This document shows, in pieces, positions 1-64,000 of a stretch of 64,000 bases of DNA. The position numbers and the translations under genes are program-made. The notes below the pieces were generated by a model. The model worked only from the letters and a program-made list of their open reading frames with translations, was not told where the DNA came from and searched no databases. Numbering within the stretch: position 1 is the first letter of the stretch; every line of letters starts with the position of its first letter. Origin of the DNA: Capillimicrobium parvum (GTDB lineage Bacteria; Actinomycetota; Thermoleophilia; Solirubrobacterales; Solirubrobacteraceae). The DNA lies in contig NZ_CP087164.1 of assembly GCF_021172045.1 (NCBI RefSeq), positions 2,914,001 through 2,978,000 on the forward strand, in the 5' to 3' direction.

Positions 1-456
1 GCTGGCGATCTTGGCCACGTGCTTGCTGGTCGCCGCGCCGATGCTGATCGGCAGCCCGACCTCGCGCCGCACGTCCGTGCGCAGGCGGCGGGCGATCTGC
101 TCCGGCGTGCCGGTGATCGCCTCCAGCCCGGTGACGTCGAGGAACGCCTCGTCGATCGAGATCTGCTCGACGACCGGCGCGGCCTCGTCGAGGATCGCGA
201 ACACCTCGCGGCTGGCCTCGACGTACGCCGAGAACCGCGGTCGCACCACGACCGCGTCGGGGCACATCTGCCGCGCCCGCCTGCCGCCCATCGCCGACCG
301 CACCCCGCACGCGCGCGCCTCATAGCTCGCGGCGAGCACCACGCCGCCGCCGACGATGACCGGGCGTCCCCGCAGCCGCGGGTCGTCGCGCTGCTCGACC
401 GACGCGAAGAAGGCGTCGAGGTCGGCGTGGAGGATCGCGGGACGTGACACGAACAC
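1..456 (-). CDS. dinB: DNA polymerase IV (DinB), 5' part only
   Basis: Y-family translesion DNA polymerase, copying damaged templates without proofreading. Only the first ~152 codons lie in the window; the 3' end runs off the left edge. Visible are the metal-binding motif HADLDAFFASVEQ near residues 10-22, the RPVIVGG segment near 31-37 and the second catalytic motif SIDEAFLDVTG near 100-110, all standard for DinB. The GTG at 456 is preferred because GGAG lies 7 nt upstream; a second in-frame GTG at 450 is the alternative. It is divergent from the flavoprotein gene at 617, so about 160 bp hold both promoters. Confidence 0.93.
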   Translation of the reverse strand, partial: MFVSRPAILHADLDAFFASVEQRDDPRLRGRPVIVGGGVVLAASYEARACGVRSAMGGRRARQMCPDAVVVRPRFSAYVEASREVFAILDEAAPVVEQISIDEAFLDVTGLEAITGTPEQIARRLRTDVRREVGLPISIGAATSKHVAKIAS

Positions 457-616
457 ATGTTCGCTCCCGAGCCGGACGACCCGCAGCACGGACCGTCCCC
501 GCGCGGCGTGGCGCCACGCGTTCGCACCTTGGGGCCCCGGCCGTCGCGCCCGAGCCCGACGAGCTCCTGCTGCCGCGCCCGTCCGGCCGGGGAGGCCTGA
601 GCACTACCTTTGACCC

Positions 617-2290
617 ATGGCGAGCGTGCGGCACACCGGCAACGTGCCCGGCCTCGACGATGAGCTGCTGTACCCGCGGCTGAGCGAGGAGAAGCTCGAG
701 GGCCTCGCCCGGAAGGGGCGGCGGCGCTCGTTCGAGCCGGGCGACGTCCTCTACGCGGACGGCCAGCGCGACGCCCCGTTCTACGTGATCGAGCGGGGCC
801 TGGTCGAGTTCGTCGTCCACAAGCCCGGCAAGGAGATCCTCGTCGCCCGCGCGGACGCCCGGACGTTCATCGGCGACATCGCCGTCTTCACCGGCGAGCC
901 GACGCTGACCGCCTGCGTGGCGGCCGAACCGACCGACGTCATCGAGTTCGACCGGCCCGGGCTGCGGAGCCTGCTCGGCGGCTCGCCCGAGTTCGGCGAG
1001 ATGGTCCTGCGCACGCTGCTCGCGCGTCGCGACTGGCACGAGGGCGAGGGCTACGGCGTCCCGCGCCTGATCGCCTCCCGCAACTCGCGACGCGCGTTCG
1101 AGGTGCGGGACCTGCTCGAGCGCAACCTGCTGCCGGTCCGCTGGTACGACGTCGACACCGATCCCGACAGCGCCGCGATGCTCGAGTGGCTGCACATCGA
1201 GCCCGCGGACACGCCGGTGCTCGTGCACGGCGCGACGGTGCTGCGCAACCCGTCCGCCGCGCAGGTGGCGCGCGACCTCGGGCTGCGCGCGGAGGTCGAC
1301 GGCGAGCGGTTCGACCTCGTCGTCCTCGGCGCCGGTCCGGCGGGCCTCGCCGCCGCGGTGTACGGCGGCTCGGAGGGGCTGCGGACGCTCGTCGTCGAGG
1401 CGTGGGCGCCGGGCGGCCAGGCGGGCACGAGCACGCGCATCGAGAACTACCTCGGGTTCCCGACCGGCATCTCCGGCGCCGATCTGACGCGCAAGGCCAC
1501 GCTGCAGGCCCGCCGCTTCGACGCGGTCCTGTCGAGCTTCCACCGGGCGGTCGAGCTCGCGGACGGGCCGGAAGGGCTCGTGCGCATCGACCTCGACGAC
1601 GGCCAGCACGTCCTCGCCCGCACCGTGGTCCTGGCGACCGGCGCGCGCTGGCGCGAACTGCGGGCCGAGGGCGTCGAGCGCTTCCGGGGCGCCGGCGTCT
1701 ACCACGCGGCCATGGCGACCGACGCCGAGCGCTGCCGCGGCGAGGACGTCATCGTCGTCGGCGGAGGCAACTCGGCGGGCCAGGCGGCGATGTACCTGGC
1801 CGCACGCGCGCGCAGCGTGCGGATCGTCGTGCGCGGCCCGGGCCTCGCGGCCTCGATGTCGCACTACCTCGTCGAGCGCATCGAGCGGTCCCGGACCGTC
1901 GAGGTGCTGACCGAGACCGAGGTGGCGGCGATCCACGGCAACGGCACGGTGGAGTCGGTGGTCCTGCGCGACCGGCGCGACGGCGCCGAGCAGCGGGTGC
2001 CGTCGACCGCGGTGTTCGTGATGATCGGCGCGGACCCGTGCACGGAGGCGGTCGCCGGCATGCTCGCGCTCGACGAGGCCGGCTACGTCATCTGCGGGGC
2101 CGGCGCGACGCGGTGCGCCGGCCATCTCGGCTGGCCGCTGCAGGACCGCGAGCCGCACCTGCTCGAGACCGTCCGTCCCGGGGTGTTCGCCGCGGGCGAC
2201 GTCCGCGCCGGGGCGGCCAAGCGGGTCGCGAGCGCCGTCGGGGACGGCTCCCTCGTCGTCCGCTTCGCCCACGACGTCCTGAACGCCTGA
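617..2290 (+). CDS. cNMP-binding / thioredoxin-like / FAD-dependent pyridine nucleotide oxidoreductase
   Basis: 557-residue three-part flavoprotein. Residues ~20-125 form a cyclic-nucleotide-binding (CRP-like) fold. Residues ~145-220 resemble the thioredoxin/glutaredoxin-like domain usual in this family (a segment with TPVLVHG and VLRNPS). Residues ~230-557 are a thioredoxin-reductase-type module with FAD motif GAGPAGLAAA, ENYLGFPTGISG, NAD(P)H motif GGGNSAGQAA and the C-terminal FAD motif GVFAAGDVR. The redox CxxC expected before the NADPH motif is absent (the segment reads HAAMATDAERC), so classical thioredoxin reduction is unlikely; electrons probably go to another acceptor. Ligand of the cNMP domain and the physiological partner are unknown. 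Monocistronic by spacing. Confidence 0.9.
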   Translation: MASVRHTGNVPGLDDELLYPRLSEEKLEGLARKGRRRSFEPGDVLYADGQRDAPFYVIERGLVEFVVHKPGKEILVARADARTFIGDIAVFTGEPTLTACVAAEPTDVIEFDRPGLRSLLGGSPEFGEMVLRTLLARRDWHEGEGYGVPRLIASRNSRRAFEVRDLLERNLLPVRWYDVDTDPDSAAMLEWLHIEPADTPVLVHGATVLRNPSAAQVARDLGLRAEVDGERFDLVVLGAGPAGLAAAVYGGSEGLRTLVVEAWAPGGQAGTSTRIENYLGFPTGISGADLTRKATLQARRFDAVLSSFHRAVELADGPEGLVRIDLDDGQHVLARTVVLATGARWRELRAEGVERFRGAGVYHAAMATDAERCRGEDVIVVGGGNSAGQAAMYLAARARSVRIVVRGPGLAASMSHYLVERIERSRTVEVLTETEVAAIHGNGTVESVVLRDRRDGAEQRVPSTAVFVMIGADPCTEAVAGMLALDEAGYVICGAGATRCAGHLGWPLQDREPHLLETVRPGVFAAGDVRAGAAKRVASAVGDGSLVVRFAHDVLNA

Positions 2291-2355
2291 GCGGTCGGCG
2301 CGGCACTGGTGTGCGCCGGGCGTCGCGTCCGCCGTCTCGGGACAATGGGGAGCAG

Positions 2356-4338
2356 GTGACCCGCGCGACGACGACCGGACGGGACGGAGACCGCCCCGGG
2401 CGCGTGCGCGCCGGCTTCCGTCGCGGTGCGGCGCTCGTCGCGCTCGTCGTGGTGGTGGCGGCCCTGGCGCTCGTCGTCGTCACGACCCTGCCGAGCCGCG
2501 GATCGGGCCAGCCGGGCCACGGCCCCGACGTGCGCACTCAGCGGCCCGAGCGGGCCGGCCCGTCGCCGCAGGCGCTGCGCGCGTTCGCCGACCGGATCGC
2601 GGCGGGCTGGATGGGCCGGCGCAGCGAGTCCGGGCTGTTCGTCGACCCGATCACGGGCGGCGGGCGGCATGGCTTCGGGCAGGTCATGCTCGGCCAGGCG
2701 CTGATGCAGGCCGGCCGGCGCCGCGGCGACGACGCGATGCTGCGCGCCGGGGTGATCGCGGTGACGCGCAGCCTGCGGCGCAGCCTCCACGCGGGCGGCG
2801 CGGAGAACCCCCTCGGGCTGCTCGGGACCGTCTCGGCGTACCGCTGGGCGCGCGCGAACATCCGCCACCGCGCGGTCTTCCGGCGCGCCGAGCCGGTGTG
2901 GCGCCACCTGCTCGAGCAGTGGAGCGGCGGCGACGTCGGCCCGAAGGCGCAGCGCTGCTTCCACGACCCCACCTGCTGGGACAACTACAAGGCGATCGAG
3001 GCGGCCGGCGTGCTCGCGCTGGCGCAGACGCGGCTGCACGGCGCGACCGCCGCCTCGACGCTGTCGCAGCCCGTGGCGCGCACGGACGCGGTCGAGGTGC
3101 TCGAGCGGCGCTTCGCGCAGGCCTCCGGCCGCGCGGCGTCCTACCGGACCGCGGGCGCGAAGGACGCGGCCGGCGCCGGGCTCGGCGTCAACTCCGACCA
3201 GCCGACGTATCCGCTCGCCTACCAGGCGATGACCGCGATGGCCCTCGCCTCCGCGCTCGAACTGCCGAAGCACCGGCCGGGGCGCGGGGCGGTGCGCGCG
3301 TTCGCCCGCGTGATGCAGACCCAGGCGGCGATCGCCGCGCCGGACGGCGACGTCGCGTGGCTCGGCCGCGCGCAGGGGCAGAGCTGGGCGCTCGCCGCCA
3401 CCGTCTACGCCGCTCGGGTGTGCACGCGCCGGTTCGCGCGGTCGCGTCCGGCGCTCGCCGGGACCTGCGCGACGCTGGCCGGCCGGGCGTTCGGGCGCCT
3501 GAGGGCCCGCCACGGCATCGGCCGCGACGGCCTGAACATCGTCCCGCGGTTTCGCACCTCGCCGGTCGACGCGCGCGGCCTGGACCGCTACGCGCGGATG
3601 ATGACCTTCAACGGCCTGACGGCGGCGTTCCTCGACTGGGCGGCCGACGTCCCCGAGCCGGCGCGGCCCGTCCGTCCGGTCGCGCTGCCCCTCGACCGCG
3701 ACGGGGCGTTCCGTGACCCCGATCATGCGCGGCTCGCGATCGCCCGGTCCCGGGACCTCTGGTTCGCGGTGCACGAGGTGGGGCCGATCGGGGTGTTCGA
3801 CCCGCGCTACGGGTTCGGCCTGATCGCGGCCAAGGTGCGGCGCGACGGACGGTGGCGCGACCTGCTGACCGCCCCGCCCATCACCCCGGTCGGCAGCGTC
3901 CCCGCCGACACGGCGGGCCCGCTGCTCGAGCTCGGCGCGGCCACCGCCACGCCGTGGGGAAGGTCGACCACGGTCAGCCGGTCAGGCCGGACGGTCGTCG
4001 TGCGGGGCGGCTTTCAGTGGCCCGACGGCTCGTGGGCCCGCGAGGGCGCCATGTTCACGTACCGCGCGCTCGGCGACGGCGTGTCGTTGACGGTCCGGGC
4101 GCGCGGCGGCGACACGCTCACGTTCCAGGACTGGGCGCCGGCCGGGAGGCGCCGGCTGCACGAGCGCGGCCGGGCGCTCGTGCTGCCGGGCGCCGTCGCG
4201 CGCCTGTCGATCCGCCCGCGGGCCGTCGCCTGCGACGGCCGCTACGGCTCCGCGTACGACCGCGTCGTGCAGAGCTGCCGGCGGACGGTGACGCTCCCCG
4301 CGAGCGGCGTGGTGCGCTGGTCGATCCGCGCGCGCTGA
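2356..4338 (+). CDS. membrane-anchored, predominantly helical protein of unknown function (possible polysaccharide lyase/glycosidase-like toroid)
   Basis: 660 residues. An N-terminal hydrophobic segment (~residues 24-45, rich in A/L/V) after a basic stretch makes it a signal-anchored or secreted protein. The central half is helical with many W, H and Y residues (for example TCWDNYKAIEAAG, FNGLTAAFLDWAADV); the C-terminal third looks beta-rich. This helical-toroid plus beta-domain order resembles heparinase/alginate-lyase-type enzymes, but no catalytic motif could be assigned, so the enzyme idea is only inference. The GTG start at 2356 follows a GGGGAG a few bases upstream; the frame stays open much further 5' but that part is antisense-like shadow inside the preceding gene. 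Confidence 0.75.
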   Translation: MTRATTTGRDGDRPGRVRAGFRRGAALVALVVVVAALALVVVTTLPSRGSGQPGHGPDVRTQRPERAGPSPQALRAFADRIAAGWMGRRSESGLFVDPITGGGRHGFGQVMLGQALMQAGRRRGDDAMLRAGVIAVTRSLRRSLHAGGAENPLGLLGTVSAYRWARANIRHRAVFRRAEPVWRHLLEQWSGGDVGPKAQRCFHDPTCWDNYKAIEAAGVLALAQTRLHGATAASTLSQPVARTDAVEVLERRFAQASGRAASYRTAGAKDAAGAGLGVNSDQPTYPLAYQAMTAMALASALELPKHRPGRGAVRAFARVMQTQAAIAAPDGDVAWLGRAQGQSWALAATVYAARVCTRRFARSRPALAGTCATLAGRAFGRLRARHGIGRDGLNIVPRFRTSPVDARGLDRYARMMTFNGLTAAFLDWAADVPEPARPVRPVALPLDRDGAFRDPDHARLAIARSRDLWFAVHEVGPIGVFDPRYGFGLIAAKVRRDGRWRDLLTAPPITPVGSVPADTAGPLLELGAATATPWGRSTTVSRSGRTVVVRGGFQWPDGSWAREGAMFTYRALGDGVSLTVRARGGDTLTFQDWAPAGRRRLHERGRALVLPGAVARLSIRPRAVACDGRYGSAYDRVVQSCRRTVTLPASGVVRWSIRAR

Positions 4339-4341
4339 GCC

Positions 4342-6960
4342 TCACGGCGCGAGCATCACCCCGATGCTGCCCATCGTCTCGCCGTTGCCCGAGCCGTCGG
4401 GGTAGCGCCCGAAGTCGGCCACGACGAGGTCCGGACGGGCGTTGTCGTCGAGGGTGGCCGACGCCAGTCCGCGCGGGCCGGCGCCCGCCGCCTGGTGGAC
4501 GGCGCCCGCGAGTCCTCCGCCGCCCGTGCCGAGCAGCAGCGACACGTTGTCGGAGACGAAGTTCGACAGGGCGACGTCCGGACGGCCGTCGGCGTCGAAG
4601 TCCGCCACCGCGACCCCGGTCGGGTTCTGGCCGAGCGGGTCGCCGCCGGCGGACGGGTACGTGGCGCTCGTGAACGTCGGCGCCGCGGGGGTCGTCGTCG
4701 TGTTGCGCACCACCGTCACGCTGCCCTGGACGTGGTTGGCGACCACGATGTCGGCGCGGCCGTCGTCGTCGACGTCGGCCACCTGCACGTCGAGCGGATA
4801 GCGATCCGACGGCGTGCCGAGCACGGTCTGCGGCGCCGCGAACGACGCCGTGGTGACACCCGACGCCGTGGTGTTGCGCAGCACGGTCACCGTGCCGTCG
4901 CCGAGGTTGCCCACCACGACATCGGGCTTGAGGTCGCCGTCGAGGTCGCCGACGGCCACCGATCCGGCGTCCGTGCCGCCGGACGGGACCTGCTGCGGCG
5001 CGGCGAAGCGCGGCGGCGCGGCGGCCCCGCGGTTGAGCGTCACGGACGCGTACCCCGTCGAGGACGGTCCCGTGGAGCTCGCCGTGACGAGGTCCGGATA
5101 GCCGTCGTCGTTGAGGTCGCCGGCGGCGATGTCCGCCGCACCGGGCCCGGTGGCGGAGAAGCTCGCGCTCGAGCTCAGACCGCCGGCGCCGGTGCTGGGA
5201 ATCAGCGCGACGGCGTCGTCGCCGGCCCCGTTCTGCGTCCGCGACAGCGACACGGCGACGTCGGGAAAGCCGTTGCCGTCGAAGTCCGACGTCACCGCGC
5301 CCGTCGGATCGGCGCTCGTGCCGAGGGCGACCGACGCCGCGGCGCCGAACGTGCCGTTCGGATGGCCCGGGGAGCTCAGGCTCCCGGCGCGCACCTGGAC
5401 GTCGTCCGCCGCGCCCGGGTCCAGCGCGTCCTCGGGCACCGCCGCGTCCTGCGCGCCGTCGCCGTTGAAGTCGGCGAGCCCGACGCCCACGGGATGGGAG
5501 GTGGCGGGGTACTGGACGACCGCCCGGAACGGGGAGGACGGCGTGCCGCCGCCACCGCCGGACGACGAGCCGCCGCCCGACGACGAGCCGCCCGCCGGAG
5601 GCACCTCGGTGAAGCCGCGAGGCGGCTCAGGCGCCGGCGGCGGCGTGGGCGTCGTGGCGTTGAACGTGACGATGAGCGCCCGCTTGGGCTCGACCTTCGT
5701 CGCGTCGATGATCAGGTTGCACACGTAGCCGCGGATGCCGTGGTTGTCGCCGGTCGTGCCGCCCGTGCAGCCCTGCCACGACGCGAGCTCCGACGCGACG
5801 CCGGCGTGCGCCTCGATGCGCACCCTCTGGCCCGACGTGTAGAAGGCGGAGCACGTCGTCCGGCAGATCTGGCCGCCGTCGCCCTGGAAGTAGACGAGGC
5901 CCACGCCCGTGCCCGCGAAGCGAACCTCGACCGGAGCGCCGGGCACGGTGTCGCCCGACACGCGCGGCGTCTCGATGGCGGCCTGGGACGCGGCGTTGGT
6001 GGTGTCCGCGATGACGACGCGGTGGCGCGAGATGCGCGGCGCCGACACGTTGCCGAACTTCGCCTCCTGCTGCGCCGAGGCGGCGTAGCGGTCGGGCACG
6101 GCGTCCGGCAGCACGCCGACGACCTTCGCCCACCGGCGGGCGAGCGCCGGGTTGCGGAGATCGCGGGCGATGAACTGCGTGGCCAGCGGGCTGCGCTTCG
6201 TCGCCTGGAAGGCGTTGCGGTCTCCGACGGTGCCGTACAGCATGCGCAGCACGGTCATGGCGCGACCGCTCACACGCGTGCCGGCGGTGTGCAGCTTCAC
6301 GGTGCGCGCCGTCGCCCGTCCCTTGGACGCGAGCTCGCCGGTCGCGTCGACCGGGTTGTGCGCCGCCGACAGCGCCTGCGCCGCCTTCAGGGCGATGAGG
6401 TACTTCGACCAGTTGTGCAGCGCGGTGGAGATCGCGTTCGGCGTGCGGAAGATGTCCGCTCGGCCACCCTTGCCGACCCGGTGCACCCAGAACGACTTCA
6501 CGACCGGGGAGGCGTTGGCGATCGTGAAGCGGACCGTGCCGCCGGTCTTCGGCCGGGAGCCGTCGCGGCGCCGCGCGATCAGGAAGACGACGTTCCGCAG
6601 GCGCGAGCTGCCGCCCGTCACGCGCGTCACGGCGACGCGCACGTCGGTGGTCTTCGCACGCGCGGACCACCCGCGCGACCCGGCGCGGACCTTCAGCCCG
6701 CCGACGTTCGCCCGGAAGATGCGGGCCCCGCCGCCGGCACGAGGCGCCTTCGTACGACCGATCCGGACCTGGGCGACGCCGTAGGTGAGGTCGCCCGAGC
6801 GCGGGAGGGGAAGCACGACGGACGTGCCGCGCGCCGCGGCGCGTGCGTCAGGCGCCGCGACGAGGGCGAGCAGCGAGGCCAGCGCCAGAGCGGCGAGGCA
6901 CGCCGGCGTGGCGAGTCGGCGCGCGCAACGACCTGTCGCGCGACGAGGCGGAGACACCAC
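4342..6960 (-). CDS. secreted FG-GAP/VCBS repeat protein
   Basis: 872-residue exported protein. The N-terminus has a basic start, a hydrophobic core and an A-x-A cleavage region near residues 35-45. Residues ~50-430 are an uncharacterised domain with two Cys pairs near 355-400. A Gly/Ser linker (~460-480) joins it to at least seven FG-GAP/VCBS units with Ca-binding loops of DxDxDGxxD type, e.g. DLNDDGYPDLV, DLDGDLKPDVV, DVDDDGRADIV, DFDADGRPDVAL, to the C-terminus. Such repeats build a beta-propeller used for adhesion or ligand binding outside the cell; the ligand is unknown. The GTG start at 6960 has AGGAAG about 9 nt upstream. Convergent and nearly abutting with the gene ending at 4338. Confidence 0.88.
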   Translation of the reverse strand: MVSPPRRATGRCARRLATPACLAALALASLLALVAAPDARAAARGTSVVLPLPRSGDLTYGVAQVRIGRTKAPRAGGGARIFRANVGGLKVRAGSRGWSARAKTTDVRVAVTRVTGGSSRLRNVVFLIARRRDGSRPKTGGTVRFTIANASPVVKSFWVHRVGKGGRADIFRTPNAISTALHNWSKYLIALKAAQALSAAHNPVDATGELASKGRATARTVKLHTAGTRVSGRAMTVLRMLYGTVGDRNAFQATKRSPLATQFIARDLRNPALARRWAKVVGVLPDAVPDRYAASAQQEAKFGNVSAPRISRHRVVIADTTNAASQAAIETPRVSGDTVPGAPVEVRFAGTGVGLVYFQGDGGQICRTTCSAFYTSGQRVRIEAHAGVASELASWQGCTGGTTGDNHGIRGYVCNLIIDATKVEPKRALIVTFNATTPTPPPAPEPPRGFTEVPPAGGSSSGGGSSSGGGGGTPSSPFRAVVQYPATSHPVGVGLADFNGDGAQDAAVPEDALDPGAADDVQVRAGSLSSPGHPNGTFGAAASVALGTSADPTGAVTSDFDGNGFPDVAVSLSRTQNGAGDDAVALIPSTGAGGLSSSASFSATGPGAADIAAGDLNDDGYPDLVTASSTGPSSTGYASVTLNRGAAAPPRFAAPQQVPSGGTDAGSVAVGDLDGDLKPDVVVGNLGDGTVTVLRNTTASGVTTASFAAPQTVLGTPSDRYPLDVQVADVDDDGRADIVVANHVQGSVTVVRNTTTTPAAPTFTSATYPSAGGDPLGQNPTGVAVADFDADGRPDVALSNFVSDNVSLLLGTGGGGLAGAVHQAAGAGPRGLASATLDDNARPDLVVADFGRYPDGSGNGETMGSIGVMLAP

Positions 6961-7118
6961 TGAACATCACTTCCTTGCATTGCTGGACCGGGCGAGCCGG
7001 AGCTCGGGCGCGGCATGAAACCAGAACCTGGAGACGATTGGCCGAAATCGGACGAATGACCGATGCGGCGCCCGCGCGGGGCGGGGCCTCCGACGGCCGG
7101 CGCTGTCACGATCCCGGG

Positions 7119-7853
7119 ATGGCCGCGACCGCCGCGATCCGCGCCCGCGTCACCGCGGAGCAGCCGCTGGGCGGCGCCCTGCGAGAGGACGTCGCCGAGC
7201 GTGCCGCGGCGCTCGGCGTCCTGGGGTGGGTGCGGGCGGCCGACGACGGCGGGCTCCAGGTCCATGCCGAAGGTGACGCCGCGTCCGTCGACGCGCTCGC
7301 CGCGTTCCTGAGCGAGGACGGCCGGACGGTCGATGTCGAGCGCGTCCGCCGCGAGGGCCACGAGCAGTTCGCGATCCGCGGGGTGCCGGCGGGCGTGTTC
7401 GTGGTGCAGCAGCACGCCGCGACCGCCCGCCACTTCGACCTGCGCCTCGAGGTCGGCGGGGTCATGCGCTCGTGGGCGGTGCCGAAGGGGCCGTCGCTCG
7501 ACCCGGCCGTCAAGCGCCTCGCCGTCGAGGTCGAGGACCACTCGATGGGCCACAACGACTTCGAGGGCCGGCTCGGCGAGGGCGGCGTGATCGTCTGGGA
7601 CCGCGGCGGCTACGAGCAGGGCGGCCGGGTGCCGTGGCCGGAGGCGCTCGACCGCGGGCACGCCGTCTTCGTCCTACACGGCGAGAAGCTGCGCGGGGGA
7701 TTCGCGCTGCAGCGCACGCGCCCGGGGGAGAAGGCGCAGTGGCTGCTCGTCAAGCGCCGCGACGACGACGCGCGCCCCGGCTCGGACATCGCCGCCGAGG
7801 CGCCCGGATCGGTCGTCAGCGGCCGTACGCTCGACGAGGTCCTACGCGGATGA
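7119..7853 (+). CDS. acylphosphatase-like domain fused to a LigD-type 3'-phosphoesterase domain
   Basis: 244 residues from ATG 7119. Residues ~1-75 resemble acylphosphatase (GVLGWVRAADDGGLQVHAEGD segments): the Arg of the usual GFR loop is kept in GALRED, but the catalytic Asn after WVR is Ala, so this half is probably inactive. Residues ~90-225 are the DNA-ligase-D phosphoesterase (PE) domain: FVVQQHAATARHFDLRLE, SWAVPKGPSLDP, VEVEDHSMGHNDFEG, VIVWDRGGY, with the conserved metal-binding His/Asp/Glu set. PE domains trim 3'-phosphate/ribonucleotide ends in repair. No polymerase or ligase domain is attached. An upstream in-frame ATG at 7056 is possible; neither start has a clear Shine-Dalgarno. 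Confidence 0.85.
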   Translation: MAATAAIRARVTAEQPLGGALREDVAERAAALGVLGWVRAADDGGLQVHAEGDAASVDALAAFLSEDGRTVDVERVRREGHEQFAIRGVPAGVFVVQQHAATARHFDLRLEVGGVMRSWAVPKGPSLDPAVKRLAVEVEDHSMGHNDFEGRLGEGGVIVWDRGGYEQGGRVPWPEALDRGHAVFVLHGEKLRGGFALQRTRPGEKAQWLLVKRRDDDARPGSDIAAEAPGSVVSGRTLDEVLRG

Positions 7854-7863
7854 GCGGCGCCGC

Positions 7864-8331
7864 TCAGTCGTGCGGGCGCACCTGACCGCGGATCTCGCCC
7901 GCCGGGAACTGCATCGTGTGGATGTTGACGTACGTCCGGCCGGCCTTCATGGCCCGAACGGCCTGGGCGAACGTCTTGACGTTCCCGACGGCGGTGAACT
8001 GCTTGGCCGTCAGCCGGCCCGCGCGCGGGAGGCTGAACGGCTTCGTCGAGATCGAGATCAGGACGCCGCCGGCCTGACCGGGGCGGCCGAGGTGGATGTG
8101 CGAGGCCTGCGCCGGGCCGGTCAGGCCCTTCGCGGTGATCTCGTATCTGATCGACCTGCCGTTCGGCGCGATCGTGAACTCGGCGTGTCCCGTGGCCTTC
8201 GAGCTCGACTTCGGGACCTCCGAGCTGCCCTTCAGGGTCGCGTCGTACTTCTGCGACGACGCGGCGCCGGCCAGGCCGGCCGGGATCGCGGCAGCCAGGA
8301 TGACCACGGCGACGAGCGGCTTGCGCGACAT
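7864..8331 (-). CDS. secreted CHRD-domain protein
   Basis: 155 residues: signal peptide (hydrophobic core in residues ~5-22, cleavage after AGA/ASS), then one CHRD (chordin-type) domain with SSEVP, the SHIHLGRPGQAGGV histidine turn, and the closing YVNIHTMQFPAGEIRGQV. CHRD domains occur alone in many bacterial extracellular proteins; function is not established beyond a predicted beta-fold, possibly metal-binding through the His residues. Ends just after the convergent phosphoesterase gene (stop at 7853). The divergent cupin gene starts ~110 bp upstream. Confidence 0.88.
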   Translation of the reverse strand: MSRKPLVAVVILAAAIPAGLAGAASSQKYDATLKGSSEVPKSSSKATGHAEFTIAPNGRSIRYEITAKGLTGPAQASHIHLGRPGQAGGVLISISTKPFSLPRAGRLTAKQFTAVGNVKTFAQAVRAMKAGRTYVNIHTMQFPAGEIRGQVRPHD

Positions 8332-8443
8332 GCTTCCTCCTCCCGGTGGGTTGCCCTGCTACCGGCAGTGACGCCGGGTGGGGCCGGTTCCTTCCCGTTT
8401 GGCGCGGCGCCGCTCAGGCGCCGGTCGTCCGTACGATCGGCGC

Positions 8444-9010
8444 ATGGTCCCTGAGGCGAAGCTCGAGCAGACGGAGGCGGGGCTGGTCCCCGCCGGGCAC
8501 GGATGGTTCGTGTTGAACGCGCGCGAGGCGCGGTGGATCGACCGCCCGCGGCGCGGGGTCAACGTGCCGCTGACCGGCTGGACCGAGGAGGAGGCGGAGG
8601 GCTACTTCCCGCAGATCGGCGTCGCGATCGCCGTGCTCGGCCCCGGCGAGCCGATCGGCATGTACCACTGGGAGGCCGATGCCGAGGAGTTCGTCGTGCT
8701 CTCGGGCGAGCCGCTGCTGCTCGTCGAGGGCCAGGAGCGGGCGCTGCGCCGGTGGGACTTCGTGCACTGCCCGCCCGAGACGCGGCACATGATCGTCGGA
8801 GCCGGCGACGGACCCTGCGTGGTCCTCGCGATCGGCGCCCGGGGCCACCTCGACCAGGGCTGCAACGGCGGGGCGTACACGGTCGATCCGGTCGCGGTGC
8901 GCCACGGCGCCGGGGTGCGGGAGGAGACCGACGACGCGAGGGTCGCCTACGCCCACCTGCCGCCGCCCGGCCCGGTGCGCTACCGGGCGGGCTGGCTGCC
9001 GGAGGATTGA
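8444..9010 (+). CDS. cupin-domain protein
   Basis: 188 residues. A single cupin barrel occupies residues ~55-130: motif 1 around GEPIGMYHWEADAEEFVVLSG and motif 2 around CPPETRHMIVGAG, giving the usual His/Glu/His metal ligands. The flanking N- and C-terminal segments (GVNVPLTGW; GYF near residue 50; PGPVRYRAGWLPED at the end) are typical of a stand-alone actinobacterial cupin family of unknown substrate. Start ATG 8444 chosen over an upstream in-frame start because homology-like sequence begins only there. Substrate cannot be inferred from neighbours. Confidence 0.85.
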   Translation: MVPEAKLEQTEAGLVPAGHGWFVLNAREARWIDRPRRGVNVPLTGWTEEEAEGYFPQIGVAIAVLGPGEPIGMYHWEADAEEFVVLSGEPLLLVEGQERALRRWDFVHCPPETRHMIVGAGDGPCVVLAIGARGHLDQGCNGGAYTVDPVAVRHGAGVREETDDARVAYAHLPPPGPVRYRAGWLPED

Positions 9011-9086
9011 GACGGGCGCGCCAGCCCGGCCGGGCGGGGCGAGCCCACGGCGACCCCCGCCCGAGGTCGCGGCGTCTCCGGACCGC

Positions 9087-10124
9087 TCAGGCCGCCGGCT
9101 CGGCGGCCCGCTGCCAGCCGATCGCCGGAGCGATGTGCTCGGCGATGGTCTCCAGCATCCGGGCGTTGTACTCCACCCCGAGCTGGTTGGGGACGGTGAG
9201 CAGGAGCGTGTCGGCCTCCCGGACGGCGGCGTCGCGGCTGAGCTCCTCGGCGATGACGTCGGGCTCACCGTTGTAGCTGCGCCCGAACCGCGCGGCGACG
9301 CCCTCGAGATACCCGATCTGGTCCTGGCTCTCGGCGCCGCGCGCGGCGAAGTACCGGCGATCCTCATCGGTCGTGATCGGGATGACGCTGCGGCTGACCG
9401 ACACGCGCGGCTCGCGCTGCCAGCCCGCGTCGGCCCAGGCCGCGCGGTACAGGTTGATCTGCTCGGCCTGCAGGTCGCCGAACGGCACCCCGGTGTCCTC
9501 GGTCAGCAGCGTCGAGCTCTGCAGGTTCATGCCCTGCTCGGCCGCCCAGCGCGCGGTCCGGCGGGTGCCCGAGCCCCACCAGATGCGGTCGGCCAGCCCG
9601 GGGGACTGGGGCTGGATGGGGAGCGCGCCCGACGTGCCGGTCATGGTCGGGTCCGTGCGCGCGACGCCGGCTCCCTGGATCGCGTGGCGGAAGATCCGGG
9701 TGTGCTCGCGCGCCAGGTCGGCGTCGGTCTGGCCCTCGCGCGGGACGTGGCCGAAGGCCTCGGCGCCGCGCAGCGCCGGCTCGGGTGACCCGCGGCTGAT
9801 GCCGAGCTGCAGCCGGCCGCCGGCGATCAGGTCCGCGGCGCCGGCGTCCTCCGCCATGTAGAGCGGGTTCTCGTAGCGCATGTCGATGACGGCGGTGCCG
9901 ATCTCGATGCGGCTCGTGCGGGCGCCGATCGCGGCGAGCAGGGGGAACGGCGAGGCGAGCTGGCGGGCGAAGTGGTGCACGCGCACGTACGCGCCGTCGA
10001 TGCCGATCGCCTCCGCCGCTTCCGCGAGCTCGATCGTCTGCGCGAGCGCGTCGCGCGCGGTCGGCGTCTGCGAACCGGGCGAGCGGCTCCAGTGGCCGAA
10101 CGAGAGAAAGCCGATGCGCTTCAC
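9087..10124 (-). CDS. LLM-class flavin-dependent oxidoreductase
   Basis: 345 residues forming a bacterial luciferase-like TIM barrel: start MKRIGFLSFGHW, then IGIDGAYVRVHHF, RIEIGTAVIDMRYENP, and the phosphate-binding GRLQLGISRGSPEP near residue 105-120; C-terminal VPNQLGVEYNARMLE. This family uses FMN or F420 with NAD(P)H-derived hydride transfer or monooxygenation; substrate unknown. Common and often multi-copy in actinobacteria that make F420. Convergent with the cupin gene, about 75 bp between them. Confidence 0.9.
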   Translation of the reverse strand: MKRIGFLSFGHWSRSPGSQTPTARDALAQTIELAEAAEAIGIDGAYVRVHHFARQLASPFPLLAAIGARTSRIEIGTAVIDMRYENPLYMAEDAGAADLIAGGRLQLGISRGSPEPALRGAEAFGHVPREGQTDADLAREHTRIFRHAIQGAGVARTDPTMTGTSGALPIQPQSPGLADRIWWGSGTRRTARWAAEQGMNLQSSTLLTEDTGVPFGDLQAEQINLYRAAWADAGWQREPRVSVSRSVIPITTDEDRRYFAARGAESQDQIGYLEGVAARFGRSYNGEPDVIAEELSRDAAVREADTLLLTVPNQLGVEYNARMLETIAEHIAPAIGWQRAAEPAA

Positions 10125-10189
10125 CGCCTCGACGCTACACGCTCACCTTCTGCGCTTCGCACTGGAGCGCACGGGCGCCAGCGCAGGGT

Positions 10190-11524
10190 TCAGGCCGCCT
10201 CGCCGTACTGGTCGCGCGCGTAGCCGAGCAGCCCCCGTGCATCAAGCCGGTCGACGGGCGCCCGCAAGGTGACGTGCACGACGCCGGGCGCCCGCCCGAT
10301 CTCGACCGCGCCGCTGATCGTCGCCCGGTTCATCACCTCCGGCACGCTCATGTCCAGCAGCGTCGCGGCGCGGGCGAGGCCGTTGTCGGTCGCGCTGTTG
10401 AGGTCCGGTCCGGTTCCGATCACCGAGATCGGCAGCGACTCCTCGATGCGCTCGACGCCATGGCGGTGGCCCAGCGCCTCGGCGCGCATGCGCTCCTCGG
10501 CGGTCAGCGGCCGGGCGAGATACGGCAGGTCCTCGGCGACCGGCAGCAGCAGCGGGCCATCGATCGCGAGCCCCTTGACGACCTCCACCTGCAGCGTCAC
10601 GGTGCCGGACACGTCGCATGTGTGGCCGGCGATCTCACCGTCGCCCTGGAGCGCATGCATGTCGCCCATGTAGACGCCGCCGCCGTCGACCTTGACCGGG
10701 CAGACGAGGATCGCGCCGGCGCGGACGGCGTCGATGTCCATGTGGCCGTCGGTCTTGGCCTCCTGGAGCTCGGCGGCGGTCAGCGCGTAGCGATGCGGCG
10801 CGCCGATCAGGAAGGCGCCGAAGTCGCCGGCGTTGTGGGAGTCGGGGATCGTCGCGGACGGCGACGTGCCGAGCTGGCCCATGAACGGGCGCAGGCGGGT
10901 GGCGAGCCCCACGATGTCGTGCGGCGCGAACGTCAGGATCGGGTTCTGGCGGGACCCGCCGGGCAGCGCGGCATATCGCGGCGCATCGGCGGCGAACGCC
11001 TCCGCGGTGTCCCCGGGCACGGTGACGCCGACGCCGCGCAGCTCGTCGAAGGCCATCGTGTAGCCGTTCGTGAACTGGAACGGCGCCGCATCGGCGCCGC
11101 AGTTCACGCAGCGGATCGACGTCGGGCCGGTCCCCTCGATCCGCGTCTGCGGCCACTCCGTGCCGCAGTCCGGGCAGACCGGCGCGCAGTACGGGTCGCC
11201 GTTGAAGCGGCCCTCCACCGGGCGGTCGTTGCCCGACGCGGTCGCGATCGACGTCACCTCGATGTCGCGGATGCGGATCGCGATCGCGTCCCCGACCCGG
11301 GCGTCCGCCACCGCGACCGGCTGGCACACCTCGTGACCGCCGCGGATCGACGGCGTGATCATCGGGCCCCAGCAGCCCGGCGCGGTGTTGACGACGATGT
11401 GGCCACCGTCGGCCACCGGCCCGGCCATCGGCACATCGGGACCGAGCAGCCCGTTGGTGAACGTGCTGACGAACACGGTCTGCTGGGCGGTCGCGGAGCG
11501 CGCCTGCGGTTGTTCGATGGCCAT
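10190..11524 (-). CDS. acetamidase/formamidase family amidohydrolase with a four-Cys insertion
   Basis: 444 residues, FmdA/AmdA family, which hydrolyses short amides to ammonia and the acid. Family landmarks: GPVADGGHIVVNTAPGCWG, IRIRDIEVTS, SHNAGDFGAFLIGA, GGGVYMGDMHALQGDGEIAGH, and SLPISVIGTGPDLNSATDNG. Residues ~137-165 contain CPDCG then CVNCG about 21 residues later, the spacing of a zinc ribbon; whether it binds zinc is inference. ATG 11524 lies 1 nt past the stop of the upstream MoaD/ThiS-like gene, and the GGAGG encoding that protein's Gly-Gly serves as ribosome-binding site 8 nt before the ATG. The two genes are therefore translationally linked. Confidence 0.9.
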   Translation of the reverse strand: MAIEQPQARSATAQQTVFVSTFTNGLLGPDVPMAGPVADGGHIVVNTAPGCWGPMITPSIRGGHEVCQPVAVADARVGDAIAIRIRDIEVTSIATASGNDRPVEGRFNGDPYCAPVCPDCGTEWPQTRIEGTGPTSIRCVNCGADAAPFQFTNGYTMAFDELRGVGVTVPGDTAEAFAADAPRYAALPGGSRQNPILTFAPHDIVGLATRLRPFMGQLGTSPSATIPDSHNAGDFGAFLIGAPHRYALTAAELQEAKTDGHMDIDAVRAGAILVCPVKVDGGGVYMGDMHALQGDGEIAGHTCDVSGTVTLQVEVVKGLAIDGPLLLPVAEDLPYLARPLTAEERMRAEALGHRHGVERIEESLPISVIGTGPDLNSATDNGLARAATLLDMSVPEVMNRATISGAVEIGRAPGVVHVTLRAPVDRLDARGLLGYARDQYGEAA

Positions 11525-11525
11525 G

Positions 11526-11777
11526 TCAGGTGCCTCCGGAGATCGGCATGAGCAAGGCGACCTCGTCGCCGGACGCCAGGGGCCGCCCGCGGTGCGCGTG
11601 CTCGCCGCCGACCACCGGCAGGGCGGAGTGCAGCGGGCCGGCGAGATCCGGTTGCGCGGCGCCGAGTGAGGCGAGCGCATCGGCGACCGTGGCGTCGTCG
11701 GGCAGGTCGAGGGAGACCACCGGCGCGGGGGCGAGCCGGGCGAGTCCGACACCGAGCCGTACGCGAACGTGGATCAT
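11526..11777 (-). CDS. MoaD/ThiS-like ubiquitin-fold protein
   Basis: 83 residues with beta-grasp pattern: MIHVRVRLGVGLARL, PDDATVADALASLGA, VVGGEHAHRGRPLASGDEVALLMPISGG, ending Gly-Gly-Thr. MoaD and ThiS carry sulfur on a C-terminal Gly-Gly thiocarboxylate after E1-like adenylation. Here an extra Thr follows, so it would need trimming or it acts differently. No MoeB/ThiF-type E1, MoaE or JAMM protease is seen nearby. First gene of a two-gene operon with the acetamidase/formamidase; the coupling suggests a shared role, unknown at present. Confidence 0.8.
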   Translation of the reverse strand: MIHVRVRLGVGLARLAPAPVVSLDLPDDATVADALASLGAAQPDLAGPLHSALPVVGGEHAHRGRPLASGDEVALLMPISGGT

Positions 11778-11890
11778 CGCGGTCTCCCGCCGGCCAGTCT
11801 GTCAGGACGACGAGGCCCACGCGCGAGACGAGCCGGCCGGACGGCGGGCGCCGCCGCGTGGCGCGACGCCGAACCGGGCAGGATCGGACC

Positions 11891-12055
11891 ATGGCCGACG
11901 ACGATGACGACTGGGTGGGCGAGCCCCCGGAGGGGCGCTACAGCCGCGACCGGGCGAACCCGGACTTCTGGCGGCGCCAGCGCCCGATCAGCGTGGCCGC
12001 GACGGGGATCCTCGTCGTGGTCGTCGTGCTGGTGGTCGTCCTCATCCTGCGCTGA
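11891..12055 (+). CDS. small single-span membrane protein, acidic N-terminus
   Basis: 54 residues. The first ~30 are charged (MADDDDDWVG, then PDFWRRQRPIS) and the last ~22 are a very hydrophobic V/L-rich helix ending in Arg, so a tail-type membrane anchor with the N-terminus probably cytoplasmic. The aspartate run and the YSRDRANPDFWRRQRP segment look like a genuine coding sequence rather than noise. No function recognised. Transcribed divergently from the MoaD-like gene (~110 bp apart); converges on the glyoxalase-like gene (10 bp gap). Confidence 0.6.
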   Translation: MADDDDDWVGEPPEGRYSRDRANPDFWRRQRPISVAATGILVVVVVLVVVLILR

Positions 12056-12065
12056 CGACGGACCG

Positions 12066-12416
12066 TCAGATGTGGGTCAGGATGTTCAGGACCCTGCCGG
12101 TGGGATCGCGGACGAAGAAGCGCCGCACCCCCCACGGCTCGTCGGTCAGCGGATGCAGGATCTCGTAGCCCCGGCGCTTGGCGGCCGCGTGCGCGGCATC
12201 CACGTCGTCCACCTCGATCGACACGTCCGGGAGCACCGCCGCGCCGGCGTCCTCGCGCACCACGCTGATCTGCGCCGACGGGTTGCCGGGCGCCGCGACC
12301 GTGACGATCCAGCCCTGGTCCATGACGACCTCGAGCCCGAGCAGTTCGCCATAGAACTCACCGGCCGCGGCGGGATCCTCCGCCTGGATGTTGGGGACCA
12401 CCCGCCGAACGCCCAT
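12066..12416 (-). CDS. VOC/glyoxalase-like protein
   Basis: 116 residues in a two-beta-alpha-beta-beta-beta vicinal oxygen chelate layout: VVPNIQAEDPAAAGEFYGEL at the start and FFVRDPTGRVLNILTHI at the end, typical of the glyoxalase/bleomycin-resistance superfamily. VOC members bind a metal or sequester drugs; substrate unknown. The start is uncertain: ATG 12416 has a purine-rich AGGG very close, and a GTG about six codons downstream would also keep the full fold. Confidence 0.85.
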   Translation of the reverse strand: MGVRRVVPNIQAEDPAAAGEFYGELLGLEVVMDQGWIVTVAAPGNPSAQISVVREDAGAAVLPDVSIEVDDVDAAHAAAKRRGYEILHPLTDEPWGVRRFFVRDPTGRVLNILTHI

Positions 12417-12579
12417 GCCCTGCAGGATGTCACGTCGCCGTTGCCGGTCAGCGCCGGACGTCGGGCCGTGCGCCCGGAGGCGGCGCGGGTGTCTCGGTTT
12501 GCGGGGATGGGCGCGATGCTCTCTGAGCTGGCATAGCCGGCGGCCATCCGGACGGATCTGTAGGCTGCCCCGCGACTCG

Positions 12580-13854
12580 ATGAGACGGATCTCGATGAGA
12601 CGCGCGACGATCGCTGCCGTGGTGCTGGGTGCCCTCCTCGGATCTGCCACCGCCGCCCACGCCGGGCCGAAGTCCCCGCAGCGGGCGGTCGTGACGCTGG
12701 GCGACAGCTACATCTCGGGCGAGGCCGGCCGCTGGAAGGGCAACAGCACGACGACCAGTGGTGACAGCGCCGGAACGGACCGGGCGTTCACCGGCGGCGT
12801 GACCGACCTGACGAAGGTCTACCTCAACGGCAGCGACGTCAACGGCTGCCACCGGTCCGACGTGTCGGAGGCGATCTCGGCGACCCGGCTGGGCACCACC
12901 GCGGTCAACCTCGCGTGTTCGGGCTCGGAGACCGTCAACGTCCTGCGCAAGGGGTCCGGCGGGACGCCCTTCAAGGATGCGCAGACGCAGGGCGATCAGT
13001 TCGTCCAGGTGGTCAAGGACTTCGACGTCCAGGTGATCGTGCTGTCGATCGGCGGCAACGACCTCGGGTTCGGCGACGCCGCGCAGGACTGCGTCACGCG
13101 CTACCTCCGCGGAGGCAGCGCCTGTCACGACGACGCCGAGAAGCAGATCGACGCTCGCATGTCGCGCACGATGAGCAACGTCCGCAATGTCATCGACGAC
13201 CTGCGCGCCGTCATGAAGGACGGCGGCTACGACCGCGACGAGTACCGGTTCATCCTCCAGAGCTACCCGTCGCCGGTCCCGCGGGGCAGCGAGAACCGCC
13301 TGGGGGAGAAGGGCTGGGATCGCGTCACGTATGGCTGCGGGATGTGGGACAGCGACCTCGACTGGGCGCGCGACACGTTCGTGCCGACGGTGGCCGACCA
13401 GCTGCGCGCGGTCGCCGTCGCGGAGAAGGTCGAGTTCCTCGACGTCCGCAACCTGCTGCAGGGCCACGAGATCTGCTCCGTGTCGGCGAAGGCCGACGGC
13501 ACGGCCGCGGACGGCGATCTCGAGTGGGCGCGCGTCGTCAGCGTCGGGGTAGCGCAGGGGGACAAGCAGGAGTCGCTTCACCCCAACGCCCTCGGCCAGG
13601 TCGCGCTCGGTGCGTGCCTGCGCAAGGCGATCGCCGACAAGGACGGCGACGAGTGGATGTGCCGGGCCGGGGCCGGCGTCGCACCGCAGGACGTGCGGCT
13701 CGATCCGATCCGCCGCAAGCCGGTCAAGGTCGAGCCCCAGCGCAAGAGGGTCGTCGACGTCGCGCCTGACCCGGACGACTGGGCGTCGCTGGACCAGGAG
13801 GACGTCGACGCCGCCATCGAGCGTCGCGGCGGCCCGGCCACGCCCACCGGGTAG
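12580..13854 (+). CDS. secreted SGNH-family esterase/lipase
   Basis: About 424 residues. An N-terminal signal peptide (hydrophobic core ~10-25, cleavage after AHA) precedes the SGNH hydrolase: block I TLGDSYISGEAG with the nucleophilic Ser, block III LSIGGNDLGFG, and the catalytic His in ESLHPNALGQ. Four or more Cys suggest disulfides as in Streptomyces SGNH lipases. It probably hydrolyses ester bonds in lipids or acetylated sugars outside the cell. ATG 12580 and ATG 12595 both fit; the second gives the more compact signal peptide. The C-terminal ~60 residues are charged and low-complexity. Confidence 0.88.
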   Translation: MRRISMRRATIAAVVLGALLGSATAAHAGPKSPQRAVVTLGDSYISGEAGRWKGNSTTTSGDSAGTDRAFTGGVTDLTKVYLNGSDVNGCHRSDVSEAISATRLGTTAVNLACSGSETVNVLRKGSGGTPFKDAQTQGDQFVQVVKDFDVQVIVLSIGGNDLGFGDAAQDCVTRYLRGGSACHDDAEKQIDARMSRTMSNVRNVIDDLRAVMKDGGYDRDEYRFILQSYPSPVPRGSENRLGEKGWDRVTYGCGMWDSDLDWARDTFVPTVADQLRAVAVAEKVEFLDVRNLLQGHEICSVSAKADGTAADGDLEWARVVSVGVAQGDKQESLHPNALGQVALGACLRKAIADKDGDEWMCRAGAGVAPQDVRLDPIRRKPVKVEPQRKRVVDVAPDPDDWASLDQEDVDAAIERRGGPATPTG

Positions 13855-13886
13855 CCGCCGCGGCCGTTCGCGGGTAGGAGGAAGCC

Positions 13887-14270
13887 ATGTCCGCTTCCTC
13901 CGACGAGCCCACGCTGGACCTCGAGGCGATCCGCCGCGACCTGGAGGCGCGCAGGGACGTGGTGAGCGGGCGCGTCAGCGGGCTAGCACAGCGCCCCGAG
14001 CTGGGCAGCGCACAGGGGTTCGGCAAGCGGATCGGGGACGGCACGGTCGAGGCGATCAGCCGGCTGACCGAGATCGGCGTCGGCCGCTCGCTGGAGAGCG
14101 GCCTGATGCGCACCGAGCGGGCGCTGGCCAAGCTCGACGAGGGCACCTACGGGATCTGCGACCGATGCGGGGCGACGATTCCGGCGGGCCGGCTGCGGGC
14201 GATGCCCGACAGCGTGCTGTGCGTGGCGTGTGCGGCCACGGCGCGGCGCGACGCTCCTCGGCGCCGGTAG
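13887..14270 (+). CDS. DksA/TraR-family C4 zinc-finger protein
   Basis: 127 residues: N-terminal helical coiled-coil region (residues ~10-85) with the family's ALAKLDEGTYGICDRCG junction, then a C4 zinc finger CDRCG...CVACA at ~93-117. DksA/TraR proteins act through the RNA polymerase secondary channel; actinobacterial members can have other regulatory roles. A good ribosome-binding site (GTAGGAGGAAGCC) precedes ATG 13887. Lies 32 bp after the SGNH gene, so co-transcription is possible. Confidence 0.88.
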   Translation: MSASSDEPTLDLEAIRRDLEARRDVVSGRVSGLAQRPELGSAQGFGKRIGDGTVEAISRLTEIGVGRSLESGLMRTERALAKLDEGTYGICDRCGATIPAGRLRAMPDSVLCVACAATARRDAPRRR

Positions 14271-14301
14271 GAGCGACCGCCCCGCGCGGGGGCTGCTGCC
14301 C

Positions 14302-14326
14302 GGGCGCCGCCGGGCCGGCGGCGCCC
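14302..14326. terminator. bidirectional hairpin terminator between convergent genes
   Basis: A perfect 10-bp GC stem (GGGCGCCGCC pairing with GGCGGCGCCC) with a 5-nt loop lies between the convergent DksA-like gene and the LPFTG protein gene. No U-tract follows, as is common in GC-rich actinobacteria. Confidence 0.6.
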
Positions 14327-14338
14327 CGAACGCGACCC

Positions 14339-15400
14339 TCATCCCTCCCGGAGCGCCAGCCGGCGCAACAGCGCGCCGCCGGCGAGCAGGAGCAGTCCGA
14401 TCACGGCGACCGGGCCCAGGTCGAGCCCGGTGAACGGCAGACCGGAGCGCATCAGCGTCTGGTCGTCGGCCGCCGGGCTGGGCGATCTGGACGCGACGGT
14501 CTCGGTGCGGGCCGTCGGGGTGGTGGCGCCGTCGCCCATGCTCGGCGCGCCGGACGGGCTGCCCGCGCCGTCGTCCTGCGGCGCGCCCGGGGAGGACGGC
14601 TCACCGTTGACCGGCGCCGCCGGTGCGGGATGGCTGTCCTGGGCCGTCGTGGCTGCGCCTGCTCCGGGCGTCGTGGGCACGGCCGGCTCGCCACCGCTGC
14701 CCGGCGCTCCCGGGACGTCCGCCTCGGCCGGGGTCTGCGATCGCGTGGTGGAGCAGGACGCGAGAACGCAGACCGGTGCGTCGACGTCGACGCCTCCGAG
14801 CGCGAGCCTGCCCGAGCTGTCGCTCGTCTCGTCCGTCGCCGTGGTCTCCCCGCCGGACCCGGCGGGTGCCGTCGACGTGCAGGCGCTGAGCACGCACACC
14901 GGCGCGCCCACTCCGGCGTCGGCGACCTGCGCGGCGCCGGTCGATCCGCTGGTGCGCTGGACGCTCGCCGCACCATCGCCGGCGGTCGCGTGGTCGCCGT
15001 CGCTGAGGACGCGGACCGGTGCATCGATCCGGCCGCCGCCGATCTGACCGGTACCGGTGGAGCCGGTGGTCTGCTGGTCGGCTCCGGCGGTGGTCGTCCC
15101 GCCGGGGTTCTGCTCGTCGCCGTCGCTGAGGACGCGGACCGGTGCGTCGGCGGTCACCGGGCCGGCCTGGGCCGTGCCCGTCGAGTCCGATGTCGTCTGT
15201 GGTGCGGCGGTCGCCGGCGAGGCGGCCGGCGCGTTGTCGCCGTCGCTGAGGACGCGGACCGGCGCGTCGACGGTCACCGCGGCGGCCTGCGCCGTCCCGA
15301 GAGCGTCGTCGACGGTCTGGCCTGCCTGCGCTTGGGCAGGGGCCGTTGTGAGCGCGGCGCCGGCGAGGCCGGCGACGAGCGCCATCCATCTATGTCTCAT
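14339..15400 (-). CDS. LPxTG-type cell-wall protein with repeated APVRVLSDGD motifs
   Basis: 353 residues. Signal peptide with cleavage near AQAQA; C-terminus is a complete sorting signal: LPFTG, a ~20-residue hydrophobic stretch and the basic tail RRLALREG, so a sortase should link it to the wall. Residues ~35-190 hold three copies of (D)APVRVLSDGD about 40 residues apart and two variants, GAPVCVLSAC and DAPVCVLASC, each with paired cysteines. Linkers are Thr/Ser/Gly/Ala-rich, and the region before the sorting signal is Pro/Ala-rich. A strong AAGGAG lies 6 nt before ATG 15400. The short APV.V beta-like repeats loosely recall chaplin segments, but no chaplin domain is present. The gene at 16397 is the nearest upstream and encodes another surface-type protein. 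Confidence 0.85.
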   Translation of the reverse strand: MRHRWMALVAGLAGAALTTAPAQAQAGQTVDDALGTAQAAAVTVDAPVRVLSDGDNAPAASPATAAPQTTSDSTGTAQAGPVTADAPVRVLSDGDEQNPGGTTTAGADQQTTGSTGTGQIGGGRIDAPVRVLSDGDHATAGDGAASVQRTSGSTGAAQVADAGVGAPVCVLSACTSTAPAGSGGETTATDETSDSSGRLALGGVDVDAPVCVLASCSTTRSQTPAEADVPGAPGSGGEPAVPTTPGAGAATTAQDSHPAPAAPVNGEPSSPGAPQDDGAGSPSGAPSMGDGATTPTARTETVASRSPSPAADDQTLMRSGLPFTGLDLGPVAVIGLLLLAGGALLRRLALREG

Positions 15401-15479
15401 GAATGCTCCTTGTCGAGTCCGTGCGGTGCGAGCCCCGCGCCGATCGGCGTGCGGGGCGACGTTCGGCAGCTCGACCGGG

Positions 15480-16397
15480 TCAGTCAGGCGGGACGATGCG
15501 CCCGAGGTACGGTGCCGCGGGCGGGGCGGCGAGCGCGATCGCCGGCGCGCGGAGACGTACGCCGGCGCCGGCGAGCACGAAGAGCATCCCGGCGAGCACC
15601 GCGGCCACGCCGCCCGCACCGGACGGCGCAGCGTCCGGCAGGCTCGATCCCGGGGCGGCGTGGACGTCACGGCGGGACGCCGGGGTCAGCGGCGATCGCG
15701 AGGACGTGCTGCGTGACGACGCACGGCGGTGGTCGGCTCGGTCTTCGGTGCGCGCCGTCGCCGCGCGGTCCCGGCCGGCGGCCTGTGGGGCGACGGCGAC
15801 CGGCTCCGGCGCCGAGGCGAGCCTGTGGTTCGCGACGCGACGCGGCGCTTCCGGTCGCGGCCGATGCGGACGGGAGCGGCGGTGCGCCGGGTGCGCCGGC
15901 CCGGACCGCGCGCTCGAGGGCGCGACCTCGGCCGTCTCCGGCACCGGCGAGGCCTCCGCGGCACGCCGCGGCTGCGGGGCGGCGTCAGCGCGAGTTGGGG
16001 GCGTCGCATCCGCCGTGGCCTCGTGGAGCGCGACCGAGGTGTCGACCCGTCGTGCGCTCGCCGTGCCGGCCGGCACCGTGGTGGCCGTGACGTCGGCGAC
16101 GGGCGCCGTTTCCACGGAGGCCGTCGCGGTGAGGGCGACGGCGGGTGCGGCCGCGACGGCGGGTGCCGCGCTCTGCGGATCGTCCGACACCGCGGCGGGC
16201 AGGGCGCGTGCATAGAGGTCCACGGGCGCCACCGACGCCGTGACACTCACGACGCCCGTGTGGACGTCAAGCCCCGGCACCGCGCCCGCCGGTGCCGCCG
16301 TGCACAGCACGCCGATCGCCGCCAGGAGGACGGCGATGCCGCCCCGTCTCTGCCTGTACCGGTCCACGGTCGCCCTCATCCGAATACTTGAGGACAT
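15480..16397 (-). CDS. Ala/Pro/Arg-rich exported protein with C-terminal membrane segment
   Basis: 305 residues. Signal peptide (hydrophobic core IAVLLAAIGVLCTAAPAGA), a short VHTGVVSVTASVAPVDLYA segment, then a long low-complexity region rich in Ala, Pro, Arg, His and Thr, and near the C-terminus one hydrophobic helix (VAAVLAGMLFVLAGAGV) followed by an Ala/Pro tail. No LPxTG is seen, so it is probably membrane-anchored and wall-spanning. Starts at 16397 or at the in-frame ATG 16379. Same strand as and 80 bp upstream of the LPFTG gene, so possibly co-expressed. No family recognised; the low-complexity middle limits confidence. Confidence 0.65.
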   Translation of the reverse strand: MSSSIRMRATVDRYRQRRGGIAVLLAAIGVLCTAAPAGAVPGLDVHTGVVSVTASVAPVDLYARALPAAVSDDPQSAAPAVAAAPAVALTATASVETAPVADVTATTVPAGTASARRVDTSVALHEATADATPPTRADAAPQPRRAAEASPVPETAEVAPSSARSGPAHPAHRRSRPHRPRPEAPRRVANHRLASAPEPVAVAPQAAGRDRAATARTEDRADHRRASSRSTSSRSPLTPASRRDVHAAPGSSLPDAAPSGAGGVAAVLAGMLFVLAGAGVRLRAPAIALAAPPAAPYLGRIVPPD

Positions 16398-16469
16398 CTA
16401 TCCGGAAAAGGGAGCACCGCAAGCGAGACGTTGTCCGAGACAGGACAACCAACCGCGCCGCGCCCGCTG

Positions 16470-18743
16470 TCATGGAGCGCCCTGGTAGTCGCGACATGGC
16501 TCGCCCCGCAGACCCGGGCAGGGGGGCAGGCCGGCCGGCGCGCTCACGCCGGGGACGACGGGCAGCAGCAGGTGCGACGGCATCTGCTGGGAGTGGGCGA
16601 TGGTCACCTTCGCCCTGCCCGGCGGGTCGGTCTCGCCGAAGGACCAGATCGGCTGGTCGCCGTTGGGCGCGCTGATCGACACGCGCAGCCGCGAGCCCGC
16701 CCGGTACACGTGGCCCTGGTAGTAGAGCGGGATGGTCACCGGCACGAAGGTGCCGGCCGGCAGCGTCGCGACGTCGGCGGCCCGGAGGCTGAGCACGGGC
16801 TCCAGCGGCGTGCTCCTGCTCTGGTCGAGCGCGCGCTCGTTCGCCCGCAGCCAGCCGCTCTGCACGTAGGTCTCCTTGCCGTCGGGGCGGACCTCGCTGA
16901 TGGTGGCCTGCAGGTCGACGTTCGGCTTCGAGGACCGCAGCCAGGCATTCACCGCTCCGGCGCCGATGACCGTCGTGTCGGCGGCCAGCGGGGCGGTCAG
17001 GTACGACGCTGCGCTGCCGTCCGGGCTCTCCTGCCAGGCGTAGCCCGGCGTCGCGGTCCACAGGCCGCCCGCGCCCGCCGCGGTGTCGCCCGTGAAGTCG
17101 GTCAGCGGCCGGGCGTGGGCGTCCCAGGTGAACGTCTCGGCGCCGCGCGTGGCGGGCACCGCGTCGGTGAGCGCGCCGTTGCCGGCCAGGTACCAGGCGC
17201 GCGCCGTCGTGGCGGGGATCGGGAACGCGTCGAAGGACTGCTCGAACGTGGGGTGGGGGGCGCCGGCCTGCGGGCTCCCGCCGCCGTTCTCGAACAGCAC
17301 GCGGATCGGCTTGAGCCGCTCGAACGCCGCCAGCGCACCGTCGTAGGTCGGCTCCTCCTGGATCGGGTCGCGCGGCAGCGTCACGCCCGTGATCCCCATC
17401 GCCTCCTGGTAGATCAGCGGTGCGGCGGCGCGGATGGTCGCCGAGTTGACGATCGGCGCCCGGCGCGCCACGTAGAGCGACAGGAAGTCGTACCAGCGGT
17501 TGAAGGTCTCCGGAGCCAGCGAGTCGACATGCGTGCCGTTGGTGAACGTGAACCACCTGCGCTGCGTGCCGGTCATGTGCGAAACGAGTGCCGGGCAGTG
17601 GCCGCCGGTCTGCTCGTCGGTCCACTGGCACGCCATGTAGACCGGGACCTTGATCTTGTCGACGAAGGTGACGGGCGACAGCGGGTCGGCGACCTCGGGG
17701 ACGTAGTGGGCGTTCGCGCGGACCTTGGCCATGAGGTCGACGGCCTCGGGATGCAGCGCCTGGTTGTCCCTGCACGTCTGGTCGCCGTTCTGGATGCGCT
17801 CGTACGCCCATGGCTGGCCGCCCTCCGCGGACGCCGGCATGGCGTCGTGGACGCGCTCCTGGGCCCACGCCACGGCGAAGCCCGTGTTGAGGATGCCGCC
17901 CGGGTAGAGCGTCGTCTGGGTGGCGTCGATGACCGACAGCGGCGAGATCGCCGCGAGGCTCGGCGGGTTCAGCTGGGCGGTGAACAGCTGGCTGATGCCG
18001 CCGTAGGAGATCCCCATCATCCCGACCTGGTGGTTGAGCACCCACGGCTGGCGCGCCACGGTCTCGACGACGTCGTAGCCGTCGAGGTTCTGCAGCGGCT
18101 CGAAGAAGTCGAACGCGCCGCCCGAGCAGCCCGTGCCCCGCATGTTCACGTCGACGACGGTGAAGCCCATGAGGTTGGCCAGCACGGCGATGCCGCTCTG
18201 CGGACCCGCCGGGTCCGCGTACCCGTAGCCGGAGTACTCGATCAGCGTCGGCGTCGGGCCCGAGGGGAGCGTCGGCAGCTGGGACCCCACCGGCAGGACG
18301 TTCAGCGCATCTTGAGGAGGATGCACGCTGTAGGCGAGCTGCGTGCCGTCGCGGGTGGTGAGGTAGCCGTAGCCGCGCGACGGCAGGGTCTGGTCGTAGA
18401 CGTCGGTGCTGGGCGGGGCCGCCCGCGTCGAGAGCACCGTCAGCGGGGCCGACGTGGCCCCGTCGCCGGACCGGCGGACGCGATAGCCGCGGGCCGGCGC
18501 GACGTTGCGAAACAGGGCGCCGCCGAGGGCGTTGACGTTCCGGGTGGCGACCGCCTGCCCGGCGCGGTCGACGAGCGTGAGCTCCCCGCCGGGATCGGCG
18601 CCGGTGACGTAGACCTGCTCGACGCTCGCGCGCGCGGCGAACGGGGCGTCGGCCGCACGTGCGGGCGTCGCGAACGTCAGTGCCGGCGCCAGCACGGCCA
18701 GGGCCGCCGCCAGCTGTGCTCTCCCGACCCGGTGACTCGTCAT
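16470..18743 (-). CDS. secreted CocE/NonD-family serine hydrolase
   Basis: 757 residues, S15/CocE-NonD (X-Pro dipeptidyl peptidase-like) alpha/beta hydrolase. Signal peptide with ARA cleavage at ~30, then an N-terminal extension, then the hydrolase: oxyanion-region RGTGCSGGAFDFFEPL, nucleophile GISYGGISQ, probable acid in ACQWTDEQTGG, His in TNGTHVDSL, and the C-terminal jelly-roll (VNAWLRSS, DLQATISEVRPDGKETYVQSG, YQGHVYRAGSRLRV). It hydrolyses ester, amide or peptide substrates outside the cell; the specific one is unknown. GGGGCG lies upstream of ATG 18743. Divergent from a damaged paralogue at 18828. Confidence 0.9.
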   Translation of the reverse strand: MTSHRVGRAQLAAALAVLAPALTFATPARAADAPFAARASVEQVYVTGADPGGELTLVDRAGQAVATRNVNALGGALFRNVAPARGYRVRRSGDGATSAPLTVLSTRAAPPSTDVYDQTLPSRGYGYLTTRDGTQLAYSVHPPQDALNVLPVGSQLPTLPSGPTPTLIEYSGYGYADPAGPQSGIAVLANLMGFTVVDVNMRGTGCSGGAFDFFEPLQNLDGYDVVETVARQPWVLNHQVGMMGISYGGISQLFTAQLNPPSLAAISPLSVIDATQTTLYPGGILNTGFAVAWAQERVHDAMPASAEGGQPWAYERIQNGDQTCRDNQALHPEAVDLMAKVRANAHYVPEVADPLSPVTFVDKIKVPVYMACQWTDEQTGGHCPALVSHMTGTQRRWFTFTNGTHVDSLAPETFNRWYDFLSLYVARRAPIVNSATIRAAAPLIYQEAMGITGVTLPRDPIQEEPTYDGALAAFERLKPIRVLFENGGGSPQAGAPHPTFEQSFDAFPIPATTARAWYLAGNGALTDAVPATRGAETFTWDAHARPLTDFTGDTAAGAGGLWTATPGYAWQESPDGSAASYLTAPLAADTTVIGAGAVNAWLRSSKPNVDLQATISEVRPDGKETYVQSGWLRANERALDQSRSTPLEPVLSLRAADVATLPAGTFVPVTIPLYYQGHVYRAGSRLRVSISAPNGDQPIWSFGETDPPGRAKVTIAHSQQMPSHLLLPVVPGVSAPAGLPPCPGLRGEPCRDYQGAP

Positions 18744-18827
18744 GGACGCCCCAACGTCACCGCGCGCGAAAACGTGCGGCGGCCAACCCACGGCCACCCG
18801 GTGGCACGTGCGTGAAAGGGTGCGCGA

Positions 18828-20634
18828 ATGTCCCGATCGAGCGATGTCCTGGCTCTTGCCGCCTGCGCCCTCGTCGTCGCCGCCGCCGTGCCCGCGGCGT
18901 CCGCCGCGAAGGTGGCGGTCGATCCAGGCGGTGCTCAAGCTGCTCGGCTATGCCGTCGTCGACGTCAACATTCGGGGGACCGGCTGCTCGGGCGGCGCGT
19001 TCGACTACTTCGAGCCGCTGCAGGGCATCGACGGCTACGACGTCGTCGAGACGGCCGCGCGTCAACCGTGGGTGCTGCACGGCAAGGTCGGCATGGCCGG
19101 CGTCTCCTACGGCGGCATCAGCCAGCTGTTCGTCGCGGCGACCCGGCCGCCGAGCCTGTCGGCGATCACCCCGCTGTCGGTCATCGACAACACGCAGACC
19201 ACGCTCTATCCGGGCGGCATCCTCAACACCGGCTTCGCGCTGTCGTGGGCCAAGGACCGCGTGTACGACGCGCGCCCCGCGTCGCCCACCGGAGGCCAGG
19301 CGTGGGCGCTGGACCGCATCAAGGCCGGCGACGAGGTCTGCCGCGCCAACCAGGTGCTGCACGATCAGGCCGTCGACCTCCTCGCCAAGACCGAGGCCAA
19401 CCAGTTCTACGACCGCGAGGTCGCCGATCCGCTGGCGCCGATCACGTTCGTCGACAGGATCGCCGCGCCGACGTTCCTGGCCTGTCAGTGGACCGACGAG
19501 CAGACCGGCGGGCACTGCCCGGCGCTCGTCGCGCACTTCACCGGCACGGCGCGGAAGTGGTTCACGTTCACCAACGGCGTGCACACCGACTCGCTGGACC
19601 CGGCGACGTTCAACCGCTGGTTCGACTTCCTCGAGCTGTACGTCGCCCGGCGCAAGCCCACCCTGCCCGCGGCGGCGAGCGCGGGGGCCGGGGCGATCTA
19701 CCAGGCGGTGCTCGGCATCCCCGGCCAGACGCTGCCGCCCGACCCGATCCAGCAGCAGCCGGACTTCGCCTCGGCGCTGAACGCCTTCCAGGCCCAGTCG
19801 CCGGTGCGGGTGCTGTTCGACAACGGTGCCGGCTCGTCGATGCCGGGCGCGCCCGTTCCCGCCTTCGAGCGGTCGTTCCCGACGCTGCCGATCCCGGGCA
19901 CGCAGGCGCGCGCGTGGTACCTCGACGCCGGCGGCGCGCTGTCGGACGCCCCGGGGGCCGGGGGCGAGGACCGGTTCACGTGGAACCCGAAGGTGCGTCC
20001 GCCGACGAGCTTCACCGGCAACACGGGGGGCGGCCCGGGCGGGCTGTGGACCGCGACGCCGACCTACCACTGGGATCCGAACCCGGCGGGGACGGCGTCC
20101 GGTTACGTGAGCGCGCCGCTGAGCGCCGACACGACGGTGATCGGGGCGGGGGCGGTCGACCTGTGGATCCAGGCGTCCGTCCCCGACGTCGACCTGCAGG
20201 TGACGATCAGCGAGGTGCGGCCCGACGGCAACGAGACGTTCGTGCAGAACGGCTGGCTGCGCTCGAGCCTGCGCGCGCTCGCCCCGGGCAGGAGCACCGA
20301 GCTCGAGCCGGTGCTGTCGCTGCTGAAGGCGCAGGCCGCGCCGCTGCCCGCCGGGCGGTTCACCAAGGTGACCGTCCCGCTGTACTACCAGGGCCACGTG
20401 TATCGGGCCGGCTCGCGGTTGCGCATCGTCGTGGCGGCGCCCGGCGGCGACCAGCCGGTGTGGGAGTTCGGCGACACGCGGCCGGCCTCTGGCACCGCCG
20501 GCGTGCAGATCGCTCGCGGCGGCGGCATAGCGTCGCGAGTGCTCCTGCCGGTCGTGCCGGGCGTGGCGGTGCCGACGCCGCTGCCGCCCTGCCCAGGGGA
20601 GCGCGGCGAGCCGTGCCGCCCCTATCCGGGGTAG
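18828..20634 (+). pseudogene. CocE/NonD-family hydrolase paralogue, N-terminal deletion with frameshift
   Basis: The ATG at 18828 opens a normal signal peptide (LALAACALVVAAAVPAASA), but after ~30 codons the frame is lost. Hydrolase homology resumes in another frame at about 18930 with LLGYAVVDVNIRGTGCSGG and then runs unbroken to 20634, with nucleophile GVSYGGISQ, CQWTDEQTGGHCPAL, TNGVHTDSL and the jelly-roll end. Aligned by eye with the neighbouring paralogue, about 190 residues between signal peptide and catalytic core are gone. The catalytic residues survive, so an internal start could yield a cytoplasmic hydrolase, but export would be lost. Simplest reading: a deletion of several hundred bases fused the signal peptide to the core out of frame. 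Confidence 0.85.
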
Positions 20635-20647
20635 CTGTGACGGGCCA

Positions 20648-21355
20648 TCACGCCTCGCCGACCTCATCGTGCGACTGGCGATCGTGCTTGGCGCGGAGCG
20701 AACCGGCTGGGATCGAGTCGAGGGCGAAGAGCAGGTCGGAGCTGCCGATGGCGATGAACGCGATGAAGAGCGGCGTCGCCGCGCGCCGGCCGCCGAGCCG
20801 GGTGAACATGCGGCCGTCGTCGTAGTCGCCGGTCACCGGGATCGCCCGTCTGGTGAGCTTGACCAGCGCGTTGTCCTCGACGTCGGGGTCCTCGTCGCGG
20901 TGGCGGAACAGCTGGACCGCGGTGAAGATGAGCAGCAGCCCGAAGATCAGGAACATGAAGGAGAACGCCGAGATCAACGCCGCGCCCAGCGCGATGAACA
21001 CCGCGCGCATGACGAGCGCCGCGAGGATCCCGAAGGTCAGGAGCCGCTGTTGGTGGTCGGCGGGGACCGCGAACGCCGACATGATCACGACGAATACGAA
21101 GAGGTTGTCGACCGACAGGCTCTTCTCGACGACGTAGCCGGCGAAGTACTCCGCCCCGTAGTTCCAGCCGGCGATCAGGCCGAACACGATCCCGAAGCCG
21201 ATCGCGACGGCGATGAAGAAGGCCGATGCGATCGCCGCCTCGCGGAAGCCCACCGTGTGGGCATGGCCGGGTCGCGACCTGAAGAGATCGAGCGCGAACA
21301 GGCCGGCGATCAGGCAGATCGTCGCCGCCCATCCTGCGAAGGTCACGTCGAGCAT
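20648..21355 (-). pseudogene. TerC-family membrane protein, 3'-truncated
   Basis: 235 residues of a TerC/Alx-type multi-span protein (metal or tellurite-resistance associated, inner membrane). Landmarks: ALDLF, SFREAAI-like GFREAAI, the signature EKSLSVDNLFVFVVI, FGILAALVMRAVFIALGAA and LLFALDSIPA. Homologues continue after DSIPA with two or three more membrane helices (~80-90 residues); here the frame turns into a charged tail (KHDRQSHDEVGEA) and stops, so the 3' end is missing. GGAGG lies 9 nt before ATG 21355. It ends 14 bp after the damaged CocE paralogue, which suggests one rearrangement touched both. Confidence 0.75.
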
Positions 21356-21583
21356 CCGGTTGGTCCTCCGGCGCTGGTTCCCGACTCAGGCGCGGCGCAA
21401 TCGGGGAGCGGCGCGCCACGAGGCCGGTCGGCGCCTGGGTTACGCACGCCGCCGCGAGCACACCTGGGTCCGCACCGCCGGCGGTCGCAGCATGACGACA
21501 GCGACGAGCCACCCTGTCCGTCCGCCAGAATGACGGACGGACACGCAAGCCGAAGGGACGGCTCGTTCGACGAGAGGAGCGCA

Positions 21584-22024
21584 ATGCCTGAGAGCAAACG
21601 CCTGCTGGTGGTGGTCGGCGCGGCGGTCGACGAAGTGGCGGAGCTGCCGCACAGCGTCCGTGCGCTCGTCGACGGGGCCGAGGAGGTGTTCGTCGTCGCG
21701 CCCATGTTGACGTCGCGGCTGGAATGGCTTGCATCGGACGTCGATGCGGCGCACCGGGCCGCCGACGAGCGTCTCGGCGTGGTGCTCGAGCAGCTGCGCT
21801 CAGAGGAGGTGGCCGCAGCGGGCGCGGTGGGTGACGACAGCCCGCTGACCGCCGTCGAGGATCATGTCCGTGCGTTCGGCCCCGATCACGTGCTCATCGC
21901 GCTGCGCAGCCGGGAGCATCGATCGTGGCAGGAACGAGGCCTGATCGAGGACATCGGGCAGTCCACCAATCTGCCGATCACGGTCTTCGAGGTCGACGCC
22001 GAAGGCCGCGTGATCACCCGCTGA
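21584..22024 (+). CDS. universal-stress-like nucleotide-binding-fold protein
   Basis: 146 residues with Rossmann-like Usp layout: LLVVVGAAVDE first strand, EEVFVVAPML second strand, a long helix, ADDS-like GAVGDDSPLTAVEDHVRAFG, DHVLIALRSREH, and LPITVFEVD as last strand. Usp proteins respond to stress or bind ATP; the G-2x-G-9x-G ATP motif is not obvious, so it may be a non-binding relative. Excellent GAGAGGAGCGCA before ATG 21584. Divergent from the TerC gene. Confidence 0.7.
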   Translation: MPESKRLLVVVGAAVDEVAELPHSVRALVDGAEEVFVVAPMLTSRLEWLASDVDAAHRAADERLGVVLEQLRSEEVAAAGAVGDDSPLTAVEDHVRAFGPDHVLIALRSREHRSWQERGLIEDIGQSTNLPITVFEVDAEGRVITR

Positions 22025-22129
22025 CCGGACGCCGTTCGCGCCGCCCGCGCTGCGGCTGCCGGGCACAGGGATCCGCGGTCGATGATCCACCATCGACCCG
22101 GTGGCGAGGCGTCGCGTCGAGATGTGCCG

Positions 22130-22459
22130 TCAGCCGCGGCAGTCGACGGCGACGTCGAGGGCAGCGCAGATCTCGCGCATGCGCGCGTCGGCGAGCCGCC
22201 CGAGCCGTTGGACGAGTACGGCCACCGAGACGCTCTCGACGGAGTCCAGGTTGACGGCCGAGCGTCGGGGGACGGGGTCCGTTCCGGGCTCGAGCACGAC
22301 TTCGCTGGCGAGGGCTCGGATGGTCGTCGTGCACGGCGCGACCAGGGCGCGACGAAGCCGAGGGATCGCGACGTCGCGCGACAGCACGACGACGGGGCGC
22401 CGACCGATCTCGGCGAGGTCGCACCACCACACCTCTCCGCGGGCCGGGAGCGCGCTCAC
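22130..22459 (-). CDS. MazF/PemK-family toxin (endoribonuclease)
   Basis: 109 residues with the MazF/PemK/CcdB-like barrel: [51 protein letters not shown]. MazF toxins cut mRNA at short motifs to arrest growth. GTG 22459 overlaps the antitoxin stop as GTGA, the usual toxin-after-antitoxin coupling. Confidence 0.9.
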
Positions 22460-22692
22460 GACGCAGCCGCTCCACGGCGAAACGACGCCAGGTCGCCCCA
22501 CTCGTCCGGCTCGTCGATCGGATGTTCGTCGTACGCGGCGTAGCTCGCGTCCAGCTCGACCGCGCGGTGACGCGCGAGCAGCGCCGAGAGCGCCGCATCG
22601 ATCAGTGCGGCATCGGTGGAGCCCGACCACGTTCGGCGGACGCTGTGGAGCAGCTCGGCGTCCACGGTCGTGCTCAGTCGTGTGCGAGCCAT
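22456..22692 (-). CDS. antitoxin of the MazEF-type pair (ribbon-helix-helix-like)
   Basis: 78 residues, starting [15 protein letters not shown], typical of ribbon-helix-helix DNA-binding antitoxins; the C-terminal acidic tail ([14 protein letters not shown]) would wrap the toxin. Precedes the MazF-like gene with a 4-bp overlap. RHH antitoxins normally autorepress; the AT-rich stretch just upstream of 22692 is the likely promoter/operator, though no clear palindrome was picked out. Confidence 0.85.
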
Positions 22693-22864
22693 GCCATAAG
22701 TATGCCACCACTCGGCGCAACACCCCGGGCGCCGGCTGAGGTGGCGGTACCCAGGCGGGAGGTCCGCCGGTCGTGCGCACGTACGCCACACCCGGGGGAC
22801 ACCGCCTTGCTCGCCAAGCGGCCTGCGCACCGCCGTCCGCGTCGTCGGCCCCTCGCCGTTCGGG

Positions 22865-23836
22865 TTATGTGGCGATGACGATCTTGCCGCGCACGCGTCC
22901 CCGGGCGAGATCGCGGATCGCCTCCGGCACCTGGTCCAGCGCAATGACCCGGTCGACGGCGGGCGTGACCGAGCCGGCCTCGATGAGTGCTCGGAGCGCG
23001 TCGAGGTCGGTGCTGTTCGGCTTGGCGATGAACGTTCCCAGGCGCTGGCGTACGAACGGCGACAGGATCATGGCGCCGAGCTGGCGGTGGATGCCTCCCG
23101 TCCAGCGCCCGCCGCCCTCGCCGCCGACGATGACCAGCGTGCCGTCGCTGGTGAGGGCGCGGCGGAGTCGGGACAGCGGCCGGTTGCCCCCGATGTCGAG
23201 GACGACGTCGTAGCGCTGGCCGTCGTCGGTGATGTCGGCGCGGGTGTAGTCGATCACGTGATCGGCGCCGAGCGAACGCACGAGGTCCACCTTCTGGGTG
23301 GTGCAAACGCCGGTGACGTTCGCTCCGAGCGCCTTGGCGATCTGCACGGCGAAGGTCCCGACGCCCCCGGATGCGCCGATGACGAGGACGCGCTGGCCGG
23401 CCCTTACGCGCCCACGGTCGCGCAGCGCCTGCAGAGCGGTGACGGCGGAGACGGGCACTGCGGCGGCCTGCTCGAAGCTCAGGTTCGCCGGCATCCGCGC
23501 GAGCTTGCCCGGGTCCGTCGAGGCGTACTCGGCGAACGAAGCGCTGCAAGTGCCGAACACCGCGTCGCCCGGTGCGAGCGCCGTCACGTTCGCGCCGACC
23601 GCCTCGACGACGCCGGCCAGCTCCGAGCCCAGTCCGGCGACCTTCGGCCTGCGCAGCCCGTAGCCGGCAACCCGGAGCAGGTAGGGCAGCCCAGCCATGA
23701 CGTGCCACGCGCCCCGGTCGAGGCCGGCCGCGCGGACCCGCACGAGCGCCTCCTCATCACCGACACTGGGCACCTGCACCTCGCTGACCTGCAGGGCGTC
23801 AGCAGAGCCGTAACGGTCGCGGACGATCGCCTTCAT
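22865..23836 (-). CDS. zinc-independent MDR-family NAD(P)H-dependent oxidoreductase (quinone-reductase type)
   Basis: 323 residues. Medium-chain dehydrogenase/reductase with [38 protein letters not shown] and cofactor motif [19 protein letters not shown]. The structural and catalytic zinc ligands of alcohol dehydrogenases are absent, which places it with quinone oxidoreductase/enoyl-reductase-like members. Substrate unknown. ATG 23836 is preferred to a GTG three codons upstream because it aligns with MKAIV starts of the family. Confidence 0.9.
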
Positions 23837-24120
23837 CGTTCGCACATGCGCCGGGAGTGTCGCTCCTGTATCCGCACCACGAGCGTCCGGGGGGTTCGGC
23901 TGTCCATCAGTTCGGCTCCAATGCGGGCCGCTGCGGCGAGGAAACTGACATCGATGGGTCCTTGAGCCTGGGTGCCGACGCGGAGCACCTGAGGATCGAC
24001 GCGCACCAGCCGGCCAAGAGTTAGAGCCGCGAGGATCGCTCCGCCGCTTCTGAGGCGAGGGGAAAGCCGATCATACAGCCGGCGGACAGGCGACGGGCGT
24101 TGGGCGGCAGTCCGCAGTTG

Positions 24121-24155
24121 TGAACGAATCGGAAATGAATCCGAAAACGAATCAC
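24121..24155 (+). repeat. dispersed GAATC repeat, copy A
   Basis: Three GAATC cores spaced 11 and 12 bp (GAATCGGAAAT, then GAATCCGAAAAC, then GAATCAC). Much more AT-rich than the surroundings. Closely similar to copies at 24881 and 26991 in the same orientation. It lies ~18-20 bp from the point where enolase homology stops. Confidence 0.85.
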
Positions 24156-24172
24156 GGGGGACGAACGCCCAC

Positions 24173-24407
24173 GTAAGTGGGTGGCGGCGACGTCGAGCGC
24201 GTAGGCGACGTCGTCGCCGGGCCGGTCGCCGGCGCGCTGCACCGCCGCGTCGACCAGCGCCAGCGCGGCGCCGTGGTCGGGCAGCGGCGGACCGTAGCCG
24301 CCCTCGTCGGCGTTCAGCGTCGTCAGGCCGCGCTCGGCCAGCAGCGCTCCGACGGGTTCCCGTTCGTCCGACGGACGGATCGCGAGTAAGGTCGCGCTGT
24401 GAGCCAT
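24173..24407 (-). pseudogene. enolase fragment
   Basis: About 78 codons. LLAERGLTTLNADEGGYGP and then PGDDVAYALDVAATH match the enolase region that contains the DEGG loop and the DVAA(S/T) strand carrying a Mg ligand. Nothing before residue ~19 or after DVAAT matches, so more than 80% of the protein is missing. Homology stops at about 24173, next to repeat copy A. The frame then continues through the repeat into a non-homologous tail. Presumably a scar of recombination, not a functional enolase. Confidence 0.75.
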
Positions 24408-24520
24408 CAGCCCAGCGTGCGTACGCGCGGGAGGCGTTCCGGGTCGAGGGCAGCACGTAGTGTCAGCGGCGATCCGCTGGACCGCCGCTTCGGTAGCTCC
24501 AATCCGACGAAGGAGGAGCC

Positions 24521-24835
24521 ATGAAGTACATGCTCAGCTGGAACGAGCGCCCGCAAGGCTCGCCTGAGGAGTACGAGAACGCCCAGAAGCGGATTCTCGA
24601 GGTGTTCACGCAGTGGACGGCGCCCGACACCTTCACGATCGAGCTCTTTGTCATCCGCGTGGGTGACTGGGGTGGGTACATGCTGCTCGATTGCGACGAC
24701 CCGCTCGCCGTCCACAAGTTCTGCTCGATGCTCCCCGCATTCGAGTTCCAGGCGCGACCTGTGGTCCCGGTCATGGATGCCGTCCGCGTCGAACTCGAGG
24801 CGATCAACTGGCGCGACGGGCTGGGACCTGCCTGA
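24521..24835 (+). CDS. DUF3303-family protein
   Basis: 104 residues: MKYMLSWNERPQGSPEEYE, VRVGDWGGYMLLDCDDP, and VELEAINWRDGL, the hallmark pattern of DUF3303 ferredoxin-like (dimeric alpha-beta barrel) proteins. No enzymatic role is known for the family. A strong AGGAGGAGCC precedes ATG 24521. It sits alone between repeat copies A and B, so it may be cargo of that segment. Confidence 0.9.
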   Translation: MKYMLSWNERPQGSPEEYENAQKRILEVFTQWTAPDTFTIELFVIRVGDWGGYMLLDCDDPLAVHKFCSMLPAFEFQARPVVPVMDAVRVELEAINWRDGLGPA

Positions 24836-24880
24836 CGCGACGGTCCCAAGGACATTCCCGATTCGCCGCATAGCAGGGTG

Positions 24881-24916
24881 TGAAACGAATCGAAGATGAA
24901 TCCGAAAACGAATCGG
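24881..24916 (+). repeat. dispersed GAATC repeat, copy B
   Basis: Same arrangement as copy A (GAATCGAAGAT, GAATCCGAAAAC, GAATCGG); the block ATGAATCCGAAAACGAATC is identical in A and B. Lies in the gap between the convergent DUF3303 gene and the unknown two-gene operon. Confidence 0.85.
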
Positions 24917-24973
24917 CCTGATCGCGAGGGGAAAGCGCCCGCCGACGACGAGCGACGCGGCCCGAGTCGAGAA

Positions 24974-25528
24974 TCAACGCTGAGCGGCTCGCCGTTCTCG
25001 GCGTCCGGCGCGGACGTCTGCTTCCTGATCGGCGGAAAGGGGCGGCTTGCCTGATTCGGCGCGCCGGGCGTTCATGACGGCGATCACACGGTCGTCCTCG
25101 GCCTCGGCGTCACGCTCGGCCTGCTCGGCGCGCGCCTTTGCTCGGGCAAGCGCGGCTTGGTCGCGGCGTGCGAGGTCGTCCTCGATGCGTCGGCGGACGA
25201 GTTCGGGGACCGCGTCGACCCACGGCCTGCCGGGCTCGATGAGGAACCACTCCCACGTGTACTGGATGCCGGCCTGGTCGACGATGCGGTCGTAGCCCTG
25301 GCTACTGCCGATCGGTTCGTCGGTCGGCCCGCTCCACAGTCGAATCGCCTCGTCGAAGGCATTGACGCTTCTGCGCAGGAGCGAGACGCCTTGCGATCCG
25401 CCGTTGGGTACGTAACGCGAGCCGTTGTCGAGCTGGACGTGGACTTCCTTGCGGAAGATGTCCTGCCACTCGGACTTGATGAACGCGTCGTACAGCTCGG
25501 CCGGCGCGCGCTGGTCGCCGGCAGTCAC
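24974..25528 (-). CDS. unknown soluble protein with C-terminal coiled coil, second gene of a two-gene operon
   Basis: 184 residues, no recognised family. The N-terminal ~110 residues look globular with several aromatics (SEWQDIFRKEVHV, YTWEWFLIEPGRPWVD); residues ~115-150 are a highly charged helix (ARAKARAEQAERDAEAEDD) predicted to be coiled coil; the tail is basic. GTG 25528 overlaps the stop of the upstream gene (GTGA), so the two products are made together and probably interact. Confidence 0.7.
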   Translation of the reverse strand: MTAGDQRAPAELYDAFIKSEWQDIFRKEVHVQLDNGSRYVPNGGSQGVSLLRRSVNAFDEAIRLWSGPTDEPIGSSQGYDRIVDQAGIQYTWEWFLIEPGRPWVDAVPELVRRRIEDDLARRDQAALARAKARAEQAERDAEAEDDRVIAVMNARRAESGKPPLSADQEADVRAGRRERRAAQR

Positions 25529-26883
25529 TGCGGTCCGCCCGTGGGTTCCGTGCGGAGTGGGGCCCGCCGCGGGACCTGCCCTGAGTTCGTTACGGGCTCA
25601 TCGGCGATACCGAGCGCTTCGTCGGCGTCCGCGATTTGCTCCTCCCGTTCGGCCTCGGCCGATGATTCCGGGACCTCGGGTGGGAGCAGATGAAAGATCT
25701 CGCCGTCGCTCGTCGAGAGGTAGAGAAGCTCCGAGCTGTCGTCGACCGTCGCCGGCGCGATTTGAGCGCGGAGCTTGGCCTGCCGCTCGGCCAGGGACTT
25801 GTCCCGGTCGCGCCAGCGGCCCTTCAGCTCGATCTCGGAGAGCTGTCGAGTCAGATCCTCGGCAGCCGCGTGGGTCTGCTCCAGCAGGCGTGCTTCGCTG
25901 TCCAGGTGCTTCTGCAACGCCGTGTATGGATTGTGGGGGTCGACGAGAGCGACGGACGCGGCATCGGCAATGAGCGCCTTGCGCTTGATCGCGATTGCGG
26001 CCCGCGACAGGTGGAGGTCCCGAACGAAGTGGTCTACGTCCTTCGTCTTGCCACCAAGCGCCTGCTCAAGTTGACGGTAGTCCACCTTGCCATCCGCGTC
26101 GACAAGTCGGTCGACCGCGCCGCGGTTGCTCTCCAGGAACTGCCCTGAGCGGTGGAACTCATCGTCTGCGCTCTTCAGTGCGAGTTCCATCGACGGATTG
26201 TGGCCGTCGAGCATCAAGCTGATCGCGCGAGACAGCTGTCTATCGGCGGACCACTGATCCTTCAGCCTTTCGGTGTAGTGGCGTTCCTCCTGCCGACCAA
26301 GGATCGTCTCGATCCTGCGCTGATGGGCAACCTGTTCGCGCCGGGCCGCCATGTCAACGGCCATCACCGTTCCGGCGACAGCGAGCACCGGCCAGCCGGC
26401 TGCGACTGCGCCACCAGCAGCGACTGGCGTCAGGACGGCATGGGCGGTCTTTCCGCCGGAGCGGGAGAACCCTCGATACCCTGACGTGCCGGCAGCCTTG
26501 ACGAGCTCGGCGCCTTTCGGGAGGACAACGCGGTAGAGCGTCGGGCTCATCGGGTTGAGAGCCTTGACGATGTTGACAACCGCCTGCTCAGCGGATGCGT
26601 TCACCGGAACGGCCCGGTACCTCGCAATGTCCGACTCGGTTACGGGCCGGTACTCAACCGCGACTGGCATCGCAGCCGTCTCGAGCGCTTCCCAGACCGT
26701 GGTCGGCGCCGCACCGGCAGCGCCAAGGACTCCTGGTGGGACGAGAATGCCTTCCTCCGGAAACACGGGCCGCACACTGGTCTCGGTTCGGGCGGTCGGC
26801 TCGGGTCGCCGCGAGGATCGCCGGATCAGCCAGGCGGCTACGACTACTGCGATGACGGCGGCGGCGATCAACGCAGGAAGCAT
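25525..26883 (-). CDS. unknown membrane protein with coiled-coil region, first gene of a two-gene operon
   Basis: 452 residues, no family recognised. Residues ~3-20 form a hydrophobic anchor followed by a basic stop (IRRSSRR). Residues ~140-185 hold a second hydrophobic stretch rich in small residues (VAAGGAVAAGWPVLAVAGT), which could be a hairpin or glycine-zipper membrane insert. From ~190 to 380 it is helical and charged with coiled-coil character; the C-terminus is acidic and Pro-rich. The order anchor, small-residue hairpin, long helices resembles membrane effectors, but that is only a suggestion. Bounded by repeat copies B and C. Confidence 0.72.
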   Translation of the reverse strand: MLPALIAAAVIAVVVAAWLIRRSSRRPEPTARTETSVRPVFPEEGILVPPGVLGAAGAAPTTVWEALETAAMPVAVEYRPVTESDIARYRAVPVNASAEQAVVNIVKALNPMSPTLYRVVLPKGAELVKAAGTSGYRGFSRSGGKTAHAVLTPVAAGGAVAAGWPVLAVAGTVMAVDMAARREQVAHQRRIETILGRQEERHYTERLKDQWSADRQLSRAISLMLDGHNPSMELALKSADDEFHRSGQFLESNRGAVDRLVDADGKVDYRQLEQALGGKTKDVDHFVRDLHLSRAAIAIKRKALIADAASVALVDPHNPYTALQKHLDSEARLLEQTHAAAEDLTRQLSEIELKGRWRDRDKSLAERQAKLRAQIAPATVDDSSELLYLSTSDGEIFHLLPPEVPESSAEAEREEQIADADEALGIADEPVTNSGQVPRRAPLRTEPTGGPQ

Positions 26884-26990
26884 TGGGTGCCAAGGCTAGG
26901 ACATGGCCCGGCCATTGCAACGATGAGACGCGCGATTGCACGCTGGCGAGCCAGTCGGTGCAACGAAGTGAGGTTTCGCAAAGTCGCTGA

Positions 26991-27026
26991 TGAAGGAATC
27001 GAATAATGAATCCGTGAGCGAATCAC
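26991..27026 (+). repeat. dispersed GAATC repeat, copy C
   Basis: More diverged third copy: GAATCGAATAAT, GAATCCGTGAGC, GAATCAC, cores 12 bp apart. Lies between the divergent unknown membrane operon and the ABC ATPase gene, about 110 bp from each start. Confidence 0.75.
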
Positions 27027-27140
27027 TGCGAGCGCGGTCCAGGCACGTCGCGAGCCGGCGCGGGTGGCCCAAGTCGGCCTCGGGCGAGTGAGTGGGACAT
27101 GACGAGGATTGACCACTAAGGATGTTCGGAGTCCGTGCCG

Positions 27141-29216
27141 ATGTGGTGCGGTATGGAAGCCCACGCGGACGACAGACGGATGGATCCCACGATCGCTGCG
27201 CAGCTGCGCGCGCGACTCGACGTCTCGGAGCTCGACGCGGACGCCAAAGCCGTGATCTCCGCAGCGATCGGCGACGGTGACGCGCTACCTGCCGCCGCCA
27301 AGACCGTCGCCGGGGTCTACCTGAAGTCGATCAGCGTCCGGGGCTTCCGTGGTATCGGTCCCGAGGCGGTCCTCTCGCTGCGGCCGCAGCCGGGGCTCAC
27401 CGTGGTCGTCGGCCGCAACGGGAGCGGGAAGTCCTCGTTTGCCGAGGGCCTTGAGCTGCTGCTGACGGGCACCACCAAGCGATGGGAGTCCGCAGCGAAG
27501 CCGTGGTTGAGCGCGTGGCAGTGCCTGCATTCCGACGAGGGAGCCAGAGTGAGCGCCGAGCTCGTCGTCAGCGGCGAGCAGGCGCCGGTGCGGCTGCAGC
27601 GGACGTGGGAGCCGGACGCCGGGTTCACCGACGCAAGCGGGGCAACCGACGCCATCGAGACACTCGACACGCGTGGATGGACCGAGGCGCTGACGGCGTT
27701 TCGCCCGTTCCTCAGCTACGGCGAGCTCGCATCCATGTTCGACAAGCTCACGAGCCTGTATGCGGCGCTGTCGCCGGTGCTCGGCCTCGAGGACGTCGAC
27801 CGGCTGCTCGTGCGGCTCAGCGACCGGCGTCTCGCCCTCGACAACTCGGCCAAGGCCGTCAAGAACGCGGCGAAGGAGCTCGCTGCGCAACTGGATCCCG
27901 ACGATCCTCGCCAGGCGGAATTGGCCTCACTGTTGGTCACGCGCACGATCGACCCAGACAAGGTCCGCCATCACCTGGACGCGCATCCGCCGGGTATGAG
28001 CGCCAACGATGCGGCCACCGCCGGGCTGCGCGCGCGGGCCACGCGGGCGGTCCCGGACGACGAGGCCATTCGGGCGGCGCGGCTTGGGCTCGACGAGGCA
28101 GAGGCCACGCGGCGAGCGCTCAGCAGAACGGACCTCGACCGCGCTCGCCGGCTGGCGACGCTGCTGGAGGGCGCGCTGGCCGTGCGCGACGCCGGGCGAC
28201 TCATGGAGGACTGCCCAGTGTGCGGCACGACGCAGGTCCTCGACGCGGAGTGGGACGAACGCGCGCGGCAGGAGATCGCTGAGCTGCGCAGGCAGGCCTC
28301 CGTCCTTGACGCGGCGACGCAGCAGGCGGCGAGTGCCCTCCGCCGATGGGAGGCGGTGCTCCACCAGGTGGACATCGCGACCGACGGGACCCTCGAGGAG
28401 GCCCTCGCCGCCGCAGAGCGCATCAGGCAGGCCGCCGCCGCCGCCCGCGCGGAGCTCCAGGGGCTGGACGAGGCCTGGCAGACGCAGGTCGAGGCCGCGA
28501 TGGCGTGGCTGCGAAGCGCACGAGAAGCCGCCGCCCGGTCTGGCGAGCTCAAGGCGACCAAGGCGGCCGAGGCGTGGCTCAAGCAGGTCGCCGACGACCT
28601 GCGCAACGATCGTTTCCGGCCGATCGCCGACCAGGCCGTCGCCAACTGGCAGCAGCTGCGCCACGACTCGAACGTCGAGCTCCACGACATCCGGCTGAAG
28701 AGCGTCGGGCGCCAACGCCAGGCCTCATTCGATGTGCGCGCCGACGGGACGCAGGCCAACGCTCTCGGCGTGATGTCGCAGGGCGAGTTGCTCGCACTGA
28801 GCGTCTCGGTCTTCCTGCCGCGTGCTGGGCTCGACGAGTCCCCGTTTCGCTTCGCGGTCATCGACGACCCGGTCCAGTCCATGGATCCGGCGAAGGTCGA
28901 TGGCCTCGCCAGGATCCTGGCGGACGCCGCGAAGACGCGGCAGGTCGTCGTCTTCACCCACGACGACCGTCTGCCCGAGGCGATCCGTCGCCTGCGACTG
29001 CCCGCGACGGTGCTGCAGGTGCTGCGCCAGAGACGATCCCAGGTAACGGTGCGGGAGGTTCGCAGCCCGCTCGTCCAGCACCTGAAGGACGCCAAGACGA
29101 TGGCAAAGTCCGACCGGTTGGCGGAGGGCGTCCAGCAGCGCGTCGTCCCGACCCTCTGCCGAGGGGCGATCGAGGCGGCGTGCGCGCGCGGTGCGGGACG
29201 GGCAGCCGGTCGCTGA
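27141..29216 (+). CDS. SMC/Rad50-like ABC ATPase with CPVC hook motif (frameshifted near 3' end)
   Basis: About 691 residues in this frame. Walker A GRNGSGKSSFAEG near residue 100, a CPVCGT pair near 360-370 flanked by helices (ELRRQASVLDAATQQ before AALHQ-like segments), signature-like MSQGELLALSVSVFLPR, Walker B FAVIDDPVQSMDP, and H-loop VVFTHDD. This is the RecF/SMC/Rad50 group of DNA-end or structure-sensing ATPases, often found in repair and phage-defence modules. Homology continues in the +1 frame after ~29190; see the next entry. ATG 27141 has CGGAG 9 nt upstream; GTG 27135 and ATGs 27153 and 27180 are alternatives. Confidence 0.88.
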   Translation: MWCGMEAHADDRRMDPTIAAQLRARLDVSELDADAKAVISAAIGDGDALPAAAKTVAGVYLKSISVRGFRGIGPEAVLSLRPQPGLTVVVGRNGSGKSSFAEGLELLLTGTTKRWESAAKPWLSAWQCLHSDEGARVSAELVVSGEQAPVRLQRTWEPDAGFTDASGATDAIETLDTRGWTEALTAFRPFLSYGELASMFDKLTSLYAALSPVLGLEDVDRLLVRLSDRRLALDNSAKAVKNAAKELAAQLDPDDPRQAELASLLVTRTIDPDKVRHHLDAHPPGMSANDAATAGLRARATRAVPDDEAIRAARLGLDEAEATRRALSRTDLDRARRLATLLEGALAVRDAGRLMEDCPVCGTTQVLDAEWDERARQEIAELRRQASVLDAATQQAASALRRWEAVLHQVDIATDGTLEEALAAAERIRQAAAAARAELQGLDEAWQTQVEAAMAWLRSAREAAARSGELKATKAAEAWLKQVADDLRNDRFRPIADQAVANWQQLRHDSNVELHDIRLKSVGRQRQASFDVRADGTQANALGVMSQGELLALSVSVFLPRAGLDESPFRFAVIDDPVQSMDPAKVDGLARILADAAKTRQVVVFTHDDRLPEAIRRLRLPATVLQVLRQRRSQVTVREVRSPLVQHLKDAKTMAKSDRLAEGVQQRVVPTLCRGAIEAACARGAGRAAGR

Positions 29217-29454
29217 GGCGGACGAGCGCCTCAAGGAGGCCGGAATGCTCCGCCAGCGGCTCGCCCTGGCGATCCTGGGAGACGCGAGCCGGACGGACGA
29301 GCTGGGGAAGGAGCTCGTTCGCGTCGGGGGCCCGGGCGCGCCGGCGCTGCTGCGTCGACTGAACGCCGGTGCGCACGGGGACTTCGACGGCTCCGTCCGC
29401 GACCTCCCGCACGAGACCGAGCGCTTCGTGCACGCGCTCGTCGACGCGTCATGA
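29191..29454 (+). CDS. C-terminal segment of the ABC ATPase in the shifted frame
   Basis: In the upstream frame the protein ends shortly after AIEAAC in Gly/Ala/Arg residues, while this frame continues with RDGQPVAEADERLKEAG, LRQRLALAILGD, LRRLNAGAHGDFDGSVRDL and an end at 29454. It reads like the natural helical C-terminus of the same protein. The switch lies in a GCGCGCGCG tract at ~29181-29190, where loss of one GC dinucleotide (or one extra base) explains it. Either a real inactivating slip, a programmed/phase-variable site, or an assembly error. Its stop overlaps the next start (ATGA). Confidence 0.7.
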   Translation: MRDGQPVAEADERLKEAGMLRQRLALAILGDASRTDELGKELVRVGGPGAPALLRRLNAGAHGDFDGSVRDLPHETERFVHALVDAS

Positions 29455-29867
29455 AGGTCAACGACCTTCTCCTCGCCGCGCTCAAGCTGCTCGACCAGCC
29501 GATCGAGGATGCCGAGGGGACGTGGCCGCACGCAGCAGCCGTCCTGACCCGACAGGCGATCGAGGAGACCATGTCGCGCTGGTGGAAGCACGTCGAGCCC
29601 GACATGAACGCGGCGAACTGGAACGAGAAGTGGCTGGCCCTGCCCAGCTACCTGGGCCGGTCTCCGGTCGTCGGCGAGGCGCACTACGCCTGGTCGGTGC
29701 TGTCCGACGCTTGCCACCACCGCGCCTACGAGATCGGCCTGACCGAGGCGGAGCTGCGCTCGCTGCTGATCAAGGCCAACGACTTTGCGCGCCTAGTCAG
29801 CGACCGGCTCGCCAACCGCCAGATTCGGATCGAAAGGGTGGCGGCCGCAGCGTTACCAGTTGCGTGA
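29451..29867 (+). CDS. small helical partner of the ABC ATPase (possible HEPN-like fold)
   Basis: 138 residues, all predicted helix: LLLAALKLLDQPIEDAEG, TRQAIEETMSRWWKHVEP, YAWSVLSDACHHRAYEIGL, LIKANDFARLVSDRLANRQ. The four- to five-helix pattern and a CHHRAYEIG segment resemble HEPN-type or abortive-infection helical proteins, but no Rx4-6H ribonuclease motif can be fixed confidently. ATG 29451 overlaps the stop of the ATPase's C-terminal segment (ATGA), so it is translationally coupled and almost certainly works with the ATPase. Confidence 0.7.
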   Translation: MKVNDLLLAALKLLDQPIEDAEGTWPHAAAVLTRQAIEETMSRWWKHVEPDMNAANWNEKWLALPSYLGRSPVVGEAHYAWSVLSDACHHRAYEIGLTEAELRSLLIKANDFARLVSDRLANRQIRIERVAAAALPVA

Positions 29868-30011
29868 TCGGGATCCTACGCGCCCACGGGGTCGTATTGC
29901 GCGCGTACTCGAGATATCCGTCGCGACGGACGAGCCGGCAATACGCCGAGTCTTCGCTGACACAACGAGTGCCTCAAGACAAAGCGTCGCCGAGGCCGAG
30001 GCCGGGGCGTC

Positions 30012-30338
30012 TTACGACGCAGCCACTACTGAGGCCGAGCCGCCGGAGCCCTCGAGCGCCCGCAATCTGTCCACGATGTCGAGCGTCTTGACACTCACGG
30101 CTACGACCCGGAGGAGCAGGTCGACGATGTAACGCGGGTCATCCGAGTAGCGGTTGGGGTCGTTGCGGATGCCGGAGTCCTTGTCGGTGCGGACCTGGTG
30201 GCGGTCCATCACCCACTCGATAGCCGGTCGACCGTTGACTTCGTAGTCGTAGGCGCGCTCGGGAATGCCGGCGATCGTCAGGTGGGCGCTGACGATGATG
30301 GAGCTGCGGTCGCGCTTGCTGGGGAATCGCAGCTTCTC
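30012..30338 (-). pseudogene. C-terminal remnant of a large restriction/helicase protein (type ISP-like)
   Basis: About 108 codons that match the extreme C-terminus of type ISP/DEAD-helicase restriction-modification polypeptides: VEKLRFPSKRDRSSIIV, LTIAGIPERAYDYEVNGRPA, EWVMDRHQVRTDKDSGIRND, PRYIVDLLLRVVAVSVKT. The full proteins exceed 1000 residues, so helicase, nuclease and methyltransferase parts are gone. The open frame extends upstream to 30509 but that part has no such features. Marks an eroded defence locus downstream of the ATPase pair. Confidence 0.75.
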
Positions 30339-30590
30339 GACGCGGTAACGGACGGAGTATGCATGGCGTGAGTTGCCAGTCGAGCGACACGCGCTTAGCG
30401 CGCTCGCGTGGGTTCGCGCGTGCCGAGCACGAAGCTTCGCGGAGGCGTGCACGAGGCTTCGCTGCGCGGGGCATTCTCGATTCGTCTGAAACAGGGATGG
30501 AGAGTCCATCGGGCAACGCCCGCTAATCGACGTTATGTGAACCCGATCCGACGAACCACGCCGTGACAGGCGGCGCGCTCCAGCTGGTCA

Positions 30591-31163
30591 TCAGCTCGCT
30601 GCGGCGTGGCTTGCGATGCCGGCGACGATGGTGTCGAGCCCGGCGTCAAACGCCCGGATGAGTGGACCGAGTTCGTCGCCGGCGTGACGCAGCGGTGCCG
30701 CGGCGCCGAGCGCGGCACCGTGAACGAAGTCGACGACGAGCCAGACGTTGGGCTCAACGAGGTCAACGTCGATGCCGCTGTCGGCGACCGCATCGGTGAG
30801 GGGCGCGACGAGCGGCATGGCGCCGGCGGCGACGACCGGGTCAGCGAGCCCTGCGGCGACGAGGTCGCGGTTGACCACCACAACATCCCAGTACGCCTTC
30901 GCCCAGCCCCGCACCCGCACGTCCCATGGGTCATCCGCGGCGGGGAGCGTCATCGCCCCGACCGTGCGCGCCATCACGAGCGAGAGGAGCTCGCGCTTGC
31001 TGGCGACGTGGTGGTACACGGCCATCGGGTCGACGCCGAGCGCGGCACCGAGCCTGCGCATCGACAAGGCGGGCAGCCCCGCGTCGGCGATCAGCTCGCA
31101 CGTCGTCTCGACGATCGCGTCAACCGTGAGCGGATCGGTTCTCTGCCGCGCCTGATTGCTCAT
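30591..31163 (-). CDS. TetR-family repressor, duplicate copy 1
   Basis: 190 residues. N-terminal HTH with LSMRRLGAALGV and VDPMAVYHHVASK, typical of TetR/AcrR (TetR class II-like) with a C-terminal ligand-binding half (DLVEPNVWLVVDFVHG, GLDTIVAGIAS). Probably represses itself and the divergent FMN-binding-like gene through the palindromes in the intergenic region. Identical in sequence to copy 2 at 31621. Start ATG 31163. Confidence 0.92.
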   Translation of the reverse strand: MSNQARQRTDPLTVDAIVETTCELIADAGLPALSMRRLGAALGVDPMAVYHHVASKRELLSLVMARTVGAMTLPAADDPWDVRVRGWAKAYWDVVVVNRDLVAAGLADPVVAAGAMPLVAPLTDAVADSGIDVDLVEPNVWLVVDFVHGAALGAAAPLRHAGDELGPLIRAFDAGLDTIVAGIASHAAAS

Positions 31164-31164
31164 C

Positions 31165-31200
31165 TCTACGCTGTAGAGTAGCTCGACTCTACGCCGTAGA
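31165..31200. promoter_or_regulatory. twin palindromic operator, copy 1
   Basis: Two 13-bp palindromes, TCTACGCTGTAGA (31165-31177) and TCTACGCCGTAGA (31188-31200), with form TCTAC-N3-GTAGA, lie 23 bp centre to centre, immediately upstream of the TetR start and 14 bp before the divergent gene. Best read as binding sites for the adjacent TetR repressor. Confidence 0.75.
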
Positions 31201-31214
31201 ACGAAAGGCTCGAC

Positions 31215-31691
31215 GTGCATGAACGCCCGGAGGATCTCACCGCTCTGCAACACCTGATTGACGACGCCTACGCGAACGCCAGCGCTCACCTGCTCAGCAT
31301 TCACGAACCCGAACGGCGGCTCAACGCCGCCGCCGTGGCCTCCACGCTGACCGGCATGCGCCTCCTCGTGCTTGCCACCACCACGCGCGATGGCCGGCCG
31401 ATCACCGGGGCGGTCGACGGCGTGTTCTACCGCGGCCGCTTCCACTTCGGGTCGTCGCCCGACTCCGTGCGATTCCGACACATCCGAGAGCGGCCTGAAG
31501 TGAGCGCCACCCACCTGCCCGGCGAACACCTCGCGATCACAGTGCACGGGACGGCCGAGATGATCGACGTCGGCGCGCCCGAGCACGCCGAGTTCCGTGG
31601 CGGCGCGCTCCAGCTGGTCATCAGCTCGCTGCGGCGTGGCTTGCGATGCCGGCGACGATGGTGTCGAGCCCGGCGTCAAACGCCCGGATGA
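31215..31691 (+). pseudogene. pyridoxamine-phosphate-oxidase-like protein, truncated by the duplication
   Basis: The first 128 codons equal the intact gene at 32245 (MHERPEDLTALQHLI..., LLVLATTTRDGRPITGAV, FHFGSSPDSVRFRHI). At 31599 the duplication junction replaces the C-terminal ~41 residues by about 30 out-of-frame ones, ending at 31691 inside the antisense TetR copy 2. The lost end includes the ILEGGTFARIHPRRMFTF strand, so a folded enzyme is unlikely. Confidence 0.9.
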
Positions 31692-32193
31692 GTGGACCGA
31701 GTTCGTCGCCGGCGTGACGCAGCGGTGCCGCGGCGCCGAGCGCGGCACCGTGAACGAAGTCGACGACGAGCCAGACGTTGGGCTCAACGAGGTCAACGTC
31801 GATGCCGCTGTCGGCGACCGCATCGGTGAGGGGCGCGACGAGCGGCATGGCGCCGGCGGCGACGACCGGGTCAGCGAGCCCTGCGGCGACGAGGTCGCGG
31901 TTGACCACCACAACATCCCAGTACGCCTTCGCCCAGCCCCGCACCCGCACGTCCCATGGGTCATCCGCGGCGGGGAGCGTCATCGCCCCGACCGTGCGCG
32001 CCATCACGAGCGAGAGGAGCTCGCGCTTGCTGGCGACGTGGTGGTACACGGCCATCGGGTCGACGCCGAGCGCGGCACCGAGCCTGCGCATCGACAAGGC
32101 GGGCAGCCCCGCGTCGGCGATCAGCTCGCACGTCGTCTCGACGATCGCGTCAACCGTGAGCGGATCGGTTCTCTGCCGCGCCTGATTGCTCAT
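31621..32193 (-). CDS. TetR-family repressor, duplicate copy 2
   Basis: 190 residues, same product as copy 1 with the same HTH and ligand-binding halves. This is the copy that faces the intact divergent gene at 32245 across its own twin operator. Two identical repressor genes would raise repressor dose and provide homology for loss or amplification of the unit by recombination. Confidence 0.92.
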   Translation of the reverse strand: MSNQARQRTDPLTVDAIVETTCELIADAGLPALSMRRLGAALGVDPMAVYHHVASKRELLSLVMARTVGAMTLPAADDPWDVRVRGWAKAYWDVVVVNRDLVAAGLADPVVAAGAMPLVAPLTDAVADSGIDVDLVEPNVWLVVDFVHGAALGAAAPLRHAGDELGPLIRAFDAGLDTIVAGIASHAAAS

Positions 32194-32194
32194 C

Positions 32195-32230
32195 TCTACG
32201 CTGTAGAGTAGCTCGACTCTACGCCGTAGA
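32195..32230. promoter_or_regulatory. twin palindromic operator, copy 2
   Basis: Same pair of TCTAC-N3-GTAGA palindromes at 32195-32207 and 32218-32230, between TetR copy 2 and the intact oxidase-like gene. Confidence 0.75.
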
Positions 32231-32244
32231 ACGAAAGGCTCGAC

Positions 32245-32754
32245 GTGCATGAACGCCCGGAGGATCTCACCGCTCTGCAACACCTGATTGACGACGCCTA
32301 CGCGAACGCCAGCGCTCACCTGCTCAGCATTCACGAACCCGAACGGCGGCTCAACGCCGCCGCCGTGGCCTCCACGCTGACCGGCATGCGCCTCCTCGTG
32401 CTTGCCACCACCACGCGCGATGGCCGGCCGATCACCGGGGCGGTCGACGGCGTGTTCTACCGCGGCCGCTTCCACTTCGGGTCGTCGCCCGACTCCGTGC
32501 GATTCCGACACATCCGAGAGCGGCCTGAAGTGAGCGCCACCCACCTGCCCGGCGAACACCTCGCGATCACAGTGCACGGGACGGCCGAGATGATCGACGT
32601 CGGCGCGCCCGAGCACGCCGAGTTCCGTCAAACCCTCCTCGACATCTACCTGCCCCGGTATGGAGACGCGTGGCTCCCGATCCTCGAAGGCGGCACCTTC
32701 GCCCGCATCCACCCGCGCCGGATGTTCACCTTCGCAATGTCTGAGGCCGCGTAG
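32245..32754 (+). CDS. pyridoxamine 5'-phosphate oxidase-like flavin-binding protein
   Basis: 169 residues with the split-barrel flavin-reductase/PNPOx fold: LTGMRLLVLATTTRDGRPITG as the first strands, GVFYRGRFHFGSSPDSVRFRHI, VSATHLPGEHLAITVHGTAE and the closing RIHPRRMFTFAMSE. Such proteins bind FMN or F420 and act as oxidases, reductases or general-stress proteins; substrate unknown. GTG 32245 follows AAAGG. Likely under control of the divergent TetR repressor. Confidence 0.9.
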   Translation: MHERPEDLTALQHLIDDAYANASAHLLSIHEPERRLNAAAVASTLTGMRLLVLATTTRDGRPITGAVDGVFYRGRFHFGSSPDSVRFRHIRERPEVSATHLPGEHLAITVHGTAEMIDVGAPEHAEFRQTLLDIYLPRYGDAWLPILEGGTFARIHPRRMFTFAMSEAA

Positions 32755-32953
32755 CGGCGCTCACACTGCGGGTCGCAGCCAGATCGTGTTGACGATGTCG
32801 AGAACCATCCCCCGGCTCCGCTCACCGGGTAGAGGGCCACGACAGGCGCGGCCCACGACATCCGGAGACCGCGATGCACGCCAGGACCACCCGTCGCTCC
32901 ACCGACTCCCAAGAAGGGAAGGTCATGGACCAGCAAGAGATCGGAGGCCGTTC

Positions 32954-33391
32954 ATGACCGTCCTACGCTTGGAGCACATCGGCATCGTCGTCGACGACCT
33001 CGCGGCGGCGATCGCGTTCTTCGTTGCACTCGGGCTCGAATTGGAGGGCGAGGCGTCCGTCGAGGGGAGCTCGGTGGATCGCATCAACGGTCTGGAGGGC
33101 GTGCGGGCGGATATCGCGATGCTGCGGACCCCGGACGGCAACGGCAAGGTCGAGTTGGCCCGGTACCGCTCGCCCTCATACGCGGGCGGCGATCAGCCGG
33201 CACCGGCCAACGCGCCGGGCATCCGCCACATCCTCTTCGTCGTCGACGACATCGAGGCCTCCCTCGACGACCTTCGAGCGCACGGCGGCGAGCTGGTGGG
33301 CGACCTGGAGAACTACGCCAACAGCTACCGGCTCTGCTACGTCCGCGGCCCGGCAGGGATCATCGTCGAGCTGGCGGAGAAGATCGGCTGA
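32954..33391 (+). CDS. VOC/glyoxalase family protein
   Basis: 145 residues in two beta-alpha-beta repeats: RLEHIGIVVDDLAAAIAFF with the metal-site His, VELARYRSPSY, GIRHILFVVDDIEASLDDL and YVRGPAGIIVELAEKIG with the C-terminal Glu. Close to methylmalonyl-CoA epimerase/glyoxalase-type members. GGAGG lies a few bases before ATG 32954. Its TGA overlaps the ATG of the truncated deazaflavin reductase, so the two were once co-translated. Confidence 0.9.
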   Translation: MTVLRLEHIGIVVDDLAAAIAFFVALGLELEGEASVEGSSVDRINGLEGVRADIAMLRTPDGNGKVELARYRSPSYAGGDQPAPANAPGIRHILFVVDDIEASLDDLRAHGGELVGDLENYANSYRLCYVRGPAGIIVELAEKIG

Positions 33392-33576
33392 TGGGCGTCC
33401 CATTGTTCGGTCAGCAGCACGTCGACCGATACCGCGAGACCGGCGGCGAGGAAGGTCACGACCGGCAGGGCACCACGGTGCTGCTGCTCACCACCACCGT
33501 GCGCAAGTCGGGTGCCCAGCGGGCCACGCCCCTGATCTTACGAAGAAGGGCTGAGGGAGGCCCTGTCAGGGGGTGA
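33391..33576 (+). pseudogene. nitroreductase/deazaflavin-dependent reductase (F420 type), truncated
   Basis: 61 codons. LFGQQHVDRYRETGGEEGHD then VLLLTTTVRKSGAQRATPLI is the N-terminus of the F420-dependent DDN/DUF385 family. After TPLI the sequence becomes unrelated (LRRRAEGG) and stops; the intact relative in this window at 61165 has 152 residues. About two thirds are missing. ATG overlaps the VOC stop as TGATG. Confidence 0.85.
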
Positions 33577-33614
33577 CTGGCAGGCCCCCTTTGGCCCGTG
33601 GCAGCGGGGGTACT

Positions 33615-34487
33615 GTGGTTCTCGTGGACCCCGCCAGAGACATCGCCGAGTTCCTCACCTCGCGCCGCGCTCGGGTCACCCCCGAGCAGGTCGGCCTGCG
33701 TACCTACGGGCCGCGCCGGGTGAAGGGCCTGCGCCGTGAGGAGGTCGCATCGCTGGCCGGCGTCAGCGTCGACTACTACAAGCGCCTGGAGCGCGGAAAC
33801 GCCAGCGGCGTCTCCGATGGCGTCCTGGAGGCCCTGGCCGAGGCGCTGCTCCTGGACGCGGCCGAGCGCGCGCATCTGCACGACCTCGCTCGCGCCGTGA
33901 ACCCGGTTGCGCCCAAGCGGCGGCGGCCCGGCCCGCAGCGCGTGCGCCCGGTGGTGCAGCAGATCGTCGATGGCATGAGCGCACCCGCGATCGTCCGCGG
34001 CAGCCGCCTGGACTACCTGTCGGCGAACGCGCTGGGGCGCGCCTTGTACGCGCCCGTGTTCGAGAGCGTCGAGCAGCCGGCCAACAGCGCCCGCTTCACC
34101 TTCCTGGACCCGGCCGCCCGCGAGTTCTACGTCGACTGGGAGCGCACGGCCAAGGACCTTGTCGCGCACCTGCGCTCGCTGGTCGGTCAGAACCCCTTCG
34201 ACAAGGCTCTGTCGGACCTCGTCGGCGAACTGGCCACGCGCAGCCCCGAGTTCGCCGCCTGGTGGGCGGCGCACAACGTTCGCTACCACCAGACCGGCAC
34301 CAAGCGCCTGCGCCATCCGCTCGTGGGCGAGCTCGAGCTGTCCTACGAGGTCATGGACCTGGCGGGCGACTCCGGCCTGACGATCGCCGCCTATGGGGTC
34401 GAACCCGGCAGCCGCTCCGCCCAGGCGCTTGATCTGCTCGCCAGCTGGGCCGCGACCCTCGACCACGCGATCACCCAGGAGCACTGA
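33615..34487 (+). CDS. XRE-family transcriptional regulator with MmyB-like ligand domain
   Basis: About 290 residues. HTH in the first 75 (GLRREEVASLAGVSVDYYKRLERG), then the MmyB-type C-terminal domain (YLSANALGRALYAPVF, RFTFLDPAAREFYVDW, VRYHQTGTKRLRHPLVGELELSY). These regulators usually control the redox or detoxification gene beside them, here a cupin and two aldo/keto reductases. Start GTG 33615 has GGGGG 4 nt upstream; GTG 33624 is the alternative. Confidence 0.9.
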   Translation: MVLVDPARDIAEFLTSRRARVTPEQVGLRTYGPRRVKGLRREEVASLAGVSVDYYKRLERGNASGVSDGVLEALAEALLLDAAERAHLHDLARAVNPVAPKRRRPGPQRVRPVVQQIVDGMSAPAIVRGSRLDYLSANALGRALYAPVFESVEQPANSARFTFLDPAAREFYVDWERTAKDLVAHLRSLVGQNPFDKALSDLVGELATRSPEFAAWWAAHNVRYHQTGTKRLRHPLVGELELSYEVMDLAGDSGLTIAAYGVEPGSRSAQALDLLASWAATLDHAITQEH

Positions 34488-34492
34488 ACACG

Positions 34493-34909
34493 ATGCACAT
34501 CACCCGCGCGACGACCGTGCCGACGCAGAAGGGCTCGGCCGAGTGGTTCACCGGCGACGTCTACATCGACGCCGCCGCGGCCCCGGTGGGCGACTCCGCG
34601 TTCGCGGCCGCCAACGTCCACTTCACCCCCGGCGCCCGCACCGCCTGGCACACCCACCCCAACGGGCAGACGATCTTCGTCACCGAGGGCATCGGCCGCT
34701 GTCAGCGCGAAGGCGGCCCCCTCGAGACCCTCCGGCCGGGCGACCGCGTCTTCTTCGAGCCCGGTGAGAACCACTGGCACGGCGCCGCGCCCGACCGCTT
34801 CATGGTCCACGTGGCCATGCAGCAGAACGACGGGTCCGGCTCCGCCGTCACCTGGGGCGAGCACGTCGACGATCAGCAGTACCGCGCCGCCCCGGCCGAC
34901 GGCGCCTGA
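34493..34909 (+). CDS. cupin protein (mandelonitrile-lyase/carboxymuconolactone-associated type)
   Basis: 138 residues, one cupin barrel with metal ligands in AWHTHPNGQTIFVTEG and RPGDRVFFEPGENHWHGAAP, and HVAMQQND, close to the small Mn-cupins often found with aldo/keto reductases. Starts 5 bp after the regulator stop and ends 16 bp before the AKR, so the three form an operon. Substrate unknown. Confidence 0.9.
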   Translation: MHITRATTVPTQKGSAEWFTGDVYIDAAAAPVGDSAFAAANVHFTPGARTAWHTHPNGQTIFVTEGIGRCQREGGPLETLRPGDRVFFEPGENHWHGAAPDRFMVHVAMQQNDGSGSAVTWGEHVDDQQYRAAPADGA

Positions 34910-34925
34910 ACCCAAGGAGAACCTC

Positions 34926-35942
34926 ATGGAGTACCGGCCCCTTGGACGCACCGGCGTCCAGGTCTCACCGCTCTGCCTCGGCACGATGATGTTCGGCGCC
35001 TGGGGCAACCCCGACCACGACGACTCGATCCGCGTCATCCATGCCGCGCTGGACGCCGGGGTCAACTTCGTCGACACCGCCGACGTCTACTCGGCCGGCG
35101 AGTCCGAGGAGATCGTCGGCAAGGCGCTCAAGGGCCGCCGCGACGACGTCGTCCTCGCCACGAAGTTCTTCATGCCCATGGGCGACGACCCCAACCGCCG
35201 CGGCGGGTCGCGGCGCTGGATCATCAGCGAGGTCGAGAACAGCCTGCGCCGGCTGGGCACCGATTGGATCGACCTCTATCAGGTCCACCGCCCGTCGCCC
35301 GACATCGACGTCGAGGAGACCCTCGGCGCGCTGACCGACCTCGTGCGCCAGGGCAAGGTCCGCTCCATCGGCTCGTCCTCCTACGCGGGCAGCCAGATCG
35401 TCGAGGCCCAGTGGGTGGCCCGGGATCGGGGCCTGGAGCGCTTCCGCACCGAGCAGCCGCCCTATTCGATGCTCGTGCGGGGCATCGAGCTCGACGTCCT
35501 GCCCACCGCCCAGCGCCATGGCATGGGCATCCTCACCTACAGCCCGCTCTCGGGCGGCTGGCTGTCGGGCAACTGGAGCGCCGGCAGCTCACCCACCTCC
35601 CCCGTCCGCCAACGCCTGGCCAAGCGCTTCGACATGGCGCTGCCCGAGAACCGGCGCAAGCTCGACGCCGTCCAGCAGCTCGCGCAGGTCGCCGACCAAG
35701 CCGGGCTCTCGTTGATCGAGCTGGCCATCGCCTTCGTCGCCAACCATCCCGCGGTGACCTCCGCGATCATCGGCCCGCGCACCATGGAGCAACTGGAGAG
35801 CCAGCTCCCCGCCGCCGACGTCGTGCTCGACACCGCGACGCTGGACCGCATCGACGAGATCGTCGCGCCCGGCGTCACGCTCAACCCCGCCGACCACAGC
35901 TACGGCGAGCAGGTCCTCCAGCCGGCCCTGCGTCGGCGCTGA
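34926..35942 (+). CDS. aldo/keto reductase
   Basis: 338 residues, (beta/alpha)8 AKR of the YakC/tas-like branch. Catalytic tetrad positions: Asp in NFVDTADVYSAGESEE, the Tyr of the same motif, Lys in VLATKFF, His in DLYQVHRP; cofactor-binding end SAIIGPRTMEQLESQL. NADPH-dependent reduction of carbonyl compounds. AAGGAGA precedes ATG 34926. A fragment of a relative is found at 45808. Confidence 0.94.
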   Translation: MEYRPLGRTGVQVSPLCLGTMMFGAWGNPDHDDSIRVIHAALDAGVNFVDTADVYSAGESEEIVGKALKGRRDDVVLATKFFMPMGDDPNRRGGSRRWIISEVENSLRRLGTDWIDLYQVHRPSPDIDVEETLGALTDLVRQGKVRSIGSSSYAGSQIVEAQWVARDRGLERFRTEQPPYSMLVRGIELDVLPTAQRHGMGILTYSPLSGGWLSGNWSAGSSPTSPVRQRLAKRFDMALPENRRKLDAVQQLAQVADQAGLSLIELAIAFVANHPAVTSAIIGPRTMEQLESQLPAADVVLDTATLDRIDEIVAPGVTLNPADHSYGEQVLQPALRRR

Positions 35943-36010
35943 GAGGAGACCACCGCAACCGCGACGCTCCAGCGGCAAGCAATCGACAATCCGAGCGAAG
36001 AGGCTGAACC

Positions 36011-36904
36011 ATGACGTCGGAGACCGTCCCTGCCCTGTCCCTCAACAACGGCGTGACGATGCCTGCCCTCGGGTTAGGCGTCTTCCAGAGCCCGCCCCAG
36101 GAGACCGCCGCGGCCGTCGAGACCGCGCTGCGCGAGGGCTACCGGCACGTCGACACGGCCGCGGCCTACGGCAATGAACGCGAGGTCGGCGAGGCGGTCC
36201 GCGCCTCGGGTCTGGACCGCTCCGAGGTGTTCCTGGAGACGAAGATCTGGATCTCCGACTACGGCTACGACGAGACGCTGCACGGGTTCGAGAAGAGCGC
36301 GGGCAAGCTCGGCGTCGAGCAGATCGACCTGCTGATCCTCCACCAGGCGCTGCCTTCGGCGTTCGACCGCACGCTGGAGGCGTACCGGGCGCTTGAGACG
36401 CTCCTGGCCGACGGCAAGGTCCGTGCGATCGGCGTCAGCAACTTCATGGTCGATCACCTCACCCGCCTGCTCGAGCACGCCTCGGTCGTCCCGGCGGTCA
36501 ACCAGATCGAGCAGCACCCCTACTTCGCCCAGAGGGACGTCGAGAGCTTCGGCCGGGAGCACGGCATCCTCGCTCAGGCGTGGTCTCCGATCGGCGGCAT
36601 CACCTTCTACCGAGACGGCGAGCACACGAGCACCCTCGACGATCCCGTCATCACGGCGATCGCCGAGGCGCACGGCAAGTCGGCCGCACAGGCGATGCTT
36701 CGCTGGGGCCTGCAGCACGGCCGCAGTGTCATCCCGAAGTCCACCAACCCGCAGCGCATCGCCGAGAACATCGACGTCTTCGACTTCGAGCTCTCCGCCG
36801 AGCAGATGGCCGCCATCGACGGGCTTGACACGGGCCACCGCGGCGGCCCCGAGCCCGACGAGGTCACGCTCGAGGCATTCGGTCGCGACATCCCAGAAGC
36901 CTGA
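36011..36904 (+). CDS. aldo/keto reductase (2,5-diketo-gluconate reductase type)
   Basis: 297 residues, prokaryotic AKR5-like: HVDTAAAYGNEREVGEAV (Asp, Tyr), VFLETKIWISD (Lys), DLLILHQALP (His), AIGVSNFM, and the NADPH-binding VIPKSTNPQRIAENIDVFDF. Follows the first AKR by 68 bp with its own GAAGAGG, so it may be the last gene of the same operon. Substrate unknown. Confidence 0.94.
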   Translation: MTSETVPALSLNNGVTMPALGLGVFQSPPQETAAAVETALREGYRHVDTAAAYGNEREVGEAVRASGLDRSEVFLETKIWISDYGYDETLHGFEKSAGKLGVEQIDLLILHQALPSAFDRTLEAYRALETLLADGKVRAIGVSNFMVDHLTRLLEHASVVPAVNQIEQHPYFAQRDVESFGREHGILAQAWSPIGGITFYRDGEHTSTLDDPVITAIAEAHGKSAAQAMLRWGLQHGRSVIPKSTNPQRIAENIDVFDFELSAEQMAAIDGLDTGHRGGPEPDEVTLEAFGRDIPEA

Positions 36905-36977
36905 GCGCACTGCCCACGTCGCGGCCCATGCGCAGCGCCTCGGTGCTCTCGAGTTCCCGCGTGTCGCCGGCGCTCGG

Positions 36978-37775
36978 TCAACCGAACGGCGCCATCCGGA
37001 TGCTCAGGTCGGTGGCGGCGAAGCGGTGCACGTACCACGCCCGGCCGCGAGGGACCTGCTTGGCCTCCGCGCGCCACAGCGCGGCGAATTCGCGCTTGAA
37101 GCCCAGCCGCGGGAACTGCTCGACCACGCGCCTGCGGACCGCGTCGGGGATCTCGTTGCTGCGCAAGCCGAAGACGTCGACTGCGGCGCCGGCGGACATG
37201 AGATAGGCCTCGGAGCCGGACTCAAGGCCGACACCGGGGGTGTGATGCATGGCGATGGCGTTGGTCACCACCTCCCGGCTGTCGGCGGGCACTCCGTGGC
37301 GGTCGGCGAACTGGCGGGCCAGCGCCGCGCTGCGCACGGTGAAGTCGACGTGCGGGACGGGGCTTGGAAGCCCGGTGTCGTGGAACATCGCGGCGAGGTA
37401 CAGCAACTCACGGTCGAACGAGATCCCGCGGAGTGCGGCGATGGCGGCTGCCCAGGCGTAGGCACGATGGGAGTGGTTGCGCAGCACCGGTGCGAGGAGG
37501 TCCTCGGCGGCCTCCTGCGCGTCTCGGGCCAGCGACGAGTCCGGGGGCGCAAGGCGCGCCGGTTCGATGGTGGCGCGGCGGCCCGAGTGCACGCGCAGGG
37601 CCATCGCCAACAGGCCGGCCAGGATGCCGAGCTCTCCGCGCAGCAGCGGCGGGGCCAGCGTCACGCACTCGCGGGCGGTGAGCACGCCGCCCGTGCGCTC
37701 GGTCCATCCGATCGACCCGAGCGGGTCGCTGGAGCCTGCGCGGCCGCCGCGATCGCCGGTGGTGGTCGTGGACAT
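36978..37775 (-). CDS. HD-domain metal-dependent phosphohydrolase-like protein
   Basis: 265 residues. HD signature: NHSHRAYAWAAAI (His), YLAAMFHDTGL (His-Asp) and a downstream Asp in AAVDVFGLRSNEIPD region; overall like the cyanamide-hydratase/HD family. Members hydrolyse or hydrate small substrates, or cleave phosphates, with Zn or Fe. Substrate cannot be told. Convergent with the AKR cluster. Confidence 0.85.
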   Translation of the reverse strand: MSTTTTGDRGGRAGSSDPLGSIGWTERTGGVLTARECVTLAPPLLRGELGILAGLLAMALRVHSGRRATIEPARLAPPDSSLARDAQEAAEDLLAPVLRNHSHRAYAWAAAIAALRGISFDRELLYLAAMFHDTGLPSPVPHVDFTVRSAALARQFADRHGVPADSREVVTNAIAMHHTPGVGLESGSEAYLMSAGAAVDVFGLRSNEIPDAVRRRVVEQFPRLGFKREFAALWRAEAKQVPRGRAWYVHRFAATDLSIRMAPFG

Positions 37776-38069
37776 CGGTCGATCTTAGGCGCCGCCCCGC
37801 CCGGCGGGCCCGAGATCAGGTGGCGGTTCAGGGTGGCTCCCCGATGGCGGGCCGGTGGGCGCGGCGAGACGCTTGATCCATGTGCTCCACCGCCCTCCCC
37901 CGCCACGCCGATCGTCCGCGAGATCCCTCGCCCCGCACCTACGCCCGACCGGACCGGCTCGACCTGGTGAGAGACGTCGGCGGATTCATGAAGCGCTGGA
38001 CGATCCGTCGCCCGAGCTCGTACGACTGCTGCTTCTCATCGACCAAGGAGCTCGGCGTATGCTGGCGCC

Positions 38070-38585
38070 ATGGGGCTGCTACGCAAGCGGGCTGACGGAC
38101 CCGGAGGCGAGCGGTTTCTCATGCGCGAGAAGCTGCTGTCCATCGGCGATGACTTCTGGATCGAGAACGACCAGGGCGAACGCGCGTACAAGGTCAACGG
38201 AAAGGCGTTCCGCATCCGGAGGACCTTCGTGCTCGAGGACACCTCGGGACACGAGGTGGCGCGGATCCAGGAGCGCAAGCTCAGCATCCGCGACAAGATC
38301 GCCATCGAGCGCGGAGGCGACACCGCCGCGACCGTCCACAAGGCGCTCGTCGGGCTCCGAGATCGCTTCGCCATCGACGTCGAGCATGGCGCCGACATGA
38401 AGGCACACGGAAACGTGGTCGACCACGAGTACGAGATCGAGCGCGACGGCGACACCATCGCCACGATCTCCAAGAAGTGGTTCCGCGTGCGCGAGTCCTA
38501 CGGCGTCGACGTCGCCGCCGGCGAGGACGCCCCGCTCATCCTCGCGATCACTGTCGCCATCGACTCGCTGACCACCCGCGACTGA
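38070..38585 (+). CDS. LURP-one-related/tubby-like protein
   Basis: 171 residues forming the LOR beta-barrel: RFLMREKLLSIGDDFWIEN, AYKVNGKAFRIRRTFVLED, VARIQERKLSIRDKIAIERG, ISKKWFRVRESYGVDVA. LOR/tubby-like proteins bind phosphoinositides or act as scramblase-like barrels in eukaryotes; bacterial role unknown. ATG 38070 begins exactly where the fold starts. Confidence 0.88.
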   Translation: MGLLRKRADGPGGERFLMREKLLSIGDDFWIENDQGERAYKVNGKAFRIRRTFVLEDTSGHEVARIQERKLSIRDKIAIERGGDTAATVHKALVGLRDRFAIDVEHGADMKAHGNVVDHEYEIERDGDTIATISKKWFRVRESYGVDVAAGEDAPLILAITVAIDSLTTRD

Positions 38586-38766
38586 ACTCGGCGCGACCCC
38601 ACGCCGCTGCGTCGCGCGTGTAGGAAGCGCGGTCGCGAGTTCGGAGCATGGCTGCTCCCGTCTCCTGCCCGGAGCAGCCGCGAGCAGTCGGATGGCGGCT
38701 CTGGGCGCCGTCGGAGGAAGGCGGTCCTGGTCGGCCGTCCTTGGATCCGCGCGCGATACTTGTCGC

Positions 38767-39075
38767 ATGACCCTCTGGCTGGCGGTCGTGGGCGCGTTCC
38801 TCGTCGGCGTGGGCGTCGCGCACGCTGTATCCGTGCGCCGCTACTCGCCGAGCCATGTGGTCGGGGAGATCGCGGTGCGGGGCCGGGGCCTGTTCTTCAG
38901 CCGGACCGCGGATGGGACCTGGTGGAGGCTTCGGCTCCGCGCGCGTCGCTGCAGCACGACGTATCCGGCTGACTGGGGTGACGCGCCGCCCGACAGCGGC
39001 GTTCGGGAGCCGCGGCGCCCGCGAGGACCCGGACCGCTCGACGCTGCCTCCGCCCTGGAGCCGCCGGACTGCTGA
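38767..39075 (+). CDS. short hypothetical protein with N-terminal membrane helix
   Basis: 102 residues. Hydrophobic helix in residues 2-20 (LWLAVVGAFLVGVGVAHAV), then a basic region and a Pro/Gly/Arg-rich end without clear structure. Only the first ~60 residues look coding; the rest may be out-of-frame readthrough. No family recognised. Confidence 0.35.
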   Translation: MTLWLAVVGAFLVGVGVAHAVSVRRYSPSHVVGEIAVRGRGLFFSRTADGTWWRLRLRARRCSTTYPADWGDAPPDSGVREPRRPRGPGPLDAASALEPPDC

Positions 39076-39119
39076 GCGGCGGCGAGCGTTGAGCGGCCTC
39101 GCGGCAGTCAACCGCCGGG

Positions 39120-39226
39120 GCTGAGCCCGGCGGCGGCGAGCGCCTCTCGACGATCTGGTAGACGACGTCGCGGCGCGCGAAGGTCTCCCACGCCTCGCGC
39201 ACCGGCTGGACGTCGCTGACGGTCAC
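39120..39226 (-). pseudogene. possible N-terminal stub of a SAM-dependent methyltransferase
   Basis: GTG 39226 overlaps the stop of the P-loop gene by 4 bp (GTGA), the arrangement of a coupled downstream gene. The first ~30 codons read PVREAWETFARRD and VVYQIVER, reminiscent of small class I methyltransferase starts; afterwards the frame is Pro/Ala/Arg-rich noise. Probably the remnant of a truncated gene. Identification is weak. Confidence 0.3.
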
Positions 39227-39759
39227 GCCCCGAGCCTCCCCCGGTGCTCCCCGCCGGCCAAGCGCGGAACCGCCGCGAGGATCCGCTCCGCGACCGCCTC
39301 GGGGCGCTGTCCGTCGGTGCTGAGCACGAGGTCGACGCCGGCCAGGTCCGGCATGCTGGTCGCCAGCGCCTGCGCGTGCTGAACGAGCGCCTGGAGGCCC
39401 GACCAGCTGGCGGGCTCCCGCTCGGTGATGCGCGCGGCCAGGGTCGCGGGGTTCGCCTCCAGCCGCGCCAGGAAGACCTGGTCGGCGCCGACGGCCGCCA
39501 GCAGTCCGGCGACGTCGTCGTCGGTCTCAAGGGTCTGGGCGAGCAGCAGCAGACGGTGGCCGGCGTCTCGCAACAGCTCGCAGTGGACGCGGACGTGGCG
39601 CAGCCACTGCTCATCGCTCAGGGCCGGGTGCGTCCAGACCACCGACTCGACCTCGACGGCCGCGTGCGCGATGTCGTGGTCTGAGAGCGCGTCCGACAGC
39701 GCCGTCAACACCGCGCTCTTTCCCGCGCCCGGCGGGCCGGTGATCACGACGACCAGCAC
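39223..39759 (-). CDS. P-loop nucleotide-binding protein (kinase-like)
   Basis: About 178 residues from GTG 39759. Walker A ITGPPGAGKSAVLTAL at the very N-terminus, then VESVVWTHPALSDEQWLRHV, LLLLAQTLETDDDVAGLL, VFLARLEANPATLAARITERE and LVLSTDGQRPEAVAERIL. This is the broom-like pattern of small AAA/shikimate- or adenylate-kinase-like proteins of unknown substrate. The start is set by the Walker A position; no Shine-Dalgarno is obvious. Confidence 0.8.
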   Translation of the reverse strand: MLVVVITGPPGAGKSAVLTALSDALSDHDIAHAAVEVESVVWTHPALSDEQWLRHVRVHCELLRDAGHRLLLLAQTLETDDDVAGLLAAVGADQVFLARLEANPATLAARITEREPASWSGLQALVQHAQALATSMPDLAGVDLVLSTDGQRPEAVAERILAAVPRLAGGEHRGRLGA

Positions 39760-39799
39760 GGGCCGCGGAGCGCCTCGGCTGCCCCGTCCCGGTCGTGCA

Positions 39800-40129
39800 T
39801 CAAGCCGACACCTTCCGCGCTCGCTCGAGCGCCGCGAGCACCCACTCATCGGCGGGCATGCCCCGCAGCCCACCGGGCGTGGCAAACAACCGGCACTTCA
39901 ACCCGAAGTCCGTCCGCTCGCCCGCACCCGGCTCGACGTCCTCACCGTCGACGCGCACCGTCGGGGAACCGAGGAACCGTTCCCGCTCGGCCGCCGCCGC
40001 GTCCTCCACCCGCACGAGCTCGACGTCCTCGCCCGCACCGACGGACTCCAGCAACTCGCGCAGGTGCGGCAACAGCGCGCGGTGGTTCGGGCATCCATCG
40101 AAGAACAGGACCTCGACCTTCACCGCCAC
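39800..40129 (-). CDS. thioredoxin-fold DF-family-like protein
   Basis: About 109 residues: VKVEVLFFDGCPNHRALLPHL, FLGSPTVRVDGEDVEPG and the closing TDFGLKCRLF. Proteins with CPNH and DFGLKCR are the small thioredoxin-like DF family, found with mercury or alkyl-halide genes, some being selenoproteins; here Cys replaces Sec. A GTG at 40129 starts the fold; an upstream ATG at 40213 would add a basic extension. Lies 40 bp from the P-loop gene. Confidence 0.82.
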   Translation of the reverse strand: MAVKVEVLFFDGCPNHRALLPHLRELLESVGAGEDVELVRVEDAAAAERERFLGSPTVRVDGEDVEPGAGERTDFGLKCRLFATPGGLRGMPADEWVLAALERARKVSA

Positions 40130-40246
40130 CGACGGTAGCGCGAGCGGCTGCGCGCGCACTCTTCGAGCACGGGCGGCGGGAGGCTCGGCCGGCATGAGGG
40201 TCGGCTCCTCCATGCCGAGACCTTCTCGGGCGTGCGCCGGTGGGGC

Positions 40247-41008
40247 TCAGTCGACGTCGACGGAGCCGATCACCTCGCCGTAGGGGAACAGGAAGTCGAG
40301 CCGGTCGCTCCGCGCGCCGATCACCTCGACCGGGCCGAGGATCGAGAGGGCGTCCTGCGGGCCGTCGTGCAGCCGTAGCGTGCCGGTGCCGGGGCGCGTC
40401 TCGTACGTCGTCCCCTCGGACACGTCGACGGAGATGACCTCGGCGCGGGCCGGCGCGCCCGCGGTCGCGGGAACCTGGCGCACCTGCAGATATGGCGCGT
40501 CGTCGCGCACGCCGAAGATGTCGGGCCAGGCTGCGCCGCCCTCGTCCCCGTCCGCCTCGGAGAAGTCCGCGTCGATGATCAGATGGCCCTTGCGATGGCA
40601 CTCGAGATGCAGGCCGCCGTCGCGCTCCTCCCAGACGAACGCGCCCATCTTCTTCGGCCACGCCCAGAGCTCGCGGCCGACCGCCATGCCCATGTCGTCG
40701 TCGATGTACTCGAGCGTGCAATGGCCGCCGACGGTCCCGTCATACGAGACCGGGATGCCGAACTCCACGACGTGGACGTCGCGGTGCGGGGTCGCCCCCT
40801 TCGCGTCGACCTCGTCGGCCAGCAGCCAGCCGACGTGGAAGACGTCGCCGAGCGCCTCGAGTGGCGCGGGCACGAGGGTTGCGAGCACGCCTTCGGGGGC
40901 CCGGCAGAGGAAGCCGACGCTCGTACACCCGTGGAACGCATGTGGCGGCTCGCCGTACAGCGGCGTCCACGTCGGGAGGTCGTAGAAGACGCGTGCGGGA
41001 GTGCTCAC
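40247..41008 (-). CDS. acetoacetate decarboxylase-family protein
   Basis: 253 residues, ADC family: GFLCRAPEGVLATLVP, HCTLEYIDDDMGMAVGREL, then the active-site segment WAWPKKMGAFVWEE whose first Lys is the Schiff-base residue, LECHRKGHLIIDADF. Acetoacetate decarboxylase makes acetone; distant members decarboxylate other beta-keto acids or act in aldol condensations. Divergent from a TetR gene and near a zinc alcohol dehydrogenase, so probably part of a small ketone/alcohol catabolic cluster. GTG 41008. Confidence 0.88.
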   Translation of the reverse strand: MSTPARVFYDLPTWTPLYGEPPHAFHGCTSVGFLCRAPEGVLATLVPAPLEALGDVFHVGWLLADEVDAKGATPHRDVHVVEFGIPVSYDGTVGGHCTLEYIDDDMGMAVGRELWAWPKKMGAFVWEERDGGLHLECHRKGHLIIDADFSEADGDEGGAAWPDIFGVRDDAPYLQVRQVPATAGAPARAEVISVDVSEGTTYETRPGTGTLRLHDGPQDALSILGPVEVIGARSDRLDFLFPYGEVIGSVDVD

Positions 41009-41066
41009 GGCATTACTCGATTCGACTCGACTTGGGTTGACGTACTATTGCCGAAGCGACGACGCC

Positions 41067-41726
41067 ATGTCAATCGAGGCCGAAATCCCCCGTGGGGGCG
41101 CATCGCTGCGCCGCCTTCCGCTGCAAGCCCGCAGCCGCGAGAAGGTTCAGCGGATCCTGGACGCGGCGGCCGTCCTGCTCATCGAGATCGGATACAACGC
41201 CGCGGTCGAGTCGCCGGCGCTGCTGATCGCCCGCGCCGAAGTGACCCAAGGCACCTTCTACACGTACTTCCCCAACTGCGAGGCAGCGATGGAGATGCTC
41301 AGCCTCAAGCAGCTCGACCGCGCGGTCGCGATCGTCGACGATGTCGCCGGCGCGCCCCACGCCTCGTGGGAGGACGCCTCGGACGCGCTGCTCGACGCGT
41401 TCGCCGGTTTCTACGCCGACCCCGTCGTGCGCGAGCTGTGGCTCAACCACCACCTGACCGAGCGCGCGCTCGTGCTCGAGGACGAGGCGAACGACTACAT
41501 CTCCGGGCGGACGGCCGAGCTCGTCGAGCGGCTCTCGGGCGGCGCGTTGCGCGGCGACGCGCGGCGCAGCCGGGTCGCGACGGACATCGGCGATCAGCTG
41601 CTCCGGCTCGCGTTCCGCGGCGACCCGGCCGGCGACCCGGCGCTCATCGAGGAGGCCCGGGTCGCGATCCGCTGCTACATCGCGAGCTGGGACCGTCCGG
41701 TCGGGGCGACCGGGCCCGGGTCGTGA
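41067..41726 (+). CDS. TetR-family regulator
   Basis: 219 residues. N-terminal HTH with REKVQRILDAAAVLLIEIGY, AEVTQGTFYTYFPNCEAAM, then helical ligand-binding half. Faces the acetoacetate-decarboxylase-like gene across a 58-bp gap containing repeated TCGA elements (near 41018-41030) that could be its operator. Likely controls that gene and the dehydrogenase downstream. ATG 41067. Confidence 0.9.
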   Translation: MSIEAEIPRGGASLRRLPLQARSREKVQRILDAAAVLLIEIGYNAAVESPALLIARAEVTQGTFYTYFPNCEAAMEMLSLKQLDRAVAIVDDVAGAPHASWEDASDALLDAFAGFYADPVVRELWLNHHLTERALVLEDEANDYISGRTAELVERLSGGALRGDARRSRVATDIGDQLLRLAFRGDPAGDPALIEEARVAIRCYIASWDRPVGATGPGS

Positions 41727-41850
41727 ACCGAACGGCACGTCGCGGCACGACGTGCCGGCGTTGCGGCGCAGACGCGACCCGGATTCGCGGCCGGCCGGAT
41801 CGGGCACGCCACGTCGCAGGGTCGGCGATCCATACCGCGCAGGAGGCACG

Positions 41851-42962
<1,112 letters not shown>

Positions 42963-42966
<4 letters not shown>

Positions 42967-43710
42967 CTCAGCTCGACGAGCCGCTGCGCGACCGCGCCCA
43001 CGCCGGGCACCTCGGCCTCCGCGCCCTCGTGCAGGAGCGCCCGCATGCCCGCAGCGAGAGCGCTGTGCAGCCTCTCCGGCGCAAGGGAGCCGACGTGCGT
43101 CGCGTCGAAGCTGGCGAGGGCGTCCGCCGGCAGGTCGTCATAGCCGCGGGCTTCGATCGCCGGGCGCTCAAGACGCAGACAGGCGAGCGAGAGAGCATGG
43201 TCGCGGACCGCGCCGATGTAGTGCTCCGCCTGCCAGACGCGGCCGCGTTCGATGCATGCGCGTGCGTGCAGGCCATAGACGACGCCCCAGCCGAAGAGGT
43301 CTGCGGCGGCCGGCGGCTGCGGCGCACCGGTCGTATCGCCCTCCGCGGTCTCGCCGAACAGCAGGCGGAAGCGGGGACCCGCAGCGGCGAAGCGTGCCGC
43401 CGGCGTCAGCGACAGATCCAGCTGGAGAGCGTCCGGGAACAGGAACACGCGGTAGGTCGTCGGGCCGCGCTCCAGATCGACGAGCTGCACCGCACCGGAC
43501 TCCGCGCCCAGCGTGCGGGTCCAGTCCTCGAGGACCTCGGCAACCGGCACCTCGTCGGCGACGGCGAACGTGAGGTCGAGGTCGGAGAAGCGATCGACCG
43601 CCGTCGAGCGCCAGCGAGCCGACGGCGGCTCCGGCGACGACTCGTCGGTCCGCCTCGGCCAAGGTCAACACCCGTCCGCGCAGGGCGTCCCGTTGCTCCA
43701 CCGTGAACAT
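42963..43710 (-). pseudogene. nucleotidyltransferase (MNT-type) with a frameshift
   Basis: Two frames make one protein: 43710 onward reads FTVEQRDALRGRVLTLAEADRRVV and GSLALDGG, and after about 43590 another frame continues with DRFSDLDLTFAVADEVPVAEV and on to the stop at 42963. Joined, the GS...DLDL pattern of polymerase-beta-like nucleotidyltransferases is restored. One extra base (or two missing) near 43590-43597 explains it. Such proteins transfer nucleotides to small molecules, RNA or toxins; substrate unknown. Confidence 0.75.
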
Positions 43711-43734
43711 GAACGGGCGCGGATCGTAGTCCGG

Positions 43735-44202
43735 TCAGCCCGTGCAGTTCTTGCTCGCGTACTGCGCGACCTCCTGCGATGCGCCGGCGAGCTTCTGCGC
43801 GTTCGCCTGCAGCTTGGTCAGCGCCTCGCCGAGCTTGCCCGATGCGGCCGCATCGGTCAGGTCGAGGTTGTTGAAGGCGACGCCGAACTGGTCGTAGAAG
43901 TCGATCAGCGTGTTCCATGCGCCGGAGATCTCGGGTGGAGGATCGACGGCCTTCAGGGCCTTGGCCGCCTTGTCGAGTCGTGGGCCGAGATCTGCGGGGT
44001 CGATGGTGTCGATGTTCACGTCGATCGAGTCGGCGATGCCCGCGATCTGGTCGCAGAAGCTGCTGTTGGTCGCCTCGGCCGTGGCCGTGCCTGCCGGCGT
44101 CGACGGCGTGCTCGACGACGAGTCGCCGCCCCCGCCGCATGCGCTGATCGTCAGCACGCCGGCCAGCATGACGCCCAGTACGGAGACCCGTCTCAGTCGC
44201 AC
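43735..44202 (-). CDS. lipoprotein of unknown function
   Basis: 155 residues. Signal with lipobox (LTISACGGGG), acidic/Ser-Thr linker, then a helical domain (FCDQIAGIADSIDVNIDTID, LGPRLDKAAKALKAVDPPPEI, EALTKLQANAQKLAG) and a final Cys pair (CDQ...NCTG). Exported and tethered to the membrane. GTG 44202 has GAAGG upstream; an ATG at 44235 would only lengthen the signal. No function recognised. Confidence 0.75.
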   Translation of the reverse strand: MRLRRVSVLGVMLAGVLTISACGGGGDSSSSTPSTPAGTATAEATNSSFCDQIAGIADSIDVNIDTIDPADLGPRLDKAAKALKAVDPPPEISGAWNTLIDFYDQFGVAFNNLDLTDAAASGKLGEALTKLQANAQKLAGASQEVAQYASKNCTG

Positions 44203-44386
44203 GGTGATGCCAGCCTTCCATTCGGGATGTGCCATCAGCATGTCGCAACCGTCGGTCGTGCGCGACGTTCCCGCGCCGGGTGTCGGTGGGCGACGGCAAC
44301 ATCTGCACGCGGCGCGCGCACGATCGCTGCGAAGTCGTGACGATCCCGCGTTGTTGCGTGACGCGGACTGCGATGGGCTTGCGGCC

Positions 44387-44731
44387 ATGGACGCACACGA
44401 ACCCATCCACGTGACGGTCGCCGGCTCCGGCGACGATCCCCGCTCGACCGTCGACCCGCCCGGCGTCGTCATCCACCGGGTGCCCGCGCTTCATCCCGAC
44501 GACGTGGTGACGTTGCCCAACGGGCTTCGGGTGACGTCGGTCGCGCGGACGCTGGTCGATTGCGCGCAGACGGAGTCTCCGCGCGAGCTGTGCGCGATGT
44601 TCCGGCGGGCGCAGGAGCTTGGATTGCTTGACCTGGACGCCGTCGACGCGTGCATCGCCCGCCTGGAGTGGCGTCCTTCCACGAGGATGCTCAACGCGGT
44701 GATCGCGGAGTTTCGAGCACGCCAGGCGTGA
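44387..44731 (+). pseudogene. AbiEi/DUF559-like protein, N-terminal part missing
   Basis: 114 codons: HEPIHVTVAGSGDDP, GVVIHRVPALHPDDVVTLPNGLRVTSVARTLVDCAQ, then helices. This is the middle/C-terminal portion of the large actinobacterial type IV antitoxin-like/DUF559 group, whose full members have a winged-helix N-terminus of ~100 residues that is not found upstream. No matching C-terminal nuclease follows. Probably degraded. Confidence 0.5.
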
Positions 44732-44867
44732 TGGCCCACGCTCGATCTGGCCCGTCTTGTGGCGCGGGACGCTGTCGTCTGCCTCGCTCCCAGCCCGTGC
44801 TCGCTCCCAGCCCGTGGTCCACGTCACCGCTAGGGTGCCGGCTCCAAGTCCCGGAGCAAGGAAGCCG

Positions 44868-45344
44868 ATGAACCTCCTACGGAAGTCGATCGCGAGTGCC
44901 GTGGTGGCGCTCGTCCTCACGACGGCCGCGTCCGGCGCCGCCCAAGCCGCACCGCGGCCCAGTTCGCCGCAGATGGCCCACCGCGACGCCTCCGATGCCG
45001 TGCTCGCGGCCGAGTTCCTGCGCATCAACCAGGCCGGCGACGGCGTCGCGCTGCGGCGGCTGCTCTCGCCGGACTTCCTGCTGCAGCGCTCGGACGGCAC
45101 GTACCTGACCCGGGAGCAGTACCTCCTGCGTCCGTCGAAGATCGACGCCTTCCAGATCTCCGACGTCGTCGGCACACGAACCCGCGGCGTGCGGGTCATC
45201 CGCTACACCCTCGCGGCGACGATCGAGATCGACGGCCGGCCGATCTCGCAGGAGCCGGTCCCCCGGCTGTCGGCGTTCGTCTGGCGCGGCGGCGCGTGGC
45301 GGCTCGTCGCGCACGCGAACTTCGCGGCGATCCCGAAGAGCTAG
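44868..45344 (+). CDS. secreted SnoaL-like/DUF4440 protein
   Basis: 158 residues: signal peptide with cleavage after AQAA (~30), then the NTF2-like barrel: AEFLRINQAGDGVALRRLL, SPDFLLQRSDGTYLTREQYL, FVWRGGAWRLVAHANFAAI. DUF4440/SnoaL-like folds bind small hydrophobic ligands; here extracellular and non-catalytic as far as can be seen. GGAAG lies before ATG 44868. Confidence 0.85.
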   Translation: MNLLRKSIASAVVALVLTTAASGAAQAAPRPSSPQMAHRDASDAVLAAEFLRINQAGDGVALRRLLSPDFLLQRSDGTYLTREQYLLRPSKIDAFQISDVVGTRTRGVRVIRYTLAATIEIDGRPISQEPVPRLSAFVWRGGAWRLVAHANFAAIPKS

Positions 45345-45807
45345 CCGAGGCCGGTCCGGGCGCCTCGCCGGCTCGGACGGTGACGGGTGGCTCGCACCAT
45401 CCCGGCGGGCTGAGGCCCGCGCACGGGCGAAGCCGGCGCGCGGTGAGGGAACGGCGGGGCGGACTTGCGCGGGGCCGAGGCAGACGTTCCCGAGCGCCGT
45501 GCTGCTCGTCCCGTGGGATGGTCCGAGAGGGGCGGCCAGGACGCCGTCGCGTGCGAGGGAGAGTGTCCCGGTTTTCCGGAGCCATGTAGGGTCGCGCCGG
45601 GCCGTCGGAGAACACCCATGGATCACCCTCCGTGGACGGCGCAACCTTGCAATTACGTCGGTTCTCCGGCGGCCCGCTGTTTTGGCCGATCCTGCACGAC
45701 GCGACCAGCGGTGTCTCGTATTGCCACCCGGTCGGTCCCCGGGAACAAGATCGGCACCGTCTGGAGCGGCGTTACCGACGTCGAGATCGAGGCGGCGATG
45801 GCTGCGG
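45345..45807. other. gene-poor stretch
   Basis: About 460 bp without a supportable gene. All open frames here have the Arg/Pro/Ala composition of non-coding GC-rich DNA. It runs up to a frameshifted AKR remnant. Confidence 0.5.
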
Positions 45808-45959
45808 TCGACGTGAGGTCGGCGAGGCCGCCGGCGGCCGGGTGGATGTCCGGCGGGTTGATCTCGTCGATGCGGCCCAGCAACGCCTCGTCGAGGACGA
45901 GTCCCGGCCGCCGGCGACTGCGACTCGAGCTGCTGCATCGTGCGCGGCCCGATGATCGC
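45808..45959 (-). pseudogene. C-terminal remnant of an aldo/keto reductase
   Basis: About 50 codons. AIIGPRTMQQLESQ followed, after a one-base shift, by LVLDEALLGRIDEINPPDIHPAAGG, matching the NADPH-binding C-terminus of the AKR at 34926 (AIIGPRTMEQLESQ, then LDRIDEIVAPG). Nothing upstream or downstream continues it. A decayed relic. Confidence 0.75.
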
Positions 45960-45969
45960 CTGCCGTTCT

Positions 45970-46389
45970 TCAGCGGCGGGTCGGGCCGGCGAGCACCGCA
46001 TGCGTCGTGATCGCCCGCGCGATCACGCGATCGCCCTGGGTGATCTCCGCCTCCGCCGACGCGACCAGCCGCCCGGCCGTCACGCAGCGGCCGCGGCAGA
46101 CGAGCGTCGTCCCGCCCGCCGCGGCGCGCACGTACTGCACGCTCAGGTGCACGTGGGGCGCGGGGACGCCCGCCGGCAGCCGCGCGTGGACCGCCCAGCC
46201 GGTCGCGCTGTCGAGCAGCGCCGCGAGGTACCCGCCGTGGACGATCCCAGCGCCGTTGAGGTGCTCCGGCTGTGGGTCCGCCTCGATGAGCGACCCCTCC
46301 TCGTCGGCGCGCAGCATGCGGAATCCGAGGTGCGCGGCGAACGGCCCCGGACTGATGCGCCGCTCGTCGTCGTTTCGGACGTCGCCCAC
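45970..46389 (-). CDS. PaaI-family hotdog thioesterase
   Basis: 139 residues: LGFRMLRADEEGSLIEAD, the hotdog catalytic segment LNGAGIVHGGYLAALLDSATG, VQYVRAAAGGTTLVCRG and VASAEAEITQGDRVIARA. Hydrolyses acyl- or phenylacyl-CoA thioesters; substrate unspecified. 43 bp downstream of the MsrA gene on the same strand, possibly co-transcribed. Confidence 0.9.
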   Translation of the reverse strand: MGDVRNDDERRISPGPFAAHLGFRMLRADEEGSLIEADPQPEHLNGAGIVHGGYLAALLDSATGWAVHARLPAGVPAPHVHLSVQYVRAAAGGTTLVCRGRCVTAGRLVASAEAEITQGDRVIARAITTHAVLAGPTRR

Positions 46390-46432
46390 TCGAGCGGGAC
46401 CCTGGCGGCCGTCGGGTGGGCGGGTCGGGGAC

Positions 46433-46954
46433 CTACCGACCGACGGTCTCCTGGCGCCGGGGGAGCGTCCAGTTCGGGCGGACGAAGTGGCAGGTGTAGC
46501 CGTTGGGATAGTGCTCGAGGTAGTCCTGGTGCTCGGGCTCGGCCTCCCAGAACGGGCCGGCCGGCTCGACCTCGGTGACGACCTTGCCGGGCCAGATGCC
46601 CGACGCGTCGACGTCGGCGATCGTGTCCTCGGCGACCCGCCGCTGTTCGTCGTCGGTGTAGTAGATGGCCGACCGGTAGCTCAGGCCGACGTCGTTGCCC
46701 TGACGGTTCTTCGTCGTCGGATCGTGGATCTGGAAGAAGAACTCGAGGATGTCGCGGTAGGAGATCGTCTGGGGGTCGAAGACGATCTCGATTGCTTCGG
46801 CATGGGTTCCGTGGTTGCGATAGGTCGCGTTGGGGACGTCGCCGCCGGTGTAGCCGACCCGGGTCGAGATCACCCCGGGCCGCTTGCGGATGAGGTCCTG
46901 CATTCCCCAGAAGCACCCACCAGCCAGGATTGCCGTCTCAGTCGTCTCGGGCAT
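46433..46954 (-). CDS. msrA: peptide-methionine (S)-S-oxide reductase MsrA
   Basis: 173 residues. Catalytic Cys in [14 protein letters not shown] near residue 14, [38 protein letters not shown], and [17 protein letters not shown], all diagnostic. Repairs oxidised methionine using thioredoxin. No MsrB fusion. Confidence 0.96.
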
Positions 46955-47173
46955 CGCTCCCGCCTTTCCTGTCGCTCCCCCTCACGGTACCGGGCGGGCG
47001 TCGGCGCCGGTGGCGGGCTGCGCCCCCACTGCCTCGACCAGTGCGAGCGCTCCCGTCAGTGGCCGGACCATCACGACGAGGTCGCGGCCCGTCTCGAGCA
47101 GGCGCGCGCGAATCCTCGGCGCGCGATCGCGCGTGCGATCACGGGCGGGTGCGGCCGCCGGGACGCGCCCTGA

Positions 47174-47203
47174 CCCGGGGGCCCGGCGAACCGGGCCCCC
47201 GGG
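47174..47203 (-). terminator. hairpin terminator downstream of the RTX-like gene
   Basis: Perfect 13-bp GC stem: CCCGGGGGCCCGG (47174-47186) pairing with CCGGGCCCCCGGG (47191-47203), 4-nt loop CGAA, 18 bp after the stop of the gene that ends at 47222 on this strand. No U-tract, as expected in this GC content. Confidence 0.75.
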
Positions 47204-47221
47204 ACCGGCAGCGCTGCCCGG

Positions 47222-48904
47222 TCAGGGCGCGGTGGTCACGAACTTCAGCGTGCCGGGCGTGAGCTTCGTGGTGTCGAGCGTGTCGGCGTTCGTGAGGCCG
47301 GCGATCGTCAGCCCGTCGTTCGCCGCCTCGGGATGCGTGATCTTCAGCGCGGCCGGGAGGCCGTCGATGGCGACGCCGCCCGCGGCGTCGCCGCTGACGA
47401 GCACCGCGTCCGCGCCGGTGCTGCCCGTCGCCGTCACCGTGTCCGCGGCGCCGTCGCCGGTCGTCGCGCCCGACGCGGCGAGATCGACGTTCTCCGACGT
47501 CACGTCGGTGCCGCGCAGATCGCGCTGGACGAACGTGTCGGCGCCGCCGAGGGCCGCGGTGTCGATCTGCTCGACTCCGGCGAGGTCCATCGTGATGGCG
47601 CCGACGTTGCGGAAGAACCGTACGCGCGGCCCGTTGGCGGAGACGTCGAAGGCCTCCGCGGCGTTGGAGCCGTTGAAGACCATCCGATCGTGCCCGTCCT
47701 GCCCTTCGACGGTGTCGCTGCCGTCGCCCGGGTTCCAGACGAACGTGTCGTCCCCGGCGCCCAGGGCGCCGACGTCGGCTCCCATCCCGGGGGTAACCAG
47801 GTCGGCCCCGTCGCCGCCGGCGATCGTGTCCGCGCCGGCGCCGGTCGTGATGGTGTCGTCGCCCGTGCCGCCGTCGACGCTCAGCTGCGCCGCGTCGGCC
47901 GCCAACGCCGTCGTCGTCACGGTGTCGTCGCTCGCCAGTGCGTCGATCTCCAGCCCGTCGGCCGGCTCCAGGTGGGTCGCCTGGACCACAGCCCGGCCGC
48001 CGGTCACCGTGAGCGCGCCGGCCTGGCCGGAGGCGGTGATGTCGTCCTTGCCGCTCGTGCCGGCGACGACGAGGCGATCCGTCAGCCCGTCGCCGGTCGT
48101 CCCGCCGGGGGCGCCGGCGAAGTCGGTGTTCAGCGCCTCGAGGTCGGTGCCGCTCAGATCGCCGGCGACGAACGTGTCGGCACCGCCGAGCGTGGTCGTG
48201 TCGATCTGCTCGATCCCGCCGAGGTCCATGGTCACGGTGCCGACGTCGCGGGTGAACCGGACGCGCGAGCCGGCGGGCTCGGCGTCGAACCGCTCGGCGA
48301 TGTTGGCGCCGTTGAACGTCAGGGCGTCGTGGCCGTCGCGGCCGTCGACGACGTCGCTGCCGTCGCCTGGGTCCCAGCTGACGCGGTCGTCGCCTGCGCC
48401 GAGGTCGACGACGTCGCTGCCCCTCCCCGGGTCGACGACGTCGTTGCCGTCCCGGCCGAGGAAGCGCTCGGCGCCCTGGCCGCCGGTGAGGACGTCGTTG
48501 CCCCGGCCACCGGCGATCGTCGTCGCCTCCGTGTCGGTGAAGACGCCGCGGGACTCGTCGATGCGGACGGCGTCGTCTCCACCGCGGGCCCGCACGCTGA
48601 TCCGGTCGAATCGGCTGCGGTCGACGCTCGCGTCGGCCTGACCGTCGTCGCCGGCGTCGACCTCGAGCACACCGGGCTGGTTGGCCGCGAGGCGCAGGGC
48701 GATCCGGTCGCCGCGTTCCGTTCCACGCACGACCAGGGTGTGCCCGTTCACGGACACGCCGACGTTCGCCGGCTGCTTGGACGCGGCGTCCGCCTGGGTG
48801 GCGAGCGTCGCGACGGCGCCGGCCGCGATGGCGGCCACGAGCGCGAGACGCGCGGGCGACGCCAGGCGTGGACGGGGCTGTTGGTACGGGGGCTTGGGGG
48901 CCAT
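47222..48904 (-). CDS. secreted RTX-type Ca-binding repeat protein with two duplicated modules
   Basis: 560 residues: signal peptide with cleavage after ADA (~36), then hemolysin-type Ca-binding repeats (GGRGNDVLTGGQGAERFLG, GRDGNDVVDPGRGSD, GGTGDDTITTGAGADTIAGG). Two long modules of ~200 residues are clearly related: each has WNPGDGSD or WDPGDGSD, GxDGHDxxxFNG, RVRFxRxVG, TMDLxGxEQIDT and GGADTFV. Probably a surface or secreted Ca-stabilised protein. AGGAG lies 7 nt before ATG 48904. No type I secretion genes are nearby, and none are needed given the Sec signal. Confidence 0.88.
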   Translation of the reverse strand: MAPKPPYQQPRPRLASPARLALVAAIAAGAVATLATQADAASKQPANVGVSVNGHTLVVRGTERGDRIALRLAANQPGVLEVDAGDDGQADASVDRSRFDRISVRARGGDDAVRIDESRGVFTDTEATTIAGGRGNDVLTGGQGAERFLGRDGNDVVDPGRGSDVVDLGAGDDRVSWDPGDGSDVVDGRDGHDALTFNGANIAERFDAEPAGSRVRFTRDVGTVTMDLGGIEQIDTTTLGGADTFVAGDLSGTDLEALNTDFAGAPGGTTGDGLTDRLVVAGTSGKDDITASGQAGALTVTGGRAVVQATHLEPADGLEIDALASDDTVTTTALAADAAQLSVDGGTGDDTITTGAGADTIAGGDGADLVTPGMGADVGALGAGDDTFVWNPGDGSDTVEGQDGHDRMVFNGSNAAEAFDVSANGPRVRFFRNVGAITMDLAGVEQIDTAALGGADTFVQRDLRGTDVTSENVDLAASGATTGDGAADTVTATGSTGADAVLVSGDAAGGVAIDGLPAALKITHPEAANDGLTIAGLTNADTLDTTKLTPGTLKFVTTAP

Positions 48905-49047
48905 GGGGCTCTCCTGTTCGGTTGCCTTCAAGACCGATGGCCGGGCCCGGTCGTTCCCGTGAGGTTCGCCACACATGGCGTTCGGCGACTCGCCGGTCAG
49001 CCGGCGGCCGTGTGGACCCAGGTTCGTCCCGCTAGCGTGCCGCGACC

Positions 49048-50181
49048 ATGCGCCGTCTCCTCACGCTGCTCGTGCTCCTCGTCGCGCTCACCGCTCCCGC
49101 CGCTGCGGGCGCGGCGCTTCCCGCGACCGACATCCACATCGGTGCGGCCTTCTCCGCGACCGGCTCCGGCTCGACCTACGGCGGCCAGCAGGCGGACGCG
49201 GCGCGCCTCGCCGTGGACGAGGTCAACGCGTCGGGGGCGCTCGGCCCGGCCCGGCTGGTCCTCGACGTGCGCGACGACGGGTCGTCGGCGAGCCGGTCGA
49301 CCGCGGCGTTCCAGCAGCTCATCGACGGCGGCGCCGTCGCGCTCCTCGGCCCCACGCTCTCCACGTCCGCGCTGGCTGCCGACCGGGTCGCCCAGGCGCG
49401 CGGCATCCCGGTCGTGAGCGTGTCGAACACCGGCGACGGCGTGCTGGACATCGGCGACTTCATCTTCCGCGTCGCGCTCTCCGAGCGCGCGGTCCTGCCC
49501 GTCACCGTCGCCGTCTCCCATCGCCGCCTGCGCTACCGCCGGGCCGCGATCGTGTGGGCGCGCGGCGACACGTACTCCCGCAGCGCCCGCGACGTCTTCC
49601 GGCGGTCGCTGCGCAAGCTGCGCGGCGTGCGCGTGGTGGCCGACCGCTCGTTCGCCCAGGGCTCTGCCGCGGGACACCGGACCGCGCTGCGCGACGTCGC
49701 GCAGCGCCGGCCCGACGCGCTCTTCATCGCCGCGCTGGCGCCCGACGTGATCGACCTCATGACGATCGCGCGCCGGACGCCCGCGCTGCGCGAAGTGCCG
49801 TTCGTCGGCGGCGACGCGTTCAACACGCCGGGGCTCATGGACCAGGCCGGCGACGTCGCCGAGGGCGCGATCTCCGGCACGGCCTGGATCGCCGGCGAGG
49901 ACACGCCCGGCAACGCCGCCTTCGTGCGCACGTACCGAGAGCGGCTGGGCTACCAGCCCGACCAGTTCGCCGCCCAGGCCTACACCGGCGTGAAGCTGCT
50001 CGCAGCCGCGATCGTCCGCGCCGGGTCGGCCGACCCGCGCGCGATCCGCCGCGCGCTCGCCGGCCTGCGCGACGTCGACACCGTGCTCGGCCGCTTCTCG
50101 TTCGCGGCCGATCGCGAGCCGGTCTACGAGCCGGTCATCCAGCAGGTCCGCGACTACGGGTTCGTGAAGATCGGCGGCTGA
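49048..50181 (+). CDS. branched-chain amino-acid-type ABC transporter substrate-binding protein
   Basis: 377 residues: signal peptide (cleavage near AGAA), then a Leu/Ile/Val-binding periplasmic fold: IHIGAAFSATGSGSTYGGQQ, ARLAVDEVNASG, GPTLSTSALAADRVAQARG, PVVSVSNTGDGVLD, SGTAWIAGEDTPGNAAF, QAYTGVKLLAAAIVRAG. Imports or senses an amino-acid-like ligand; no permease or ATPase genes are adjacent, so it is an orphan receptor. Its stop lies within the start of a 16-bp tandem array. Confidence 0.92.
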   Translation: MRRLLTLLVLLVALTAPAAAGAALPATDIHIGAAFSATGSGSTYGGQQADAARLAVDEVNASGALGPARLVLDVRDDGSSASRSTAAFQQLIDGGAVALLGPTLSTSALAADRVAQARGIPVVSVSNTGDGVLDIGDFIFRVALSERAVLPVTVAVSHRRLRYRRAAIVWARGDTYSRSARDVFRRSLRKLRGVRVVADRSFAQGSAAGHRTALRDVAQRRPDALFIAALAPDVIDLMTIARRTPALREVPFVGGDAFNTPGLMDQAGDVAEGAISGTAWIAGEDTPGNAAFVRTYRERLGYQPDQFAAQAYTGVKLLAAAIVRAGSADPRAIRRALAGLRDVDTVLGRFSFAADREPVYEPVIQQVRDYGFVKIGG

Positions 50182-50281
50182 GCGGCCGGGCGGCCGAGCG
50201 GCTGAGCGGCCGGGCTGCTGAGCGGCCGGGCGGCTGATCGGTCGGGCGGCTGAGCGGCCGGGCGGCTGATCGGTCGGGCGG
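50178..50281. repeat. 16-bp tandem repeat array
   Basis: Units of CTGAGCGGCCGGGCGG and variant CTGATCGGTCGGGCGG; six full units plus one 8-bp half unit, starting inside the last codons of the binding-protein gene. Confidence 0.9.
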
Positions 50282-50444
50282 TCACGTCAGGAGCGGTCGG
50301 CGGCCCGGTCGATGGGCGTGTCGGGTTGACCCCAGATGCGATGTCAATCCGCCACGGGCCCTGCGCCCGACCGCCCGCCACCGCGACCCTGTCGCGTTCA
50401 CGGCGCTGCACGCCGTCAGCGCGACGGGACGGCCCGTCGTGGTC

Positions 50445-50514
50445 GCTGCTCATGTCGGCAGCTCCTCGCCGGCGCGCTCGCTGCTCATGTCGGCAGCTCC
50501 TCGCCGGCGCGCTC
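50445..50514. repeat. 35-bp perfect tandem duplication
   Basis: Two adjacent identical 35-bp units (starting GCTGCTCATGTCGGCAGCTC) covering the 3' end of the small gene at 50485 and the bases after its stop. Confidence 0.9.
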
Positions 50515-50652
50515 GCGCACCATGTACTCGGCGTACCACTCCGGCCAGTCGGGGTCCGCCTCGCCGGTTCGCGCCTCGTGCTCTCCGTGCGCGGCCGCCG
50601 CCCGCTTGAGGGCCTCGGTCAGGTCGCTCACGGACTCATAGGTCGTCGGCAT
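50485..50652 (-). CDS. small conserved-looking acidic protein
   Basis: 55 residues: TYESVSDLTEALKRAAAAHG, EHEARTGEADPDWPEWYAEY, MVRERAGEELPT. Amphipathic helices with the DWPEWYAEYMV stretch seen in small actinobacterial proteins. A good AAGGAGGA precedes ATG 50652. Function unknown. The stop lies inside the second 35-bp repeat unit. Confidence 0.65.
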   Translation of the reverse strand: MPTTYESVSDLTEALKRAAAAHGEHEARTGEADPDWPEWYAEYMVRERAGEELPT

Positions 50653-51098
50653 CGGGCACGTCCTCCTTCGCTCCGGGCCCGTGGTGGGTTCGCCCGACCC
50701 TAGCCCGCGCCGAAGCACGTGACAACGGAAGTGAGGCGGTGTGGACCTCCGCCGGCCGCGCCGGATCGGCGTCGCCGGCGACAACAAGCACGGCGGCGGC
50801 TGCTTCGACTGGCGGCTGCTTCGACTGGCGGCTGCTTCGACTGGCGGCTGCTTCGACTGGCGGCTGCTTCGACTGGCGGCTGCTTCGACTGGCGGCTCGG
50901 CGGCCAGTGCAGCTCGAAGGGCAACGACTACCACTCGGACCTCTCCGCCGGCTCGCGCTGCGAGCCTGGGTCGAGTCGATCACCGTGGTGCGCGACCACC
51001 GCAGCCGACCGCGGCGGCGGAGGCGATCAGGTCGTGGCCGCGCTCGAGGACGGCGGCGCTGCGCTGCCCCGTCGCCGCCCGGTCGTCACAATCGCGGG
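50653..51098. other. repeat-bearing intergenic stretch
   Basis: About 450 bp between the small gene and the one at 51099, with no supportable gene. It holds the six-unit 16-bp array at 50797-50892; frames across the array are open only because the repeat lacks stops. Confidence 0.5.
50797..50892. repeat. 16-bp tandem repeat array, six perfect copies
   Basis: Six identical head-to-tail units of CGGCTGCTTCGACTGG. Not palindromic and without spacers, so not a CRISPR. Confidence 0.95.
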
Positions 51099-51371
51099 GT
51101 GACCGTCCCGCCCGAGCACCGCGAGTTCGCCCGCCAGGTCGCGCTCTCGCAGGAGGTCGATCCGCGTCCGACGTTCGAGGCGCTGTCGGCCGCGACCGGC
51201 GTCCCGGTCGACGAGCTCGTCCACCACGCGCTGGTGCGGTGGGTGGCGGCGGGCGCCGAGGCGCTCATGGCGATCGAGCCGCCGGTGCTGCGGGACCTGA
51301 TCGCGGCGCGCCGGCGAGAGGACTGGACGGCGGTCGGCGGGATCGTCGACTGGCTGGAAGCGGGCCTGTAG
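51099..51371 (+). CDS. small helical hypothetical protein (possibly DUF6027-like)
   Basis: 90 residues: PPEHREFARQVALSQEVDP, FEALSAATGVPVDELVHHAL, VLRDLIAARRREDWTAVGGI, ending VDWLEAGL. All helical with an HTH-like EALSAATGVPVDELV segment. It resembles small actinobacterial proteins of unknown function; the DUF6027 assignment is from memory and uncertain. GTG 51099 has GGGG close by. Confidence 0.65.
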   Translation: MTVPPEHREFARQVALSQEVDPRPTFEALSAATGVPVDELVHHALVRWVAAGAEALMAIEPPVLRDLIAARRREDWTAVGGIVDWLEAGL

Positions 51372-51385
51372 GTCAGACTGGCCGC

Positions 51386-51473
51386 GGCACGCCGGCACGC
51401 CGGCACGCCGGCACGCCGGCACGCCGGCACGCCGGCACTCCGGCACTCCGGCACGCCGGCACTCCGGCACTCC
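51386..51473. repeat. 8-bp tandem repeat array
   Basis: Eleven 8-bp units, GGCACGCC with GGCACTCC variants, directly after the gene ending at 51371. Confidence 0.95.
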
Positions 51474-51672
51474 GGCGGGCCAACGCGGGATCGCGGCCGG
51501 CGGAAGCTGCGCGGCCAGCTCGCCGGACCAGGCCTGGAGCACCCGCGCGAAACCGGGCTCCACGACGACCGCTGGCTCTGGCCGCCGTCCACTCGGTGGC
51601 CGGTCGCGCATGCGCCACGGCCAGGCCCGCCTGCCCACGTCGTGAGCAGACGGGTCGGCGGGTGAGCCTCGG

Positions 51673-52488
51673 CTACCGGGTCCGGTGCGCGACCGCGACG
51701 AGGTACTCGGACGGCATGAGCAGGCTTCCGTCCGTCGCCTCGTTGCGGCGCTCGGCCATCGACAGGATCTCGTCGCGGCAGGCCTCCCAGCGGCCCTCGC
51801 CGGTCAGGCGCTCGCGCGCCTTGACCGTCGGGCCGTAGTGCGTCTCGAAGAACACGACGTAGTGCTCGGGGGAGTCGAACCGGAACGGGTTGCTGCCGTA
51901 ATGGAACTCGAGGCGCACCGGCGACTCGGCGAAGAGCCCGCGCACGTGGTCCTCGTCGCCCCACAGTGGCGGAGGAGACGCCCACTCGGGCGGGGCCGGC
52001 ATGTAGCGGCCCATGATCCGGAACAGCTCGCCGACCTGGCCGCCGGGCGTCCAGTTGACGAGCACGACGCGTCCGCCGGGACGGCAGACGCGGACGAGCT
52101 CCGTGGTGACGACCTCGTGGCGAGGAGCGAACTGCACGCCGAAGGCGGAGGCGACGCGATCGAAGCTCTCGTCGTCGAAGGGCAGGTCCTCGGCGTCGCC
52201 GGCCACCCAGTGGACGTCCACGCCGAGCCCGTCGGCCCGGTACTCGGCGATCTCCAGCAGCTCGGGCGTGAGGTCGAGGCCGGCGACCCGGGCCCCGGCG
52301 GCGGCGGCGCGCACGGCGATGTTGCCCGTGCCGGTCGCGACGTCGAGCACGTCCTGCCCCGGGGCGAGGTCGAGGTGGGCGAGCAGGTCGCGCGGCGGGA
52401 CCTCGTCGATGACCTCGGCGACGGCGGCGTAGTCGCCCGCGGCCCAGGTCGACCGGTGAGCGCGCTTGAGGTCGGCAACGGCGGTCAT
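51673..52488 (-). CDS. class I SAM-dependent methyltransferase
   Basis: 271 residues. Motif I VLDVATGTGNIAVRAAAAG, GLDLTPELLEIAE, GDAEDLPFDDESFDRV, and RVCRPGGRVVLVNW, i.e. a type 11 methyltransferase; substrate unknown. GGGAGGG lies 8 nt before ATG 52488. Downstream of the LuxR regulator by ~100 bp on the same strand. Confidence 0.93.
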   Translation of the reverse strand: MTAVADLKRAHRSTWAAGDYAAVAEVIDEVPPRDLLAHLDLAPGQDVLDVATGTGNIAVRAAAAGARVAGLDLTPELLEIAEYRADGLGVDVHWVAGDAEDLPFDDESFDRVASAFGVQFAPRHEVVTTELVRVCRPGGRVVLVNWTPGGQVGELFRIMGRYMPAPPEWASPPPLWGDEDHVRGLFAESPVRLEFHYGSNPFRFDSPEHYVVFFETHYGPTVKARERLTGEGRWEACRDEILSMAERRNEATDGSLLMPSEYLVAVAHRTR

Positions 52489-52591
52489 GCGTCTGCCCTC
52501 CCTTGGGGGGTCGGTTGCGGTGCGGAATGCACGCCCGCCAGCATCCGCGCGCCCGGCCGCCCGCACATCGGGAGGACGCCCTATCTGCTCC

Positions 52592-54229
52592 CTATGCGCC
52601 GCGGGCCGCGTACGCCGCGGCCTCGGTGCGGTTGCGCACGCCGAGCTTGGAGAGGATGCGGCTGACGTGGTGGCCGGCGGTCTTCTCGCTGATCACGAGC
52701 GTCTGGGCGATCTGCGCGTTCGACAGTCCCATCGCCAGCAGCGACAGCACCTGCTGCTCGCGCGCGGTCAGCTCGCCGTACGCGCGGGGACGCGCCGCGG
52801 TGCCGGCGCCGAGGTCGCGCAGGACCGCCGCCGCCGCGTCCATCGCGCGCGACGCGCCGAGCTCGCGGAAGGTGGCGAACGCGGTGCGGGCCTCGTCGAG
52901 GGCGACGTCCGGGGCGACCGTGCGCAGGCTGCGGGCGAGCTCGAGCCGCGCCTCGCCCGCGTCGAGCGGCATGCCGAGCCGGCTGAACTCGGCCAGGGCG
53001 CACCGTGCGGCATCGGCGGCTGCGGCGCTGTCCTCGCACGCCAGGGCGACGCGGGCGGCCGCGAGGTCCCCGCGCGCCGCGACGACGCGGATTCCCGACG
53101 GAGCGGCCAGCGCGGCGAGCTCGTCGGCGGCCTGCGCCGCTCCCGGCGCGTCGCCGCAGGCCAGGCGGGCGTCGACGAGCGGCGCCAGCAGCTGGGTGGC
53201 GCGCATCGCGTCGTCCCCCGCCGCGCGCAGCCCGCGCTCGAGCAGCTCGACCGCCATCTGCGGCTGGGCCTCGGCGATGCGCAGCTGGGCGAGCGCGCGC
53301 AGCGACGACAGGTGCTCCTCGCGGCCCGCCAGCAGCTGCTCTGCCTCGGGCAGGCGCCCCTGGCGGATGCGCAGCTCGGCGAGCGCGGCGACGGTCGGCG
53401 CGCCCATCGCGGGCACGTAGCGCCGATGCGCGGCGAGCGCGCTCTCGAGCGCCTGCTCCGCCTCCGGCCATCGCCCGGTCGAGACGAGCACGTCGGCGTG
53501 AACGGTCCGGCAGGCGCCGAGCAGCGGGGTCGCGTCGTGGGCGCGCGCGAAGTCGTCGACCAGCTCGCACCATTCGGCCGCACGCTCCCACTCGCCGGCG
53601 TTCGTGCAGGCGATGATGAGGTTGCAGTACGCCTCGCCGAGCGTGTGGACGTTGCGCACGCGCCCGGACGCCGCCGCGGCCATCGCCTCCTCGAGCAGGC
53701 GCATGCCGTCCTCGCGGCGCCCGGCGCTCACCTCCGCTCGGCCGAGGATGCTCAGGGCGTAGACCTCGAGGTCGCCGGCGTCGGAGTCCTGCGCCACGGC
53801 CATCGCCCGCCGGGCGTGTGCGGCGCACTCGTCGACGCTCGCGGCGTGCCGCGCCCGTTCGATCGCCACCCAGCCCTGCCCGGCGCACGGGCCCGCTCCC
53901 TCGAGCGCGCGCTCGGCCCGGGCGAGCCAGCCCCGCGCCGCCGACGCGCGGCCCGAGATCAGGTACTGGTGCGAGATCCACACGCCCGCGCGGGCCGCCT
54001 CGTCGCAGCGCCCGCCGCGGGCGTAGGCGTCGAACGCGCGCTCGCGCGCCGCGATGCCGTCGTCGACGTCGCCGAGGAACCAGAGCGCCTGCCCCAGGCC
54101 GTCGAGCGCCTCGGCCGACCCACGGGCCGCCAGCTCCGCCTCGAACGCCGTCCGGGCGTCGGCCCACCGCGCGTCCTCGAGCGCCTGCCGTCCCGCCTCG
54201 AGCTGGTCGCCGCCGGACTCGGGGTCCAT
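52592..54229 (-). CDS. LuxR-family regulator with TPR-like domain, no ATPase
   Basis: 545 residues. The N-terminal ~440 are helical repeats of TPR type (AREDGMRLLEEAMAAAASG, AEWCELVDDFARAHD, AELRIRQGRLPEAEQLL, AVELLERGLRAAGDD). The C-terminal 65 form the LuxR HTH: LTAREQQVLSLLAMGLSNAQI, LVISEKTAGHHVSRIL. Unlike MalT/LAL proteins it lacks the STAND NTPase, so the helical part probably binds a ligand or protein. Starts at ATG 54229, 35 bp after the AKR stop; last gene of a TetR-AKR-LuxR operon. Confidence 0.88.
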   Translation of the reverse strand: MDPESGGDQLEAGRQALEDARWADARTAFEAELAARGSAEALDGLGQALWFLGDVDDGIAARERAFDAYARGGRCDEAARAGVWISHQYLISGRASAARGWLARAERALEGAGPCAGQGWVAIERARHAASVDECAAHARRAMAVAQDSDAGDLEVYALSILGRAEVSAGRREDGMRLLEEAMAAAASGRVRNVHTLGEAYCNLIIACTNAGEWERAAEWCELVDDFARAHDATPLLGACRTVHADVLVSTGRWPEAEQALESALAAHRRYVPAMGAPTVAALAELRIRQGRLPEAEQLLAGREEHLSSLRALAQLRIAEAQPQMAVELLERGLRAAGDDAMRATQLLAPLVDARLACGDAPGAAQAADELAALAAPSGIRVVAARGDLAAARVALACEDSAAAADAARCALAEFSRLGMPLDAGEARLELARSLRTVAPDVALDEARTAFATFRELGASRAMDAAAAVLRDLGAGTAARPRAYGELTAREQQVLSLLAMGLSNAQIAQTLVISEKTAGHHVSRILSKLGVRNRTEAAAYAARGA

Positions 54230-54264
54230 CTCGGGATGATCCCAGACGAGGCGGGGCGCGCCGC

Positions 54265-55122
54265 TCAGCGCGACGCGTCGTCCAGCCGGGCGATCTCGTC
54301 GCCCGTGAGCTGCAGGCCGGCCGCGGCGACGTTCTCCTCGAGATGCGCGACCGAGCCGGTGCCCGGGATCGGCAGCATCACCGGGCTGCGCTGCAGCAGC
54401 CAGGCCAGCGCGACCTGCCCGGGCGTGGCGTCGTGCGCGGCGGCGATCTCGGCGACCGCGCCGCCCGGCTGGGCCAGGCGCCCGGCGGCCAGCGGGAACC
54501 ACGGGATGAAGCCGATGCCCTCGCGCTCGCAGTACTCGAGGACGTCCTCGGCGGCGCGGTCGGCCAGGTTGTAGCGGTTCTGCACCGTGGCGATCGGCAC
54601 CACGGCGCGCGCGGCCTCGATGTCGGCGACGGAGACCTCGGAGAGCCCGACGTGGCGGACGAGCCCCTCGTCGAGGGCCTCGAGCAGCAGCTGGAACTGG
54701 TCGTCCGCCGGCGTGCCGGGGTCGATGCGGTGCAGCTGCCACAGGTCGATGCGATCGACGCCGAGCCGCTGCCGGCTGAGCTCGAGCTGCTGGCGCAGGT
54801 AGTCCGGGCGGCCGAGCGTGTGCCACTCCTGCGGGCCCGTGCGCGTGAAGCCCGCCTTCGTCGCGACCGTCATGCCCTCGTAGGGGTGCAGCGCCTCGCC
54901 GATGAGCTCCTCGGAGATGGCAGGCCCGTAGGAGTCGGCGGTGTCGATGAAGTCCACGCCGAGCTCCGGCAGGCGGCGCAGGACGGCCAGCGCGGCGTCG
55001 CGGTCGCGCGGTGGGCCCCAGATGCCCTCGCCGGTGATGCGCATCGCTCCGTAGCCGAGGCGCGTCACCTCCAGGTCGCCGCCGATCTTGAAGGTCCCGG
55101 ATGCCTGTGCTGTCGTCGCCAT
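54265..55122 (-). CDS. aldo/keto reductase
   Basis: 285 residues. Catalytic positions in [19 protein letters not shown] (Asp, Tyr), [11 protein letters not shown] (Lys), [10 protein letters not shown] (His); cofactor end [20 protein letters not shown]. Reduces carbonyl compounds with NADPH. Starts 30 bp after the TetR stop, so it is probably the repressor's main target. Confidence 0.94.
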
Positions 55123-55152
55123 GACGAATGACGCTAGCCGGGCCCGGGGGCG

Positions 55153-55725
55153 CTATGCGGAGGGGCGGGCGCGGATGCCGTCGAGCGCCATGCCCAGCAC
55201 GTGGCCGCGCTGCTCGTCGCTGACGTACGTCGCGGCGGTGATGCCGGCCAGCATGCGCAGCACGTCGTCGAACTCGGCGTCGGCGCGGATCTCGCCGGCC
55301 ATCTGGGCGCGGCGGAAGAGCGGCTCGCTGGCGGCGACCATCGCGGCGCGGCAGTCGCGCAGCGTCGTCGAGTCCTTGTTGAGCCCCTCCTTGATCGCCA
55401 TCTTCGTCGCGACGTAGCCGGCGAACCGGTCGACCCATGCGGCGAAGGCCTCCCACGGGGCCAGCCGGCCCATCCCGCGGGCCGCCCCGCAGAGCTCCTC
55501 GACCTCGCCGACGTAGACGGCGTCGAACAGGTCCAGGCGCGTGGGGAAGTTGCGGTAGAGCGTGCCGATCCCCACCCCGGCGCGGCGGGCGATCTCCTCG
55601 AGCGAGGCGTCGGCGCCCTGCTCGGCGAACACGTCGCGCGCGGCGGCGAGCAGCGCGTCGAAGTTGCGGCGCGCGTCCGCGCGCTGCGGACGGCGGACGG
55701 CGACGGTGGGGGCGGTGTCTGACAT
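55153..55725 (-). CDS. TetR-family regulator of the AKR operon
   Basis: 190 residues. N-terminal HTH with ADARRNFDALLAAARDVFAE, SLEEIARRAGVGIGTLYRNF, then ligand-binding helices. First gene of TetR-AKR-LuxR. A palindrome 34-51 nt upstream of its start is the likely operator, giving autoregulation of the whole operon. Confidence 0.92.
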   Translation of the reverse strand: MSDTAPTVAVRRPQRADARRNFDALLAAARDVFAEQGADASLEEIARRAGVGIGTLYRNFPTRLDLFDAVYVGEVEELCGAARGMGRLAPWEAFAAWVDRFAGYVATKMAIKEGLNKDSTTLRDCRAAMVAASEPLFRRAQMAGEIRADAEFDDVLRMLAGITAATYVSDEQRGHVLGMALDGIRARPSA

Positions 55726-55758
55726 CTTCCTGACTGATTCTAGTGAACTGGAGGGAGT

Positions 55759-55776
55759 CCTCCGCTATAGTGGAGG
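55759..55776. promoter_or_regulatory. probable TetR operator
   Basis: 18-bp near-perfect palindrome CCTCCGCTATAGTGGAGG with core CTATAG; one symmetric position is mismatched. Lies 34-51 bp upstream of the TetR start, in the expected promoter zone. Confidence 0.65.
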
Positions 55777-56073
55777 CCATCCTCCGCATCACCGACATAT
55801 CCCCTCCTCCCGCCGGTCCGCGCCCTTCGCGCGCCGCCCGCGGCGAGCAGGCCGTGATCGCGCAGTGGCTGCGCGAGCAGGCGACCACCAGCACCCCCGC
55901 CCCGGCCTCCGCGGCGGACCCGGCCCCGCCGGTCAGACCGGCGCGCAGCGCGTGTCGGTACCGCAGCCACGGGTCGGCGTGGCCGGCATCCGAGCCGTCA
56001 TCGCGGCGGCCCGCGCGGCCCGCGTCGATCGGGAGGGCGCGGGCGCGTCCGCTCGAGCTCTGAGCCTGCGGCA
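55777..56073. other. stretch without a recognisable gene
   Basis: About 300 bp after the TetR operator with no frame resembling a protein family. It ends at a flotillin remnant, whose missing upstream part it may represent in decayed form, though no homology can be seen. Confidence 0.4.
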
Positions 56074-56244
56074 GTGGCCGCGTTCTCCAAGGTCGACAAC
56101 CTCACGATCCTCAACGGCGCCCAGGGCGTCGCGGAGATGATGAACCAGATCATCGGGCAGCCGGGCCCGGCGCTGAAGCTCGCGCGCGAGACGCTCAGCG
56201 CGTCGTCGACGAACGGGCCGCAGCCGCCGGTCCCCGCGGCGTAG
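56074..56244 (+). pseudogene. C-terminal remnant of a flotillin/SPFH-family protein
   Basis: 56 codons: SKVDNLTILNGAQGVAEMMN, QIIGQPGPALKLARETL, end at TAG 56244. KVDNLTILNGAQG is the conserved flotillin C-terminal motif. The SPFH domain and long coiled coil (several hundred residues) are missing upstream. Confidence 0.65.
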
Positions 56245-56257
56245 CGGCGGCCGGCGC

Positions 56258-57295
56258 TCAGCCGGTGAGCACGTCGAGCACGCGGTCGACGTCGGCCTCG
56301 TCGTTGTAGGCGTGCCACGACGTCCGCAGCCGTCCCCCGCGCTCGGCCGCCACGATCCCCGCCCGCTGTAGGCGGTCGAAGCCGCCCGGCACCTCGGCCG
56401 AAACGATCGCGCTCGCCGCGGGCTCCAGCCCGAGGCCGGCGCGAAACCGGTTGGCCAGTGCCACGTCGTGCCGGTGGATCGCCCCGACGCCGATCTCCTC
56501 GACGAGCGCGAGCGCCGGCGCCGTGCCCATCCACGAGAACCACGCGGGCGAGGTGTCGAGCCGGCGGGCGCTCGCGGCCAGCCGCAACGGTGGCCCGAAG
56601 TAGCTCTTGTGGACGTCATCGCCGGCGTACCAGCCCGCGCTGTGCGGCACGGCGTGCTCGAGCAGGCGGTCCGACACGGCGGCGAACGCGCTCCCGCGCG
56701 GCGACATCAGCCACTTGTAGGCGTGGCCGAGCACCGCGTCGAACGCGAAGCCGTCGAGGGGCAGCCAGCCGACCGCCTGCGTGGCGTCGCACAGCGTCAA
56801 CGTGCCGGCGCTCCGCGCGGCGGCCGCCACGGCGGGCAGGTCGGCCACCTCCCCGGTCGCCATCTGCACGGCGCTGAACGCGGCGGCGTCCGCCCCGTCG
56901 GCGATCGCGTCGGCGAGGCGGTCCGCCGGGACGGTCCGCACCTCGAGGCGCTCCTGGACGAGGACGGGGAACAGCGTCGAGGTGAACTCGATGTCGGGCA
57001 CGACGACGCGCGCGCCCGCCGGCAGGGCGGTCACGACGCAGCCCATGAGCTCGGACACCGTGGCGCCGACGGCGACGCGCTCGACGGGCACGCCGACCAG
57101 CCGCGCGAACGACGCCCGCGCCGTCTCGGTGGCCTCGCCCCAGCCCTCCCAGCTCGTGCGGCCGGCGTGCCAGTCGGCCAGAGCGTTCTGCAGCGCCTCC
57201 CAGCCCGGCCGCGGGGGCAGCCCGAAGCTCGCGGTGTTGCAGTAGACGCCGGTGGGCTCCCAGAGCCCGCGGAAGCGTTCGACGGCCGCCGTCAT
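56258..57295 (-). CDS. class V-fold PLP-dependent aminotransferase-like enzyme
   Basis: 345 residues, fold type I: YCNTASFGLPPRPGWEAL at the start, GATVSELMGCVVTALPAG, VVVPDIEFTSTLFPVL, TLCDATQAVGWLPLDG, and the PLP lysine in GHAYKWLMSPRGSAF. Relatives include cysteine desulfurase/kynureninase- and epimerase-like proteins; the actual reaction is unknown. Confidence 0.9.
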   Translation of the reverse strand: MTAAVERFRGLWEPTGVYCNTASFGLPPRPGWEALQNALADWHAGRTSWEGWGEATETARASFARLVGVPVERVAVGATVSELMGCVVTALPAGARVVVPDIEFTSTLFPVLVQERLEVRTVPADRLADAIADGADAAAFSAVQMATGEVADLPAVAAAARSAGTLTLCDATQAVGWLPLDGFAFDAVLGHAYKWLMSPRGSAFAAVSDRLLEHAVPHSAGWYAGDDVHKSYFGPPLRLAASARRLDTSPAWFSWMGTAPALALVEEIGVGAIHRHDVALANRFRAGLGLEPAASAIVSAEVPGGFDRLQRAGIVAAERGGRLRTSWHAYNDEADVDRVLDVLTG

Positions 57296-57439
57296 CGCCC
57301 GGGCACACTAACGCCGGTGCGTGTCACCCATGGGCGACGCGTCACACGCCGGAGCCCCGGCTCGCCGAGCTCCACGCCGTGAAGCGCGACCGCACGCCGA
57401 CCGGGTGTGAACGCCCGCCGAACCGGGCAGCGAACCGGC

Positions 57440-57982
57440 ATGCCAACCACCTCGCGCCGCCTGCGGCCGCTCTCCCTGCTGGTCGTCACCTCGACCGCCC
57501 TCGCCCTCTCGGCCTGCGGCGGCGACGACGGCGGCGGCGGCGGGACGGGCACCGGGTCGGCATCGTCGTCCGCGGCGGGCGGCGACGATCGCGAGGCGAT
57601 CACCGCGCTCGTCACCGACTACACGAACGCGTTCGCCGACGGCGACTACGACAAGGCGTGCGACTTCCTCACCGACGACGCCCGCCAGGAGATCGAGAAG
57701 GCGGCCGAGCAGCTCGACGCCGATGGCTGCACGGAGGCGCTCCAGAAGGCGACCGACGGCCTCGACGACAAGACGAAGGAGACGCTGCGCGGCCTCCAGG
57801 TCACGTCGATCGAGCTCGACGGCGACCGCGCGGTCGTCAGGACGAAGCTGAAGGACTCCAGCGAGCAGACCGAGCCGGCGACCGTGGTCAAGGAAGACGG
57901 CGAGTGGCGCATCGCGCCCACGACCGGGGTGCAGGCCCGCACCGCGACCGTCCCGACCGCCACGGTGCCTGAGAGCCCCTGA
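57440..57982 (+). CDS. lipoprotein, DUF4878-like
   Basis: 180 residues. Lipobox ALALSACGGDDGG, then a low-complexity Gly/Ser linker, then a cystatin/NTF2-like domain: ALVTDYTNAFADGDYDKACD, FLTDDARQEIEKAAEQL, VTSIELDGDRAVVRTKL and EDGEWRIAPTTG. Typical actinobacterial surface lipoprotein of unknown role. ATG 57440 is used; an in-frame GTG 11 codons upstream is possible. Confidence 0.8.
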   Translation: MPTTSRRLRPLSLLVVTSTALALSACGGDDGGGGGTGTGSASSSAAGGDDREAITALVTDYTNAFADGDYDKACDFLTDDARQEIEKAAEQLDADGCTEALQKATDGLDDKTKETLRGLQVTSIELDGDRAVVRTKLKDSSEQTEPATVVKEDGEWRIAPTTGVQARTATVPTATVPESP

Positions 57983-58031
57983 GCGAGCAGTCCGCTTGCC
58001 TCCACCGGCGCGGCATAGGAAGCTGCGCCGC

Positions 58032-58388
58032 ATGCGCGCTCTGCTGGTCACCCTGGCGGTCGCGGCCCTGGCGGCGGTCGCCGGACCGGCCGCCGCGTCG
58101 GCGAAGGGCTGCGGCGACATCCTCGACGAGGGCATCACGCCGCAGAACATCGCCGTGTCCCGGACGTCGTGCGCGAAGGGCCGCTCGGTCGCGGACGCCG
58201 TGGCGAAGGTGCCCGACGCTCCATGGCGCGGGTGCGTGGTGATCCGCCGCAGCGGGCTGCGGCTCACCGATCCGTGCGTCCAGCAGGGCTTCCGCTGCGC
58301 GGTCGCCGAGCGCTTGGGCGCGCGCGGGTTCGGGATGCGCGTGCAGTGCCGGCGCGGCTCGCGCACCGTCACGTTCGCCCTGCGCTGA
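58032..58388 (+). CDS. small secreted cysteine-rich protein
   Basis: 118 residues. Signal peptide (ALLVTLAVAALAAVAGPAAA) with cleavage near ASA, then ~90 mature residues with six Cys (GCGDI, RTSCAKG, RGCVVI, DPCVQQG, FRCAVAE, VQCRRG), suggesting disulfides. No family recognised. Begins 49 bp after the lipoprotein. Confidence 0.72.
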   Translation: MRALLVTLAVAALAAVAGPAAASAKGCGDILDEGITPQNIAVSRTSCAKGRSVADAVAKVPDAPWRGCVVIRRSGLRLTDPCVQQGFRCAVAERLGARGFGMRVQCRRGSRTVTFALR

Positions 58389-58618
58389 GGCTCAGGGGGC
58401 CAACAGCACGTCCGGCGCGGCGGCCTCGATCAGCGGCCGGCTCGCCACCGCGGAGGTCGGCCAGCTCGGGAACTCGCCCAGCGCCGGGTGAAGGAGGCGC
58501 GGTCCGCCCCGGCCGGGCGGGCGGTGCCGCCACGCGTCGTGCGCATGATCGCGAGCACCGCCGCGTCGGCCTGCGCCATCGTCGTCTGCGCGGGCGGCTT
58601 CCGTAGGATGCCCGCGCC

Positions 58619-60211
58619 ATGCAGATCGACGGAGGACCACTCGAGCGGCCCGCGGGACCGCTGCACGAGCTGCTCGTCACCGGCCTCGCTGCGCAGCCCG
58701 GCGACGCCGCGATCGTCTCGGCCGGCCGGCAGCTGACCTGGTCGGAGCTCGACGGCGAGAGCACGCGCCTCGCGCTCGCCTATCGCGCGATCGGCCTGAG
58801 CCCGGGCGACCGGCTCGCCTCGCTCATGCCCAACCGCGTCGAGCTCGTCATCCACTACCTCGCCTGCTTCAAGGCGGGGCTCGTCGCGACGCCGCTGAAC
58901 TACCGCTACACGTTCCGCGAGATCGACCACGCGCTCGAGGTCAGCGGCGCCTCGGCGCTGCTCTTCCACGCGGAGCGCACGGAGGACCTGACCGCCAGCC
59001 GGCTGGCGGGCGGCCTCGCGCTCGGCACGGTCGCGTTCCGCGAAGGCGGCGCCGACGCGAGCGCCACCCATCGCTTGGACGCGCTGCTCGCCGGCGAGCC
59101 TCCGGCCGCCGAGCTCACGGCGCCCGGGCCCGCCGACCCCGCCGCGATCTTCTTCACGTCCGGCAGCACCGGGCCGGCGAAGGGCGTCACGCACACGCAC
59201 GAGTCGCTGCGCTGGATGGTCGCCAGCGCCATCTCCGGCCTGGAGATCACCGACCGCGACGCGTTCCTGCCGGGCTCGTCGATGTCGCACATCGGCTCGT
59301 TCCTGTGGGCGCTGAGCTCCCTGTCGGCGGGGGCGCGCGTCGTCGTGGCGCGCACGTACGACGCCCACGAGATCCTGCCCCTGCTGCGGACCCATCAGCC
59401 GACGGTGCTGGCGATGATCCCCGCGGCGCTCGCGGCGCTCATCCGCGACCACGACGTCCAGCCGCAGGACTTCGCGTGCCTGCGGCTGTGCCGGGCCGGC
59501 GCGGACAAGGTCTCCGCCGAGCTCATGACCGAGTTCTCGGCGCTCGCGGGGTTCCCGGTCGACGAGGGCTACGGCATGACCGAGGTCGGCCTGGCGACGC
59601 TCAACCCGCCGTCGGGGCTGATCAAGCAGGGCTCGATCGGCCGGCCGCTGGTCGGCTTCAGCGTCGCGCTGCGCGACGAGGACGACCAGCCGGTCGAGCA
59701 CGCCGGCGAGGTCGGCCGCATCTGGATCCGCACGCACAGCCGGATGGCCGGCTACTGGGAGGCGCCGCAGGCCACCGCGGACGTCCTCGAGGACGGCTGG
59801 CTGGACTCCGGGGACCTCGCGCGCGCCGACGAGGACGGCTACCTCTGGTTCTTCGGGCGCAAGAAGCAGATCATCGTCCACGACGGGTCGAACATCAGCC
59901 CGTTCGAGGTCGAGGGCGCGCTCATGGAGCACCCCGCCATCGAGCTCGCGGCCGTGATCGGCATCCATGACACCGTGCACGGCGAGAACGTCCGCGCCTA
60001 CGTCACGCTGCGCGAGGGCGCGCCGCGGACGAGCGCCGCGGACCTGATCGTGTTCTGCCGCGAGCGGGTCGGCTACAAGGCGCCCGAAGAGATCGTCTTC
60101 CTCGACGAGATGCCGCTGAACCCGACGGGCAAGCTCGATCGCAACGGCCTCAGGCAGATGGCCGAGGATCACCTGCACCCCCACGGGCTCGACGAGTCCG
60201 CGGCCGCCTGA
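58619..60211 (+). CDS. AMP-dependent synthetase/ligase (acyl-CoA synthetase-like)
   Basis: 530 residues, ANL superfamily: P-loop FFTSGSTGPAKGVTHTH, A5 GYGMTEVGLATLN, A7 WLDSGDLARADEDGYLWF, A8 GRKKQIIVHDGSNISP and the catalytic Lys in LNPTGKLDRNGL. Activates a carboxylic acid to acyl-AMP and then probably acyl-CoA. Substrate unknown; context (decarboxylase, dehydrogenase) is too distant to help. Confidence 0.93.
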   Translation: MQIDGGPLERPAGPLHELLVTGLAAQPGDAAIVSAGRQLTWSELDGESTRLALAYRAIGLSPGDRLASLMPNRVELVIHYLACFKAGLVATPLNYRYTFREIDHALEVSGASALLFHAERTEDLTASRLAGGLALGTVAFREGGADASATHRLDALLAGEPPAAELTAPGPADPAAIFFTSGSTGPAKGVTHTHESLRWMVASAISGLEITDRDAFLPGSSMSHIGSFLWALSSLSAGARVVVARTYDAHEILPLLRTHQPTVLAMIPAALAALIRDHDVQPQDFACLRLCRAGADKVSAELMTEFSALAGFPVDEGYGMTEVGLATLNPPSGLIKQGSIGRPLVGFSVALRDEDDQPVEHAGEVGRIWIRTHSRMAGYWEAPQATADVLEDGWLDSGDLARADEDGYLWFFGRKKQIIVHDGSNISPFEVEGALMEHPAIELAAVIGIHDTVHGENVRAYVTLREGAPRTSAADLIVFCRERVGYKAPEEIVFLDEMPLNPTGKLDRNGLRQMAEDHLHPHGLDESAAA

Positions 60212-60228
60212 CCGGCGCTCGATCGGAT

Positions 60229-60262
60229 ATATGCCCTTGACGGCATATGCCGTCTGAGGCAT
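60229..60262. promoter_or_regulatory. probable ArsR-family operator
   Basis: ATATGCC-N6-GGCATAT (60229-60248) and an overlapping second element ATATGCC-N6-GGCAT (60245-60262), centred on GGCATATGCC, lie 11 bp before the ArsR start. A typical winged-helix repressor site covering the promoter. Confidence 0.7.
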
Positions 60263-60272
60263 TCTTCTCGAC

Positions 60273-60605
60273 ATGGCCGCACCATCGGCCGTCTGGGCCG
60301 CACTCGCCGACGAGCACCGCCGCGCCGCGCTCGAACTGCTGCTCGAGCGCCCGTGTTCGGTGGCCGAGGTCATGCGCGAGCTGCGGCTGAGCCAGCCCAG
60401 CACCTCCAAGCACCTGCGCGTGCTGCGCGAGGCCGGCCTCGTCTCGGTGCGCCAGGACGGCCAGCGGCGCATCTACGCCGTCCGCCACCAACCCCTGGCC
60501 GAGCTGCACGAGTGGCTGGGCCGCTACCGCGCGCTGTGGGACGGCAGCCTCGACGCGCTGGAGCGCCGCCTCGACCAGACCGCGACCCGGGAGGAGCCCG
60601 CATGA
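60273..60605 (+). CDS. ArsR-family helix-turn-helix regulator
   Basis: 110 residues of winged HTH: VWAALADEHRRAALELLLE, SVAEVMRELRLSQPSTSKHL, RVLREAGLVSVRQDGQRRIY. This subgroup, coupled to SRPBCC proteins, lacks the Cys metal site and responds to other cues. It probably represses its own operon through the palindromes just upstream. Confidence 0.93.
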   Translation: MAAPSAVWAALADEHRRAALELLLERPCSVAEVMRELRLSQPSTSKHLRVLREAGLVSVRQDGQRRIYAVRHQPLAELHEWLGRYRALWDGSLDALERRLDQTATREEPA

Positions 60606-61120
60606 CGCAGCACGGCATCTACACGACCGTCGACGACCGCCCCGCCGTGCGGTTCGACCGCCGCCTCCCCCACCCGGTCGCGGCGGTGTGGCGCGGGGTC
60701 ACCGATCCCGGCGAGCTGGCCCACTGGTTCCCGTGCGCCGTCGAGCTCGACGGGCTGCGGCCCGGCGCCGCCATGCGCTTCGACTTCGGCGGGGGCTTCG
60801 TGCTCGACGGTGAGGTCCTCGAGCTCGACGTGCCGCGCCGGTTCGCCTTTCGCTGGGGCAAGGACGTCGTTCGCCTCGAACTCGATCCCGACGGCGACGA
60901 CGCGACGCTGCTGTCCTTCGTCCACGTCCTGCACGAGGAGGGCGAGGACGCCGCGGCGAAGACCATGGCGGGCTGGCACGTCTGCCTCGACGCGATGGAG
61001 GCCGCACTGGCCGGGGCCCCGATCGCGCCGTCCGGCGGGCCGTCGCCCGAGCGGCGCCGGCGCTACGACGAGTACGTCGCCGCCGGGGTCCCGGCGGGGG
61101 CGGCGATCCCCGGCACCTAG
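60602..61120 (+). CDS. SRPBCC (AHSA1-like) ligand-binding protein
   Basis: 172 residues of START/Bet v1-like fold: VRFDRRLPHPVAAVWRGVTD, ELAHWFPCAVELDGL, MRFDFGGGFVLDGEVLELDV, LLSFVHVLHEEGEDAAAKTM, AGWHVCLDAMEAAL. ATG 60602 overlaps the ArsR stop (ATGA). ArsR-AHSA1 pairs are common; the SRPBCC probably binds a hydrophobic effector or modulates the repressor. Confidence 0.92.
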   Translation: MTQHGIYTTVDDRPAVRFDRRLPHPVAAVWRGVTDPGELAHWFPCAVELDGLRPGAAMRFDFGGGFVLDGEVLELDVPRRFAFRWGKDVVRLELDPDGDDATLLSFVHVLHEEGEDAAAKTMAGWHVCLDAMEAALAGAPIAPSGGPSPERRRRYDEYVAAGVPAGAAIPGT

Positions 61121-61164
61121 GAATCCGAGCACGCGGTCGGCATGGCGTGCGATGCTCACGTCAC

Positions 61165-61623
61165 ATGGTCAGCGACCACGCGTACGCGCGCTTCTCGTCG
61201 TCGCTCGGCGCCCGCGGGCTGCGGCTCGCGGGGCGGTTCAACGTCGCGGTGTACCGCCTCAGCCGCGGGCGGCTGATGAGCAAGGTCGGCCGGGCCCCCG
61301 TGCTGCTGCTCACCACGACCGGTCGCCGCAGCGGCCAGCCGCGCACCGCTCCCCTCCTGTATCTCGACGACGGCGGGCGCTTCGTCGTCATCGGATCGAA
61401 CGCGGGCAACCCGCGGGCCGCCGCTTGGGCGCTGAACCTGCGGGCCGACCCGGACGCCGAGGTCGAGATCCGCGGCCGCCGGCAGCGCGTGCGGGCGCGC
61501 GTCGCGTCCGGCGCCGAGCGCGACGAGCTGTGGCGGCGGATGAACGAGCAGTACGCGGGCTTCGAGGACTACCGCGCCCGGACCTCCCGCGACATCCCGG
61601 TGCTGGTGCTCGACCCCGTGTAG
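61165..61623 (+). CDS. deazaflavin (F420)-dependent nitroreductase-family protein
   Basis: 152 residues, DDN/DUF385 fold: APVLLLTTTGRRSGQPRTAPLLYLDD, GRFVVIGSNAGNPRAAAWALN, ADPDAEVEIRGRRQRVRAR, and YAGFEDYRARTSRDIPVLVL. F420H2-dependent reductases of diverse substrates. This is the intact relative of the fragment at 33391. Confidence 0.92.
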   Translation: MVSDHAYARFSSSLGARGLRLAGRFNVAVYRLSRGRLMSKVGRAPVLLLTTTGRRSGQPRTAPLLYLDDGGRFVVIGSNAGNPRAAAWALNLRADPDAEVEIRGRRQRVRARVASGAERDELWRRMNEQYAGFEDYRARTSRDIPVLVLDPV

Positions 61624-61670
61624 GACAGGATTTTCCCACCGCCCGCTGGTTCGCCCATAGGATCGCCTCC

Positions 61671-62369
61671 ATGGAAGCCGCCGCGGCCCCGTCCAAGAAG
61701 CTCGACGTCGGGAAGGTCATCAACGAGACGTTCTCGGTCTACGGCCAGAACGCGGTCGTCGTGCTCGCCTCGTCGATCGTGGTGTTCGTGGTCGTCGGCG
61801 TCGTGTCCGGGCTCCTGCAGACGGCCGGCGGCTTCGTGCCGCAGGCCCTCGCGGCGGTCATCCGCGTCGCGGGCTTCGCGTTCTACACGGGCTTCGTCGT
61901 GCGCCTCGTCGAGGACGTCCGCGACGGGCGGCGCGACCAGACGATCGGCGGGCTGATGTCGTCGGCGATGCCCGCGATCGTCTCGCTCGTCGTGTTCGGC
62001 ATCCTCTTCGGCATCGGGGTCGGCATCGGCCTCGTGCTGATCATCGTCCCCGGCCTGATCCTGCTGACGTTCTGGTCGGTCGGCGCGCCGGCGATCGTGG
62101 TGGAGCGCGCCGGGCCGATCGAGGCCTTCGGGCGCAGCTGGCGGCTGGTGCGCGGCGACGCCTGGTCGGTGTTCGGCGCGCTGCTCGTGATGCTGCTGTT
62201 CATCATCGTGATCGGCGTCGTGCTCGCCGTCATCGCCACGCCGATCGGCAACGGGGCCATCGTCGTCGCGAACGTCATCTCGAACGTCATCACCGCGCCG
62301 CTGTTCGCCATCGCGGTCAGCGTGATGTTCTTCGACCTCGGCGGCGGCCGGCCGGCCGGCCGGGCCTGA
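61671..62369 (+). CDS. multi-span membrane protein, GDPD-N-terminal-domain-like
   Basis: 232 residues with about five hydrophobic spans: VVVLASSIVVFVVVGVVSG, ALAAVIRVAGFAFYTGFVV, IVSLVVFGILFGIGVGIGLV, LLVMLLFIIVIGVVLAVIAT, and the last near APLFAIAVSVMFF. The short loops, VNEVFSVY-like VINETFSVYGQNA start and VERAGPIEAFGRSWRLVRGD resemble the membrane domain found on some glycerophosphodiesterases, here without an enzyme. Function unknown. Confidence 0.82.
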   Translation: MEAAAAPSKKLDVGKVINETFSVYGQNAVVVLASSIVVFVVVGVVSGLLQTAGGFVPQALAAVIRVAGFAFYTGFVVRLVEDVRDGRRDQTIGGLMSSAMPAIVSLVVFGILFGIGVGIGLVLIIVPGLILLTFWSVGAPAIVVERAGPIEAFGRSWRLVRGDAWSVFGALLVMLLFIIVIGVVLAVIATPIGNGAIVVANVISNVITAPLFAIAVSVMFFDLGGGRPAGRA

Positions 62370-62388
62370 GCCCGGGCCCGGCCGATAG

Positions 62389-63135
62389 ATGGCCGGCGTG
62401 GGACGCATGAGCCTGGCCCTCGCCGCGGCGGTCGCGGCCTGCGCCGTCCCGGCCGCCGCCTCCGGCGCCGTCCACCTCCGCGGCACGGCCTACGAGTTCA
62501 ACAACACGGACGTGCGGCTGGCCGGCGCGACGATCCGCGTCGCGGAGAACCGAAGCGTCGTCGCGACGACGCGGCCGGACGGCACGTACGACCTGCGCGT
62601 CCCGGGCCGCGGACGCGTGACGCCGTACATCGTCGCGGCCGGCTACCACACCATCTACCTGCAGACGTTCCGCATCCGGGGCCGCGACCTCGCGCGCGTG
62701 AACTTCCAGACGCCGACCGACGCGGTGTACGGCGCGCTGGCGACCCTGCTGCAGGTGCCGCTGGACGCCGCCGGCGAGCCGCAGGAGTGCGCGATCGTGT
62801 CGACCTTCAGCACGCGCCGGGTCCGCACGCTGAGCTTCGACGAGTTCACGGCCTTCGGCGCCCACGGCGTCGCCGGCGCCACGGCCTCGGCGACCCCCTC
62901 CCTGCCCTCGCCCGTGTACTTCAACGACCAGGTCGTCCCCGACCCGGCGCAGCAGCGCTCCTCGATCGACGGCGGCGTCATCTGGACCCGCGTCCCCGCC
63001 GGGATCTACCGGATCCGCGCGAAGCATCCGACCCGGCGGTTCGCGAGCTTCGTCGCCACCTGCGAGCCCGGGCGCATCGTGAACGCCAACCCGCCCTGGG
63101 GCCTCCACGAGCTGAGGGCGAAGCGGCGCGGCTGA
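62389..63135 (+). CDS. secreted protein with carboxypeptidase-regulatory-like domain
   Basis: 248 residues: signal peptide cleaved near ASGA, then a CarboxypepD_reg-like/Ig-like strand set (RLAGATIRVAENRSVVATTR, DGTYDLRVPGRGRVTPYI, AAGYHTIYLQTFRIRG), followed by a C-terminal half with two Cys (ECAIV, TCEPG). Probably extracellular. ATG at 62389 or 62407. Its stop overlaps the next ATG as TGATG. Confidence 0.8.
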   Translation: MAGVGRMSLALAAAVAACAVPAAASGAVHLRGTAYEFNNTDVRLAGATIRVAENRSVVATTRPDGTYDLRVPGRGRVTPYIVAAGYHTIYLQTFRIRGRDLARVNFQTPTDAVYGALATLLQVPLDAAGEPQECAIVSTFSTRRVRTLSFDEFTAFGAHGVAGATASATPSLPSPVYFNDQVVPDPAQQRSSIDGGVIWTRVPAGIYRIRAKHPTRRFASFVATCEPGRIVNANPPWGLHELRAKRRG

Positions 63136-64000
63136 TGGCGCACGGCACGCACGACTTCGAGGACGACCCCCGCAACGAGCACATCCTGATCTCGGTCAAC
63201 GGCGAGCTCGTGCCCCGTGAGCGGGCGGTGGTCTCGGTGTTCGACTCGGGGTTCGTGCTCGGCGACGGCGTCTGGGAGGGCCTGCGGGTCCGCGGCGGGC
63301 ACCCCGCGTTCCTCGAGCGTCACCTCGACCGCCTGTTCGAGGGCGCGAAGGCGATCATGCTCGACGTCGGCCGCAGCCGCGCGGAGCTCGCCGCCGCCGT
63401 CTACGCCACCCTGCGCGCGAACGGCATGACCGACGGCGTGCACGTGCGCCTCATGGTCACCCGCGGCGTCAAGCGCACGCCGTACCAGGACCCGCGCGTG
63501 ACCGTCGGCCCCGCCACCGTCGTGATCATCGCCGAGCACAAGCAGCCGCTGCCCGCGACCGTCACGCACGGCATCACGCTCTTCACGACCCACGTGCGCC
63601 GGGCGACGCCCGACACGCTCGACCCCAAGCTCAACGCGCACAGCAAGCTCAACGACATCACCGCGTGCATCCAGGCCTACACGGCGGGGGCCGACGAGGC
63701 GCTGATGCTGGACCCGCACGGCTTCGTCGCGACGTGCAACAGCACCCACTTCTTCGTCGTGACCGGCACTGCCGAGGAACCCGAGGTCTGGACGTCGGAC
63801 GGGCGCTTCTGCCTGCCCGGCATCACCCGGTCCAACGTCCTGGCGCTCTGCCGCGACGGCGGCATCGCCCACCGCGAGACGACCTTCAGCCTCACCGACG
63901 TCTACAGCGCGCGGGAGGCGTTCGTCACCGGGACGTTCGCCGGCGTGGTCCCGGTGCGCAGCGTGGACGGCCGGACGATCGGCACCGGCGCGCGCGGTCC
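63135..64000 (+). CDS. class IV aminotransferase (branched-chain/D-amino-acid type), 3' partial
   Basis: 288 residues visible, running off the right edge. Fold type IV PLP enzyme: FDSGFVLGDGVWEGLRV, RHLDRLFEGAKAIML, VRLMVTRGVKRTP, PLP-lysine region DPKLNAHSKLND, EALMLDPHGFVATCNSTHFF, PGITRSNVLALCRDGG. Probably acts on branched-chain or D-amino acids, or as an aminodeoxychorismate-lyase-like enzyme. Coupled to the upstream secreted protein by a 1-bp stop/start overlap, though they need not share a function. Confidence 0.9.
   Translation, partial: MAHGTHDFEDDPRNEHILISVNGELVPRERAVVSVFDSGFVLGDGVWEGLRVRGGHPAFLERHLDRLFEGAKAIMLDVGRSRAELAAAVYATLRANGMTDGVHVRLMVTRGVKRTPYQDPRVTVGPATVVIIAEHKQPLPATVTHGITLFTTHVRRATPDTLDPKLNAHSKLNDITACIQAYTAGADEALMLDPHGFVATCNSTHFFVVTGTAEEPEVWTSDGRFCLPGITRSNVLALCRDGGIAHRETTFSLTDVYSAREAFVTGTFAGVVPVRSVDGRTIGTGARG

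What the first reader, a model, noticed from the sequence alone, without database searches (positions are those of the whole stretch)
27141..29867. ABC/SMC-like ATPase with CPVC hook and translationally coupled helical partner: candidate defence or repair module
The ATPase has Walker A, a CPVC hook, signature, Walker B and H-loop in RecF/Rad50 order, and a 138-residue all-helical protein overlaps its end (ATGA). A restriction-enzyme remnant follows, a toxin-antitoxin pair lies upstream, and a repeat bounds the 5' side. Sensor ATPase plus small helical effector is a frequent plan for anti-phage systems; I could not match this pair to a named one.
Basis: inference. Interest (0 to 1): 0.6.

Follow-up and report, generated by a model that had tools for sequence, protein, structure and literature searches.

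The report
Split RloC-like ATPase–HEPN nuclease pair
This is a widespread, apparently unnamed two-gene bacterial module: a Rad50-like zinc-hook ATPase ending in an RNA-cutting-type (HEPN) domain, plus a small separate HEPN partner with the same catalytic-looking residues, which probably shuts down the cell's own RNA or translation under attack or DNA damage; the copy in this window is broken by a frameshift.

Summary
The pair is real, conserved and not chance. In 79 of 80 homologous loci from six phyla the ATPase gene is directly followed by the small gene (the 80th contig ends there), with a 4-nt overlap in 44 of 78. Searching from the small gene instead, 20 of 21 loci have the ATPase upstream. 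The partner's AlphaFold model (pLDDT 95.6) has a HEPN fold (VIA-align Z 13.3). It lacks the usual Rx4-6H motif but keeps R34-x3-E38...H89 almost invariantly (105/106, 105/106, 106/106), the pattern of the RloC/PrrC anticodon-nuclease triad. The ATPase's C-terminal tail carries a second R-x3-E...H (104/104, 103/104, 103/104) and resembles RloC's nuclease domain in profile comparison (0 of 60 permutations as good). Best reading: an RloC-like, ATPase-gated RNase whose HEPN unit is a heterodimer of tail and partner. RNase activity, tRNA target and anti-phage role are inferred, not shown. This is the genome's only copy; it may be inactive, or the shift a sequencing error. I found no named system with this pair.

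The parts
27180..29216 (+). Rad50/SMC-like ABC ATPase with CPVC hook, reading frame as it stands (678 aa, ends early at TGA 29214-29216)
   Evidence: start set by conserved MDP in relatives; fold of the intact relative L032 is a Rad50 head
27411..27434 (+). Walker A GRNGSGKS
   Evidence: invariant lysine 40/40
28212..28223 (+). CPVC zinc-hook motif
   Evidence: both Cys 40/40
28773..28787 (+). ABC signature MSQGE
   Evidence: invariant in A4
28851..28871 (+). Walker B FAVIDDP
   Evidence: DDP invariant
28959..28961 (+). H-loop histidine
   Evidence: 40/40
29160..29174 (+). R661-x3-E665 of the ATPase-tail HEPN-like domain (R679/E683 in L032)
   Evidence: R 104/104, E 103/104
29176..29190 (+). 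frameshift zone (GC-rich, GCGTGCGCGCGCGG): frame 0 before, +1 after
   Evidence: alignment with intact relatives and reading of the sequence
29191..29454 (+). rest of the ATPase tail in the +1 frame; conserved His codon at 29374-29376 (LNAGAHGD)
29451..29867 (+). 138-aa HEPN-fold partner; R34 (29550-29552), E38 (29562-29564), H89 (29715-29717)
29451..29454 (+). ATGA overlap of the +1-frame ATPase stop and the partner start
   Evidence: 4-nt overlap in 44/78 relatives

Best explanation
The locus is a decayed (or mis-sequenced) member of a two-gene family that works like the RloC/PrrC ABC-HEPN ribonucleases, but with its HEPN unit divided between two chains. Chain 1 is a Rad50-like ATPase with a short coiled coil and a CPVC zinc hook, ending in a HEPN-like domain with an R-x3-E...H triad. 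Chain 2, translated right after it, is a free HEPN domain with its own R-x3-E...H triad. Proposed working: ATP-driven head engagement and the zinc hook hold the tail-partner HEPN heterodimer inactive. A trigger such as DNA ends, phage-altered DNA or a nucleotide signal opens it, and it cuts RNA, most likely tRNA anticodon loops, so translation stops and growth or infection is aborted. Shown here: gene pairing, Rad50-head fold, hook, HEPN fold of the partner, near-invariance of both triads, relatedness of the tail to RloC's nuclease domain, and the frameshift. Inferred: physical complex, RNase activity, tRNA target, trigger, defence role.
For: Pairing: 79/80 loci, 20/21 in the reverse search, 4-nt overlap in 44/78, Mantel r 0.78. 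ATPase model: Rad50 heads at Z 22-27 over residues about 55-653; CPVC cysteines 40/40. Partner model pLDDT 95.6; the top PDB matches are HEPN proteins, 2hsb Z 13.3, 2q00 12.2, sacsin HEPN 11.6. Partner triad R34/E38/H89 105, 105 and 106 of 106; tail R/E/H 104, 103 and 103 of 104. The RloC paper defines the nuclease motif as Arg-X3-Glu-X36-52-His, needed for activity by mutation (PMC2610378); the partner spacing is 50. R34/E38 lie in helix 2 and H89 at the end of helix 3, where HEPN nucleases keep their acidic residue and catalytic His (PMC3710099); the tail helices follow the same order. hhalign: tail versus RloC nuclease domains E 5e-4, score 30.4, best permuted 18.7; partner versus tail, global score 17.7, best permuted 8.9; 0/60 each. 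An RloC-like control protein hits PADLOC PDC-S06 at 8e-202, and all 40 ATPases hit PDC-S06 weakly, best 1e-18.
Against: No experiment. Partner versus RloC directly gave nothing above permutations, and partner versus tail in local mode was reached by 1 of 60 permutations. Tail spacing E...H is 72 in L032, outside RloC's 36-52. The canonical Rx4-6H is absent. The module is near-core in one genus (83/98), which is unusual for phage defence. Neighbourhoods show only some defence genes: GmrSD in 4, N6-methylase in 2 of 131 neighbours, without a background count. The window copy is frameshifted.
Confidence: 0.6

Rival explanations
1. A DNA-repair or chromosome-maintenance complex of the RecF/Rad50 type; the HEPN-fold domains only bind nucleic acid or scaffold the complex, without catalysis.
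For: Rad50-like head; weak RecF and Rad50 profile hits; near-core in one genus, 83/98, and in Solirubrobacter, 6/7, with conserved neighbours in Nocardia loci.
Against: No repair model above cut-off; no recurring nuclease neighbour such as SbcD/Mre11 among flanking genes; absent from 281 of 301 good Actinomycetota genomes; the few invariant partner residues are the catalytic-type triad R, E, H plus W and L.
Confidence: 0.2
2. A toxin-antitoxin-like or abortive-infection module in which the partner is an RNase with a target other than tRNA (mRNA, rRNA) and the ATPase is the sensor or neutraliser.
For: HEPN fold and triad; decayed copies and an orphan partner (L052, L102; L135; Streptomyces partners split between frames) fit a costly or conditionally useful gene; GmrSD restriction genes next door in some loci.
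Against: The tail matches RloC's anticodon-nuclease domain, although other HEPN groups were not compared; the target is not testable here.
Confidence: 0.15
3. A Lamassu-type system (LmuB SMC ATPase plus small subunit) that lost its effector.
For: LmuB profile hits of 2e-17 and in 40/40 members.
Against: Partner hits no PADLOC model; no recurring effector gene in 80 loci; the hits are partial and shared by other Rad50-like ATPases, including the RloC-like control.
Confidence: 0.05

Closest known systems
RloC (zinc-hook anticodon nuclease; Davidov and Kaufmann 2008, PMC2610378)
   Same: Rad50-like ABC ATPase split by a coiled coil with a CxxC hook; C-terminal R-x3-E...H domain; profile similarity of that domain.
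   Different: RloC is one gene. Here a second, separate HEPN protein with its own triad almost always follows; tail E...H spacing is longer (72 against 36-52); not recognised by PF13166 at cut-off.
PrrC (anticodon nuclease of EcoprrI)
   Same: ABC ATPase plus C-terminal HEPN with the R-x3-E...H triad.
   Different: PrrC has no zinc hook and sits inside a type I restriction locus; no separate HEPN gene is described in the papers read.
HEPN superfamily (AF0298/2hsb, MNT-HEPN toxins, DUF4145)
   Same: Fold of the partner.
   Different: No nucleotidyltransferase antitoxin; no Rx4-6H; ATPase partner instead.
Lamassu LmuB, MADS Mad3, PADLOC HEC-01A
   Same: SMC/Rad50-type ATPase core gives weak profile matches.
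   Different: None of their companion genes recur here; different second gene.

Membership tests
RloC | Rad50-like ABC ATPase head with coiled-coil insert and CxxC hook | tested here: met
RloC | C-terminal Arg-X3-Glu-X36-52-His in the same chain | tested here: not met
   R-x3-E and His are near-invariant in the tail, but spacing is 72 in L032; the separate partner has spacing 50
RloC | Profile membership: PF13166 at cut-off, or full-length PADLOC PDC-S06 match as the RloC-like control gives | tested here: not met
   PF13166 19.7 bits against 36; PDC-S06 only partial matches, E 1e-16, against 8e-202 for the control
RloC | Works as a single gene, no obligatory partner | tested here: not met
   partner in 79/80 loci
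RloC | tRNA anticodon cleavage | not testable with these tools
   needs an assay
HEPN superfamily (partner) | HEPN four-helix fold | tested here: met
   Z 13.3 over 113 residues, HEPN entries fill the top ranks
HEPN superfamily (partner) | Rx4-6H motif of typical nuclease HEPNs | tested here: not met
   no R at positions 82-84; the RloC/PrrC-type R-x3-E...H is present instead
HEPN superfamily (ATPase tail) | HEPN fold of the tail alone | tested here: inconclusive
   helix order and triad fit and RloC profile match, but the tail was not folded or searched by itself
Lamassu | LmuA effector and LmuC with the LmuB ATPase | tested here: not met
Rad50/SbcC repair ATPase | equivalog score and SbcD/Mre11 partner | tested here: not met
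MNT-HEPN toxin-antitoxin | adjacent nucleotidyltransferase | tested here: not met
   the only gene that recurs next to the partner across lineages is the ATPase

The most novel reading that the evidence does not exclude
A so far unnamed family of ATPase-gated ribonucleases in which the nuclease is an obligate heterodimer of two diverged HEPN domains, one fused to a zinc-hook Rad50-like ATPase and one free, each keeping the full anticodon-nuclease triad: an RloC that split its catalytic dimer into two genes. It occurs in Actinomycetota, Acidobacteriota, Dormibacterota, Chloroflexota, Myxococcota and Spirochaetota.
Probability: 0.45. Interest if true: 0.75.

Novelty: new variant of a known kind. 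Interest (0 to 1): 0.6.

Why it matters
If right, it adds a common, unannotated RNase toxin module to actinobacteria (about 7% of good-quality genomes sampled in the phylum, 17% of sampled Streptomyces, 85% of one genus) with residues ready for mutation. It would also show how an ABC-HEPN nuclease can become a two-gene heteromer, which makes the role of the second HEPN in anticodon nucleases directly testable.

Tried and rejected
Viral contigs and phage records: no match. Plasmids: one weak match, on a Nocardia farcinica replicon. Partner against Pfam, also all 43 members: only noise, best HEPN E 0.16. Partner against PHROGs: nothing. Solved-structure sequence search with the partner profile: nothing convincing. 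Partner against RloC directly by hhalign: no better than permuted columns. PF13166 in relatives: none in 21 genomes, 5 of 296 in the phylum. Fold search of the whole ATPase model lists only heads of Rad50/SMC and says nothing about the tail. Programmed frameshifting was considered and rejected: the other aligned relatives are in one frame. Literature: the ABC-ATPase classification paper (gkaa726) is not held; no held paper found describes the pair.

Full report
What is there. The window is part of a single-contig 5.95-Mb genome whose nearest relatives in the ATPase tree are Paraconexibacter and Solirubrobacter. The ATPase frame runs 27180-29216 and has Walker A, CPVC, signature, Walker B and H-loop in Rad50 order. 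The 138-aa ORF at 29451-29867 follows.

The frameshift. The ATPase frame stops at 29216, and the stop in the ATGA at 29451-29454 belongs to the +1 frame 29191-29454. In relatives one unbroken ATPase of about 770-800 aa covers both parts. So the window copy has a frameshift around 29176-29190, inside the C-terminal domain. The +1 frame still encodes the conserved LNxGAHG, so the break is recent or a sequencing error; I could not tell which. It is the only copy in the genome. Split ATPase frames also occur in L052 and L102, and several Streptomyces partners are split between frames.

Co-occurrence. A genome-collection scan with the ATPase alignment kept 80 loci from six phyla. 79 have the partner directly downstream; in the 80th, L107, the contig ends. 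Of 78 measurable pairs, 44 overlap by exactly 4 nt. An independent search starting from the partner found 21 genomes out of 396 (20 of 301 good ones). Twenty of these loci have the ATPase upstream, and the last (L135) keeps only what looks like the end of a decayed ATPase. ATPase and partner distances correlate (r 0.78, 0/2000 permutations). No other gene recurs next to the pair outside lineage-specific synteny.

The ATPase. The intact Paraconexibacter protein was modelled (pLDDT 88.7). Residues about 55-653 match Rad50, SMC and SbcC heads at Z 22-27. Both CPVC cysteines are present in 40/40. No curated repair family reaches its cut-off. PADLOC gives only partial hits to ATPases of several systems, among them PDC-S06. 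An RloC-like control protein (L112: CPFC hook, R-x3-E...GSH) matches PDC-S06 over its full length at 8e-202, so PDC-S06 contains RloC-like proteins.

The partner. Modelled from 43 sequences, pLDDT 95.6, helices 3-15, 24-48, 57-68, 72-88, 99-134. The PDB comparison is led by HEPN proteins (Z 13.3, 12.2, 11.6, 11.5, 11.2). That is at the level helical bundles can reach by chance, but nearly all top rows are HEPN entries. The only invariant residues in 43 diverse members are R34, E38, W81, L84 and H89. Over 106 members R34 and E38 are kept in 105 and H89 in 106.

The triads. The RloC paper gives Arg-X3-Glu-X36-52-His as the nuclease motif, with each residue needed for activity (PMC2610378). [quoted passage not shown] The partner has R34-x3-E38 in its second helix and H89 right after its third long helix, 50 residues on. 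The ATPase tail has R679-x3-E683 in a long helix and H756 at the end of a later helix, near-invariant in 104 members, though its spacing of 72 is outside RloC's range. Profile comparison of the tail with ten RloC-type nuclease domains gave score 30.4 (E 5e-4), with permuted columns reaching 18.7. Partner against tail scored 17.7 globally, permuted at most 8.9. Both align the triads. The partner profile also picks up the R-x3-E helix of the tail as a second, weaker domain in the window. The partner did not match RloC directly.

Mechanism (inferred). The simplest reading is an ATP-gated RNase: Rad50-like heads and zinc hook as sensor, tail and partner as a HEPN heterodimer. HEPN nucleases generally act as dimers (general knowledge), and RloC is inhibited through its hook and uses the same triad to cut tRNA. 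The tRNA target is carried over from RloC and is the weakest link.

Distribution and role. That mixes near-core inheritance with patchiness. Defence genes lie next door in some loci: GmrSD in 4 of 131 neighbours scanned, N6-methylases in 2, ResIII in 2. In the window a type ISP restriction remnant lies about 145 nt downstream. I did not compare this with a background, so it is not evidence of enrichment. An anti-phage role is plausible, not shown; a DNA-damage response, as described for RloC, is equally open.

Novelty. I found no named system or held paper with this pair, but the main ABC-ATPase survey was not available, so it may have been noted there. I file it as a new variant of the ABC-HEPN (RloC/PrrC-like) kind, not as an RloC member, because single-gene organisation, spacing and profile membership were tested and not met.

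Noticed in passing
window 30569-31598 and 31599-32628: Perfect 1030-bp tandem duplication (TetR gene and start of a pyridoxamine-phosphate-oxidase-like gene); a recent duplication or an assembly artefact.
   Followed up: partly
window 30012-30509: Remnant of a type ISP restriction enzyme: only the last 85 of 342 positions of PF18135.
   Followed up: yes
window 24123-24153, 24884-24914, 26994-27024: 31-nt repeat AACGAATCGGAAATGAATCCGAAAACGAATC, two close copies and a third at 61% just upstream of the ATPase.
   Followed up: no
window 24974-26883: Two adjacent minus-strand genes (184 and 452 aa, the larger with an N-terminal membrane-like segment) without any convincing family match.
   Followed up: no
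L052, L102, L135; G744, G812, G840: Further decayed copies: split ATPase frames, an orphan partner, and partners split between two frames.
   Followed up: partly
L057 partner and L160 partner: Rare triad departures: Pro in place of R34 in one Streptomyces, Asp in place of E38 in another.
   Followed up: no
Nocardia loci such as L077, L100, L107: In many Nocardia loci the pair sits beside a conserved divergent gene cluster (a SWIM-like zinc-finger protein and others by sequence look); the conserved context suggests vertical inheritance there.
   Followed up: partly
L117 and L119 (plasmids): RloC-like genes next to a conjugation gene (Phaeobacter) and a BsuBI/PstI restriction enzyme (Lactiplantibacillus).
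   Followed up: no
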